From Erysipelotrichaceae bacterium (GTDB lineage Bacteria; Bacillota_I; Bacilli_A; Erysipelotrichales; Erysipelotrichaceae), in the NCBI GenBank assembly GCA_022767445.1, contig JALENJ010000024.1:1-46763 (forward strand): DNA of 46,763 nt, read 5' to 3'. Below the pieces are notes generated by a model that was not told the DNA's origin, searched no databases, and was given only the letters and a program-made list of their open reading frames with translations. Position 1 is the stretch's first letter. Every line of letters begins with the position of its first letter. The translations under genes were made by a program, and so were the position numbers. Positions 1 to 46,763 of this stretch are shown one piece after another.

Positions 1-1
1 A

Positions 2-136
2 ACAAAGGCAGCAGAGTTAGAGAAATACCAAGGAGTAACACTAAGTGATACAGTGGATGTAACAAGTGGAGCAACATTTACAAGTACATCCTTAAAAGCA
101 ATGATTGCGACAGCTTTACAAGCTGCATCTAAGTAA
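2..136 (+). CDS. rnfG: RnfG C-terminal end (partial, 5' end outside window)
   Basis: An open frame enters from the left edge and stops at 134-136, leaving 44 residues. They contain VTSGATFTS, the FMN-attachment motif of the RnfG/NqrC FMN-binding domain, in which the Thr of SGAT carries a phosphoester-linked FMN added by ApbE. The motif lies about 20 residues from the C-terminus, as expected for RnfG. RnfG is the membrane-anchored flavoprotein subunit of the ferredoxin:NAD+ oxidoreductase Rnf. The next gene, rnfE, starts 10 bases downstream, and rnfC and rnfD are presumably to the left of the window. FMN_bind domains also occur in other proteins, but the neighbours make RnfG by far the best reading. 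Confidence 0.85.
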   Translation, partial: TKAAELEKYQGVTLSDTVDVTSGATFTSTSLKAMIATALQAASK

Positions 137-146
137 GGAGGAAGGT

Positions 147-809
147 ATGAGCGAAAAGAAAACAAAAGGCCAAGGCTTCTTCTCTAGATTAGCAACAGAG
201 AATCCAGTATTTGCCACATATTTAGGTATTTGTTCAACATTAGCAATTACAACAAGTTTAAACAGTGCAATAGGTATGGGTGTAGCGGTAATCGTAGTAT
301 TAACATTATCTAACATCCTAGTATCATTAATCGCTCCTATTACACCAGATGATATTCATATTCCTGTATACATCGTTATTATTGCCTCATTGGTAACAAT
401 CGTATCGATGTTCATGCATGCATATACACCAAGTCTATTTACAGCATTAGGTGCATTCCTAGACTTAGTCGTTGTAAACTGCATCATCTTAGGTAGAGCT
501 GAATCCTACGCGTCCAAGCATACAGTGGTTGAATCTGCTATCGATGGTCTACAACAAGGATTTGCATACACAGGTGCTCTATTAGCTATGTCACTCATTA
601 GACAGTTCTTAGGAACAGGTGGATTATCATTCTCTAATCCATTTACAAATAATGTAGTGTTTGCATTCAGAATTATCCCAGAGGGATATGAAATCTCAAT
701 GTTTACAGAACAGTTCGGTGCATTTATCACATTTGCATGTTTTGCTGCTGCTGTAGCTGCATATAAGAATTATCTTGCAAAACCTGCAAAGAAAGGAGCA
801 GCTAAATAA
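147..809 (+). CDS. rnfE: Rnf electron transport complex subunit E
   Basis: This 220-residue integral membrane protein is one of the two homologous RnfA/RnfE (NqrE/NqrD) subunits. Each gives one half of an intramembrane cysteine-ligated [2Fe-2S] site that passes electrons across the membrane. The two expected Cys are visible in LGICSTLAITTS near the N-terminus and VVNCIILGRAESY in the middle. Length and pattern of about six hydrophobic segments fit the family. I chose ATG 147 because GGAGGAAGGT lies just before it; an in-frame ATG at 105 lies inside rnfG. The stop overlaps the rnfA start by one base (TAATG), indicating translational coupling. Confidence 0.93.
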   Translation: MSEKKTKGQGFFSRLATENPVFATYLGICSTLAITTSLNSAIGMGVAVIVVLTLSNILVSLIAPITPDDIHIPVYIVIIASLVTIVSMFMHAYTPSLFTALGAFLDLVVVNCIILGRAESYASKHTVVESAIDGLQQGFAYTGALLAMSLIRQFLGTGGLSFSNPFTNNVVFAFRIIPEGYEISMFTEQFGAFITFACFAAAVAAYKNYLAKPAKKGAAK

Positions 810-1381
810 TGAGTTTATTTACACTCTTTATCAGTGGATTACTGATTAATAATATTATTCTTACTAAGTTCTTAGGTATGTGCCCATTCATGGGTGTATC
901 TACAAAGCTAAACTCTGCAGTAGGTATGGGTCTTGCAGTAATATTCGTTATCTTTGGAGCTTCTGTATTATCATGGTTCCTATACTATGGAATTCTAGTA
1001 CCATTTGAACTAGAATACATGGAACTGATTTGCTTTATTCTATTAATCGCTGCGTTTGTACAATTCGTTGAACTCTTCGTTAAGAAGTTCGCTCCAGAAT
1101 TATACAAATCACTAGGTATTTACTTACCACTTATCACAACTAACTGTGCAGTGCTCTACGTCGCTATGGATAACATCACACAGAAGTACACATTGGTACA
1201 GACAATGGTTAACTCCATCGCTGTTCCAGCAGGCTTTATGATGATGCTTGTTATCTTCGCTACAATCCGTAGACGTCTCAATCAAAACGATATTCCGAAG
1301 GCATTCCAGGGCAATCCTATCGCTTTCATTTGTGCAGCTATTATGGCTGTAGCATTCTCTGCATTTGCAGGATTAGTATAA
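809..1381 (+). CDS. rnfA: Rnf electron transport complex subunit A
   Basis: This 190-residue polytopic membrane protein is the RnfA/RsxA subunit. It keeps both signature cysteines, in FLGMCPFMGVST near residue 24 and in TTNCAVLY near residue 105, which with those of RnfE hold the intramembrane [2Fe-2S] cluster. About six hydrophobic helices are evident and the length is normal for the family. The AAGGAG in the 3' end of rnfE serves as ribosome binding site. It is followed directly by a small Cys-rich gene and rnfB, giving the order G-E-A-x-B. Confidence 0.93.
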   Translation: MSLFTLFISGLLINNIILTKFLGMCPFMGVSTKLNSAVGMGLAVIFVIFGASVLSWFLYYGILVPFELEYMELICFILLIAAFVQFVELFVKKFAPELYKSLGIYLPLITTNCAVLYVAMDNITQKYTLVQTMVNSIAVPAGFMMMLVIFATIRRRLNQNDIPKAFQGNPIAFICAAIMAVAFSAFAGLV

Positions 1382-1384
1382 ACC

Positions 1385-1576
1385 TTGCTTAGAATATTTA
1401 TAGCAATTCTATTAGCTGTAGGTTTCTTTGCCCTGAATGTATGGCTATTAAGATTAAATCAAAAAACACCAGTTCCTGAAGGCTGTGAAGACCTAAAGGC
1501 AGAGTGTTCAGCATGTGGACTTACGGACTGTAGTGTCCGTAGAGCTCCACAAAAGAAAGAGGAGGACGAATGCTAG
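1385..1576 (+). CDS. Small one-helix membrane protein with Cys motif, inside the Rnf operon
   Basis: A 63-residue protein starts at TTG 1385, three bases after the rnfA stop. The Shine-Dalgarno is weak, so it is probably translated by coupling. Residues about 3-24 form one transmembrane helix. A soluble tail follows with CEDLKAECSACGLTDCSVR, four Cys in 16 residues, and another Cys is the last residue. I know no named Rnf subunit like this. The architecture (single helix plus Cys cluster) recalls NqrM, which helps put iron into the NqrD/NqrE site equivalent to RnfA/RnfE, and also FeoB-associated Cys-rich proteins. A role in cluster assembly or as an extra Fe-S carrier is inference. The stop overlaps the rnfB start (ATGCTAG). 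Confidence 0.7.
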   Translation: MLRIFIAILLAVGFFALNVWLLRLNQKTPVPEGCEDLKAECSACGLTDCSVRRAPQKKEEDEC

Positions 1577-1857
1577 TTGCAGTATTAAAATCATTTGCTT
1601 TGATGCTAGTACTTGGCGCAGTATTGGGAGGAGTTCTTGCCTTTGCTTCAATTAAATTCTATGTAAAAGAAGATAACCGCAAGGAAGAACTAACAGCTCT
1701 ATTACCTGGTTATAACTGTGGAGCATGTGGTAATCCAGGTTGTGCTGCTATGGCAGTTAAGCTACTTGAGGGATCTTGCCAAGTAGAACAATGTAAACCA
1801 AGCAAGCCAGAGCAAAGAGAGAAGATTAAAGAATATCTCGCTGAAAATGCGGCTTAA
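1570..1857 (+). CDS. rnfB: Minimal RnfB: membrane anchor plus one Fe-S domain, no ferredoxin domains
   Basis: A 95-residue protein has an N-terminal transmembrane helix (residues about 5-30) and then the RnfB-type Fe-S domain, NCGACGNPGCAAMA followed by GSC and QC: the C-x2-C-x4-C-x(16-17)-C pattern for one [4Fe-4S] cluster. Known RnfB proteins are about 2.5 to 3 times longer and carry at least two further ferredoxin-like [4Fe-4S] domains. Here the frame stops right after the first domain and a terminator follows, so no second half lies downstream. AGAGGAGGAC is a strong ribosome binding site. The protein looks intact rather than broken, with a natural charged C-terminus. RnfB normally accepts electrons from ferredoxin; how this short form would do so is unknown. 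Confidence 0.85.
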   Translation: MLVAVLKSFALMLVLGAVLGGVLAFASIKFYVKEDNRKEELTALLPGYNCGACGNPGCAAMAVKLLEGSCQVEQCKPSKPEQREKIKEYLAENAA

Positions 1858-1884
1858 AAATCTGAGTTTATCTCAGATTTTTTT
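1857..1884 (+). terminator. Intrinsic terminator of the Rnf operon
   Basis: AAATCTGAG pairs with CTCAGATTT across a TTTAT loop and a run of T follows. It starts at the rnfB stop codon, marking the operon end. Confidence 0.85.
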
Positions 1885-1931
1885 ATGGACTCATCTTCTT
1901 CATTTCATATATAGAGGTAGGAGATATAAAA

Positions 1932-2654
1932 ATGAAGAAGACAAAGAAATATATCATCATGATATTGATTGCTTTTGTATGCATGTTAACAAACATCATA
2001 GCTTTCAAATACTATCTTTCAAAAACAATCAACCTAAAAACAACCTATATCGCCAAACACGATATACTACCAAGACAACAAATTAAAACAGAAGATCTCA
2101 TAGAGATAAAAGTTCCAGAAGTATACATGCAGACAAACACCTGGGATGATAAAACAGAAATCATAGGAAGATATACAAGTATACAAGGAATGATACCAAA
2201 AGGATCATTATTCTATAAAGATATGATATTCACTGAGGATGAACTTAAAGATTTACCAATCACAAAACTCTTAGAAAAGAATACCATCTTCACCATGGAA
2301 ACAAATGTAGAGTCACTAGGTAGTGTTGTAGATGGTATGTATATAGATATCTACGTATCTATCAGTCAAAAAGGAGATGTACCAATCACAGGAACATTGA
2401 TACACCATGCTGAGCTTGTATCTATTAAAGATCATAAAGGAAAACCAATTACCTCTGATGATTCAACTGGTATCCCATCCTTTATTGAAATCGGTATGAA
2501 TCGCAAGGATATCGATATCTTATCACTAGCATGTACCTTAGGAGATATACGTATATTTCCAAGTCAAAATCCCTACGAAGTAGATGAGTCAAAACTCGAT
2601 GAAGAATCAAAAGTAACAACCTATCTAAAAGGAATACAAGAACCAAATCCATAA
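1932..2654 (+). CDS. Membrane-anchored SAF-domain protein (CpaB/RcpC-like)
   Basis: A 240-residue protein has an N-terminal membrane anchor (residues about 7-27) and then a SAF domain, seen as YIAKHDILPRQQIKTEDL followed about 40 residues later by GMIPKGSLFYKDMI. This two-part pattern is typical of the beta-clip SAF domain of CpaB/RcpC pilus-assembly proteins. The remaining C-terminal region is extracytoplasmic by topology. No pilus genes lie nearby, so the role is unknown. ATG 1932 follows TAGGAGATATAAA. It stands alone between the Rnf terminator and tRNA-His. Confidence 0.6.
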   Translation: MKKTKKYIIMILIAFVCMLTNIIAFKYYLSKTINLKTTYIAKHDILPRQQIKTEDLIEIKVPEVYMQTNTWDDKTEIIGRYTSIQGMIPKGSLFYKDMIFTEDELKDLPITKLLEKNTIFTMETNVESLGSVVDGMYIDIYVSISQKGDVPITGTLIHHAELVSIKDHKGKPITSDDSTGIPSFIEIGMNRKDIDILSLACTLGDIRIFPSQNPYEVDESKLDEESKVTTYLKGIQEPNP

Positions 2655-2710
2655 TACAGATTCCAAAAAGATATGGTCTAATCATCAACAGCAAACTAAA
2701 AAGGTAAAAT

Positions 2711-2735
2711 AAAAACTCGCTGTTATGCGAGTTTA
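2711..2735 (-). terminator. Terminator of tRNA-His
   Basis: On the minus strand AAACTCGC pairs with GCGAGTTT over a 6-base loop, followed by TTATTTT. It sits just past the tRNA-His 3' end. Confidence 0.75.
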
Positions 2736-2743
2736 TTGCTAGG

Positions 2744-2818
2744 GGCGACTAATGGGACTCGAACCCATGAGTGCTGGAGCCACAATCCAGTGTGTTAACC
2801 AACTTCACCATAGCCGCC
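2744..2818 (-). tRNA. tRNA-His (GTG)
   Basis: Full cloverleaf on the minus strand. Acceptor arms are GCGGCTA/TAGTCGC plus the extra G at position -1 opposite C73 that marks histidine tRNAs. The anticodon loop is TTGTGGC, giving GTG, and the T arm has GGTTCGAGTCC. CCA is not encoded: the genome has CCT after position 73. Confidence 0.95.
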
Positions 2819-2830
2819 ATGTGCTAAAAT

Positions 2831-2878
2831 ATATTATCATATCCTAAAGTAATAAACAACAATAAATTTTAGGATATG
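2831..2878 (-). promoter_or_regulatory. tRNA-His promoter overlapped by an 11-bp inverted repeat
   Basis: On the minus strand TTGTTT (2854-2859) and TAATAT (2831-2836), spaced by 17, form the tRNA-His promoter. CATATCCTAAA (2838-2848) and TTTAGGATATG (2868-2878) are perfect inverted copies 19 bases apart. The left arm lies in the promoter spacer and the right arm just upstream of the -35, next to the divergent gene at 2901. A dimeric regulator site is possible. Confidence 0.5.
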
Positions 2879-2900
2879 AGTGAAAGTGTTGAGGGAATAA

Positions 2901-3584
2901 ATGCAGGTTAGAATTGGTGACCAATTAAAAGATATAACAGTGAAGTATAGAAGACGTCAATCGATGTTATTGAAGGTAGAGGAGGATGGATCCATCCAAG
3001 TCACTTGTGGAAGTTTCTATGCGGAAGATGATATCCTACGGTTTATTAAAGAGAAAGAAAAGTGGCTGATCAAAGTCACTCATAAAATAGAAAATCGAAG
3101 TAAATATTTACAGGATGGTACAAATCTAAAAGAAGCTTGTTGGTTAGGTAAAGTATATCCAGTTGAGTATGTGATATCTAAACAGAAGTTTATGATGATA
3201 CTTGAGGATAAGATTGTATTTTATCTACCTGAAATTAAAGCGGAAACGATTCGAGAGATTTTCTACGAAGCTGCGAATTCACAATTAAAAATGATGATTG
3301 AGGAGAGAAGAGGAGATTGGGATAAGTATATCTGTCAAAACAATGATAGACCTTTTCCTCAAATATCTTTAAAATATATGGCGAGCAGATGGGGTTCATA
3401 CTCACCAAATACGCATCACATTAGTATGTCTTCCCGTTTGATTCATTACCCGGTTGTATGCTTAGAATATGTTCTTTTACATGAATATGCACATATTCTT
3501 GAAGGGAATCACTCAAGACATTTTTATAAGATTATAGAGACATATATGCCGGAGTATAAAGAATACAATCGATTGTTGAAATAA
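2901..3584 (+). CDS. YgjP-type zinc metallopeptidase family protein (DUF45)
   Basis: This 227-residue soluble protein matches the YgjP/DUF45 (WLM-like) metal-dependent hydrolase family. The metal site is LHEYAHILEGNHSRHFY near residues 195-211: an HExxH-type helix (HEYAH) and a third His, followed by the family's HSxxF element. The N-terminal half carries the usual YRRRQSMLLKV and KWLIKVTHKI segments. Its substrate is unknown in general. ATG 2901 is preceded by GAGGG. The MscS gene follows 12 bases later, so they are likely co-transcribed. Confidence 0.85.
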   Translation: MQVRIGDQLKDITVKYRRRQSMLLKVEEDGSIQVTCGSFYAEDDILRFIKEKEKWLIKVTHKIENRSKYLQDGTNLKEACWLGKVYPVEYVISKQKFMMILEDKIVFYLPEIKAETIREIFYEAANSQLKMMIEERRGDWDKYICQNNDRPFPQISLKYMASRWGSYSPNTHHISMSSRLIHYPVVCLEYVLLHEYAHILEGNHSRHFYKIIETYMPEYKEYNRLLK

Positions 3585-3596
3585 GAGGTTATAAAT

Positions 3597-4460
3597 ATGG
3601 ATGTAATACAAGAGAATGGTGTGTTTGCGTTTGGTAGTAACATATTTGAAAACGGAGTGCTTGGTTTTGTGATAATGGCAGCACTCACATTGGTAATCGC
3701 TAAGGTGTTGGTAACGATATTACAGAAGGCATTTGATCATGCGATGAAGAATGATGCTAGAACAAGTATGCCTTTTCGCTACTTGATGAAGATATTAAAA
3801 ACAGTGATCTATGTAGTAGCGATGCTAGCAATATTGATGAATATTAAACCATTACAGAGTGTTTCTACTGCATTGTTGGGTGCTACAAGTGTGATGACGG
3901 TTGTTGTTGGTCTAGCAGCACAAGAAACGTTTGGCAATTTCATTGCTGGGTTCTTTATTGTTGTATATCAACCGTTTCATGTTGGAGATATGGTAAATCT
4001 TCCAGAGAAGAATATTTCTGGTACTGTCATTGAAATTACGTTTCGACATACGATATTAAATACAGTGGAGAATACGAAGATTATCATCCCAAATAGCACG
4101 ATGAATTCAGCAATCATTGAAGATAAAGCGTTTGGACAAAAGACGTATATTCGCTATATGACAATGAGCGTTGGCTATGATACAGATATCGATCACTTGG
4201 AGAAGGTTATCACAGATGTAGTAGTCAATACAGAAGGAGTCATCGATACAAGATCCGCCGAGGCGAAAGAAAAGAATGTAGCTATCAATATCAGAGTCAA
4301 TGATTTCTTGGATAGTGGAATAGAGATTCGCTTTGCTTTTACAACAAAGTCGCTAGCAAAGAGCTTTGAGATTGCCTCACAGATTCGTAAGAAATTACTC
4401 GTTGCCTTCAAGAAGGAAGGAATTGAAATTCCTTACAATAAAGTACAGATTATCAAATAA
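3597..4460 (+). CDS. Small-conductance mechanosensitive channel (MscS family)
   Basis: A 287-residue MscS-type channel with three N-terminal transmembrane segments. The pore helix TM3 is visible as GATSVMTVVVGLAAQETFGN near residues 94-113, with the Gly/Ala packing pattern, followed by the cytoplasmic beta domain (YQPFHVGDMV, IIIPNSTMNSAII) and an alpha/beta C-terminal domain. It would open under membrane tension and release osmolytes on hypo-osmotic shock. Length matches the basic E. coli MscS type. The stop codon lies inside a 36-bp palindrome. Confidence 0.92.
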   Translation: MDVIQENGVFAFGSNIFENGVLGFVIMAALTLVIAKVLVTILQKAFDHAMKNDARTSMPFRYLMKILKTVIYVVAMLAILMNIKPLQSVSTALLGATSVMTVVVGLAAQETFGNFIAGFFIVVYQPFHVGDMVNLPEKNISGTVIEITFRHTILNTVENTKIIIPNSTMNSAIIEDKAFGQKTYIRYMTMSVGYDTDIDHLEKVITDVVVNTEGVIDTRSAEAKEKNVAINIRVNDFLDSGIEIRFAFTTKSLAKSFEIASQIRKKLLVAFKKEGIEIPYNKVQIIK

Positions 4461-4486
4461 ATGTAAACGTTTACATTTATTTGATA
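4451..4486. promoter_or_regulatory. 36-bp perfect palindrome with a cre-like core
   Basis: Bases 4451-4468 are the exact reverse complement of 4469-4486, with no spacer; the centre is AAACGTTT. The central 16 bases, ATGTAAACGTTTACAT, fit the CcpA catabolite-response consensus WTGNAANCGNWNNCAW at every defined position. The palindrome includes the mscS stop codon. It lacks a following T run, so it is a poor intrinsic terminator. It could be an operator for the unit starting downstream (leader, ankyrin gene, EF-G-like gene) or for a LacI-type regulator encoded elsewhere. Confidence 0.55.
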
Positions 4487-4605
4487 GAAATCGTAGAGAA
4501 AATCATCGAAAATAGAAAATAGAATATTGAAGCAAAATTATTTTGTATTATCATGTAGTTACAAGGACAACAAGTATTTGCAATAGAGAATGGAGATGAT
4601 GCTAC

Positions 4606-4704
4606 ATGGATAAGGTGCATGTTCTTTTTGCTATAAAATACGAAATTGTAACAACCCCAGGTGGGGAAGTTTTTGATGGGGTTTCTTTGAATATGTGTTT
4701 TTAA
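4606..4704 (+). CDS. Possible 32-residue leader peptide
   Basis: A short open frame (starting MDKVHVLFAIKYEIV, ending LNMCF) begins at ATG 4606 after GGAG 10 bases upstream and stops at the first base of a terminator stem. It has no recognisable domain. The tight link of stop codon and hairpin would suit a leader peptide or a tiny gene with its own terminator, but 32 codons can arise by chance. It lies in a stretch of about 310 bases between mscS and the ankyrin gene with no other gene. Confidence 0.3.
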   Translation: MDKVHVLFAIKYEIVTTPGGEVFDGVSLNMCF

Positions 4705-4730
4705 GATGGACAGTGAATGCCCATCTTTTT
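4703..4730 (+). terminator. Intrinsic terminator in the leader of the ankyrin/EF-G unit
   Basis: AAGATGG pairs with CCATCTT around an 11-base loop and is followed by TTT. It ends 40 bases before the ankyrin start codon. It may end the short upstream transcript or act as an attenuator. Confidence 0.6.
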
Positions 4731-4770
4731 AAATACAAAATATCTGATGAACATAAAGGAGGAAAAAGTT

Positions 4771-5439
4771 ATGGATCAGACAAATTTAGATTTTTTTGAG
4801 GCAGCAGCGAGTGGTGATTTTGCGAAGTTGTGTGCACAAGTATCCAAGGGAGCAGATGTGAATGTCGCCAATGGCGATGGAAGAACTGCTTTGATGAGAA
4901 GTGCGAAGCGTGGATACACAGAAATCGTAAGATTCCTACTAGATAATGGTGCCGATACAAGAGCGAGAGATAAGAATAATAAGACTGCTTTAATGGGTGC
5001 TGCTAAGAAGGGCCATGTAGAGATTTGCCGTATGTTAATACATGCTGGAGCAAATATTAATGCGCATGATAATAAAGGTAGAACAGCATTGATGAGAGCT
5101 TCATTATTAGGACAAGTGGATACTGTGAAGTATTTATTATCCAAAGGAGCTGAGGTAAATGCAGAGGATGAACAGGGACGTACTGCATTAATGGAAGCAG
5201 TTAATGCATATAAATTAGAAGTAATTAAAGACTTGATCGATAATGGTGCAGATGTCAACAAGGCAGATGCGAAGGGTTGTACAGCACTGATGCGTGCTGC
5301 GTATATCGGTATTCCTGAACTGGTGAACTATCTACTAGAAAAGGGAGCTGATAAAGCAGACAAAGATTATGAAGGAAACCTTGCAATTCACTATGTACGT
5401 AAAGAGTGCTTAGCGGACTTGAAGGATATCCTAAAGTAG
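4771..5439 (+). CDS. Ankyrin-repeat protein
   Basis: A 222-residue cytoplasmic protein built almost wholly of about six ankyrin repeats. The repeat core recurs roughly every 33 residues: GRTALMRSAKRGY, NKTALMGAAKKGH, GRTALMRASLLGQ, GRTALMEAVNAYK and CTALMRAAYIG, each followed by a helix and LLxxGAxxxxxD. There is no signal peptide or extra domain. Such proteins are protein-binding scaffolds; the partner is unknown. ATG 4771 is chosen for the AAAGGAGG before it; an upstream ATG at 4717 lies in the terminator loop. The EF-G-like gene begins 9 bases after the stop, so the two are co-expressed and may act together (inference). Confidence 0.9.
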   Translation: MDQTNLDFFEAAASGDFAKLCAQVSKGADVNVANGDGRTALMRSAKRGYTEIVRFLLDNGADTRARDKNNKTALMGAAKKGHVEICRMLIHAGANINAHDNKGRTALMRASLLGQVDTVKYLLSKGAEVNAEDEQGRTALMEAVNAYKLEVIKDLIDNGADVNKADAKGCTALMRAAYIGIPELVNYLLEKGADKADKDYEGNLAIHYVRKECLADLKDILK

Positions 5440-5448
5440 GAGGTCATG

Positions 5449-7515
5449 ATGAAAGACTATCTAGCAAATGAAGTAAGAAATGTAGTAGTACTAGGACATT
5501 CTGGTGCTGGTAAAAGTTCAGTGATCGAAGCTAGCCTCTACTTTACAAAAGCCATTGAGCGCTATGGTAAAAATAATGATGGAACAAGTGCTTTAAACTA
5601 TGATCCAGAAGAAGGAAAACGTGGCACATCTGTATATTGCCATGTCGCACCAGTTGAATGGAAAGATAAGAAGATTAATTTCATTGATACACCAGGTTAT
5701 ATGGATTACGAAGGTGAAGAAGCGACTGGTTTAATGATGGGAGATAATGCCCTCATTGTTGTCAACGCCAAAGAGGGAATTGAATCTGGAACAGAGAGAG
5801 CTTGGCAACAAGCAGCGATCAAACAGAAGCTACCAACGATTTTCTTCATCAATAAGATGGATGTAGAAAATGCAAACTTTGATTCTGTATATGCAAGTCT
5901 AAGAGAAAAATTTGGTAAGAGTGTCATTCCTTTTGAAGTACCTATTATTGAAAAGAATGAGGTTGTAGGTTCCGTCAATATCTTGCGTCGTAAAGCATGG
6001 TTCTACAATGACCGTACACAACCAAAAGAAGTGCCAAGTGATTTAGTCAGTGAGGTAGAACGCTACTATAACGAAATCGCAGAAGCCATTGCAATGACAG
6101 ATGATGAATTAATGGAGAAGTTCTTCTCTGGTGAGACTTTTGATGAACATGAATTAGCAAAGGGCTTACGAATCGGTGTTAGAAATGGTGATATTCGTCC
6201 TGTATATTGCGGTAGTGCAGATAAACAAACTGGAATTGAACGTCTATTAGACTTAGTGACAGAGTACTTCCCAAGCTATGCAGAAAAGGGACGTATCCAA
6301 GCTAAGAACCTCAAGGGTGAAAACATCGACATGGAAACAAATGAGAATGAAGCTTTAAGCGCATTTGTTTTCAAGACAATTGTCGATCCATTTGTTGGTA
6401 AAGTATCCTACCTAAAAGTAATGAGTGGTGTATTGAATAGTGATAGCCAAGTCTACAACTCTAAGAAAGATATCACTGAGAAAGTCAACCAAATCTATGT
6501 CATCAATGGTAAGTATCAGATTGGTGTTGGTAAGCTGTTTACAGGTGATATTGGTGCAGTCGTTAAACTACAATCAACAGAGACGAACGATACCCTCTGC
6601 ACACGCTCACGTGTTATCTATTATCCAGAGATTGAATATCCAAAACCAATGTTAGGCTATGCAATCTATCCAAAGACAAAAGCAGATGAAGATAAGTTAT
6701 CTGCTGGTATGCATAACTTGATGCTTGAAGATCATACAATTAAGTTTGTAAATAATGATGAAACACATCAACAAGTCTTATATGGACTTGGTGACCAACA
6801 CATTGATTTAATACTCTCTAAACTAAAGAGTAAATACAAAGTAGAAGTCACAACACAGACACCAACTGTACAGTATCGTGAAACGATATCTGCCAAGGCA
6901 GAAGCACAAGGCAAATATAAGAAACAAAACGGTGGTGCTGGTCAATATGGTGATGTATGGGTAAGATTTGAGCCATGTGATTCAGATGAGATGGAATTTG
7001 CGGAAGAAGTATTTGGTGGTGCAGTACCAAAACAATACTTCCCACCAGTTGAACAAGGATTACGCGATTGCATGAATAAGGGCGTACTTGCAGGATACAA
7101 GGTAGTAGGCGTAAAAGCTACCCTATATGATGGATCCTATCATCCAGTAGACTCCAAAGAAGTAGCCTTTAAAGAAGCAGCTAGACTTGCGTACAATGCA
7201 GCGATGCCAAAGGCAAAACCAGTACTTCTAGAACCAATTGGCAAAGTCATTGTAAAAGCACCGGAAGACTACACAGGTACATTGATGGGAGACTTTACAA
7301 AGCGTAGAGGTATCATCCTGGATATGTCGACTGAAGATGGACTACAAGTCATCCAAGCAGAAGTTCCAATGGCAGAGATATTAACATACGCTACAGAATT
7401 ACGTTCCATGACCCAAGGACGTGGAAGTTATGAGATGGAGTTTGATCGCTACGAAGCAGCACCACATGATGTTGCAGAAAAAGTGATTCAAGCAAGACAA
7501 AAGGATAACGCATAA
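5449..7515 (+). CDS. EF-G-like translational GTPase (FusA2/TetM-like group)
   Basis: A 688-residue protein with full EF-G layout: G domain with P-loop GHSGAGKSS (near residue 16), RGTS switch I, DTPGY, NKMD and GSADKQ; then domain II and the C-terminal domains III-V, including GGAGQYGDVWVRFEP and a final MTQGRGSYEMEFDRYE. The switch region NYDPEEGKRGTS lacks the EF-G pattern ERERGITI, and this together with the neighbours marks a paralogue rather than the main EF-G. Paralogues of this group act in ribosome protection or in translocation without usual GTP cost in some species, but the role here is not shown. ATG 5449 suits AGGAGG (5438-5443) better than ATG 5446. Confidence 0.88.
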   Translation: MKDYLANEVRNVVVLGHSGAGKSSVIEASLYFTKAIERYGKNNDGTSALNYDPEEGKRGTSVYCHVAPVEWKDKKINFIDTPGYMDYEGEEATGLMMGDNALIVVNAKEGIESGTERAWQQAAIKQKLPTIFFINKMDVENANFDSVYASLREKFGKSVIPFEVPIIEKNEVVGSVNILRRKAWFYNDRTQPKEVPSDLVSEVERYYNEIAEAIAMTDDELMEKFFSGETFDEHELAKGLRIGVRNGDIRPVYCGSADKQTGIERLLDLVTEYFPSYAEKGRIQAKNLKGENIDMETNENEALSAFVFKTIVDPFVGKVSYLKVMSGVLNSDSQVYNSKKDITEKVNQIYVINGKYQIGVGKLFTGDIGAVVKLQSTETNDTLCTRSRVIYYPEIEYPKPMLGYAIYPKTKADEDKLSAGMHNLMLEDHTIKFVNNDETHQQVLYGLGDQHIDLILSKLKSKYKVEVTTQTPTVQYRETISAKAEAQGKYKKQNGGAGQYGDVWVRFEPCDSDEMEFAEEVFGGAVPKQYFPPVEQGLRDCMNKGVLAGYKVVGVKATLYDGSYHPVDSKEVAFKEAARLAYNAAMPKAKPVLLEPIGKVIVKAPEDYTGTLMGDFTKRRGIILDMSTEDGLQVIQAEVPMAEILTYATELRSMTQGRGSYEMEFDRYEAAPHDVAEKVIQARQKDNA

Positions 7516-7569
7516 GATATAAAAACCATGAAATCACAGGTGGCGTTAAGGGGAAATTGTTTTTCCGTA

Positions 7570-7598
7570 TTGCAATTTTATGTGCAATCGGATAAAAT
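7570..7598 (+). promoter_or_regulatory. Promoter of tRNA-Leu
   Basis: TTGCAA (7570-7575) and TAAAAT (7593-7598) are spaced by exactly 17 bases and end 8 bases before the tRNA 5' end. Confidence 0.75.
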
Positions 7599-7606
7599 AA
7601 TTGAGC

Positions 7607-7690
7607 GCCCCCGTGATGGAATTGGTAGACGTAGGGGACTCAAAATCCCCCGGTAGCGATACCGTGTCGGTTCGAGTCCGACCGGAGGCA
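7607..7690 (+). tRNA. tRNA-Leu (CAA)
   Basis: Class II tRNA with long variable arm (CGGTAGCGATACCG). The anticodon loop is CTCAAAA, giving CAA (reads UUG), and the T arm is GTCGG-TTCGAGT-CCGAC. The acceptor stem GCCCCCG/CGGAGGC pairs except for a C4-A69 mismatch. CCA is not encoded (A73 then CTA). Confidence 0.93.
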
Positions 7691-7692
7691 CT

Positions 7693-7722
7693 AAAAAGGT
7701 CTGGCACATGCTGGACCTTTTT
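7693..7722 (+). terminator. Terminator of tRNA-Leu
   Basis: AAAAAGGTC pairs with GACCTTTTT around a 12-base loop, immediately after the tRNA. Confidence 0.8.
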
Positions 7723-7793
7723 CTATGAGTATATTCATTGCAGACAAAGAAACGAATTTAGTAAAATGAGTATGATAAAAAGGAGATTAAGTT

Positions 7794-8333
7794 ATGGGAT
7801 TTTATGACTACAATGTAACAGATGCGAAAGGCAATCAAGTATCTTTAAAAGAGTATGAAAATAAAGTAGTACTTGTTGTAAACACAGCGACAGGTTGTGG
7901 ATTTACACCACAATACGAAGAAATAGAAAAGATGTATGAGACATACCACAACCAAGGATTTGAGGTATTAGATATTCCTTGTAATCAATTTGGTCAACAG
8001 ACACCAGGATCTGATGAAGAGATTCATGAGTTCTGTTCATTACACTACAATACACAATTCCCACAGATGCATAAGTCTGATGTCAATGGTGAAAACGAAT
8101 TACCATTATTCACATTCTTAAAGAAAGAAAAGGGATTTGCAGGATTCACTGGCGAGAAGGCAGAGTTTATGAACGCTCATGTAGGTGGATTACATCCAGA
8201 CTTCAAAGAGACATCTGATATCAAGTGGAACTTTACAAAGTTCTTGATTGATCGTCAGGGTAATGTTGTAGAACGTTATGAACCTACTGCTGAGATGAGC
8301 GATATCAAAACAGCAGTTAAAAACTTACTCTAA
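7794..8333 (+). CDS. Glutathione peroxidase family thiol peroxidase
   Basis: A 179-residue cytoplasmic GPx-fold protein. The peroxidatic residue is Cys (not selenocysteine) at about residue 35 in NTATGCGFTPQYEE; the conserved IPCNQFGQQTPG motif follows near residue 61 and the WNFTKFLID motif (catalytic Trp/Asn) lies near the C-terminus. Bacterial Cys-type GPx enzymes usually use thioredoxin rather than glutathione, which would fit the trxB gene further along the window. AAAAGGAGA precedes ATG 7794. It sits alone between tRNA-Leu and ssb. Confidence 0.93.
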   Translation: MGFYDYNVTDAKGNQVSLKEYENKVVLVVNTATGCGFTPQYEEIEKMYETYHNQGFEVLDIPCNQFGQQTPGSDEEIHEFCSLHYNTQFPQMHKSDVNGENELPLFTFLKKEKGFAGFTGEKAEFMNAHVGGLHPDFKETSDIKWNFTKFLIDRQGNVVERYEPTAEMSDIKTAVKNLL

Positions 8334-8398
8334 TTTCAGGGAGTCATATCATCTAATACAAATATAAAAGTAGAAGTTAATTCTATGGAGGTTATAAG

Positions 8399-8719
8399 AT
8401 GAATGACTTAAATGCAGTAGAAATTAAAGGCACAGTGATGTATGAGCCAAGTACACGTAGTACAAAGAATGATTCGACGATGTCTACATTCTCCGTTTGT
8501 GTTAAACACAAAGAGCCAAGCAAAGCAAAAGATTATTTGAATGTAGTTGCTTGGGGAGATGTCGCCAATCAAGTACAAGAAGAATTTCATGCCGGAACAA
8601 GAATTGGTATCAAAGGATACCTACGTAAACAGTTCTATATGAAAGACGAAAGTAAGAAGACGGTCGTGCAAATCGTTGCCGAAAAAATCTATCATCCACA
8701 AGATGAACAGGTAGCATAA
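8399..8719 (+). CDS. ssb: Short single-stranded DNA-binding protein, no acidic tail
   Basis: A 106-residue OB-fold protein of the SSB family: NAVEIKGTVMYEPSTR, MSTFSVCV, KDYLNVVAWGDVANQV and GTRIGIKGYLRKQF follow the usual strand order. It ends with HPQDEQVA and lacks the long disordered linker and acidic DDxxPF-type tip by which housekeeping SSB recruits repair and replication enzymes. It is therefore probably an accessory paralogue. GGAGGT precedes ATG 8399 and a terminator follows at once, so it is a one-gene unit. Confidence 0.82.
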   Translation: MNDLNAVEIKGTVMYEPSTRSTKNDSTMSTFSVCVKHKEPSKAKDYLNVVAWGDVANQVQEEFHAGTRIGIKGYLRKQFYMKDESKKTVVQIVAEKIYHPQDEQVA

Positions 8720-8722
8720 CAG

Positions 8723-8745
8723 AGTGCGTGAAAGCGCACTTTTTT
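8723..8745 (+). terminator. Terminator of ssb
   Basis: AGTGCG pairs with CGCACT around TGAAAG, then TTTTT. Confidence 0.85.
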
Positions 8746-8753
8746 GTTATAAT
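8745..8753 (+). promoter_or_regulatory. Extended -10 promoter of the TRIC-family gene
   Basis: TGTTATAAT is a perfect extended -10 element. It directly abuts the ssb terminator T run; the -35 region falls in the terminator stem and is poor. Confidence 0.6.
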
Positions 8754-8778
8754 ACAAGTAAATAAACGCGAGGAAATT

Positions 8779-9414
8779 ATGAATCAATATATATTTGTCT
8801 TGGAGATTATAGGTACTATCGCATTTGCGATTTCAGGTTCACTGGTTGCGATTAAATCAAAGATGGATTTGTTTGGTGTAGTGATTATAGGTGTGATAAC
8901 CGCTACCTTTGGTGGGGTTATGCGAGATATCGTACTGGGAGAGTTACCAAGTGCATTTTCAAATCCAGTCTATGTGATTGTCGCAAGTATTACATCATTA
9001 ATCGTATTCTTGTTTACGTATTTCAACGTAACAAAAAAACAGCTTCAACAAAAGGTACTTTATAAGAATCTTTTGTTGGTCGCAGATGCGATTGGCTTGG
9101 GTGTATTTACTGTGGTTGGTGTACAAGTTGCTTACTTGATTCACGTCAATGTACGTATCTTCTTACTTGTCTTCTGTGGTGTATTAACAGGTGTTGGTGG
9201 TGGACTTGTACGTGATATTTGTGTGAATCAACTACCACAGATATTTCATACAGATGTCTATGCAATAGCTTCTATGATAGGGGCTATCCCATGTGCAATG
9301 CTTATGCATTCTGGTAATGCTAGAATGGGAATCTGGGTAGGCTTGATTTCTGTTATCCTTGTACGAGGACTAGCAGTCCACTTTAAGTGGAGTTTACCAG
9401 TCATTCAGAAGTAG
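8779..9414 (+). CDS. Trimeric intracellular cation channel (TRIC/UPF0126) family protein
   Basis: A 211-residue integral membrane protein with about seven helices. Its two halves are related: GTIAFAISGSLVAIKSKMDL...GGVMRDIVLGELP and DAIGLGVFTVVGVQ...GGGLVRDICVNQLP. The repeated GGxxRD motif and the two-fold repeat are the signature of the bacterial TRIC (YadS/YvgT) family of K+-permeable channels. ATG 8779 is chosen because GAGGAA lies just before it; an in-frame ATG at 8728 is inside the ssb terminator. The gene converges with the minus-strand gene starting at the next base. Confidence 0.9.
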   Translation: MNQYIFVLEIIGTIAFAISGSLVAIKSKMDLFGVVIIGVITATFGGVMRDIVLGELPSAFSNPVYVIVASITSLIVFLFTYFNVTKKQLQQKVLYKNLLLVADAIGLGVFTVVGVQVAYLIHVNVRIFLLVFCGVLTGVGGGLVRDICVNQLPQIFHTDVYAIASMIGAIPCAMLMHSGNARMGIWVGLISVILVRGLAVHFKWSLPVIQK

Positions 9415-9993
9415 TTAGCTATCTTGTTCAATCATATTGATTAAGAAATCTGTCATATATGTAATGATATGTACAGATTTTTTTAGATTCTGATCACTCT
9501 TGTTCATTGACCATAGATGTATGGAAGAAAATGTAAGTTCATCTACATCGATATGATAGTGTGTGCATATACAAAACAGAATACTTTTGATTTCAATATC
9601 TGTACATACATATGGTTGAAATGTATGATTTGTTACAACTTTAATACATTGATACATGCCTTCTTTCATACACAATGTTGTATCAATATCAGGCATCAAT
9701 CTTTTGATTGTATGCATGATATTGATATCCACCAATTTAGGTTTTTCTATATGTTTACCAACAGTTTGGTGGATATCAAATAAACGTTGGTTAGAGAGAA
9801 TGATTGCTTTCATATTTCTTCTGACAGTACGCTGGTATTGATTCTTCCATTCAATATATGAGGCAAGCATACTTGCATTTGGATATTGTTCAAAGATGGA
9901 ACAGATATGTTCTATTTTCATCGAATGAAAATGGGCAATCAGCCTTAAGAATTGTATATAACAGTTAGGATAATATAGATTACGTATGTTCAT
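9415..9993 (-). CDS. Uncharacterised protein
   Basis: A 192-residue predicted soluble protein, rich in Ile, His, Met and Tyr, without a signal peptide or a motif I recognise. The start at 9993 (MNIRNLYYPN) is preferred because GTGAGG lies 9 bases upstream; an in-frame ATG at 10020 has none. The start codon lies within a 9-bp inverted repeat. Its stop abuts the TRIC gene stop, so the two converge with no room for a separate terminator. I cannot suggest a function. Confidence 0.65.
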   Translation of the reverse strand: MNIRNLYYPNCYIQFLRLIAHFHSMKIEHICSIFEQYPNASMLASYIEWKNQYQRTVRRNMKAIILSNQRLFDIHQTVGKHIEKPKLVDINIMHTIKRLMPDIDTTLCMKEGMYQCIKVVTNHTFQPYVCTDIEIKSILFCICTHYHIDVDELTFSSIHLWSMNKSDQNLKKSVHIITYMTDFLINMIEQDS

Positions 9994-10023
9994 TTGTATG
10001 TACCTCACTGTTATATACAAATG
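9991..10023 (-). promoter_or_regulatory. Inverted repeat holding the start codon of the minus-strand gene
   Basis: CATTTGTAT (9991-9999) and ATACAAATG (10015-10023) are perfect complements 15 bases apart. In the minus-strand transcript the ATG start codon would be in the stem and the GTGAGG ribosome binding site in the loop. It could be translational control or a protein-binding operator. Confidence 0.45.
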
Positions 10024-10064
10024 AAGAGAGTGACATCCCTAAAAAGAATGTAACCTCACTTTAT

Positions 10065-10095
10065 TTTGATATCGTGCTATAATAGCGATATCAAA
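10065..10095 (+). promoter_or_regulatory. Promoter with operator-like palindrome around the -10
   Basis: TGCTATAAT (10075-10083) is a perfect extended -10. It is framed by TTTGATATCG (10065-10074) and CGATATCAAA (10086-10095), 10-bp inverted arms 11 bases apart. A dimeric repressor bound here would cover the -10 of the gene at 10109. Confidence 0.6.
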
Positions 10096-10108
10096 CGGAG
10101 GTAATCAA

Positions 10109-10366
10109 ATGGAACAATTAGAATTTAAGTTTGATACACAATTATTGATTGATGGTCACGATTTAGATGAAGATGAGATTAATGATTATATTACAGAACA
10201 CTTTAAAGGAGATTGCTTACTTGTAGTTGGTGATGATACTTTGATTAAGATTCACTTCCATACAAATGAGCCATGGCAAGTGTTAGAGTATGCACAATCC
10301 ATCGGTGATATCTATGATGTTGTTGTAGAGAATATGCAACGTCAAGAAGAAGGATTAAAAGGATAA
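10109..10366 (+). CDS. Stand-alone FakA/YloV middle-domain-like protein
   Basis: An 85-residue protein resembles the middle domain of the fatty-acid kinase FakA (YloV, DAK2 family): LLIDGHDLDEDEINDYI, GDCLLVVGDDTLIKIHFHTN and VLEYAQSIGDIYDVVVENM match that domain's order, including the HxH pair that helps bind zinc in FakA. The usual N-terminal Cys (GYCTEF) is replaced by KFDTQ. There is no DAK2 kinase domain and no FakB lipid-binding partner next to it, so it cannot be a kinase alone. It may be a regulatory fragment or a separately evolved binding domain. A palindrome surrounds its -10. Confidence 0.65.
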   Translation: MEQLEFKFDTQLLIDGHDLDEDEINDYITEHFKGDCLLVVGDDTLIKIHFHTNEPWQVLEYAQSIGDIYDVVVENMQRQEEGLKG

Positions 10367-10389
10367 AAGACGGAGAGTGTCCGTCTTTT
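10365..10389. terminator. Bidirectional terminator
   Basis: AAAAGACGG pairs with CCGTCTTTT over a 7-base loop. A and T runs flank it, so it can serve both the plus-strand gene at 10109 and nnr on the minus strand, whose stop lies in it. Confidence 0.8.
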
Positions 10390-11851
10390 AATATCCATTC
10401 TCATAGAAGTATTGATCAACCATACTTGGGTAATCTTCAAGATTGAGATGGAAACTTGAATGGTTTTGTATGAGTCTATCTGCGATGTAACCATGTAGCC
10501 AAACTGCCATGCATAATGCTATTGGTATATCTGTTTGATATGCCAACAAAGCTGTTATCATACCAGTGAGTAGGTCGCCACTACCGGCTTGAGCAAGTGC
10601 TTGGTTACCTGTTTGGTTGATGTAGAAATAGCCGCTAGGTGTGGCGATAATTGTATGTGCATCTTTTAATACAATATAGATGTTTAACTCTTTTGCGTAT
10701 TTTAAGGTATACGCAAGAGGGTTATTTTTTACTTCCTTGATTTCTAGGTGGAACAGATCCGCGAATTCACCGATATGAGGCGTGATAATGATCTTTGATT
10801 TTGCAAAACGCAACTTCCAGGTATTGTACTTGAGTAGGCGTATGGCTTCAGCATCAAATACCAAAGGACATTGACTTTCTTGGATTAGGATATCCAATAC
10901 ATCCTCTTTTTCATGCATGTTCGTTGTACCACTACCAAATCCAATGACATTTGCATTTTTGATAGAAGGTAATAGTTGTGGGTTTATCGTATCCTTTGAA
11001 AAAGGATGGAAAACAGCATTGGTATGCTTACTGGCAACAATTGGGTAGATACTATCGTTTACACCGACTTCGATGTATGGAAAGCCCAAAGATTTCGCTC
11101 CTGTGATATTTAAGGATAAGGCACCGGCCATTCCGTATGATCCACCAATCAATAATATCTTTCCATAACTTGTCTTATGTGAATTGACTTTTCTTTTCTC
11201 AAGGTGCTTAAAGAAAACAGTTGTATTCATATCCAAAGATTTAATTGGTATGTGATGTGGAATATCAAGAGATACCAACTCTAATTGTTGAAATAAAGAA
11301 TGATTCTTGTATAACATGTGGAATGGTTTATAACAATCTATCGCAAAAGTAATCGTTGATTGTAATGCGTATGGATCGTGTTGGCAACTATCACATTCAG
11401 CAGCTGAATTGATATCAATGCTGAAGATAGGTTTATGTACAGATTGAATTTGTTTGAAAATTGGTTTTAGTACATCTTTAAGACTACCGTGATAACCAAT
11501 ACCATAAATACCATCGATTATGATATCGCATTCATGCAAGCAAGTTTCTAACTGAGAGATAGGTTGGAAGTAGTTGGTATCTAGCTGATTATACAATTCG
11601 ATAGCTTGGAGTGATGTAGGTTTACCATCAACAAAAATAATACCGACAATATTTGCGTTTAGCTTTGGTAACATTGCGATACAATCAGCACCATTATTAC
11701 CTTTACCAGCAAGCAGTAAGACTTTATCACTTGGATTTAGGTGCTGATTGATGTGCTTGGCTAATTTATCTGCAGCACGTTGAATTAGTTGTATCGATGT
11801 AAGATTTGAATTAATTTCGATCTGATGCATTTCATCACGAGTTACGATCAT
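10388..11851 (-). CDS. nnr: Bifunctional NAD(P)H-hydrate epimerase/dehydratase
   Basis: A 487-residue fusion repairs hydrated NAD(P)H. The N-terminal YjeF domain (residues 1 to about 215) shows LLAGKGNNGADCIAML and FSIDINSAAECD and epimerises NAD(P)HX. The C-terminal ADP-dependent dehydratase domain shows KILLIGGSYGMAGALSL, IITPHIGEFADLF, VLKDAHTIIATPSG and the nucleotide-site AGSGDLLTG near residue 437. Order and length match bacterial Nnr. The ribosome binding site is AAAGGA, 8 bases before ATG. Confidence 0.93.
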   Translation of the reverse strand: MIVTRDEMHQIEINSNLTSIQLIQRAADKLAKHINQHLNPSDKVLLLAGKGNNGADCIAMLPKLNANIVGIIFVDGKPTSLQAIELYNQLDTNYFQPISQLETCLHECDIIIDGIYGIGYHGSLKDVLKPIFKQIQSVHKPIFSIDINSAAECDSCQHDPYALQSTITFAIDCYKPFHMLYKNHSLFQQLELVSLDIPHHIPIKSLDMNTTVFFKHLEKRKVNSHKTSYGKILLIGGSYGMAGALSLNITGAKSLGFPYIEVGVNDSIYPIVASKHTNAVFHPFSKDTINPQLLPSIKNANVIGFGSGTTNMHEKEDVLDILIQESQCPLVFDAEAIRLLKYNTWKLRFAKSKIIITPHIGEFADLFHLEIKEVKNNPLAYTLKYAKELNIYIVLKDAHTIIATPSGYFYINQTGNQALAQAGSGDLLTGMITALLAYQTDIPIALCMAVWLHGYIADRLIQNHSSFHLNLEDYPSMVDQYFYENGY

Positions 11852-11920
11852 AAATGTTTTCCTTTATAGCATTATCTTATCATTAGTACAAATGTATTGT
11901 GAAAAATAATCTGCAGGATG

Positions 11921-11929
11921 TGCTATAAT
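11921..11929 (+). promoter_or_regulatory. Extended -10 promoter of the Lys-rich protein gene
   Basis: TGCTATAAT, the same GTGCTATAAT string seen before the genes at 10109 and 12996. No good -35 at standard spacing. Confidence 0.6.
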
Positions 11930-11966
11930 TCACGTAAGCAGTAGAAAGAAGGAGGATTTGCTAACT

Positions 11967-12428
11967 ATGCCAACAAAAAAGAGCATTAAAGCTGTATCAC
12001 AGGAAGCACAAACAGTGAAAGAAGCACCTAAGAAGACGAAAAAAGCAGCATCAACCGTAGCAAAACCGGTTAAAAAAGAAACTGCGAAAAAGCCTAAATC
12101 TAAAAAAGTAGTCCAAAAGAAGAATGTTGATTCTGATTTGAAGACAGTCAAAGATTATGTAGACGCAATTAACTGGAAGAAGGGAGAAGCTAAAGCACTT
12201 GATTGGCTGTATATCGAACTCAGTGCGGCAGCACTACTGACACAGTTTGAAGCTGGAAAAGATAACCTCAAGACAGTATGTGATGCAATGTATGAATGCA
12301 TGCTGGAAGGAGATTACTATATCAATGAACCAACTAAGGATAACTGTGCAACTGGTGTTGTAGCTGTTCGCTATTATTGCGATAACTTAAGTCCAGAACG
12401 AAAGAAATATTCCGAAGTAAATCAATAA
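11967..12428 (+). CDS. Uncharacterised protein with Lys/Ala-rich histone-like N-terminal tail
   Basis: A 153-residue protein in two parts. Residues 1 to about 52 are a Lys/Ala/Pro/Thr-rich, low-complexity tail (KKTKKAASTVAKPVKKE, KPKSKKVVQKK) like histone H1-like tails that bind nucleic acid by charge. Residues about 55-153 form a compact globular domain (VKDYVDAINWKKGEAKALDW, LTQFEAGKDNLKTVCDAMYE) of unknown family with several Cys. There is no signal peptide. AAGGAGG sets ATG 11967; a TTG at 11958 is too close to it. A nucleoid or RNA-binding role is plausible from the tail only. Confidence 0.7.
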   Translation: MPTKKSIKAVSQEAQTVKEAPKKTKKAASTVAKPVKKETAKKPKSKKVVQKKNVDSDLKTVKDYVDAINWKKGEAKALDWLYIELSAAALLTQFEAGKDNLKTVCDAMYECMLEGDYYINEPTKDNCATGVVAVRYYCDNLSPERKKYSEVNQ

Positions 12429-12438
12429 GATGATAAGG

Positions 12439-12466
12439 CTGAGCATTGTAGAAATGTTCGGTTTTA
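12439..12466 (+). terminator. Terminator of the Lys-rich protein gene
   Basis: CTGAGCATT pairs with AATGTTCGG (two G-U pairs) across a 5-base loop, followed by TTTTATTTT. It touches the stop of the convergent membrane-protein gene. Confidence 0.6.
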
Positions 12467-12934
12467 TTTTGTTAGAAGGTATGTGTTCATCCAAAGGAAA
12501 ATCATCTCAGAAAGTCCAGTAATTTCCATACGTACGGCGCAATCAAGAAAACATATAAAACAAACAAAATAAAATAGAGATTGATGTTGATAAAACTGAG
12601 GTAATTGTATAAACAAGAGTACATAGAATATCAAAGATAGATATGCAAACACTAAGTGTAGATTCTTGAATACGGGCAGATATGGAAATACAAGTGTTAA
12701 TATTGCACAAGTAAAGAAAAAGATACGCAATATCCTAGATGTATGTTTGAATACAAAGTATAAATAACAAAGTATCATCACACACAAAATATAAGGAATG
12801 ATATTGATAACAGGTTTTGATAATAAAACACTTATATTCGTATCAAAACCTGATAAACATAACCAAAACACAGTAAATAGCAGTGGGAATATTGGAAATA
12901 TCAATAACTTGTAATATCTCTTTGCAAAGTTCAT
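12464..12934 (-). CDS. Small polytopic membrane protein of unknown function
   Basis: A 156-residue, strongly hydrophobic protein with about five transmembrane helices and a basic N-terminus (MNFAKRYYK). No family recognised. I chose ATG 12934 because TGTTATAAT, an extended -10, ends 6 bases upstream, which puts the transcription start at or next to the ATG: a probable leaderless mRNA. An upstream in-frame ATG at 12967 lies before that -10 and has no ribosome binding site. The gene is divergent from the NusG-II/Gx pair. Confidence 0.65.
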   Translation of the reverse strand: MNFAKRYYKLLIFPIFPLLFTVFWLCLSGFDTNISVLLSKPVINIIPYILCVMILCYLYFVFKHTSRILRIFFFTCAILTLVFPYLPVFKNLHLVFAYLSLIFYVLLFIQLPQFYQHQSLFYFVCFICFLDCAVRMEITGLSEMIFLWMNTYLLTK

Positions 12935-12940
12935 AGATTT

Positions 12941-12949
12941 ATTATAACA
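12941..12949 (-). promoter_or_regulatory. Extended -10 of the minus-strand membrane-protein gene
   Basis: On the minus strand TGTTATAAT, with the T of the final TATAAT at 12941. Only 6 bases separate it from ATG 12934. Confidence 0.6.
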
Positions 12950-12955
12950 AAGCAA

Positions 12956-12986
12956 TTGAAATATCATTGCGGATTCGTGCTATAAT
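12956..12986 (+). promoter_or_regulatory. Promoter of the NusG-II/Gx pair
   Basis: TTGAAA (12956-12961) and TGCTATAAT (-10 at 12981-12986), spacer 19 with an extended -10. Nine bases separate the -10 from ATG 12996, leaving almost no leader. Confidence 0.65.
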
Positions 12987-12995
12987 TCTATCGTT

Positions 12996-13448
12996 ATGAA
13001 AAAGAAAGAAATATATGTGATTATTGTATTGTTGTTGGTGGCGATTCTCGGTGTAATTGGTGTAAGAGCGATCCAGAATCAACGTCGAACAGCAAGTAAA
13101 AACAACCAAACAAATACAACTGAAACTCAAACAACAGAAAGTGAGAGTACTTTACAGATACCAACAGAAACAGCTGTAGGGACATGGGTTGGTATCGTGC
13201 ATCGTGATCAGGTTGTTCAGTGGTTTGACTCTGGTGTCGATGGTGAATATACAGTACAGGGTGATGTTGGAGATATGCACGTTGAAGTCAAAGATGGAAA
13301 ATGGCATGTACGTGAAGTAGATTGCCCTAACCAAGTATGTGTAAAAATGGGTTGGGCTGATGAAAACAGTATTATCCCAATTACTTGTCTGCCAAATAAC
13401 ATCTACATTGGACCAGCAGATCAATTGAAAGAATATCTAGGTGCTTAA
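12996..13448 (+). CDS. Membrane-anchored NusG domain II protein
   Basis: A 150-residue protein with an N-terminal membrane anchor (residues about 5-25), a Thr/Gln/Ser-rich linker and a C-terminal NusG-II (PF07009-type) domain at about 60-148. The domain shows QWFDSGVDGEYTVQGD, VREVDCPNQVCVKMGW and IPITCLPNNIYI, including the CxNQxC pair and third Cys typical of this extracytoplasmic family. It is regularly found next to a Gx transporter gene, as here. Its function is not established; redox or quinone-related roles have been suggested. ATG 12996 has no ribosome binding site. Its stop overlaps the next start (TAATG). Confidence 0.85.
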   Translation: MKKKEIYVIIVLLLVAILGVIGVRAIQNQRRTASKNNQTNTTETQTTESESTLQIPTETAVGTWVGIVHRDQVVQWFDSGVDGEYTVQGDVGDMHVEVKDGKWHVREVDCPNQVCVKMGWADENSIIPITCLPNNIYIGPADQLKEYLGA

Positions 13449-13948
13449 TGAGAACAGCTAGTGTAAAGCGTTTTACCATGCTTGCCTTATTATCGGCGAT
13501 GGCAATTACATTGAATATACTTGAAACTTCAATGATTCCACCGATTATGGGTGTATTTCGTATCGGTCTTGCAAATATTATCGCTTTGATAGCATTATAT
13601 ATGCTTGGTATTAGAGATATGTTAATTGTCAACGCTATGCGTGTTGTCATCGGTAATCTTTTAACAGGTACGATCTTTGGTAGTGTATTCTGGATTAGTT
13701 TTGCAGGAGTAATACTATCTAGTATCACTTTGATTTTGATGGACTTCATGAAGTCATCTACGATGTTTACATCTGTGATGAGTTCAATTGCACACTCACT
13801 TGGACAGGTATTGATTGTTTCGTTCTTTTATATGCAACCGTCATTTGTGGTTGTATTACCTTACTTCTTATTGTTGTCAATTCCAACAGGACTATTAACT
13901 GGTTTTGTTGCTAAGATAGCAATATCTAGAGTAAAGCCATTACGTTAA
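13448..13948 (+). CDS. Gx transporter family membrane protein (Hpre_diP_synt_I)
   Basis: A 166-residue polytopic membrane protein with about five helices. RFTMLALLSAMAITLNILE, FRIGLANIIALIALYMLG and RVVIGNLLTGTIFGSVFWIS match the Gx transporter family (PF07456), often misnamed heptaprenyl diphosphate synthase component I. The family resembles ECF-type S components and usually follows a NusG-II gene; the pair is common near Rnf or flavinylation genes in anaerobes. Translation is coupled to the upstream gene. Confidence 0.87.
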   Translation: MRTASVKRFTMLALLSAMAITLNILETSMIPPIMGVFRIGLANIIALIALYMLGIRDMLIVNAMRVVIGNLLTGTIFGSVFWISFAGVILSSITLILMDFMKSSTMFTSVMSSIAHSLGQVLIVSFFYMQPSFVVVLPYFLLLSIPTGLLTGFVAKIAISRVKPLR

Positions 13949-13952
13949 AAAA

Positions 13953-14010
13953 GGGGGCTGTAACGATTAAGTGAATTTTATAGATTTACTTGAGGTGTAC
14001 AGCCTCTTTT
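13953..14010 (+). terminator. Long terminator hairpin after the Gx gene
   Basis: GGGGCTGTA (from 13954) pairs with TACAGCCTC (13998-14006), with further pairing of AAGT/ACTT inside and TTTT after. The arms recur in the hairpin at 14994. Confidence 0.6.
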
Positions 14011-14079
14011 ATTTTAAGAAATAGTATTTCTACATTAGGAATGAAGCTTTAGTTGCTTTAGCGTCTCTTTTTATGGTGA

Positions 14080-14283
14080 TTAAGATTTAATATTTGGATT
14101 CACCATATTTTTTTGAGCAAATACACAATATATTTCACTAATGCCAATTAACAATAAGGAAAGTAAATTAAAAATAATATTTAATTTAGATTCAAAAGCG
14201 ATACTAAATGTAATTAGATTAAGAACAAATGTAATATGCATTAAATAATTTAAAACACGTAGATATTGTTTTTCGTTTTTCAT
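14080..14283 (-). CDS. Small two-helix membrane protein (immunity-like?)
   Basis: A 67-residue protein with two transmembrane helices (residues about 13-30 and 36-55) and a charged N-terminus, MKNEKQYLRV. Its ATG directly follows the TAG of the upstream secreted-protein gene, so translation should be coupled. The AT content is clearly higher than in flanking housekeeping genes. The pairing of a secreted hydrophobic peptide with a small membrane protein resembles bacteriocin/immunity pairs, but no family is recognised. Confidence 0.6.
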   Translation of the reverse strand: MKNEKQYLRVLNYLMHITFVLNLITFSIAFESKLNIIFNLLSLLLIGISEIYCVFAQKNMVNPNIKS

Positions 14284-14786
14284 CTAATTTGTAATTCCTT
14301 TACTTATTAAACAAGTTATATATGATTCAGCTAGCGCCACTCCAAAGTAAATAACGAATCTTTTGAGAGTCCAAGGTCCAGTTTTAAAGAAAGCTTTAAC
14401 AACTGATTTAGTCAGATCAATTCCCATGCTTACTAGGCAAGCATTTACTGTCGGTTTAGAAGCAGAAGAGCTAAAGTTTGCAGAATAGTGCTGAAATAAA
14501 TAATCTTCTGTTCCAGGTTGTGGATTAGGATTTCCCGGCCACCAAGTTGGTTTATACGTAGTTCCGTCAATTTTAAGTTCATTGGTTATTTCATTAAATT
14601 CTACTACAATAGATTCTTCTGAATTGGATACTTCTAATTTTCCAACAGCAGGATCAATAGATGGAATATCTCTTATTTCAACTATTTGACTATCGTTGTG
14701 AACTATTTCTTCTGCAAAAACTTTAGTTGGTAAAATGATTAAAAACATTAATGTAGCTAGTACTAATGTAATTATTTTTTAAACAT
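14284..14786 (-). pseudogene. Secreted protein gene with a one-base frameshift in its signal peptide (bacteriocin-like?)
   Basis: The start ATG 14786 has AAAGGGG seven bases upstream, but the frame stops after MFKK at a run of six A (minus strand, plus coordinates 14775-14780). One more A restores a classic signal peptide, MFKKIITLVLATLMF..., ending at VFA/EE, which continues in the long open frame to 14284. An internal ATG at 14748 opens 154 residues but lacks a ribosome binding site and half the signal peptide. The mature part has an acidic N-terminal region, a PGNPNPQPG linker and a C-terminal amphipathic to hydrophobic region with two Cys (NACLVSMGIDLTKSVV, GVALAESYITCLISKG). This could be a bacteriocin precursor. 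Slippage, phase variation or a sequencing error could each explain the shift. Confidence 0.6.
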
Positions 14787-15031
14787 AATATTTCCCCTTT
14801 CAAATTTCATTTAACACTTAAATCATATGAGAAAATTAAAAATACCTGTCTTATACCTTGCAACACATATATGATGAATATTATATTGTCCCTTTCTGCA
14901 CGTTTATTACAACTTCATAATATAAATTACACTAAAAAATACAAGTCTGTTATTTGGTAGAAAAAAGAGCTATAATTATATTTAGTCAATCAAAGGGGCT
15001 GTTATGCGTTACAGCCTTTTTTAAGTTACAG
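14787..15031. other. AT-rich intergenic stretch upstream of the secreted-protein gene
   Basis: No gene is seen. On the minus strand there are two candidate promoters for the secreted-protein gene: a TATAAT at 14880-14885, and TTGCAA followed after 17 bases by TTTAAT nearer the gene. On the plus strand TATAAT at 14971-14976 precedes the hairpin at 14994. Confidence 0.4.
14994..15022 (+). terminator. Hairpin with T run repeating the arms of the Gx-gene terminator
   Basis: GGCTGT pairs with ACAGCC over a TATGCGTT loop, followed by six T. GGGGCTGT...ACAGCC recurs from the hairpin at 13953-14010, in the same orientation, on the other side of the islet. Confidence 0.55.
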
Positions 15032-15059
15032 AAAAATAAAAGCATGCCTTAGCATGTTT
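15032..15059 (-). terminator. Terminator of the tRNA-Glu/tRNA-Trp unit
   Basis: On the minus strand CATGC pairs with GCATG over TAAG, with further A-U pairs, followed by CTTTTATTTTTC. Confidence 0.6.
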
Positions 15060-15075
15060 GTTTACAGTGTATCAG

Positions 15076-15146
15076 CAGGGGTAGAGAGAATCGAACTCCC
15101 ATCAGCGGTTTTGGAGACCGATGTACTACCATTGTACGATACCCCT
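15076..15146 (-). tRNA. tRNA-Trp (CCA)
   Basis: Acceptor stem AGGGGTA/TACCCCT with G73, D arm GTAC-AATGGTA-GTAC, anticodon loop CTCCAAA giving CCA, T arm GGGAG-TTCGATT-CTCTC. The anticodon stem has a T27-C43 mismatch at its top. CCA is not encoded. Confidence 0.92.
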
Positions 15147-15156
15147 AAATAAAAAG

Positions 15157-15230
15157 TGACGCGTACGGGATTCGAACCCGTGAATGCCGCCGTGAAAGGG
15201 CGGTGTGTTAAGCCACTTCACCAACGCGCC
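15157..15230 (-). tRNA. tRNA-Glu (TTC)
   Basis: Acceptor GGCGCGT/ACGCGTC with A73, anticodon arm CCGCC-CTTTCAC-GGCGG giving TTC, T arm with GGGTTCGAATCCC. Transcribed before tRNA-Trp, 10 bases apart, from one promoter. CCA is not encoded. Confidence 0.94.
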
Positions 15231-15242
15231 AAGTGCTTGTAT

Positions 15243-15271
15243 AATATAGCATGTCTATAAACTGTTTGCAA
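15243..15271 (-). promoter_or_regulatory. Promoter of the tRNA-Glu/tRNA-Trp unit
   Basis: On the minus strand TTGCAA (15266-15271) and TGCTATATT (-10 at 15243-15248) with a 17-base spacer. Confidence 0.78.
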
Positions 15272-15383
15272 TAAATTTTTCGTAAAAAATTAGAAATTTA
15301 TTTATTAAACGTATGTGTTTGATATAATTACATACAAGAGAACGCATGTTTTCAAGATAATAAAAAGAAAGAGAGGACTTTTA

Positions 15384-16166
15384 ATGATTGATTATAGTGA
15401 GGGAACAGGCAAACAATATCATACAGGTGTCGGTAAAGGCGATGTTGGAAGATATGTCCTATTACCTGGTGATCCAAAACGCTGTGCAAAGATAGCTAAG
15501 TACTTTGATGATCCACAATTGGTTGCGGATAGTCGTGAGTATGTTACATATACTGGTTATCTAAATGGTGTGAAGGTATCCGTAACATCGACTGGTATTG
15601 GTGGACCTAGTGCTTCCATTGCGATGGAAGAATTAACAGCAGTTGGTGCAGACACATTTATTCGTGTAGGTACTTGTGGTGGTATGGACTTAAATGTTAA
15701 AAGCGGTGATCTAGTTATCGCTACAGGTGCTATCCGTATGGAAGGTACATCAAAGGAATATTCACCAATTGAATATCCAGCAGTTGCGGATTTAGAAATC
15801 ATTAATGCACTTGTCGAAGGTGCAAGAAAGATTGATCATCCATATCATACGGGTGTTGTAGAATGCAAGGATGCATTCTATGGACAGCATCGTCCAGAAA
15901 CTTTACCGAATGGACAGGATTTGATACGTAAGTGGGATGCATGGGTAAGAATGGGTTGTAAGGCATCAGAGATGGAGTCTGCAGCACTATTTATCGTTGC
16001 TAGCTACCTACATGTACGTTGCGGTACAGTGCTGCTAACAGTGGCTAACCAAGAGCGTGCCAAGGCAGGTTTGCCAAATCCTCAAGTACACGATACGGAC
16101 CTGGCAATCAAGTCAGCAATTGAGGCTGTTAAAATCTTGATTGAGCAGGATGGCAATACAGATTGA
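15384..16166 (+). CDS. udp: Uridine phosphorylase
   Basis: A 260-residue enzyme of the NP-I nucleoside phosphorylase family, splitting uridine and phosphate to uracil and ribose-1-phosphate. Seen: [15 protein letters not shown] (phosphate site, near residue 26), [27 protein letters not shown] and, near residue 200, the ribose-binding SEMESAALF. Length fits Udp rather than the shorter DeoD. ATG 15384 follows AGAGAGGAC; an in-frame ATG at 15315 lies ahead of the likely -10 TATAAT (15323-15328). The DUF262 gene's ribosome binding site overlaps its stop. Confidence 0.92.
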
Positions 16167-16176
16167 GGATTCAACT

Positions 16177-18480
16177 ATGTTAAAACAACCAGTCAGAACA
16201 AACATCTCTGACTTTCTAAAAGGGACAATGGGATCACAGTTTGTGATCCCTGTCTATCAACGAAATTATACTTGGATTCCTGAAAAGGAAACTGCGAAGT
16301 TTATGAGTGATATTTACGATGTACTTACATCGAAAAAAGATTCTCATTTCCTTGGCATCATCATTCATGTGGATGAAAAGATATCATCATTATTTCAACA
16401 ATTACAAATCGTTGATGGACAGCAAAGACTTACAACTGTATTTATTCTTCTTTTAGCAATGAAATACGTAGCACAGGATACAAAAGATGAAAAGATGGTC
16501 GGTTATATCTCTGATTATTATTTATATAACCATCACGCAAGTGATAGAGAAAGCTTACGACTGAAACCAATGGTATCTTCAGATGATGTTTATGCCAAAT
16601 TGGTTTATAGCAACGTTAATAACCTATCCTTAAGAGAGAAGACATCCAATGTTTATCGTAATTTTGTGTATATACGTAAGTTGTTATTACAATGGATGCA
16701 GAAGTATTCTTTGCAGGACATTTTTGAAAGCTTAGGGAAGATGGAAATTTTAGATTTTCCACTATCCAACAAGGACGATGCACAACAGATATTCGAATCG
16801 ATTAACGCTACAGGAGCACCACTTACTGCAGCGGATTTAATCCGTAACTATGTGTTAATGAATTATCCAGATGAAATACAAGAGAGATATTATCGAATCT
16901 TTTGGCAACCGATGGAACAGATGTATCCTGAGTCAAGAAGACTAGAAGACTATTTCCGTTATTTCATTGCGACGAAAACATATGCGTTGTTGAACCGTAA
17001 AGATGTCTATGAAGGATTTAAGCAATATTGGCAAACTAGCAAAGAGACTACAGAAGAAAAGCTACAGGAAATCAATGCATACTGCAGGCATTATTATGAG
17101 ATCTTTGATGATCAATCATCGGATAAAGATATAGAGAATTGCTTAGCTAATTTTAGAAGAAATGATACGCGTTCAACAGCACCATTTATGATGGAGATGT
17201 ATCATCTGTTTAATAATGATAAGCTAGCAAAGAAGACATTTATTGGAATCATTGGCTTATTAGATTCTTATCTGATGCGTCGAGCAATTGTAGCTAATGA
17301 TACATCTACATTAGGCAGGTACTTTCCAACACTGTTAAGAACAATCATGTATGCAAATACGAAAAAGGGAAGTGACTTATTGTCATTAACAAAATTAAAT
17401 CTAGTTTCCTACAATCGTGGCAAAGCACTTGCAATGCCAACCGATGAACAGATTCGTATCCGTTTAAAGGAGAGTAATGCATATGCACTTATGTGCATAC
17501 GACCACTTCTTGATCGTCTTGAACAAGAGGGAGCTTCTGCGAAAGTAGACACAAGAAATTTAAACATTGAACATATCATGCCACAAAGTCCAAATGCATA
17601 CTGGCTAAAGAACTCCAAGGTAGCCAATGAAGATGAATATGATTTCTATGCTAACTTAATAGGAAATCTAACACTATGTGCACAGATTGATAATGTCGAA
17701 ATGGCAAATCATGACTTTGAGAAAAAGAAGAAGATTCTATCCAAGACGATGCATATTCGTCTTAATACAGAACTTCTAAAGATGAAAGAATGGAATAAAG
17801 ATACGATATTAAAGCGTTGTAACGCTCTAGCAAATCAAATTATCAAGATTTATCCATATCCAAATGTAACAAAGGGAAAACAAAAGATGCAAAAATCACT
17901 CAACAAAGAAAATATGATTGTATTAAATGCTGCAACTGTAAGTGCAAGAGCAATCTATCATAGTGACACTGACATTGAAGTGTTGCCAGGTACAACAATG
18001 AAGATATACGGTACACGTGAAATGCGTACAATGAAGGAACTCTTCAATGAACTAAATGATAGAGGCGTCTTGAATATCGATGATAATCAACGCGTTCAGT
18101 TTGCTCAAAGCTGGCATTTCAAAAACCTAAACTCCGCTGCCCAATTCTTAATGCATAGAGGCGGTGAGAATACCGCTGCTTGGAAGAATGAGGATGGCAC
18201 AACATTTATGAACATAAGCCAACCTCAACAAACACCAGTAAGTAAACAGGCTAATAAGACAAGTACACTAAAAGCAGCGGTTAAAAAGAAGATCACTAGC
18301 AAAACAACCAAGAAGTCTACAACAAAAACAACATCAGCTAAGAAACAACATTCCTCTAATTCTTCAAATAACAGAAGACGTAATCTGAATCCAAGAGGAA
18401 TACAACCACAGAAAGTTTCTTCCTATCAGGAACAAAAAAGTGCTAACCCATTCTATCATCCAATCAACAATGATAAGTAG
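16177..18480 (+). CDS. DUF262/DUF1524 protein (GmrSD-like nuclease family)
   Basis: A 767-residue protein. An N-terminal DUF262 domain (ParB-like NTP-using fold) has VIPVYQRNYTW at about 23-33 and IVDGQQRLTT at about 78-87, the DGQQR active motif. A DUF1524 HNH-type nuclease domain has NIEHIMPQS near residue 462 and IGNLTLC about 35 residues later. A further C-terminal domain (about 590-685) resembles DUF4357, and a Lys/Ser/Thr-rich disordered tail follows. Fused DUF262-DUF1524 proteins include GmrSD and SspE-type enzymes that cut modified phage DNA, so a defence role is likely though unproven. ATG 16177 uses GAGGA overlapping the udp stop. No methylase or phosphorothioation genes are near. 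Confidence 0.87.
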   Translation: MLKQPVRTNISDFLKGTMGSQFVIPVYQRNYTWIPEKETAKFMSDIYDVLTSKKDSHFLGIIIHVDEKISSLFQQLQIVDGQQRLTTVFILLLAMKYVAQDTKDEKMVGYISDYYLYNHHASDRESLRLKPMVSSDDVYAKLVYSNVNNLSLREKTSNVYRNFVYIRKLLLQWMQKYSLQDIFESLGKMEILDFPLSNKDDAQQIFESINATGAPLTAADLIRNYVLMNYPDEIQERYYRIFWQPMEQMYPESRRLEDYFRYFIATKTYALLNRKDVYEGFKQYWQTSKETTEEKLQEINAYCRHYYEIFDDQSSDKDIENCLANFRRNDTRSTAPFMMEMYHLFNNDKLAKKTFIGIIGLLDSYLMRRAIVANDTSTLGRYFPTLLRTIMYANTKKGSDLLSLTKLNLVSYNRGKALAMPTDEQIRIRLKESNAYALMCIRPLLDRLEQEGASAKVDTRNLNIEHIMPQSPNAYWLKNSKVANEDEYDFYANLIGNLTLCAQIDNVEMANHDFEKKKKILSKTMHIRLNTELLKMKEWNKDTILKRCNALANQIIKIYPYPNVTKGKQKMQKSLNKENMIVLNAATVSARAIYHSDTDIEVLPGTTMKIYGTREMRTMKELFNELNDRGVLNIDDNQRVQFAQSWHFKNLNSAAQFLMHRGGENTAAWKNEDGTTFMNISQPQQTPVSKQANKTSTLKAAVKKKITSKTTKKSTTKTTSAKKQHSSNSSNNRRRNLNPRGIQPQKVSSYQEQKSANPFYHPINNDK

Positions 18481-18482
18481 GG

Positions 18483-19541
18483 TTAGTCACGCAGGGAATA
18501 CCAATCAATATACTTTTTAAAAGCAGAAGGAATTGCAAGAGATTGTAGTTCTTTTTTCGTTACCGAATAGAAGTCTTGATCAAGTTGTTGTATCTGGGCA
18601 ACTTTAATCTCATATGCATGCATATGCCACTCAAGATGCGTAAAGATGTGGACTGACTCGGGCAGTACTTGAATCTTTAGGGGAGTAAAACCAAGAGATT
18701 CAACATACTGAATTGCAGATGATTGATTGAGATGCTTATCTATACCTATAAATTCATAGAGTCCAGCAAGTAATCCTGAGGATGGGCGTTTATGTACAAC
18801 AAAGGACTGATTATCACGAATGATGAATAATGTTCTTTCTATGATCTTACGCTTCTTTAAAGCAGATCGATAAGGAATACTCTGTGTTACATCATGTATG
18901 CATGCATAACAATTTTCCTTCAGAGGACATTTATGACATTGAGGTGTTCCATTAGGTACACATACCGTTTCACCTAACTCCATGATTCCCTGATTAAAAG
19001 AGGAGTAATCATAGTGTTTATCTTTGTTGGTATAGAAGTTATGAAGTTTATCCTCTAGTATATTTCTTACCTTGGGATTACGAATATCATCTTGAATACC
19101 ATAGTATCTAGCCAGTACTCGTAGTACATTTCCATCGATTGCACTGACTGGGATATCAAAGGCGATGGAAGCGATCGCACCTGCTGTATATGGACCAATT
19201 CCTGGTAAGTTTAATAAAGCATGATAATCATTAGGTAACTTACCATTATATTGGTCCACCAACACATTGGCACACTTCTTTAGATTACGAGCACGACTGT
19301 AATATCCAAGACCTTCCCATAAGCGCATGAGTCGATCATCACTACATTGTGCAAGGTCTTGAATTGTAGGAAGTGCTTCCTTGAAGGAAAGATACTTTGG
19401 CTTAACTGCTTCTATCCTGGTTTGTTGTAACATGATTTCACTTAACCATACATCATAAGGATTACCTGTATCACGCCAAGGCAGGCTTCTTTTATTTTCT
19501 TTATACCACTCAATGAGTGAGTGGATATCATTTTCTCTCAT
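18483..19541 (-). CDS. mutY: A/G-specific adenine glycosylase
   Basis: A 352-residue base-excision enzyme that removes A opposite 8-oxoG. Seen: SLPWRDTGNPYDVWLSEIM, LQQTRIEAVKPKY, the helix-hairpin-helix LPGIGPYTAGAIAS, the catalytic Asp region AIDGNVLRV, and the Fe-S loop CVPNGTPQCHKCPLKENC (C-x7-C-x2-C-x5-C, a common Firmicutes spacing). A C-terminal NUDIX-like domain for 8-oxoG reading follows from about residue 225. Two upstream in-frame ATGs (to 19571) exist, but an extended -10 (TGCTAGAAT, 19549-19554) ends 7 bases before ATG 19541, suggesting a leaderless start there. Confidence 0.92.
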   Translation of the reverse strand: MRENDIHSLIEWYKENKRSLPWRDTGNPYDVWLSEIMLQQTRIEAVKPKYLSFKEALPTIQDLAQCSDDRLMRLWEGLGYYSRARNLKKCANVLVDQYNGKLPNDYHALLNLPGIGPYTAGAIASIAFDIPVSAIDGNVLRVLARYYGIQDDIRNPKVRNILEDKLHNFYTNKDKHYDYSSFNQGIMELGETVCVPNGTPQCHKCPLKENCYACIHDVTQSIPYRSALKKRKIIERTLFIIRDNQSFVVHKRPSSGLLAGLYEFIGIDKHLNQSSAIQYVESLGFTPLKIQVLPESVHIFTHLEWHMHAYEIKVAQIQQLDQDFYSVTKKELQSLAIPSAFKKYIDWYSLRD

Positions 19542-19561
19542 GGAATTCATTCTAGCAGATA

Positions 19562-19590
19562 TTGCATGCATTCGTCATTTTGGATACAAT
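19562..19590 (+). promoter_or_regulatory. Promoter of tRNA-Gly
   Basis: TTGCAT (19562-19567) and TACAAT (19585-19590), spacer 17. It is back to back with the mutY promoter. Confidence 0.65.
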
Positions 19591-19602
19591 GATTTTGTAC
19601 TT

Positions 19603-19673
19603 GCGAGCATAATTCAGTGGTAGAATGCGACCTTCCCAAGGTTGATATGCGGGTTCGATTCCCGTTGCTCGCT
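19603..19673 (+). tRNA. tRNA-Gly (CCC)
   Basis: Acceptor GCGAGCA/TGCTCGC with T73 as usual for bacterial Gly tRNA. Anticodon arm CGACC-TTCCCAA-GGTTG gives CCC (reads GGG), T arm GCGGG-TTCGATT-CCCGT. CCA is not encoded. Confidence 0.93.
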
Positions 19674-19682
19674 CTTTAAGAA

Positions 19683-19706
19683 GAATCGCTATTGAGGCGA
19701 TTTTTC
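19683..19706 (+). terminator. Terminator of tRNA-Gly
   Basis: AATCGC pairs with GCGATT over TATTGAG, then TTTC. Confidence 0.75.
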
Positions 19707-19844
19707 TTTATATTTCTCAACTTTTGGTGAAACTTAACACTGTTATTCTTTCATATCCAAAATCAATGTACGAAAGTAACTATTTTGCGTAATGGTTGCT
19801 TTCATGTGAAAAGTACAGTAATATCTAAAGGACTTTTAAAAGAT

Positions 19845-19885
19845 AACTGATGATGCTGGTCGAATAAAAGATCGATCAGTTTTTC
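19845..19885 (+). terminator. Intrinsic terminator in the 5' leader of the DEAD-box helicase gene
   Basis: AACTGAT pairs with ATCAGTT, and inside it GGTCG pairs with CGATC, followed by five T in all. It ends 36 bases before the ATG. A small hairpin TGTAG/CTACA follows before AGGGAG. The rest of the 214-base gap after the tRNA terminator holds no gene. Likely attenuation of the helicase gene. Confidence 0.6.
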
Positions 19886-19920
19886 TTTGAAGATCTGTAG
19901 TTAGACTACAAGGGAGATAT

Positions 19921-21219
19921 ATGAACTTTACTGATTTAAACTTAAAAGAACCAATTCTAAGTGCTGTGCTTAAGGCAAAGTATGAAACACCATCACCAAT
20001 CCAACAACAAGCAATTCCTGTGATGTTAGAAGGCAAGGATGTAATTGCTTGTGCACAAACAGGTACAGGTAAAACAGCTGCTTTTGCATTACCAATTCTA
20101 AATACACTGGAGTATCGCAAACAACATCAAATTCGTGCTTTGGTACTAACTCCAACAAGAGAGCTAGCTGTACAGATATTTGAGAATTTCAAGAAGTTTG
20201 GACGATACTTAAAGTTACGTGCTTGTTGTGTGTATGGTGGAGCACCTGCTGGTCCACAAAGAAAAGCATTGCGTGTTGGTTGTGATATTTTAATTGCGAC
20301 TCCTGGTAGATTGAATGATTTTATCAATCAGGGGGAAATCAGTCTAGATCATATAAATATATTTGTCTTAGATGAAGCAGATCGTATGCTTGATATGGGC
20401 TTCATCAAAGATGTTAAAACAATTGCGGCAAAATTACCTGAAAGTCGTCAGACAGTCATGTTCTCTGCGACGATGCCGAAGGAAATCAAGGATTTAGCAA
20501 GTGAGCTATTAGTAAATCCTACAGAGATTCAAGTGGCTCCTCCTGCAAGTCCTGCGGATACAATCACACAGTATCTTGTATATTGCCAAAAAGCAGATAA
20601 GAAGCGTGTATTGAAACAGATGTTAAGTACAAATGAAGTGACGAAGGCAATCGTATTTACACGTACAAAGATTGGGGCAGATCGTCTAACAAAGAAATTG
20701 GTGGAAGATGGTATTAAGGTACTTGCAATCCATGGTAATAAGACACAAGGACAACGTCAAAATGCACTACAGCGTTTTAGAACAAATCAGGTTCAAGTGT
20801 TGGTAGCTACAGATGTGGCTGCTAGAGGTATTGATATCTCTGGTATCTCACATGTATTTAATTATGATTTACCAGAGGATGCGGAGTCTTATATCCATCG
20901 TATTGGTAGAGCCGGCAGAGCTGGTAAAGAGGGTATCTCTATTTCTTTGTGCTGTAGTGAGGAACTCAATCTTCTTGCGGCGATTGAGAAGATGTTAAAA
21001 AGAGAAATTCCTTTGATTCAAACGGAGTATTCTGTTGAGTTAAAACGTAAGAAATTCTCTTCGTCTAAAAACACAAAGTCTAAGTCGAGAAATAATAAGC
21101 GTTCATCCTCTATAAATGCTAAGGCTCAACATAAATCTAGTTCTAGAGGACAAAAGAAAACGCATCATTCGAAACAGAATCATGCGCCTAGAAAACAAAA
21201 TAGAGATAAAAGAAGATAA
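19921..21219 (+). CDS. DEAD-box ATP-dependent RNA helicase
   Basis: A 432-residue RNA helicase with all core motifs: Q motif (PSPIQQQAIPVMLEGKDV), ACAQTGTGKTAAF (Walker A), PTREL, TPGRL, VLDEADRMLDMGF, SATMP, then in the second RecA domain IVFTRTK, VATDVAARGID and YIHRIGRAGRAG. A basic Ser/Lys/Arg-rich tail (from about residue 370) probably binds RNA, as in RhlE/CshA-type proteins involved in mRNA decay, ribosome assembly or cold adaptation. Which paralogue it is cannot be told here. The leader with a terminator suggests feedback on its own expression. Confidence 0.93.
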   Translation: MNFTDLNLKEPILSAVLKAKYETPSPIQQQAIPVMLEGKDVIACAQTGTGKTAAFALPILNTLEYRKQHQIRALVLTPTRELAVQIFENFKKFGRYLKLRACCVYGGAPAGPQRKALRVGCDILIATPGRLNDFINQGEISLDHINIFVLDEADRMLDMGFIKDVKTIAAKLPESRQTVMFSATMPKEIKDLASELLVNPTEIQVAPPASPADTITQYLVYCQKADKKRVLKQMLSTNEVTKAIVFTRTKIGADRLTKKLVEDGIKVLAIHGNKTQGQRQNALQRFRTNQVQVLVATDVAARGIDISGISHVFNYDLPEDAESYIHRIGRAGRAGKEGISISLCCSEELNLLAAIEKMLKREIPLIQTEYSVELKRKKFSSSKNTKSKSRNNKRSSSINAKAQHKSSSRGQKKTHHSKQNHAPRKQNRDKRR

Positions 21220-21232
21220 GGTGTGGAGAAAT

Positions 21233-22792
21233 CTACATCTTTTTGTTTAAGGATTGTATGTAATTTTCTGCTTGCTTGATACCATCTACTGCACTGGAAA
21301 CAATACCACCAGCATATCCAGCACCTTCACCACATGGATATAGTCCACGGATACTAGTGCTATTTCCACCTTCATTTCGAACGATGCGAATAGGTGAGGA
21401 AGAGCGGGATTCCAATCCAACCATAATACCGTTATCAATCCATCCATGAATTTTCGTATCGAATTGTTTCATGCCTTCTTCCATGGCTTGATTTACCTCA
21501 TCGCTGAAGAATGCATGCATGTCAGTCATGTATGTAGGGCGTGGATAGGAAGATGATACAACTAAGCTGGAGGATGTTTGATGTTGTAAATAATCTTTGA
21601 TGTTTTGTACAGGGGCTAAATATTCTTGTTTAAAACATTTTTGTTCAAGCTGTTTTTGAAACTCGAAACCATCTAAAGGATGTCCTTTATCAAAATCAGA
21701 GCGTGGTATCTGAACAAGAATTGCACTATTTGCGTTTTTACCTGCACGGTTACTGTAGGACATACCATTCACAGCCAATGTATTTTCTTGTGTACTGGCT
21801 GGTATCACGACTCCACCAGGGCACATACAGAAGGAATATACCCCACGATTGACGGAAGTCTTTGCGGTTAGTTGATAGGAAGCTGCGTGCAGAGATGGAT
21901 GTCCATAGTATTTTCGGTATGTACTTTGATCAATGAGACTTTGTGGATGTTCAACACGTACGCCGATGGCGAAATCTTTTTGTACAATCTCAACACCTTG
22001 TGCCAATAGATTTTCGTATGTATCACTTGCACTGTGTCCAGCACAAAGTAGTACACAATCTGTATCGAAATCTTGATCTGTTGTATGAATACCAACAACT
22101 TGATTGTCTTTGATATACAAGCTTTCTAATTTGGTGTTGAAGTGAATCTCTCCACCGAAGCGTATAATCTTTTCACGTATTTTCTTTACGATGGTTTGAA
22201 GTACATCAGTGCCTAGATGTGGTCGTTGTTCATACATGATACTAGGATTAGCACCTGCTTCAACAAATTCTTCATATACTTTTGTGACACGGATATTCTT
22301 CATGCGTGTGGTTAGTTTTCCATCTGAGAAAGTACCAGCTCCACCTTCGCCAAATTGTACGTTGGATTCAGGAAGTAATTTACCTTGGGTAAAAAATTCA
22401 TGGATGTCCTTTGTACGTTGCTCGACGGATTGACCACGTTCAATGATGATAGGGTTTAGACCAGCTTCAGCTAAGATTAGTGCTGCGTACATTCCACTCG
22501 GTCCAAAACCTACAACGATAGGTCGCTTATTTGGTTGTGCATGTACAACAGGGAGCTGATAGAGTTGTTTTTCTTCACGCTTTACATCGTGAAGATGGAG
22601 AAACTTGTTTTCATTTACAACATCTGCATAGACACTATAGACATAGTGAAAATCATTACCTCTAGCATCCATAGACATGCGATCAATCTCATAGAAGAGA
22701 ATATCACTTGGTTTACAATGTAATTTTTTAGCAATGTGCTGGATGGAGAATGTATCACCTAACTCACAACGGATCTGGTTTATTTTTAGCAT
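21233..22792 (-). CDS. FAD-dependent oxidoreductase (COG2509-type)
   Basis: A 519-residue protein. After an N-terminal DUF-like region (residues 1 to about 90) comes the FAD-binding motif PIVVGFGPSGMYAALILAEAG near residue 91, then VQFGEGGAGTFSDGKLTT, a distinctive family block, CAGHSASDTYE, and a C-terminal GLYPCGEGAGYAGGIVSSAVDG. This order defines a conserved family of uncharacterised FAD dehydrogenases common in Firmicutes. Substrate unknown. AGAGGT lies 8 bases before the ATG, and a TATAAT lies upstream at 22812-22817 (minus). Confidence 0.87.
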   Translation of the reverse strand: MLKINQIRCELGDTFSIQHIAKKLHCKPSDILFYEIDRMSMDARGNDFHYVYSVYADVVNENKFLHLHDVKREEKQLYQLPVVHAQPNKRPIVVGFGPSGMYAALILAEAGLNPIIIERGQSVEQRTKDIHEFFTQGKLLPESNVQFGEGGAGTFSDGKLTTRMKNIRVTKVYEEFVEAGANPSIMYEQRPHLGTDVLQTIVKKIREKIIRFGGEIHFNTKLESLYIKDNQVVGIHTTDQDFDTDCVLLCAGHSASDTYENLLAQGVEIVQKDFAIGVRVEHPQSLIDQSTYRKYYGHPSLHAASYQLTAKTSVNRGVYSFCMCPGGVVIPASTQENTLAVNGMSYSNRAGKNANSAILVQIPRSDFDKGHPLDGFEFQKQLEQKCFKQEYLAPVQNIKDYLQHQTSSSLVVSSSYPRPTYMTDMHAFFSDEVNQAMEEGMKQFDTKIHGWIDNGIMVGLESRSSSPIRIVRNEGGNSTSIRGLYPCGEGAGYAGGIVSSAVDGIKQAENYIQSLNKKM

Positions 22793-22833
22793 ATGAATAC
22801 CTCTAGCAATGATTATACAATAGGAGTCATCTT

Positions 22834-22861
22834 TTGATTAGAATTAGCTTTCATGTATAAT
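22834..22861 (+). promoter_or_regulatory. Promoter of the RluA-family gene
   Basis: TTGATT (22834-22839), 16-base spacer, TATAAT (22856-22861). ATG 22868 lies 6 bases past the -10, so the mRNA should start at the ATG. Confidence 0.7.
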
Positions 22862-22867
22862 TTTCTT

Positions 22868-23743
22868 ATGAAGAATATGAATCGTTTGAAGATAGATGAA
22901 AGATATCAAGGATATACTGTAAAGATGGTATTATCTTCTGTATTTGATTTATCTAGAAGACAGATTACCAAACATCATGTCGCAAAAGAAATCTTTGTAA
23001 ATCAACAGGTATGTAGATTAACACAGCTGTTAAATCTTGGTGATGTAGTAGAGATAGGTATTGTAGCAAATAAGGCAATCGATTTTGTGCCAGAGATATT
23101 ATATGAGGATGCACAGATTGTGATTGTCAATAAACCTTCTGGCATTCCAACACATGCAAGCAGTGAACATCCAGATGATGACATGGGTTCTGTATTAAAG
23201 AGATATTATCAAGATGAGGACTTTGTTGTTCGATCGATTGGTCGATTGGATAAGGCGGTATCAGGTATTGTAGTATACGCAAAGAATAAAGAGATTGCTG
23301 GACAATTGGCGAAACTACGTGAGTCAAAGGAACTAAAGAAAGAATACTTGGCGATTGTAAAGGGTACATTTGTAAATAAGCGTGGTAAGCTAGAATATGA
23401 GCTTGCCAAGAAAAAGGGTGTACGTGGCCAAAGTGTCATCGCTGGTGGACAAAAGTGTATTACAAATTACGAAGTCTTACATCAAGGTGAGTATTTCTCT
23501 GTAGTGAAAATTCAGATTGAGACTGGTCGACTACATCAAATCCGTGCTGGCATGGCATATTATGGTCATCCATTGATGGGGGATAAACTCTATGGTGGTA
23601 GTATGCATGCGATGAAAAGAGTTGCACTACATTGTTGTCATATTGAATTCAAACATCCAACGACGCATCAACAAATCATTATTGATTGTGATGCGCCAGC
23701 AGATATGCAAAAGATGATTCATAAATTACAAAAAGATCAATAA
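22868..23743 (+). CDS. RluA-family pseudouridine synthase
   Basis: A 291-residue RNA-modifying enzyme. An N-terminal S4-like segment (SRRQITKHHVAKEIFVNQQ, GDVVEIG) is followed by the catalytic domain with IVNKPSGIPTHAS, the RluA motif GRLDKAVSGIVVYAKN whose Asp attacks the uridine, KEYLAIVKGTF, ETGRLHQIRAGMAYYGHPLMGD and a final HIEFKHP. Target RNA cannot be assigned by sight. The usual motif HRLD is GRLD here. ATG 22868 is chosen because the in-frame ATG at 22853 precedes the -10 box. No ribosome binding site is present. Confidence 0.9.
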   Translation: MKNMNRLKIDERYQGYTVKMVLSSVFDLSRRQITKHHVAKEIFVNQQVCRLTQLLNLGDVVEIGIVANKAIDFVPEILYEDAQIVIVNKPSGIPTHASSEHPDDDMGSVLKRYYQDEDFVVRSIGRLDKAVSGIVVYAKNKEIAGQLAKLRESKELKKEYLAIVKGTFVNKRGKLEYELAKKKGVRGQSVIAGGQKCITNYEVLHQGEYFSVVKIQIETGRLHQIRAGMAYYGHPLMGDKLYGGSMHAMKRVALHCCHIEFKHPTTHQQIIIDCDAPADMQKMIHKLQKDQ

Positions 23744-23759
23744 TCGTTGGAGAATGCGT

Positions 23760-24869
23760 ATGAAAAAAGAAGATTACATGAAAATTGTTGCGTTCCGTCA
23801 AGAACTACATCAACATCCAGAATTATCCAATCATGAAGAACAGACTCGTTCTTTTATCAAGAAGTTCATTCAAGAAAACATGTCAAAGTACAACATTTAT
23901 GATGAAGGAACTTGGTTGTATTGTATGAAACCATATCGCAATGGGCATAAGACAATTGTGATACGAGCAGATCATGATGCAATACTGAATTCAAAGGGAG
24001 TGCCTTTTCATGGCTGTGGCCATGATGGACATACTACAATCTTACTAGGCTTGATGATGGAACAAGAGGATATTGAAACAGATACCAATGTCATCTACCT
24101 GTTTCAACCAGCAGAGGAGAACGGTAGTGGTGCTGCCTTTTGTAGTCCATTGTTTGAAAGATATCATGTAGATGAAGTATATGGCATGCATAATATGCCA
24201 GGATTGGAAAAGAATGTAATTTACTATCGTCCAGAAACCGTGATGTGTGCATCTGTTGGTTATCATATTCGTTTGCGTGGGATTCAGAGTCACGCATCTG
24301 AACCTGAAAAGGGTAGAAATCCAGCATTTGTTTTATCGGAGTTCGTTAAAGCGATTCAACCGTTGAGCCAAAGTTGTCAGTTTGAATCTTTTCAATTTGG
24401 GGATATTTCGTTTTCTTCTTTGGCAATGATCACTGTTATTTATATGAATGTAGGTAGTATGAATTTTGGGATTTCTCCTGCCAATGGGGAGATCGCTTTG
24501 ACGTTGCGTGCTGCCAAAGAAGGGGAATTATTGCAGTTAGAGAAATATGTATTAGATTACTTTGCACGCGTGAAGGATCAATTTGAAGTAGAGATAGAGA
24601 CGTTTGATCGTTTTGATGAAAACTATACAGATCCCCAATTAGCAAAGAAATCGATTGAGAAGTTACAGGCAGCAGGCATGCCTGTAAAAACATTGGAGTA
24701 TCCAATTCGTGCAAGTGAAGATTTTGGATACTATAAGAAGTTTGCGCCTACGGTATTCTTCTTGGTCGGTACAGGGGATTGCCCATCTCTTCATCATGAT
24801 GCATATCGTTTTGATGATGAGATTATTGACACAAGTATTCAAATGTATCAAACGATAATAAATCACTAG
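23760..24869 (+). CDS. M20 family amidohydrolase (zinc aminoacylase/carboxypeptidase type)
   Basis: A 369-residue enzyme of the M20D amidohydrolase family. Seen: FRQELHQHPELSNHE, RADHDA, GCGHDGHTTILLG (metal-binding), FQPAEENGSGAA with the catalytic Glu pair, YGMHNMPG, GIQSHASEPEKGRNP and the dimerisation region, then ASEDFGYY and SLHHDAYRFDDE. Such enzymes split N-acyl amino acids or small amides; the exact substrate is unknown. ATG 23760 is favoured over 23754 because GGAG (23749-23752) gives 7-base spacing. It follows the RluA gene by 16 bases. Confidence 0.88.
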   Translation: MKKEDYMKIVAFRQELHQHPELSNHEEQTRSFIKKFIQENMSKYNIYDEGTWLYCMKPYRNGHKTIVIRADHDAILNSKGVPFHGCGHDGHTTILLGLMMEQEDIETDTNVIYLFQPAEENGSGAAFCSPLFERYHVDEVYGMHNMPGLEKNVIYYRPETVMCASVGYHIRLRGIQSHASEPEKGRNPAFVLSEFVKAIQPLSQSCQFESFQFGDISFSSLAMITVIYMNVGSMNFGISPANGEIALTLRAAKEGELLQLEKYVLDYFARVKDQFEVEIETFDRFDENYTDPQLAKKSIEKLQAAGMPVKTLEYPIRASEDFGYYKKFAPTVFFLVGTGDCPSLHHDAYRFDDEIIDTSIQMYQTIINH

Positions 24870-24909
24870 TTATTTTCAATATTTTTCGGTGTTTTTCATG
24901 AAAAAGCTC

Positions 24910-24938
24910 TTGTATTTTACAGAGAATTATTCTACTAT
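24910..24938 (+). promoter_or_regulatory. Promoter of tRNA-Arg
   Basis: TTGTAT (24910-24915) and TACTAT (24933-24938) with a 17-base spacer. Confidence 0.65.
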
Positions 24939-24964
24939 AAATAAGCAAGGTGATTACACCGAAT

Positions 24965-25041
24965 GCGCCGATAGCTCAACTGGATAGAGCATTTGACTAC
25001 GAATCAAAAGGTTGCGGGTTCGACTCCTGCTCGGCGCGCCA
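24965..25041 (+). tRNA. tRNA-Arg (ACG)
   Basis: Acceptor GCGCCGA/TCGGCGC, G73, anticodon arm TTTGA-CTACGAA-TCAAA giving ACG, which would be read as ICG after A34 deamination; T arm GCGGG-TTCGACT-CCTGC. CCA is encoded, unlike the other five tRNA genes here. It lies directly before argS. Confidence 0.95.
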
Positions 25042-25046
25042 TAAAG

Positions 25047-25071
25047 AAAGCCCGCTATAAGCGGCTTTTTT
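25047..25071 (+). terminator. Terminator of tRNA-Arg
   Basis: AAGCCCGC pairs with GCGGCTT (one bulge) over TATAA, then TTTTT. It separates the tRNA from argS. Confidence 0.7.
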
Positions 25072-25107
25072 ATTAAATGTATATGCTATCAAAAGGGAGG
25101 AGTAAAA

Positions 25108-26763
25108 ATGAGTGATTTTGAAAGCAAAATTAGTTCAGCTGTCCGTGAGGCAGTCAAGCAAGTTTACGATATTGATGCTGATGATTCAATATTAATTGTT
25201 GAGACCCCGCGTGATCCAAGGATGGGAGACTATTCAACAAGTGTAGCTATGCGCCTTTCCCGTACATTGCATAAGAGTCCATTAGATATTGCTGGACCTA
25301 TTGTTGAAAAGTTGAAGGAAATCTACACTGAAGCTTCTTCTATCGAGGCTGTAAAACCTGGTTTTATCAACTTCCGTCTAAAGGAAGATGCATTAGCTAA
25401 AGTCATTAACACTGTTATTGATGCTGGTGATGACTATGGTAAGAATGATACAGGTAAGGGTGTAAATGTATTGGTAGAGTGGGTATCTGCTAACCCTACT
25501 GGTGACTTACACTGTGGACATGCTCGTAATGCGGCATGGGGTGATGCGATTTCTCGTCTATATGAAGCTAGTGGTTATAACAACTACAGAGAGTTCTATG
25601 TAAATGATGCTGGTAATCAGATTGTCATGTTAGGTGAGTCTTTGATTTCTCGTTACTTTGAACATTTTGGAAAGGAATATCCACTTCCTGAAGATGGATA
25701 CCATGCACAGGATATCATCGATATCGCAAATCGTATTGCTGAAGAGGATGGCGATAAGTGGTTAGATGCTGATCCTGAAGAAAGACTCAACTACTTCAAG
25801 GATAAAGGTGTTGAGTTAGAACTTAAGAAGATTGAGGATGACTTGAAGTTATACCGTTGTGATTTCCAAAACTTCCAACATGAGACATTCTTCTACAAGA
25901 ACAACCGTGAACGTATCAATGCTTGCCTCGATCAGATGGCAGCTAAGGGTCTAACATATGAAAAAGATGGTGCTCTTTGGTTTAAGAGTACTGAATATGG
26001 TGATGATAAGGACCGTGTATTGCGTAAGAGCGATGGTACATTATCTTACCTAACACCAGATATTGCTAACCACATCTACAAGATTGAAAGAGGTTATGAT
26101 GTGTTGATTGACCTATGGGGTGCTGACCACCACTCATATGTAACACGTATGCAATCTGCATTAACTGCTTTAGGTTATCCTAATGCACTAACAGTAGATA
26201 TCATTCAGATGGTACGTATGGTTGAAGATGGTAAGGAAGTTAAGATGTCTAAGCGTACAGGTAATGCCATCACAATCCGTGAGCTTTGTGAGGATGTAGG
26301 TGTTGACGCTGCACGTTGGTTTTTCGTATCTAAGGATGTCGCAACTCATATGGATTTCGATATGAAGCTTGCTCGTTCTAAGGATAACAACAACCCAGTA
26401 TTCTATGCACAGTATGCATATTCACGTATGAACTCCATTATGAACAATCCTCAGATTTCTGCATTCAAGCAGATTGAGAAATATGATCGTCTAACAGATG
26501 AGAAGGAATTACAGTTGATGAAGTTAATCAGCGAATTCCCAACTGAGGTTGCTGGTGCTGCTGCAACAAGAAAGCCAAACAAGATTACTGAATATATCAT
26601 CTCTTTAGTTAAGATTTACCACAGCTACTACAACAGTGCTCGTGTAAATAATCCAGATGATGCAGATTTAACAAATCAACGTCTAGGACTGGTAAAAGCT
26701 ACAATGATCACACTAAAGAATGCATTGAATTTAGTAGGTGTTGAAGCTCCTGAAAACATGTAA
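25108..26763 (+). CDS. argS: Arginyl-tRNA synthetase
   Basis: A 551-residue class I synthetase that charges tRNA-Arg. The N-terminal Add-1 domain (tRNA D-loop contact) spans about 1-105. VEWVSANPTGDLHCGHARNA near residue 115 includes the HIGH-type motif HCGH. EFYVNDAGNQI and GADHHSYVTRMQSAL follow, and KMSKRTGN near residue 378 is the KMSKS equivalent. The C-terminal anticodon-binding domain ends with MITLKNALNLVGVEAPENM. GGGAGGAG precedes the ATG. The position between tRNA-Arg and the arc operon groups arginine genes. Confidence 0.96.
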   Translation: MSDFESKISSAVREAVKQVYDIDADDSILIVETPRDPRMGDYSTSVAMRLSRTLHKSPLDIAGPIVEKLKEIYTEASSIEAVKPGFINFRLKEDALAKVINTVIDAGDDYGKNDTGKGVNVLVEWVSANPTGDLHCGHARNAAWGDAISRLYEASGYNNYREFYVNDAGNQIVMLGESLISRYFEHFGKEYPLPEDGYHAQDIIDIANRIAEEDGDKWLDADPEERLNYFKDKGVELELKKIEDDLKLYRCDFQNFQHETFFYKNNRERINACLDQMAAKGLTYEKDGALWFKSTEYGDDKDRVLRKSDGTLSYLTPDIANHIYKIERGYDVLIDLWGADHHSYVTRMQSALTALGYPNALTVDIIQMVRMVEDGKEVKMSKRTGNAITIRELCEDVGVDAARWFFVSKDVATHMDFDMKLARSKDNNNPVFYAQYAYSRMNSIMNNPQISAFKQIEKYDRLTDEKELQLMKLISEFPTEVAGAAATRKPNKITEYIISLVKIYHSYYNSARVNNPDDADLTNQRLGLVKATMITLKNALNLVGVEAPENM

Positions 26764-26771
26764 TTAATGTT

Positions 26772-26810
26772 AAGAGTCTCTTTTTTATAAAATAGGGGCT
26801 CTTTATTTTT
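26772..26810 (+). terminator. Terminator of argS
   Basis: AAGAGTCTC pairs with GGGGCTCTT (two G-U pairs) over a 14-base loop; TTATTTTT follows. Confidence 0.65.
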
Positions 26811-26893
26811 ACAAAAAAATACAAAAAATATGAGTGAATGTTACCAACAAGGGATAGAAAATGGAGTACAATATTTTTATAAACTGAAAACGG

Positions 26894-26919
26894 TTACATA
26901 TCATGCGCGCGCTATGTAA
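26894..26919. promoter_or_regulatory. Inverted repeat in the arcA upstream region
   Basis: TTACATA (26894-26900) and TATGTAA (26913-26919) flank a 12-base GC-rich segment TCATGCGCGCGC. It lies 35 bases before arcA and downstream of a plausible -10 (TACAAT or TATAAA near 26865-26881). It may be an operator or a leader hairpin; it does not match the ArgR ARG-box consensus. Confidence 0.45.
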
Positions 26920-26953
26920 TCGCTCAGTACTACAGACACACAGGAGGAAAACA

Positions 26954-28183
26954 ATGTCTAACATTCATGTAACAAGTGAAATTAAAACACTTAAAAAAGT
27001 ATTACTACACAGGCCAGGCGAGGAATTATTAAACCTAACACCTGACACATTAGGAGAATTATTATTTGATGATATTCCTGATTTAAAGGAAGCTCAAATC
27101 GAGCATGATCGTTTCGCTAATATCTTACGTGACAACGGAGTTGAAGTTGTTTATCTAGAAGATTTAATGGCTGAGACATTAGATGCTCACCCAGAAATTA
27201 AGGAACAATTCTTAGACCAGTGGATTGATGAATCTGGTGTTCATACAACTGAATATCATAAGATTATCAAGGACTACTTGGCTACAATTAAGAATACTAA
27301 GGATTTAGTTCTAAAGACTATGGCTGGTATTACATTTGCTGAGTTAGGAGAAATTCATACAAACTACTTAGTTGACCGTATTGAATCTGCTTCTCACTTA
27401 TTAGTAAATCCAATGCCAAACTTATATTTCACACGTGACCCATTTGCTTCTGTAGGTAATGGCGCAGTTATTAACAGAATGTACTCGGTAACAAGAAACC
27501 GTGAAACTATCTATGCTGATTACATCTTCAAATATCATCCTGATTATGCTGGAAACGTTCCTGATTTATATGGACGTGATAATTACTTCCACATTGAGGG
27601 TGGAGATGTCCTAAACGTTAATGAGAAGTTATTGTTCATCGGTATTTCTCAAAGAACACAGCCTGAAGCTATTCAAGAATTAGCTAAGAAGATGTTCTAT
27701 GAAAACGAAGGCAACAAGATTGAAACTATTTTAGCTTTCAATATTCCAAATAGCCGTGCATTCATGCACTTGGATACAGTATTTACACAGATCGATACTG
27801 ATGCATTTACAATCCACCCAGGTATCATGGGAACATTACAGGTATTCGCTATTACTGCTGATCCTGAACACCATGACGTTAAGATTGAAGAACATACAGG
27901 TAAGCTTGAAGAGATTCTTGCTAAGTTCATGGGCTTGGAGAAAGTTCGTCTATTCCCATGCGGAGCTGGCGATGCTATCGCTGCTGAACGTGAGCAATGG
28001 AATGATGGTTCCAACACACTAACAATTGCTCCAGGTAAGATTATTGTTTACAAGCGTAACTATGTAACAAACCAATATCTAAAAGACAATGGATTTACTG
28101 TGTTAGAATTAGAAGCAGCCAACTTGTGTGTAGGACGTGGCGGACCAAGATGTATGTCAATGCCATTAGTTCGTGAAGACTAA
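26954..28183 (+). CDS. arcA: Arginine deiminase
   Basis: A 409-residue cytoplasmic enzyme that hydrolyses arginine to citrulline and ammonia, the first step of the ADI pathway. Seen: LKKVLLHRPGEELLNLTP at the N-terminus, NLYFTRDPFASVGNGAVI (substrate-binding Asp), FHIEGGDVL, HLDTVFTQID (catalytic His region) and the C-terminal catalytic Cys in GRGGPRCMSMP near residue 399. Length is standard. AGGAGG sets ATG 26954; an in-frame ATG at 26903 lies in the inverted repeat. First gene of arcABCD. Confidence 0.97.
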   Translation: MSNIHVTSEIKTLKKVLLHRPGEELLNLTPDTLGELLFDDIPDLKEAQIEHDRFANILRDNGVEVVYLEDLMAETLDAHPEIKEQFLDQWIDESGVHTTEYHKIIKDYLATIKNTKDLVLKTMAGITFAELGEIHTNYLVDRIESASHLLVNPMPNLYFTRDPFASVGNGAVINRMYSVTRNRETIYADYIFKYHPDYAGNVPDLYGRDNYFHIEGGDVLNVNEKLLFIGISQRTQPEAIQELAKKMFYENEGNKIETILAFNIPNSRAFMHLDTVFTQIDTDAFTIHPGIMGTLQVFAITADPEHHDVKIEEHTGKLEEILAKFMGLEKVRLFPCGAGDAIAAEREQWNDGSNTLTIAPGKIIVYKRNYVTNQYLKDNGFTVLELEAANLCVGRGGPRCMSMPLVRED

Positions 28184-28229
28184 GTTGAGTTTAATACCAT
28201 AAGGAATATATATAGAAAAGGAGTTTATT

Positions 28230-29222
28230 ATGGGCGTTAATGTTAGAGGAAGAAGTTTTTTGACACTATTGGATTTTACTTCAGATGAGATTAGATATTT
28301 CTTAAATCTCTCAGCAGAATTCAAGAAACTAAAGGCAAATGGTGTAGACCACAGCTACCTAAAGGGCAAGCAAGTTGTCTTACTATTTGAAAAGACATCA
28401 ACAAGAACACGTTGTGCATTTGAAGTAGGTGCACGTGACTTAGGTATGGGCGTTACATTCCTAGATTCTGGTTCATCACAGATGGGCAAGAAGGAATCAC
28501 TAGAAGATACAGCTAAGGTATTAGGTCGTATGTTCGACGGTATTGAATACCGTGGATTCAAGCAGGAAGTTGTTGAAGATCTTGCTAAGCATTCTGGTGT
28601 TCCAGTATGGAATGGTTTAACAGACCTATATCACCCAACACAGATGTTAGCTGATATCTTAACAGTTCAAGAAGAGTTCGGCGATGTTCGTGGGCGCAAG
28701 TTAACATTCTTCGGTGATGCACGTAATAACGTTGCTAACTCATTGATGATTGTTTGTGCTAAGTTAGGTATGCATTTCTGTGCATGTGGTCCGAAGGAAT
28801 TAATGCCTTCTGATGAACTCGTTGCTAAGTGCAGAGAAGTAGCTAGCAAGACAGGTGCTGAAATCGAATTAACAGATGATATCAAGATTGGTGCTAAGGA
28901 CGCTGACGTTCTTTATACAGATATCTGGGTATCTATGGGTGAACCAGAAGAACTATGGGAGAAGAGAATTCAACTCTTACGTCCTTACCAAGTTAATAAG
29001 GAATTGATGGCTATGGCTAAGCCAACTGCTATCTTCCTACACTGCTTACCTTCATTCCATGATCGTAATACAACAGTTGGTGAGAACATCTACCAGAAGT
29101 TCGGTCTTGAAGCTATGGAAGTTACAGATGATGTATTCTTAGGCGCACAAGCTAGACAATTTGATGAGGCAGAGAACCGCATGCATACAATTAAGGCTGT
29201 TATGTATGCTACTCTGAAGTAA
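28230..29222 (+). CDS. arcB: Catabolic ornithine carbamoyltransferase
   Basis: A 330-residue enzyme converting citrulline and phosphate to ornithine and carbamoyl phosphate in the catabolic direction. The carbamoyl-phosphate site STRTR is at about residues 56-60 in FEKTSTRTRCAFEVG; GLTDLYHPTQMLAD (HPxQ), FFGDARNNVANS and HCLPSFHD near residue 270 complete the set. The operon setting makes ArcB more likely than anabolic ArgF. It lies 46 bases after arcA with AAAAGGAG before the ATG. Confidence 0.95.
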   Translation: MGVNVRGRSFLTLLDFTSDEIRYFLNLSAEFKKLKANGVDHSYLKGKQVVLLFEKTSTRTRCAFEVGARDLGMGVTFLDSGSSQMGKKESLEDTAKVLGRMFDGIEYRGFKQEVVEDLAKHSGVPVWNGLTDLYHPTQMLADILTVQEEFGDVRGRKLTFFGDARNNVANSLMIVCAKLGMHFCACGPKELMPSDELVAKCREVASKTGAEIELTDDIKIGAKDADVLYTDIWVSMGEPEELWEKRIQLLRPYQVNKELMAMAKPTAIFLHCLPSFHDRNTTVGENIYQKFGLEAMEVTDDVFLGAQARQFDEAENRMHTIKAVMYATLK

Positions 29223-29227
29223 TCGAT

Positions 29228-30166
29228 ATGGCAAAGCGTATAGTAGTAGCTCTTGGGGGTAATGCCTTAGGCAATACCCCTGAGGAGCAACTTGATTTAG
29301 TTCGTTATACAGCTAAGACAATCGTTGATTTGTCAGAAGCTGGATATGAAGTAATCGTTGGTCATGGTAATGGACCACAAGTTGGTATGATTAATTTAGC
29401 TATGGAATTCTCTAGCACTAAAGGTGGCAATACACCATATATGCCATTCCCAGAGTGTGGAGCTATGTCCCAAGGCTATATTGGATACCATCTACAACAG
29501 GCAATTCAACAAGAGTTGAAGACACGTGGCATTGATAAAGAATGCGCAGCTGTTGTAACACAGGTTGTGGTTGATGAAAATGATCCAGGTTTCGCAAAAC
29601 CTACAAAACCAGTCGGAAGCTTCTATACAAAAGAAGAAGCTGATAAGATTGCGGCTGAAAAGGGATTTACATTTGTAGAGGATGCTGGTCGTGGATACCG
29701 TCGTGTAGTTCCATCACCAATTCCACAGCGTATCGTTGAATTAAAGGTTGTTGAACAACTTGTTAAGGCTGGCGATATTGTGATTACAGTTGGTGGCGGA
29801 GGTATTCCTGTTGTTGAAACAGAGAATGGCTTGAAGGGCGTTGCGGCTGTAATTGATAAGGACCGTTCTAGCGCATTGCTAGCTCAATCCATCGGTGCAG
29901 ATATGTTAATTATCTTGACTGCTGTTGATAGAGTTTGCATCAACTATAACAAACCTGATCAAAAGGAACTTCCTACAATGAATCTTGCAGAAGCTGAACA
30001 GTACATTGCTGAGAAGCAATTTGCTCCAGGTAGTATGCTACCAAAGGTTCAATCATGTATGGAGTTCGTTAAGAACAATACAAATGGCGGAACTGCTCTC
30101 ATTACTTCATTACAAAAAGCAAAGATTGCTTTACAAGGTGTAACAGGCACAATTATCACTAAATAA
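29228..30166 (+). CDS. arcC: Carbamate kinase
   Basis: A 312-residue amino-acid-kinase-fold enzyme transferring phosphate from carbamoyl phosphate to ADP, the ATP-yielding step of arginine fermentation. Seen: RIVVALGGNALG, VIVGHGNGPQVGMINL, PECGAMSQGYIGYHLQQA, GRGYRRVVPSPIPQRIVE, VGGGGIPVVE, KDRSSALLA and GSMLPKVQSC. Five bases after arcB with a weak ribosome binding site, so translation is probably coupled. Confidence 0.96.
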   Translation: MAKRIVVALGGNALGNTPEEQLDLVRYTAKTIVDLSEAGYEVIVGHGNGPQVGMINLAMEFSSTKGGNTPYMPFPECGAMSQGYIGYHLQQAIQQELKTRGIDKECAAVVTQVVVDENDPGFAKPTKPVGSFYTKEEADKIAAEKGFTFVEDAGRGYRRVVPSPIPQRIVELKVVEQLVKAGDIVITVGGGGIPVVETENGLKGVAAVIDKDRSSALLAQSIGADMLIILTAVDRVCINYNKPDQKELPTMNLAEAEQYIAEKQFAPGSMLPKVQSCMEFVKNNTNGGTALITSLQKAKIALQGVTGTIITK

Positions 30167-30190
30167 TAGTAAGGAGGGGATAGTAAAGTT

Positions 30191-31705
30191 ATGTCTGCAA
30201 AGACCACAAAGAAACGTTCTTTAACGGCGTTTTCAATTCTATTTATCATTTTAGCAGTACTATGTGTTATTTCAGTATTACTCCAAGGACAACCTATCAG
30301 TAATTCCATTATTAGTGGACTTGATCCAGAAAAATATGGTGACTTAGTTGATATGGTTGCCAAAGGTGAAGTCGTAACCGTTGTTGGAGCTAAGCTCAGT
30401 GATTTCTTCATGGCATTCCCTAATGGATTTATGGATGCCAAGGACTTGATTGTCTTCATCGTTTCTATCGGTGGATTTATCGGTGTTGTTATGAAGACTG
30501 GTGCTCTTGAAGCAGGTGTATACCACTTAGTTAAGAAGATGCATGGTAGAGAAGAATTATTGATTACAATCTTGATGATTCTATTCTCTATCGGTGGTTC
30601 TACTTATGGTATGGCTGAAGAGACAATCGGTTTCTATGCGTTAATTACAACAGCTATGATTGCGGCAGGATTTGATACAATCGTTGCTGTAGGTACAGTA
30701 CTACTTGGTGCAGGATGTGGTGTATTGGGTTCAACAATTAACCCATTCGCAACAGGTGTTGCACAAGCTGCTTTATCTAGTGTAAATGTTCCATATGATA
30801 ATAGTCTTATCATGGTTATGGGATTCATACTATGGGCTGTATCCTTAATTATCGCTATCTTCTTTGTATTAAGCTATGCGAAGAAGGTTAAGGCTGATAA
30901 GGGTTCAACAATCCTTTCTCTACAAGAGCAAGAAGATATGCACAAATACTTCGACAAAGAGGATGGAAATACATTAGAGTTTACAGGCAAGCATAAGGCT
31001 GTATTACTAGTATTTGCATTTACGTTCGTTGTTATGATTGCTTCCTTAATTTCTTACCAAGATATTATCTTCGGTGGAAATGAAGAAGCTTACATGGCTG
31101 CCTTTGGTTGGTCAGAGTTCTTAACAGGTGTTCCTCTTGGACAGTGGTACTTTGAGCAGTTAGCTGCTTGGTTTACATTTGCAAGTGTCATCGTAGCTAT
31201 TATGGCTAAGATGTCAGAAAAGGAATTCATCGACACTTATCTAGATGGTGCCAAGGATCTACTTTCTGTTGCAATGATTATTGCCGTATCACGTGGTATT
31301 ACTGTTGTAATGCAGTCAACTCACTTAGACTTCTGGATCTTGGATAAGTCAGCAGGTATCTTATCAGGTGTTCCTGGTTTCGTATTCGCTCCATTATCCT
31401 ATGTTCTATATCTAATCTTGAGTTTCTTAGTACCATCCACATCTGGTCTAGCAGGATTCTCTATTCCAGTAATGGGAAGCTTGGCAAATACATTAGGCTT
31501 CAACGCTTCACTTATGATTAGTATCTTCTGTGCTGGTTCTGGCTTGATTAACCTCTTTACACCAACATCTGGTGTCGTAATGGGTGGTCTTGGAGCTGCA
31601 CATGTAGAACTAAAGACATATATGAAGTGGGGATTAAAGTTATTTGTAGCAATTGGCATCGCAAGTGCTATCGTATTATCACTTGCTATGATGATAATCA
31701 AATAA
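30191..31705 (+). CDS. arcD: Arginine/ornithine antiporter candidate (YfcC/DcuC-type)
   Basis: A 504-residue polytopic membrane protein with about 12 helices of the YfcC family (PF03606/DcuC clan). Seen: FPNGFMDAKDLIVFIVSIG, GGSTYGMAEETIGFYALI, GAGCGVLGSTINPFATGVAQ and FLVPSTSGLAGFSIPVMG. Members of this family often take the ArcD place in arc operons, swapping arginine for ornithine; this is inferred from position, and the classical APC-type ArcD is a different family. GGAGGGG precedes the ATG by 11 bases. A strong terminator ends the operon. Confidence 0.82.
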   Translation: MSAKTTKKRSLTAFSILFIILAVLCVISVLLQGQPISNSIISGLDPEKYGDLVDMVAKGEVVTVVGAKLSDFFMAFPNGFMDAKDLIVFIVSIGGFIGVVMKTGALEAGVYHLVKKMHGREELLITILMILFSIGGSTYGMAEETIGFYALITTAMIAAGFDTIVAVGTVLLGAGCGVLGSTINPFATGVAQAALSSVNVPYDNSLIMVMGFILWAVSLIIAIFFVLSYAKKVKADKGSTILSLQEQEDMHKYFDKEDGNTLEFTGKHKAVLLVFAFTFVVMIASLISYQDIIFGGNEEAYMAAFGWSEFLTGVPLGQWYFEQLAAWFTFASVIVAIMAKMSEKEFIDTYLDGAKDLLSVAMIIAVSRGITVVMQSTHLDFWILDKSAGILSGVPGFVFAPLSYVLYLILSFLVPSTSGLAGFSIPVMGSLANTLGFNASLMISIFCAGSGLINLFTPTSGVVMGGLGAAHVELKTYMKWGLKLFVAIGIASAIVLSLAMMIIK

Positions 31706-31727
31706 TTATCTCGAATATGCTTATTAG

Positions 31728-31763
31728 AAGTTCCGGCTGTGCAAAAGCATAGTCGGAACTTTC
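31728..31763 (+). terminator. Terminator of the arc operon
   Basis: AAGTTCCGGCTGTGC pairs with GCATAGTCGGAACTT around AAAA, then TTC; a 15-base stem with one G-A mismatch and one G-U pair. Confidence 0.75.
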
Positions 31764-31810
31764 TGCACTTATAGAAAAGTGTTATGATATATCTAGTTGA
31801 GGTAATTTAT

Positions 31811-33085
31811 ATGACAAAGACAGCCATGATACAGGATAGCTGGACGTCGGAAACAAATCCTATTTCATTCTCCTCGTTTGACTTCGAAGCGATTGAGAAG
31901 CCAACCAAGGCATTGATGCATCAAGCAGCACGCTTTATGTATTTCAATAAAGGTGTTGGTAAAATTAAAGTAGATGGGGTTGAGTATGATATTAAGCCAC
32001 ATACACTTTGTGCCATTACACCATGGAAAATCACAGACATTATAGATGTAAGAGATACGTTACATTTAAATCTTGTTGTCTATGATTATCAATTTATCAA
32101 TACAATGTTGAAGGTAACACCAGGTCTTGAAGAGGAAAGTGCAGACTTACTTACTTTCCTTGCGGAAGAACCAGTTGTTTATTTAAATGATGAACAAACC
32201 AAATATGTTGATGGGATTATGTCTCATTTGCAGAAAGAGCTTGGTGTGGATTCTGCTTTGGTCAGGCAACCAACAAAGCCGCTATCATTCCTATATTCAT
32301 TAGTTAAGATAATCGAATTGATGGTTGCGTATCGCAGATACTTTAAGGCAACAGAGGAGAAAGTGAATGAGGAAAATGCATCCGTGATGCAAAACTCTAT
32401 TTTGGGTTATATTTATTCACATTCTTCAGAGCGTTTGACACTGGAAAAAGTAGCACAAGTATTCTTTATTTCAGAGTCAACACTATCAAAGAAACTAACA
32501 GATTTAACAGGAATTACTTTCATAAAATTACTTAATAATATTCGCATTGAAAAAGCATCTGATTACTTAATCTATACTGATATGAAGCTTGAAGAAATTG
32601 CTGTTCTTTTAGGCTTTACAGATGCTTCACATCTATCAAAGCACTTTGTAGATAAAGTAGGAATCACTCCAAACAAATATCGTAAGATTCACAGTAAAGT
32701 GAAGTCTGGTTATAATCGTGCAGATAAGAATGTTGCTTTTGAAGTTACGAACTATCTCTATAAGCATTACGATACAGAGAAATTACTCGCAAGTTCAATG
32801 GCAGAGAAGTATGGTGTTAGTGTTTCTGAATTAAATCGATCATTACTTTATTATTCAGAAAAGAACTTTGAGACATTACTCAACTTTATCCGAATTAATA
32901 AAGCCAGTGAATTATTGATATCCACAACAAACTCAGTATTGGATATTGCAGTTGCTGTTGGATACAATAACATAAAAACATTTAATCTAAACTTTTATAA
33001 GTTTAAGTCGATGACGCCTACGGAATTCCGTGCGGGAATTACGTTACAGAAGGCGGATCGTAGCGAAAGCGAATTTACAGGATAA
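31811..33085 (+). CDS. Transcription regulator with two tandem AraC-type DNA-binding domains
   Basis: A 424-residue protein. The N-terminal part (about 1-180) looks like a cupin-type sensor (KPTKALMHQAARFMYFNKG, DIKPHTLCAITPWKI). A first AraC/XylS domain at about 190-290 shows LTLEKVAQVFFISESTLSKK and the signature LEEIAVLLGFTDASHLSKHF...GITPNKYR. A second at about 305-410 shows ASSMAEKYGVSVSELNRSL and VLDIAVAVGYNNIKTFNLNF...SMTPTEFR. Normal AraC proteins carry one such domain, about 100 residues. It lies 105 bases past arcD, same strand, behind the arc terminator, so arc regulation is likely but unproven. ATG 31811 uses TTGAGG. Confidence 0.87.
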   Translation: MTKTAMIQDSWTSETNPISFSSFDFEAIEKPTKALMHQAARFMYFNKGVGKIKVDGVEYDIKPHTLCAITPWKITDIIDVRDTLHLNLVVYDYQFINTMLKVTPGLEEESADLLTFLAEEPVVYLNDEQTKYVDGIMSHLQKELGVDSALVRQPTKPLSFLYSLVKIIELMVAYRRYFKATEEKVNEENASVMQNSILGYIYSHSSERLTLEKVAQVFFISESTLSKKLTDLTGITFIKLLNNIRIEKASDYLIYTDMKLEEIAVLLGFTDASHLSKHFVDKVGITPNKYRKIHSKVKSGYNRADKNVAFEVTNYLYKHYDTEKLLASSMAEKYGVSVSELNRSLLYYSEKNFETLLNFIRINKASELLISTTNSVLDIAVAVGYNNIKTFNLNFYKFKSMTPTEFRAGITLQKADRSESEFTG

Positions 33086-33108
33086 TATCATAGAAGGAAA
33101 GGTAAATC

Positions 33109-34722
33109 ATGAAGCCATTCTACGTGATTGGACATAGGAATCCAGATTGTGATGCGATTGTATCCGCAATTGCCTATTCTAATCTTAAACAACAACTTGG
33201 GCAAGAAGCGATTGCTTGTTGTTTAGGAAAAGCAAAGAGTGAAACACAGTATTTATTACAGAAATTTGGATTTGAACATCCAAAATTGATTCATACTGCT
33301 AAATGTACGTTAGCGGAGATTGAGAAAGATGATCCTTTATTAGCACAACCTGATTTGACGATGAAAGAAGCTTTGGATTTGATTTTATCACGCAAAAACA
33401 AAGGTATTTTTATCGTGGACGAAAAGGAGAGATTATTAGGTCTATTATCCGTATCAGATTTAACAAAACTATGGGCAGAGAGTGGCAAATCCTTAAAGGA
33501 TTTAGTATCGACTGCCTCACAAGATAATATTGCTAGAGTATTGAAAGGAAAATATTATTACCAGGCAGAGAAGTATGCTCCAAGTGGTATCGTACAGATT
33601 ATGCCATCGATGTCAGATCGACCAGAAGTATATAAGAACTCCATTGTAATTGTTCGCAATAGTCCAGATATTCAACGTTTTGTCATCGATGCTAATGCAG
33701 CGTTGATGATTGTCTCTGGTGAGGACTGGATCGATGAGGTAACACTCTCGCAAGCCAAACAGAAGGGTGTATCCATACTCCATACGGAATACTCAGTAAT
33801 AGAATGTTCCCGTTTGATTTATCAGACTCCATCTGTTAAATCAGTTATGACCAAGGATGTCATGACCTTCCAAGAGAGTGAATATGTAGATGAGGTGAGT
33901 GATCATATTGCTAAGACGCGCTATCGCACATATCCAGTATTGGATAAAGATGGCAAGGTAGTTGGTGCGATATCTCGTTATCACTTATTCCATTACGAGA
34001 AGAAGAAATTTATTCTTGTTGATCATAATGAATCTATGCAATCCGTTCCGGATTTAGAGTTTGGTGAAGTTGTTGAGATTGTTGATCATCATCGTATGGG
34101 TGGAATAGAGACTGTGACACCTATCAATATCGTTGCTCGCACGGTTGGTAGTACTGCTGCCATCATTACAGGTTTATATCAACATATGAATGTAACATTG
34201 ACACCGCAGATGGCAGGTATCCTATTAGGTGCTGCGATCAACGACACAATGTGTTTACAATCACCTACAACCACACCATTTGATCATGAGATGGTAAAGC
34301 AACTAGAGGAAACCTCTGGTATACAAGCAATTGATCTATACCAACAAATGCTGGATGCTTCTGATTCAGTCATTAACAAGACAGATCTAGAACTTCTATA
34401 TAACGACTTTAAGGAGTTTAGAATTAGTGGTACACGTGTTGCGATAGCACAAGTTCAATGTCGTAAGAATGATTATTTTACGATCAAAGATCGTTTCCAT
34501 GCATACATGGAAGAGACTGCAGATACACAGCACTATGATTTAGTACTGACATTATTTACGGACCCTATGGGGTTGGGCTCTTATTTCTTAGCAGCGGGTA
34601 AAAGAGCTAATGTTGTAACAGAAGCCTTTGGCGAGATACTCAACAAACAACAATTTGGTAAGGGTATCGTATCTCGTAAGAAACAAGTATTACCAATCAT
34701 TATCGATTCCTTGAGTCATTGA
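33109..34722 (+). CDS. CBS-domain manganese-dependent inorganic diphosphatase (DHH family II)
   Basis: A 537-residue family II pyrophosphatase hydrolysing diphosphate. The DHH catalytic half is split by a regulatory insert: HRNPDCDAIVSAIAYS (residues 8-23), then CBS domain 1 (about 75-125, GIFIVDEKERLLGLLSVSDL), a DRTGG-like domain (about 135-245), CBS domain 2 (about 245-300, VMTKDVMTFQE...RTYPVLDKDGKVVGAISRYHL), then VDHNE and VDHHRMGG with DHHA2 at the end. Such CBS-PPases are controlled by adenine nucleotides. The regulator gene ends 23 bases upstream, so co-transcription with it is possible. Confidence 0.93.
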   Translation: MKPFYVIGHRNPDCDAIVSAIAYSNLKQQLGQEAIACCLGKAKSETQYLLQKFGFEHPKLIHTAKCTLAEIEKDDPLLAQPDLTMKEALDLILSRKNKGIFIVDEKERLLGLLSVSDLTKLWAESGKSLKDLVSTASQDNIARVLKGKYYYQAEKYAPSGIVQIMPSMSDRPEVYKNSIVIVRNSPDIQRFVIDANAALMIVSGEDWIDEVTLSQAKQKGVSILHTEYSVIECSRLIYQTPSVKSVMTKDVMTFQESEYVDEVSDHIAKTRYRTYPVLDKDGKVVGAISRYHLFHYEKKKFILVDHNESMQSVPDLEFGEVVEIVDHHRMGGIETVTPINIVARTVGSTAAIITGLYQHMNVTLTPQMAGILLGAAINDTMCLQSPTTTPFDHEMVKQLEETSGIQAIDLYQQMLDASDSVINKTDLELLYNDFKEFRISGTRVAIAQVQCRKNDYFTIKDRFHAYMEETADTQHYDLVLTLFTDPMGLGSYFLAAGKRANVVTEAFGEILNKQQFGKGIVSRKKQVLPIIIDSLSH

Positions 34723-34773
34723 TAAGATAGGTGATATAGTGTATTATGTTTGCGTTGAAAGGGAGTAAATCGT

Positions 34774-35499
34774 ATGAAAAAATTTATTGTGGATGATGCA
34801 TTTTGGGATATTTTTCCAGAGGCTAGTATTGCAGTATTAGCAGTTAAGAATGTACAAGAATCCATTCAGCTTGATGAAACAAAAGCAGCTGAAATCAAGA
34901 AGTTACTTGATAGTGCAAATGAGGAAGCTAAGAAGTATCTTACAAGTGAGGTTATATCTGAAAATGCTGTTGTACAGACATGGCGTCAAGCATATTCTAA
35001 GTTTCCTACAAAGAAGGGTGCTCGTTGTTCCGTTGAAGCTTTACTAAAACGTGTATTGCATGGTACTCCAGTTGGTAGTATCGCTCCTACAGTTGATATT
35101 ACAAATGCGATTTCTTTAAAGCATGCTTTCCCAATTGGCGCTGAGAATATGGATGCCTTTGAAGGTGATTTACATCTTGGTGTCATGAAGGGCGGAGAGG
35201 ATTTCTGGCCAATTGGTTCAGATAAACCTGAACCTCCACTGGCTGGTGAAATTGCATATTATGATGAAGCTGGTGTTATCTGCCGTTGCTGGAACTGGCG
35301 TGATGGAAAACGTACAGAGGTAACGGATGATACAACAACAGAGTTTATCGCTATGGAATGCATTGAACCAAACCGTGTAGCAGAGCTTCAAGAGGCAGTA
35401 GATGAGTTAAGCCAATTATTATCACAGTATGTAGGTGCTGAGGTGATTGATAAACAAATCATCAACAAAGATAATAAAGAAATGGTTATCTTCAAATAG
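34774..35499 (+). CDS. B3/B4 domain protein (PheRS beta-like tRNA-binding fold)
   Basis: A 241-residue soluble protein of the stand-alone B3/4 family, related to the B3-B4 region that edits misacylated tRNA in phenylalanyl-tRNA synthetase beta. Seen: TWRQAYSKFPTKKGARCSVEALLKR (kept short here as separate parts), SIAPTVDITNAISLKHAFPIGAE and GEIAYYDEAGVICRCWNWRDG. Stand-alone members are thought to bind or edit tRNA or amino-acid adducts; no function is proven. GAAAGGGAG precedes ATG 34774. Confidence 0.85.
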   Translation: MKKFIVDDAFWDIFPEASIAVLAVKNVQESIQLDETKAAEIKKLLDSANEEAKKYLTSEVISENAVVQTWRQAYSKFPTKKGARCSVEALLKRVLHGTPVGSIAPTVDITNAISLKHAFPIGAENMDAFEGDLHLGVMKGGEDFWPIGSDKPEPPLAGEIAYYDEAGVICRCWNWRDGKRTEVTDDTTTEFIAMECIEPNRVAELQEAVDELSQLLSQYVGAEVIDKQIINKDNKEMVIFK

Positions 35500-35512
35500 A
35501 GATAATGATACT

Positions 35513-35538
35513 AACGCTCCTATTAGGAGCGTTTTTTA
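35513..35538 (+). terminator. Terminator of the B3/4 gene
   Basis: AACGCTCCTA pairs with TAGGAGCGTT almost without a loop break, followed by TTTT. Confidence 0.85.
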
Positions 35539-35542
35539 ATAC

Positions 35543-35570
35543 AAAAAAAGGTAACACATCATGTGTTACC
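35543..35570 (-). terminator. Terminator of the minus-strand lipoprotein gene
   Basis: On the minus strand GGTAACACA pairs with TGTGTTACC over TGA, then seven T. Confidence 0.88.
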
Positions 35571-35582
35571 CAGTAAGTGTGA

Positions 35583-36029
35583 TTACTCTTCAGAATGAGC
35601 TTTCATGTAGTCTGACCATAATGTAGAAAGACTATTTAATTCATCTTCTGTGATTTGGTATACAACTACATCTTCACCAATCTTCTGTACTTTCATGTAG
35701 CCGTTGCTGTAAAGAGTAGCGTTGTATGTACCTGTGCTATCTTTCGCTTCTACACCAATGACAGTATCTTTTTGCTTGAAAGTAACTTTGTCTTTAACAA
35801 CCTTTGTTGAGTACTTGTCTAAAGAACCAGCTACTTCAGCTACAAGGTCCTTGTCTTCAACAATGTCTGTACGTTGAATAGATCCTGCATCATCAGTATA
35901 AATAACAGAAACATTTGTAGGCTCACCTTTGATTACTTTCGCTACGTCTTTTGCGGAAAGAGCCTTTTGTCCGCAACCAGCTAGAAAGAGTACTCCAGCT
36001 AGTAAAATACTACCTAATGTCTTTTTCAT
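35583..36029 (-). CDS. Small lipoprotein of unknown function
   Basis: A 148-residue protein with a lipoprotein signal peptide, MKKTLGSILLAGVLFLAGCG; the lipobox Cys is residue 19. The rest is a compact extracytoplasmic domain (VIYTDDAGSIQRTDIVEDKD, NATLYSNGYMKVQKIGEDVV) ending in an acidic helix. No family recognised. ATG 36029 follows GGAGGG by 6 bases; an in-frame ATG at 36068 has no such site. It is a one-gene unit, convergent with the B3/4 gene. Confidence 0.82.
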   Translation of the reverse strand: MKKTLGSILLAGVLFLAGCGQKALSAKDVAKVIKGEPTNVSVIYTDDAGSIQRTDIVEDKDLVAEVAGSLDKYSTKVVKDKVTFKQKDTVIGVEAKDSTGTYNATLYSNGYMKVQKIGEDVVVYQITEDELNSLSTLWSDYMKAHSEE

Positions 36030-36255
36030 TCTATCCCTCCAAAATGGATTAAGTTGTTTATCATTCATATAGATTATGATGTGAATAAACCTTACTTAAT
36101 CGACTAGCTAATCATACTATAAAGCATGTTTTTCTTGTACCACCTTTGTTATAAATTTTAGTTAAAGTTTTGCATTTTTGAATTAGATTTTTCGTTGAAT
36201 ATTTCGAAATTTTCAATTTTATGAAAATTCTTACATGGATAATTGAGCATAAGCT

Positions 36256-36284
36256 TTGACGAAGTGTGGTGAAGTGCGTACATT
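36256..36284 (+). promoter_or_regulatory. Promoter of trxB
   Basis: TTGACG (36256-36261) and TACATT (36279-36284), spacer 17. The remaining upstream gap holds no gene. Confidence 0.65.
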
Positions 36285-36310
36285 AAGAGTAGAAATTGTG
36301 AGGTGTTAAC

Positions 36311-37210
36311 ATGAGTGATATAGTAATTATTGGTGCAGGAACAGCAGGTTTATCTGCTGCGATATATGTACAAAGAGCAGGAAAGAGTGCTCTTGTGATT
36401 GAAGGTGCTAACTATGGAGGACAGATTATCGGTACATCAAGTATCGAAAACTATCCTGGTATTAAGCAGATTTCCGGTTTTGATTTTGCGACGGATCTAT
36501 ACAATCAAGCAAAAGATTTAGGTGCCCAATTTGCCTTTGAAAAGGTAGAAAAAGTAGAAGATCTAGGTGATGAAAAAGTTGTTTATACAAATAAGAATGA
36601 ATATCATGCTAAAGCGGTAATTATCGCAACAGGTATGATTCATCGTGAACTTGGTATCGATCGTGATCAAGAATTAAAAGGAAAGGGTATTTCTTTCTGT
36701 GCAACTTGCGATGGTATGTTCTTTAAAGGCAAGGATGTTGCGGTTGTAGGTGGTGGAAATGTTGCGATTGAAGACGCAGAATATCTAACACGTTTCTGCA
36801 ATCGTGTCTATCTCATTCACCGTCGTGATGCCTTTAGAGCAGATGATGCTGAAGTTAGAAAGCTGGATGGCAGAGACAATCTTGTAAAGGTAATGAATAG
36901 CACAGTTACAAAGTTGATTGGTGAAGATCGATTACAGGCTATTGAGGTTGTTGATAAAGTCACAGGTAAATCGAAAGAGTTATCTGTAGATGCGTTGTTT
37001 GTCGCAATCGGACAGATTCCAAGCAATCAAATTTTCGAGAATCTTGTTGATTTAGACGACTATGGATTCATTCGTACAGATGAAAACTGCAAGACTTCCC
37101 GTAAAGGTATCTTTGCTGTAGGAGATTGCCGTGCAAAAACTGTTCGTCAGTTGACAACTGCAGCGAGTGATGGGGCAATTGCGGCATTGAATGCATGTAA
37201 TGAGATGTAA
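36311..37210 (+). CDS. trxB: Thioredoxin reductase
   Basis: A 299-residue flavoenzyme that reduces thioredoxin with NADPH. The FAD site is IVIIGAGTAGLSAAIYVQRA at the N-terminus, the redox-active disulfide is CATCDG near residue 135, the NADPH site is VAVVGGGNVAIEDAEYL, and the C-terminal FAD block is GIFAVGDCRAKTVRQLTTAASDG. Length is normal. It would supply electrons to the Bcp and GPx-type peroxidases of this window. GTGAGGTG precedes the ATG. Confidence 0.93.
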   Translation: MSDIVIIGAGTAGLSAAIYVQRAGKSALVIEGANYGGQIIGTSSIENYPGIKQISGFDFATDLYNQAKDLGAQFAFEKVEKVEDLGDEKVVYTNKNEYHAKAVIIATGMIHRELGIDRDQELKGKGISFCATCDGMFFKGKDVAVVGGGNVAIEDAEYLTRFCNRVYLIHRRDAFRADDAEVRKLDGRDNLVKVMNSTVTKLIGEDRLQAIEVVDKVTGKSKELSVDALFVAIGQIPSNQIFENLVDLDDYGFIRTDENCKTSRKGIFAVGDCRAKTVRQLTTAASDGAIAALNACNEM

Positions 37211-37279
37211 GTTATATTTAATCGTTTTTTGTTAGGACTTTCAATGATATAATAGTCTTAACAAAAGAGGTGAAATATA

Positions 37280-37984
37280 ATGAATCAGATAAAATGTATA
37301 TTTTTCGATTTAGGATGGACCCTTCTAGAACCATGCAGCGGAGACTGGTTATTCAGTCACAAATTTTATGAGATGTTTTCAAGAGAGAAGATCAATAAGA
37401 TTGTTCCTCAACTATGGCAACATGCATACAATGTTGCCTATGCTCCATTTATTGAAAATCCTAAGATGAGTAGTGAACAGGAACAGGTTGAAAGATTTAC
37501 ACGTTTTTATCTAACTTTATTTGATCTAGCTAAGATAGATGGTGGATTCAAAGAAGCCGTTACTTTGGCGGTAGATATGATAGAGAATGTAAAGACAACT
37601 GCTTTGATTGAAGGTGCTAAGGAAACTCTTAAAGCACTCAAGAATCAAGGATATCGCATTGGTATTATCTCGAACACTTGGCCAAGTGTTGATAGAATTA
37701 TGCAGACTTTTGGATTAGATGAATTTGTTAATCAGTGTTCGTATAGTTATCAACTTGGATATTCAAAACCTGATGTTGAGATTTACAATGATGCATTAGA
37801 AAAGTCAGGATGTCTACCGCAAGAATGTGTATTTGTTGATGACCAACTCAACAATCTTGATGTAGCGAAGCAGCTTGGTATGCATGGAGTACAAATGATT
37901 TATCATAGTGATGTTGAGGTTGGTGAATATCCAACAATCACAAAACCAAGTGAATTATTAAATCTATTACAGGTTGGAATTTAA
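37280..37984 (+). CDS. HAD superfamily hydrolase
   Basis: A 234-residue HAD-IA type protein with an alpha-helical cap. Motif I is FFDLGWTLLEP: the nucleophile Asp is present but the second Asp of DxD is Gly, as in the DLGxxL variants of some HAD groups. Motif II is IGIISNTWPS, motif III the Lys in LGYSKPDVEIY, and motif IV VFVDDQLNNLDVAKQLGM. Substrate unknown, probably a small phosphorylated metabolite if active. GAGGTG precedes ATG 37280; bcp starts 12 bases after the stop, so they form a pair. Confidence 0.87.
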   Translation: MNQIKCIFFDLGWTLLEPCSGDWLFSHKFYEMFSREKINKIVPQLWQHAYNVAYAPFIENPKMSSEQEQVERFTRFYLTLFDLAKIDGGFKEAVTLAVDMIENVKTTALIEGAKETLKALKNQGYRIGIISNTWPSVDRIMQTFGLDEFVNQCSYSYQLGYSKPDVEIYNDALEKSGCLPQECVFVDDQLNNLDVAKQLGMHGVQMIYHSDVEVGEYPTITKPSELLNLLQVGI

Positions 37985-37996
37985 GGAGTATTAAAA

Positions 37997-38449
37997 ATGT
38001 TAAAAGTAGGACAGAAGGCACCTTCATTTTCTCTTCCAGATCAAGATGGTGTTGTACATACATTGGATAAATATCGTGGTAAGAAAGTGATACTGTATTT
38101 TTATCCAAAGGATAATACATCAGGATGTATTGCTGAGGCATGTAGTTTCCGTGATCGATTGCCTCAGATTCAAGAAAAGGGAGCAGTTGTATTGGGTGTT
38201 TCTAAGGATAGTGTCAAGTCACACAAGAAGTTTGAAACAAACCATGCATTACCTTTTACGCTATTATCAGATGAAAATACAGAAACCATTCAAGCATATG
38301 ATGTATGGGTTGAAAAGTCTATGTATGGACGTAAATACATGGGAATTGAACGCTCTACATACTTGATTGATGAAGATGGTGTTATTCAGCAAACTTTCCA
38401 AAAAGTAAAAGCGAAAACACATGTGGATGATGTCGTAAATACATTATAA
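37997..38449 (+). CDS. bcp: Thioredoxin-dependent peroxiredoxin, Bcp/PrxQ type
   Basis: A 150-residue peroxidase. The peroxidatic Cys is residue 44 in YPKDNTSGCIAEACSFRD (the PxxxTxxC motif), and the resolving Cys is five residues later, at 49, the alpha2-type PrxQ arrangement. DKYRGKKVILYFYPKD and ERSTYLIDEDGVI complete the fold. It reduces peroxides using thioredoxin, consistent with trxB 800 bases upstream. A terminator follows. Confidence 0.92.
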   Translation: MLKVGQKAPSFSLPDQDGVVHTLDKYRGKKVILYFYPKDNTSGCIAEACSFRDRLPQIQEKGAVVLGVSKDSVKSHKKFETNHALPFTLLSDENTETIQAYDVWVEKSMYGRKYMGIERSTYLIDEDGVIQQTFQKVKAKTHVDDVVNTL

Positions 38450-38454
38450 ATGAT

Positions 38455-38484
38455 GACTACCCAAGCAGAGGGGTAGTCTTCTTT
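38455..38484 (+). terminator. Terminator of the HAD/bcp pair
   Basis: GACTACCC pairs with GGGTAGTC over an 8-base loop, followed by TTCTTT. Confidence 0.75.
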
Positions 38485-38561
38485 ATGTAGAAATTCATTA
38501 CAAAAAGGTTTAAAATAATAATATGTATTTTGTGAATAAATACACAGATGGAGGGAAATTT

Positions 38562-41135
38562 ATGAACAATTATGCAAAGGTTGCACTTAGTTCTGTAATG
38601 GCTTTGTCATTGGTTGCTTGCTCTTCAGGCAAGTACAAAGCTGGTACATATACTGGTGTGGCAGAAGGTCGTAATGGTGATGTAAAGGTCGAAGTTACTG
38701 TATCTTCAAACAAGATTGAGTCTGTTAAAGTTGTTGAGCAACAAGAGACAGAAAGCATTGCTAGTGATGCACTCACACAGATCCCAGAGGACATCGTTAA
38801 GAATCAAACAGCGAATGTGGATACTGTAAGTGGAGCAACAATCACTTCAAATGCAATTATCAATGCGGCTAAGGATGCCCTAGAACAAGCAGGTGCAAAA
38901 GATGATGGAGCTGCAAAGAAACATGAAAATGTAAAAGTTACCTATACAGAGGGTACATATACAGGTACGGGAAATGGTTATAATGGTCCAATCAACCTAA
39001 AGGTAACATTTGCAAAAGATGGTATTACAGATATTGATTATAGTGATAACAAAGAGACAAATCATATTGGAACACCTGCCTTTGATTACTTAGTAAAGGA
39101 CGCAATTGAGGCAAATGGTTCTGGTATTGATGTTGTTTCTGGTGCGACATTTACATCAAATGGATTTAAGAATGCTTTAGCTGACGCTGCACAACAAGCT
39201 GGTGCTAGTGATTTAGATGGCTTTAAGAAGAATACAGTTGAGCATACTGCAGGTGAAGTAATTGAAAAGACTGCAGATGTCGTTGTGGTTGGTGCTGGTG
39301 GAGCCGGTATGGCAACAGCTGTACAGTCTGCACAAAACGGAAATTCCGTTATCGTCTTAGAAGAAAATGCTGAGATTGGTGGTAATACAGTCGCATCTGG
39401 TGGACAGTATCAATCTGTTCAACCATACCTTGTATGGGATCCAAGTAATCCTGATGCAACAACAGGTGAATACAAAGGTGTTACATACAATAAGATTCAT
39501 GAAGCAGCTGGTAATATCAAAGTATTACAAGAGATTCTAAACTGGAATGAGGAACCATTTGATGGTGACTACTTCAAGGATCATGAATTCGTAGCTGGTG
39601 ATATTGAAACACTATCCCATGCTGGTGTTCACGCTGAATACTTAGATACACTAAAGGCATTAAAGGGTGAAATTCAAGCATACTTAAATTGGGCACAACC
39701 TCAATTAGATGCTGGCAAGGCTGAAACAGAGTTGACATTATTCTCTACAGTAAACTTACACATCTTCCAAACTTACTATGGTGGATTAAGACCAAATGCT
39801 GAAAAGACAGACTGGATTTATGGAAACTATGATCTTGTAAAGCAGTTCATTGAAGGCGGACAAGATCTAAAAGGATGGTTAGAAGATCAAGGATCTATCT
39901 TTGATAACTCAATCCAACCAACAATCGTAGGAGCTCTATGGAATCGTGAAAATGACTTCAAGGGAAGTGACTTAGATGGTGATGGAAAACCTGATCCAGA
40001 TGGAAAAGTAGCGAGTGGTAAGACAGTATGGGCTACATACTTCGCTCCTACAAGAAAGACATTACTTGAAACGGTTGATAACCATGAAGACAATGACATC
40101 ATGTTACGTACAAAAGCAACTGAGTTAATCACAGACAAGGATGGCAAAGTTGTTGGTGTAAAGGCTGAACAATATGATGGTACACCAGTCACAATTCACG
40201 CAAATAAGGGTGTCGTTCTTGCAACTGGTGGATACGCTGCAGATATCAAGCGTGTCATGGAAACAAACGACTACTGGGCTGATGGAGATATCACACAACA
40301 GACACGTACAACCAACCGTTCCTCACTTGTTGGTGATGGTTTAGATATGGGTGAAAAAGTCGGTGCTGAAACAACTGGTATGGGCTTTACACAGTTGATG
40401 CCAATCTCGTGGGTAGATAATGGTAACCTCGCATTCGGTGGTGGTAACTATGCAATCTACGTAAGTCCAAAGAATGGCGAACGTTATGTAAATGAAACAG
40501 GTGAACGTGATGTATTGTCACTCGCTGAATTTGAAAACGGTGTATCCTTCGAAGGTGCGAATGGTACAGTCATTGAAATCGCAAACTCCAATCAATCTAT
40601 TCCTGGTCCATATCCATATGGCACACCTAAGGATGAAGATATAACAACTTGGGAAAGCGATGTTAAAAACAGACAGTACACAAGAACAGTTGACCAACTA
40701 GGTGATCTATTCAAAGAACTAGGATTTGATTGTACACAAGAAGAAGTTGAAAAGACAATCAGAGACTATGATATGGCATTAATGACAGGTACTGAAGGTA
40801 ACCTCAATCCTACAAAGACTGGTTGGACAGCACTGATTGGTAATGCTGAAAAGGATGAGAATGGTCAATACAAAGTTGATACATACACATTAGATGGTGT
40901 GAAGTTGAAGATTAGATTATTAGCACCTTCAACACACCACACAATGGGTGGTCTAAGTGTTGATACTGATCGTCATGTACTCGACAAGGATGGCAAGATT
41001 ATCGAAGGTCTATACGCTGCTGGTGAAGTAACTGGTGGTATCCATGGTGGTAACCGTTTAGGTGGTAACGCCATCGTAGAAATCTTCGTATCCGGTCGTA
41101 CAGCCGCAAACGCAATTTCTGCAGATAATAAATAG
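38562..41135 (+). CDS. Surface flavoprotein reductase: lipoprotein with two FMN-binding domains and a fumarate-reductase-like FAD domain
   Basis: An 857-residue protein. Lipobox SLVACSS puts the lipidated Cys at 20. Two FMN_bind domains follow, each with an attachment motif: VSGATITS (Thr about 93) and VSGATFTS (Thr about 196). From about 235 comes an FAD_binding_2/fumarate-reductase flavoprotein domain: DVVVVGAGGAGMATAVQSA, GGNTVASGGQYQS, VVLATGGYAADIKR-like, STHHTMGGLSVD, and GLYAAGEVTGGIHGGNRLGG. It resembles extracellular flavinylated fumarate/urocanate-type reductases of Firmicutes, which use FMN joined by ApbE to take up electrons. Acceptor unknown. ATG 38562 follows GGAGGG. One-gene unit. 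Confidence 0.9.
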   Translation: MNNYAKVALSSVMALSLVACSSGKYKAGTYTGVAEGRNGDVKVEVTVSSNKIESVKVVEQQETESIASDALTQIPEDIVKNQTANVDTVSGATITSNAIINAAKDALEQAGAKDDGAAKKHENVKVTYTEGTYTGTGNGYNGPINLKVTFAKDGITDIDYSDNKETNHIGTPAFDYLVKDAIEANGSGIDVVSGATFTSNGFKNALADAAQQAGASDLDGFKKNTVEHTAGEVIEKTADVVVVGAGGAGMATAVQSAQNGNSVIVLEENAEIGGNTVASGGQYQSVQPYLVWDPSNPDATTGEYKGVTYNKIHEAAGNIKVLQEILNWNEEPFDGDYFKDHEFVAGDIETLSHAGVHAEYLDTLKALKGEIQAYLNWAQPQLDAGKAETELTLFSTVNLHIFQTYYGGLRPNAEKTDWIYGNYDLVKQFIEGGQDLKGWLEDQGSIFDNSIQPTIVGALWNRENDFKGSDLDGDGKPDPDGKVASGKTVWATYFAPTRKTLLETVDNHEDNDIMLRTKATELITDKDGKVVGVKAEQYDGTPVTIHANKGVVLATGGYAADIKRVMETNDYWADGDITQQTRTTNRSSLVGDGLDMGEKVGAETTGMGFTQLMPISWVDNGNLAFGGGNYAIYVSPKNGERYVNETGERDVLSLAEFENGVSFEGANGTVIEIANSNQSIPGPYPYGTPKDEDITTWESDVKNRQYTRTVDQLGDLFKELGFDCTQEEVEKTIRDYDMALMTGTEGNLNPTKTGWTALIGNAEKDENGQYKVDTYTLDGVKLKIRLLAPSTHHTMGGLSVDTDRHVLDKDGKIIEGLYAAGEVTGGIHGGNRLGGNAIVEIFVSGRTAANAISADNK

Positions 41136-41143
41136 TATTGTTG

Positions 41144-41171
41144 AAAGAGCTATGTAAGCATAGCTCTTTTT
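41144..41171 (+). terminator. Terminator of the surface reductase gene
   Basis: AAAGAGCTATG pairs with CATAGCTCTTT over TAAG, then TTT. Confidence 0.9.
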
Positions 41172-41242
41172 TAGACAATGTATAAAATTTGATAAAGGTT
41201 TACGAAATCAACTAAACTGGATTTAACAGAAATGACGGAAGA

Positions 41243-41742
41243 ATGAAGAAAATTCTAATTAGTTTATTGGCTGTAATATTACTGGTTGGTTGTGGTAAAA
41301 AAACACTAGTAATACAGAAAGTGAAGAAGCACAACAAGTTGAACAAGAACCGGGCGCAAATTATAAGGTACGTCGAACATATGTTTATATTTAAGAAGAT
41401 GCAGAAAGAACGATGAGAATCGAATCAATCATTTACGCTGATGAGGAAAGTTTGGATGCGGAAGTAAAAGCGATGGAAATTCGCTATATTGTATATAATT
41501 CCAACGATGAAGTAATGGAAACAAGCTACAAACAGGTCGCTAAATACTTACAATCCGTTGTAGAAGATCCATCCCAAATAGAGATTAAACAAACTGAAGA
41601 AAACGGTGTTGGTTCAATCAGTGCATTCTATGAAACAGCACAAGTGAAAGACGATTTAAAGACTATATTTAAAACAGTTAACGCAATGGAACGTGTACTT
41701 GAAAAAACAGGATATACATATCAGCCGGATGAAGAAGAGTGA
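41243..41742 (+). pseudogene. Decayed small lipoprotein gene (frameshift plus stop)
   Basis: The start region encodes a lipoprotein signal, MKKILISLLAVILLVGCGKK. A run of seven A (41297-41303) then shifts the frame; one more A would give NTSNTESEEAQQVEQEPG and on to TYVYI, which meets an in-frame TAA at 41392-41394. The same frame continues from ATG 41413 for 109 residues (MRIESIIYADEESLDAEV ... TYQPDEEE). The whole would be a protein of about 165 residues, somewhat like small Firmicutes lipoproteins of the YehR/DUF1307 kind, but this is uncertain. Two lesions make a pseudogene the best reading. The 3' part alone lacks a ribosome binding site. Confidence 0.75.
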
Positions 41743-41758
41743 GAGCTCTTCTTTTTTT
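41734..41758 (+). terminator. Terminator after the decayed lipoprotein gene
   Basis: GAAGAG pairs with CTCTTC around six bases, followed by seven T. It overlaps the end of the reading frame. Confidence 0.75.
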
Positions 41759-41804
41759 AGAACATGCACGATGATATAATCAAGTAGAGATAAAGAGGAA
41801 TATT

Positions 41805-42362
41805 ATGCGCAAATTAATAGTTTTTATCTGTATATGTTGTTTGGCTGGTGCAGCATATTTTGGCTATGCAAACATATCGCTAAACAAGCAACTACAAATA
41901 CAGTCAATAGACAATGCAAACAAAGCAAATGAATTAAGTCAGAAAGTAGCAGATGCACAAGCACTACAAGCTTCGATTTCATCACAAGAGTATGAGATTC
42001 TTGCAGGTAAAGTGATGGCTGGTGAGGAAGTAGCCCAAGTTCAATCACAAGCAATCCAGGGGAATACTGACAATTTACAACAAGTGATGCAACAATATGT
42101 GATGTCCACTGACAAACCATCCTTTATGGATGTTTGGTATACAGGTTCACTATACGGAACGTGGACATTTTCACCAACTGTATTAACCAATGATACAAAA
42201 GTCATGTGGGTATTCAGTGATGGTAATAACATGCTAGCATGGGTACAAGCTGATTATGATGTGAATGCAAATCAGTTTAAAAACTTTGTTATCCATCATA
42301 CACAATACAGTGATATCGATGCAGATAGCTTGAATGGAAGCTCTACGGAGGCATGGTATTAG
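41805..42362 (+). CDS. Membrane-anchored coiled-coil protein of unknown function
   Basis: A 185-residue protein with an N-terminal membrane anchor (residues about 3-22, Cys-rich: FICICCLAGAAYFG), a predicted coiled coil rich in Gln and Ala (about 28-85: LSQKVADAQALQASISSQ), and a C-terminal extracytoplasmic domain with many aromatic residues (VWYTGSLYGTWTFSPTV, TKVMWVFSDGNNMLAWVQAD). No family recognised. AGAGGA precedes ATG 41805. First of three tightly packed envelope genes. Confidence 0.75.
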   Translation: MRKLIVFICICCLAGAAYFGYANISLNKQLQIQSIDNANKANELSQKVADAQALQASISSQEYEILAGKVMAGEEVAQVQSQAIQGNTDNLQQVMQQYVMSTDKPSFMDVWYTGSLYGTWTFSPTVLTNDTKVMWVFSDGNNMLAWVQADYDVNANQFKNFVIHHTQYSDIDADSLNGSSTEAWY

Positions 42363-42363
42363 T

Positions 42364-42948
42364 ATGAAGAAGATTATAGATTACTTATTTGTGATTGTAT
42401 GTGCAGCTATATTGGCTGTTTCCTATCTGCTATATAACAATCACAAAACTAGCGTAGATAGCGAACTACAAAGACAACAAAATGATATTGCCAATATAGA
42501 GACACAATTGGATGCGATACCAGTTGGGTATGTAGATGGCTTTGGTGATAGCGATACTATCAATACAAACAACAATCGTCTTATCAATGATACAAATCTA
42601 ATGAATCAGATGTGGCAAGTAGCTTTTAATTTCATTGACCTACAATCCTATGGACAACAAAGAGAAAGTCTTATATCTACGTATGCATTGGATTCATCAT
42701 ATCAATTTTTAAGTGAAGGTATGATGGAAACTGGATTCAATGGACTTACAAACATGCAGTATTTAAAACAAGATGTACAACTATTATCTATATCTCAAGA
42801 TGTCTATCATTATTTTGTACGTATTGGCTATTACACAAATGATGGTCAATCATCCACTGCTTATCGCTATTGTTATGTGTTGTGTAATATCAACGCAGAT
42901 AAGCAGATAACAAATCTTAAACTCTATACATCAAAGGGATGGCAATAG
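42364..42948 (+). CDS. Second membrane-anchored coiled-coil protein of unknown function
   Basis: A 194-residue protein, one base after the previous stop. It repeats the layout of its neighbour: an N-terminal anchor (about 5-24, YLFVIVCAAILAVSYLLY), a short Gln/Asp-rich coiled coil (SVDSELQRQQNDIANIETQL) and an extracytoplasmic domain (NLMNQMWQVAFNFIDLQSYG, YHYFVRIGYYTNDGQSS) whose helix-then-sheet pattern recalls NTF2-like domains such as those of conjugation VirB8-type proteins. That comparison is only impressionistic. ATG 42364 was chosen over ATG 42334, since a membrane anchor begins there and GGAGG lies 12 bases before it. Confidence 0.72.
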   Translation: MKKIIDYLFVIVCAAILAVSYLLYNNHKTSVDSELQRQQNDIANIETQLDAIPVGYVDGFGDSDTINTNNNRLINDTNLMNQMWQVAFNFIDLQSYGQQRESLISTYALDSSYQFLSEGMMETGFNGLTNMQYLKQDVQLLSISQDVYHYFVRIGYYTNDGQSSTAYRYCYVLCNINADKQITNLKLYTSKGWQ

Positions 42949-42951
42949 TCT

Positions 42952-44157
42952 ATGCGTAAGTGGATTCTTTATGCATGCATGATGTGTATGGTGCTTACAG
43001 GATGCCGGCCTACCAGTCATATGGATGCTATACCGCAGGTACCTGCAGACCAAGAAGTTACCATCATGCAGGCAACAGATTTACATTATCTATCACCAAC
43101 TTTGTTTGATGAAGGTGAGATATTTACAAAGTTGATGAATACAAATGATGGTAAAGTAACAACACACAGTAAACAAATCTTAGATGCCTTGGTACAAGAG
43201 GTGATAGATAAGAAACCAAGTGTATTTATCTTGAGCGGAGATATTACATTCAATGGGGAACTTATCAGCCTAAAAGAAGTTCGTACAGCTCTAAGAAAGA
43301 TTAAAGAAGCAGGTATTCCTGTTTTGGTTGTACCTGGTAACCATGATATCAACTATATCTTTTCATACAGTTATCATGGTGATAAAGCAAAACCTACAGA
43401 GAATATCTCACAAGAAGAATTCCAATCGCTGATGAAGGAGTTTGGCTATGATCAAGCGATGGCTAGAGATGATAAATCCTTTAGTTATGTGATACAGATT
43501 TCTGATCACTTGCGTATTATGGCAATTGATGGAAATACAACGATGAATATTGGTACAGTACTTCCAGAAACAATTGATTGGATGGGAACTCAACTACAAG
43601 ATGCTAAAGACAACAATGCGCAAGTGATTACATTCTCACATCAAAACGTATTGAAACAATCAGAGTTACTCTATGATGGATTTATCTTTGATAATGCAAG
43701 TAAAGTACGTACATTATTGCAGAAATATGACGTACATCTAAATCTGAGTGGTCACTCACATTTGATGCATGAAAGTACAGACAAAGAGTTAACGGATATT
43801 TGTACAGGTGCATTGTCATTGTATCCTTTGCGTTATGGCTGGGTGAGTGTACAGCCGGATGGACAGTGGCAATATACCAAGAAACATCTCAATCTTTTGC
43901 AGGATGAATCCCGAAAGGAGTTTAAGAAGGTGATCATACGTCAAGTAGGTGCTACCTTGGAGGATTATGATATCCCTGCAAAAGACATGCAAGAGATGCT
44001 AGACTTCGCAATTGCGTTTAACATTTCTTTTTTCACACAAGAAAACTATAATCCAAAACAGCTGTTATCACAAAATGGTTTTACATTATGGCAAATGTAT
44101 GCAAGTGATACCATGTGGTTTACTTACATGAATACAGCTTTACATGAATCAAATTAG
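42952..44157 (+). CDS. Lipoprotein metallophosphoesterase
   Basis: A 401-residue calcineurin-type phosphoesterase with a lipoprotein signal ending LTGCRP (Cys 18). The dimetal motifs are in order: DLHY (about 43), GDITFNGE (about 98), PGNHDINY (about 125), SHQN (about 225) and SGHSHLMHE (about 265). It acts outside the membrane on an unknown phosphoester. It starts three bases after the upstream gene's stop with only a weak ribosome binding site, so coupled translation with the two coiled-coil proteins is likely, suggesting one surface function. A strong terminator follows. Confidence 0.88.
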   Translation: MRKWILYACMMCMVLTGCRPTSHMDAIPQVPADQEVTIMQATDLHYLSPTLFDEGEIFTKLMNTNDGKVTTHSKQILDALVQEVIDKKPSVFILSGDITFNGELISLKEVRTALRKIKEAGIPVLVVPGNHDINYIFSYSYHGDKAKPTENISQEEFQSLMKEFGYDQAMARDDKSFSYVIQISDHLRIMAIDGNTTMNIGTVLPETIDWMGTQLQDAKDNNAQVITFSHQNVLKQSELLYDGFIFDNASKVRTLLQKYDVHLNLSGHSHLMHESTDKELTDICTGALSLYPLRYGWVSVQPDGQWQYTKKHLNLLQDESRKEFKKVIIRQVGATLEDYDIPAKDMQEMLDFAIAFNISFFTQENYNPKQLLSQNGFTLWQMYASDTMWFTYMNTALHESN

Positions 44158-44162
44158 TTAGG

Positions 44163-44189
44163 TCCTCCTATGAAGATAGGAGGATTTTT
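44163..44189 (+). terminator. Terminator of the envelope cassette
   Basis: TCCTCCTAT pairs with ATAGGAGGA over GAAG, followed by TTTTT. Confidence 0.9.
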
Positions 44190-44315
44190 GGTTGTGAAGA
44201 AATGAATTTATGTATGTGAATTTTCTTGTTTATGCGAAAAGCCGCATGGAATAAGGGATTTAAAAAATGTAATTTTTTCAGGAGATTTTACATTGAAATT
44301 TCATGATAATCATCC

Positions 44316-44344
44316 TTGAATTCAAAGTGTTTAGAGGGTATGAT
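44316..44344 (+). promoter_or_regulatory. Promoter of nrdD
   Basis: TTGAAT (44316-44321) and TATGAT (44339-44344) with a 17-base spacer. Just upstream, ATGATAATCAT (44303-44313) is an 11-bp palindrome that could be an operator. The gap from 44190 to 44399 holds no gene. Confidence 0.6.
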
Positions 44345-44361
44345 TCTTGTATACAAACGAG

Positions 44362-44386
44362 ATAGTTGGAAATGCAACTATTTTTA
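44362..44386 (+). terminator. Terminator-like hairpin in the nrdD leader
   Basis: ATAGTTG pairs with CAACTAT around GAAATG and is followed by TTTTAT. It lies between the promoter and the GGAGGG of nrdD, so it may attenuate expression. Confidence 0.45.
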
Positions 44387-44399
44387 TATGGAGGGCAAT

Positions 44400-46604
44400 A
44401 TGAACGTAATTAAGCGTAGTGGTGAAGAGTTATCCTTTGATGCGACAAAGATCGAAAATGCAGTAAAGAAGGCGAATTTAGCGACTGATCCATCTCATCG
44501 AACGACTGAAGAAATTATCCGTGGTATTACAGAAAGAGTAGTTGAAAAGTGTAAGTCTTTAAAGCGTTCTGTATCTGTTGAAGAGATACAGGATATGGTT
44601 GAAAATGAGTTGATGAAAGCACAAGTATTCCAAGTGGCGCACAACTATATTACATATCGTTATGAGCGTGCTTTGGTACGTAAGGCAAATACAACTGACC
44701 AAAAGATTTTATCTTTGTTAGAGCGTAATAACGAAGAAGCAAAGCAGGAAAATTCAAATAAGAATCCGACAGTCAACAGCACACAACGTGACTATATGGC
44801 AGGTGAGGTTTCTAAGGATATTACAAAGCGTTTCTTATTGCCTCAAGATATTTATGAAGCACATGAGAAGGGTATCATTCATTTCCATGACTCTGATTAC
44901 TTTGCACAACCAATGTATAACTGTTGCTTAGTTAATCTTGAGGATATGTTACAGAATGGAACTGTAATCTCAGGTACTGCAATTGAAAAACCACATAGCT
45001 TTGCGACTGCTTGTAATATTGCGACGCAGATTATTGCACAGGTCGCTTCTAACCAATATGGTGGTCAAACAATTACACTATCTCATTTAGCACCTTTTGT
45101 TGAGGTATCTCGTCAGAAACATCGTCGTAATGTTGCCCAAGAATTAGCACTAGCTGGTATTGATGTGGACAATGATAAGATCAATGACTTGGCTGAACAA
45201 CGAGTACGTAAGGAAATTACAACGGGTGTTCAGACAATTCAGTATCAGATTATCACTTTGATGACAACGAATGGACAAGCTCCTTTTGTGACTGTATTCA
45301 TGTACTTGGATGAAGTAGAAGAAGGTCAAACAAGAGAAGACTTAGCTCTTATCATTGAAGAGATGCTCAAGCAAAGAATGCTTGGTGTAAAAAATGAGAA
45401 GGGTATCTATATCACACCTGCTTTCCCTAAGTTAATCTATGCGTTGGATGAAGATAATGTATATGAGGACAGCAAGTATTACTACTTAACGAAGTTAGCT
45501 GCTGAGTGTACAGCAAAGAGAATGGTTCCTGACTATATCTCTGCCAAGATTATGAAGAATCTAAAGAATGGGGATGTATATCCGTGCATGGGATGTCGTT
45601 CCTTCTTAACAGTAGATCGTTTCACAGATGCTGATTTAGGTAATATTGCGGATGCTGAAAACTATGACCGCAACAAGCATAAGTACTATGGTCGTTTCAA
45701 CCAAGGTGTTGTAACAATCAATCTTGTTGACGTGGCTTGTTCTTCCAAGAAGAATGAAGAAGAGTTCTGGAAGATCTTTGATGAAAGATTGGATCTTTGC
45801 TATAGAGCGTTGATGATTCGTCATAAGCGTTTGCTAGGAACTCCATCTGATGTAGCTCCTATCTTATGGCAATATGGTGCGATTTCACGCCTTAAGAAGG
45901 GTGAGTTAATCGACAAGCTATTATTCAATGGATATAGCACAATTTCCCTTGGTTATGGTGGCCTATATGAGTGTGTTCGTTATATGACAGGTACTTCACA
46001 CACCACTGAAAAGGGTAAAGAGTTTGGTATGCGTGTTATGCATCATCTCAATGATGCATGCAATAAGTGGAAAGCAGAAACAAACATTGACTTCTCTGTA
46101 TATGGAACACCAATGGAGTCAACAACTTACAAGTTTGCTAAGTGCTTACAAGAGCGTTTTGGTGTGATTGAAGGCGTTACCGATCGTGCATATATCACAA
46201 ACAGTTATCATGTACATGTAGCTGAGGAAATCAATGCATTTGATAAGTTGACTCTTGAGTCTGACTTCCAACAGTTATCTCCAGGTGGAGCGATTAGCTA
46301 TGTTGAAGTTCCTAACATGCAAAATAACATTCCTGCAGTTCTAGCAGTTATGAAGCATATCTATAACACAATTACTTATGCAGAGTTGAATACTAAGAGT
46401 GACTATTGCCAGGTATGCGGTTATGATGGTGAGATTAACATCGTTGAAGATGATAATCATAAGTTGATTTGGAAGTGCCCTTGTTGCGGTAATACAGATC
46501 AAACAAAGATGAACGTGGCTCGTCGTACTTGCGGTTATATTGGTACACAATTCTGGAACCAAGGTAGAACACAAGAAATCAAGGAGCGTGTATTACACTT
46601 GTAA
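44400..46604 (+). CDS. nrdD: Anaerobic ribonucleoside-triphosphate reductase (class III)
   Basis: A 734-residue glycyl-radical enzyme making dNTPs without oxygen. An N-terminal ATP-cone (about 1-90: VIKRSGEELSFDATKIENAV) gives allosteric control. The core shows HFHDSDY, FATACNIATQIIAQVASNQYG and GCRSFL. The C-terminal zinc site is CQVC (about 670) and CPCC (about 692), and the radical Gly is in RTCGYIG near residue 711. ATG 44400 follows GGAGGG; the in-frame ATG at 44316 lies in the promoter. The activase gene nrdG usually follows, but the next 150 bases hold none and a hairpin terminator follows. Confidence 0.96.
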   Translation: MNVIKRSGEELSFDATKIENAVKKANLATDPSHRTTEEIIRGITERVVEKCKSLKRSVSVEEIQDMVENELMKAQVFQVAHNYITYRYERALVRKANTTDQKILSLLERNNEEAKQENSNKNPTVNSTQRDYMAGEVSKDITKRFLLPQDIYEAHEKGIIHFHDSDYFAQPMYNCCLVNLEDMLQNGTVISGTAIEKPHSFATACNIATQIIAQVASNQYGGQTITLSHLAPFVEVSRQKHRRNVAQELALAGIDVDNDKINDLAEQRVRKEITTGVQTIQYQIITLMTTNGQAPFVTVFMYLDEVEEGQTREDLALIIEEMLKQRMLGVKNEKGIYITPAFPKLIYALDEDNVYEDSKYYYLTKLAAECTAKRMVPDYISAKIMKNLKNGDVYPCMGCRSFLTVDRFTDADLGNIADAENYDRNKHKYYGRFNQGVVTINLVDVACSSKKNEEEFWKIFDERLDLCYRALMIRHKRLLGTPSDVAPILWQYGAISRLKKGELIDKLLFNGYSTISLGYGGLYECVRYMTGTSHTTEKGKEFGMRVMHHLNDACNKWKAETNIDFSVYGTPMESTTYKFAKCLQERFGVIEGVTDRAYITNSYHVHVAEEINAFDKLTLESDFQQLSPGGAISYVEVPNMQNNIPAVLAVMKHIYNTITYAELNTKSDYCQVCGYDGEINIVEDDNHKLIWKCPCCGNTDQTKMNVARRTCGYIGTQFWNQGRTQEIKERVLHL

Positions 46605-46636
46605 AAGTTATTGTAAATTACAATTTCGTACTATAG

Positions 46637-46667
46637 AAGCGTAGATAATAGATAGTTATCTGCGCTT
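46637..46667 (+). terminator. Hairpin after nrdD
   Basis: AAGCGTAGATAA pairs with TTATCTGCGCTT (one G-U pair) around a 7-base loop, followed by GTTTC. The T run is poor, so it is a weak terminator or mRNA-stabilising hairpin. Confidence 0.55.
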
Positions 46668-46674
46668 GTTTCAT

Positions 46675-46760
46675 AATAAGGGATACAGATGGCCTGACGT
46701 AATTCCGATAGGGATATCAGAAGATACTCCCGGTGATAAACAGTCAGCCATCCCCTTATT
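46675..46760. other. Folded element at the window edge (possible structured RNA)
   Basis: AATAAGGG (46675-46682) pairs with CCCCTTATT (to 46760). Inside, ATGGCCTGAC (46689-46698) pairs with GTCAGCCAT (46743-46751) with one bulge. The enclosed 44 bases can form a smaller hairpin GGGA/TCCC. The nested stems with an asymmetric bulge look like a structured RNA or a palindromic repeat unit. I recognise no riboswitch class. It is close to the window end and may continue. Confidence 0.35.
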
Positions 46761-46763
46761 ATT

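Follow-up and report, generated by a model that had tools for sequence, protein, structure and literature searches.

The window (the whole stretch of 46,763 nucleotides of Erysipelotrichaceae DNA analysed here) opens with the distal part of an rnf operon, in which a gene for a small cysteine-containing protein (SCP) lies between rnfA and a short rnfB (Table 1). The 3′ end of the SCP gene overlaps the start of rnfB by 7 bases, and a hairpin followed by a T run begins at the rnfB stop codon; a consensus terminator scan did not list this hairpin, the stem of which is too poor in G–C pairs for that rule. No ferredoxin gene follows rnfB at the locus. Window position 1 is the first base of its contig (C31:1), and the end of another contig (C26) encodes ApbE, RnfC (435 amino acids, two [4Fe–4S] motifs) and an RnfD that continues into FMN_bind repeats. 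RnfD is here fused to tandem FMN_bind repeats (L003:7694-9301 plus window 1–136), and the C26/C31 contig break falls inside the repeats. RnfC, RnfD and RnfG (FMN_bind) are co-operonic, at the end of C26 in this genome and contiguously in most of 80 loci from named genomes of other species.

Table 1 Features of the rnf operon at the start of the window
Feature	Position	Strand	Remarks
FMN_bind repeat, C-terminal end, extracellular (RnfG or RnfD–RnfG fusion)	1–136	+	Open frame, ending in an SGATFTS flavinylation-type motif
rnfE, 220 amino acids, C29 and C112	147–809	+	PF02508 and TIGR01948/NF009070 matches
rnfA, 190 amino acids, C24 and C112	809–1381	+	TIGR01943, 240.4 bits (cut-off 229.3)
SCP (small Cys protein), 63 amino acids, single-helix membrane protein, TTG start	1385–1576	+	Conserved gene of the rnfA/rnfB interval
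rnfB (short), 95 amino acids, ATG start	1570–1857	+	Membrane helix, one PF04060 [4Fe–4S] (B8-type) domain and basic tail
Terminator-like hairpin and T run	1856–1882	+	11-bp stem, z-score −2.9 (RNA folding)

The genome is a draft (74 contigs, 97% complete) with a single PF04060 match and a single RnfC_N match. Profile searches of the genome found no second RnfB or second RnfC, which leaves no place for the second full-length rnfB, with its own rnfCDGEA, that the original prediction had named as a possible objection.

RnfB had been predicted to consist of a membrane helix and one [4Fe–4S] domain, and this was borne out. A full-length match to PF04060 spans the protein (44.7 bits, cut-off 23), and the rnfB model (TIGR01944) covers 7–89 of its 190 positions at 53.1 bits, under the cut-off of 68.7; by this model the further ferredoxin-like [4Fe–4S] domains are absent from the short RnfB. 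Their loss, without a replacement downstream, had also been foreseen correctly. The predicted structure is a complete domain (pLDDT 90.7) that aligns with residues 1–92 of Acetobacterium woodii RnfB (9eri_B); as modelled, the short RnfB is exactly the helix plus B8. The path proposed for A. woodii has ferredoxin docking at B1–B2 and electrons passing to B8, the terminal relay cluster, the domain of which travels to RnfA/RnfE; published RnfBs have three to eight [4Fe–4S] clusters (PMC11889175). We found no published description of a single-domain, short or truncated RnfB in a search of the open-access literature, and its novelty is to that extent provisional.

The four cluster cysteines are kept in nearly all short-RnfB members. 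Past the last cysteine, short RnfBs carry a basic tail (mean net charge +1.5, compared with −0.08 in 12 long RnfBs), and this conserved tail is a possible ferredoxin contact. The RnfB model also matches the N-terminal [4Fe–4S] domain of corrinoid iron–sulfur proteins, with Z scores of 7.6–9.6 over the structural matches; in the large subunit this small, mobile, single-cluster domain shares the B8 fold (Z 9.6), although the protein, unlike RnfB, is soluble, belongs to the acetyl-CoA pathway and has no membrane anchor. In the corrinoid protein, low-potential donors, ferredoxin among them, are known to reduce this domain. Some RnfBs of 183–192 amino acids have the single-cluster domain duplicated with no ferredoxin domains after it (L220:5425-5988, L224:6204-6758, L225:5452-6030 and L254).

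With canonical Rnf (A. woodii, Clostridium tetanomorphum and Azotobacter vinelandii), the short-RnfB systems share the RnfC-D-G-E-A-B set, an RnfC with two [4Fe–4S] motifs, the RnfB helix and B8, and the RnfA/RnfE cluster cysteines; they differ in lacking further RnfB cluster domains, in having the SCP gene and, often, in extra FMN_bind repeats on RnfD or RnfG. Across 233 short-RnfB operons, C29 and C112 of RnfE are kept in 98–100% and C24 and C112 of RnfA in 100%; these are the four ligands of the membrane [2Fe–2S] cluster.

The original prediction described a membrane protein with five cysteines between rnfA and rnfB. The protein is there, with cysteines at positions 34, 41, 44, 49 and 63 (motif C-x6-C-x2-C-x4-C), but the fifth is private to the window sequence and, among 158 distinct sequences, about 17 belonging to several lineages lack the first. 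The near-constant part is a core of C-x2-C-x(2–6)-C, present in 156 of these very diverged sequences. In one family (f12), SCP is only 35–38 amino acids in length and has three or four cysteines, in the usual operon position. The structural model gives a confident helix at residues 2–27 and a cysteine part of low confidence, which probably faces the cytoplasm (the charge balance favours this in 94 of the 158 sequences and the opposite in 21).

No Pfam family scored over its cut-off for the window SCP, the first 24 SCPs or 28 diverse SCPs, and PF04400 (NqrM) was absent from the matches listed at E values of up to 10 for both sets. NqrM has been described as a small membrane protein needed to mature the NqrD/E cluster (PMC12174285). 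Like SCP, NqrM has one helix, at the N-terminus, and after it a short cysteine motif, is encoded near a pump operon and is tied to an NqrD/E-type membrane cluster; its cysteine spacing (C-x11-C-x1-C-x3-C in L327/L332) is unlike that of SCP. An initial profile comparison of the two (hhalign) gave a probability of 54%, but 20 of 150 shuffles did equally well, so that the likeness does not rise above shuffled sequence, and we rejected SCP as a member of the NqrM family, to which it has no detectable homology. Membership of the FeoB-associated cysteine-rich membrane proteins (FeoB_associated, PF12669), which likewise combine a short helix with a cysteine motif, was also rejected: matches were weak (11 of the 28 diverse SCPs, best E values 0.0012–0.0018), the best score among those listed was 19.5 bits against a curated cut-off of 27, and no FeoB gene was seen beside SCP in the loci that we read. 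Comparison with solved structures gave chance matches only. Against the N-terminus of RnfB, none of 150 shuffles was as good as the SCP profile, which aligned in register over the helix and C-x2-C-x4-C; the two may share an ancestor, or may have converged on a helix plus CxxCxxxxC.

Among 60 relatives, short RnfB occurs in nearly the whole genus of the window, and a related family contains some genera with short and others with long RnfB (about 265 amino acids). In 20 operons from those relatives, SCP lies between rnfA and rnfB wherever RnfB is short and never where it is long. When named genomes of other species were scanned with an SCP profile, the order was rnfE–rnfA–SCP–short rnfB in 80 of 80 loci; having been picked via SCP, these loci test gene order and RnfB length, not the frequency of short RnfB without SCP. 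They come from the Erysipelotrichales Bulleidia extructa, Solobacterium, Lactimicrobium, Holdemania filiformis, Holdemanella biformis, Anaerorhabdus furcosa, Catenisphaera, Ileibacterium and others, and from one rumen genome labelled Acholeplasmatales. Order-wide (316 genomes), SCP was found in 207 and PF04060 in 247. In 28 of these genomes that we rechecked, nearly all without SCP, the PF04060 proteins were long RnfBs or unrelated proteins of about 400 or 560 amino acids; the sole exception was one genome with SCP and short RnfB.

We then covered one class (395 genomes) with a wider SCP profile (A2) and the rnfA model, finding SCP in 179 genomes and RnfA in 217: 176 had both, 3 SCP only, 41 RnfA only and 175 neither, counts that are not independent of kinship. 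SCP is thus nearly confined to Rnf-bearing genomes (176 of 179), including cases in which it has left the operon. In 80 stretches from the class, short RnfB (about 90–127 amino acids, four to six cysteines) is the usual form. About 19 families have it, and in many of them the SCP gene separates rnfA from rnfB, which rules out an oddity restricted to Erysipelotrichales. Several families lack SCP in the operon and have it elsewhere, with rnfB still short; its neighbour is then a dCMP deaminase gene, or it is flanked by genes for a phosphohexomutase and a uracil-DNA glycosylase. SCP-like genes not linked to rnf, several of which recur in a fixed setting, were seen at L204, L205, L209-L211, L231-L234, L237, L238 and L325. 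The 41 RnfA-only genomes comprise eight with long RnfB, about fifteen without a PF04060 protein, and a remainder with short RnfB and a diverged or unseen SCP. SCP does not accompany short RnfB in quite every genome, as about ten with short RnfB have no recognizable SCP. One genome of the genus of the window (G031) has lost rnfCDGEA and the short rnfB and keeps an intact SCP between ApbE and a SAF-like gene (L164, G031:C6); it carries a canonical Rnf with a long RnfB elsewhere (L034).

In a tree of joined RnfE and RnfA, the short-RnfB operons form one group (SH-aLRT 99), apart from the long-RnfB operons, and RnfB length changes state once. The association of short RnfB with SCP thus arose about once and has since been maintained. 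Because the link traces to about one evolutionary event, genomes cannot be counted as separate events, and co-occurrence with short RnfB does not on its own prove the function of SCP. SCP has moved out of the operon at least twice, and the relocated genes are the best sign of a functional link beyond inherited gene order. A large clade has the short-RnfB form as its standard Rnf, and this form is best regarded as a genuine Rnf complex with a distinct clade of its own.

The genome of the window encodes pyruvate:ferredoxin oxidoreductase (PFOR), an [FeFe]-hydrogenase-like protein and a soluble 2[4Fe–4S] ferredoxin of 59 amino acids, the separate ferredoxin-domain protein for which a search had been suggested. 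A soluble donor therefore exists and neither a special docking subunit nor a separate docking module is required. The anatomy of the operon, its conservation, its single clade, the co-occurrence of its genes, the cysteine ligands and the presence of PFOR and ferredoxin are all read from sequence; direct docking of ferredoxin, the topology of SCP and its role are our interpretation. On balance, and by a modest preference, we favour a reading in which the single RnfB domain takes electrons directly from soluble ferredoxin, with SCP as a membrane factor for iron or Fe–S assembly. RnfB would then be only a membrane helix and a mobile single-cluster relay domain (B8 in A. woodii). PFOR would make reduced soluble ferredoxin, which would pass electrons straight to the RnfB cluster; the domain would swing to RnfA/RnfE and reduce the membrane [2Fe–2S] cluster, and electrons would continue through the RnfG and RnfD flavins and RnfC to NAD+. 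SCP, with its cysteine motif probably cytoplasmic, would deliver iron or an Fe–S cluster while RnfA/RnfE or RnfB is being assembled, a role likened to that of NqrM for Nqr. Of the two roles first suggested for SCP, a further Fe–S centre or an NqrM-like factor, assembly is thus favoured, even though NqrM family membership and any Pfam match fell away. It is favoured because the gene can leave the operon and persists alone in one genome, because its cysteine count varies with only three near-constant, and because one family has a version of about 35 residues. Long-RnfB Rnf has the same RnfA/RnfE cluster without SCP, and SCP is therefore no general need of that cluster. Apart from the Nqr case, we are aware of no factor devoted to the assembly of Rnf.

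The likeness between SCP and the RnfB N-terminus fits a redox subunit equally well. SCP would then hold an Fe–S cluster at the cytoplasmic face beside the RnfB domain and take over part of the lost intake role, perhaps having arisen by partial duplication of the N-terminal part of RnfB. The four cysteines of most members, the membrane helix, the tight coupling to rnfB through their overlap in the window and the in-register profile match all agree with this; the lost first cysteine, the minimal f12 versions, the unlinking of the gene from rnf in several families and the low-confidence fold of the cysteine part do not, and we consider such a subunit unlikely. We give slightly less credence to SCP as a cluster-binding piece split off from RnfB by partial duplication of its N-terminus, making electron entry a two-piece affair with the single-domain RnfB; if this were true, ferredoxin docking and pump gating would fall on the same moving domain. 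It is improbable that SCP is a metal-free structural peptide that stabilizes the short RnfB or RnfA/RnfE: every member has the single helix, which is also the part predicted best, and the f12 form is little more than that helix, but a near-constant cysteine core would be unusual for a purely structural tail.

The complex might alternatively draw no electrons from ferredoxin any more, with RnfC sending electrons from NADH backwards to multi-flavin extracellular domains and the RnfB remnant serving assembly or gating only. Extra FMN_bind domains are common in short-RnfB operons, fused to RnfD or within a long RnfG, and an extra outward electron path has been proposed for the multi-flavinylated RnfG reported previously (PMC8238504). 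However, many members have an ordinary single-FMN RnfG, the cluster cysteines of RnfB and of RnfA/RnfE are conserved, and the genome, with its PFOR, ferredoxin and hydrogenase-like genes, would make and hold reduced ferredoxin; there is little to commend reversed flow. A sequencing or assembly error hiding a longer RnfB frame, or a decaying gene, could be suspected in a draft in which the operon is split over two contigs, but is refuted by relatives and can practically be dismissed: the same short length recurs at all 80 named loci and in about 19 families, and the complete, confidently predicted domain, the conserved cysteines and the hairpin at the stop codon speak against it.

In every Rnf complex for which a structure has been studied, RnfB carries several clusters, and a natural one-cluster clade shows what is dispensable. 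If, as their genes indicate, these gut and oral bacteria run Rnf with a one-domain RnfB and SCP, a many-cluster RnfB intake domain cannot be essential to the Rnf pump. In such a minimal Rnf, ferredoxin intake and pump gating could be studied on one small domain, and SCP is a candidate dedicated assembly factor for Rnf. The clade includes species of the human gut and mouth (Holdemania, Holdemanella, Bulleidia and Solobacterium), and annotation and metabolic models built on the expectation of a complete RnfB therefore need correcting.

Two operons without RnfB, and also without SCP, have the RnfA/RnfE cluster cysteines replaced. They encode RnfC, RnfD, two FMN-type proteins, RnfE, RnfA and ApbE, with all four cysteines substituted (L322 in G443 and L323 in G473), and are possibly a flavin-only derivative of Rnf. 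Three genomes without a PF04060 RnfB carry an Nqr-like operon with no visible nqrA (L320 in G402, L321 in G606 and L326 in G469), encoding NqrB, C, D, E and a ferredoxin-reductase-like NqrF; at L320 it adjoins ATPase-like genes.
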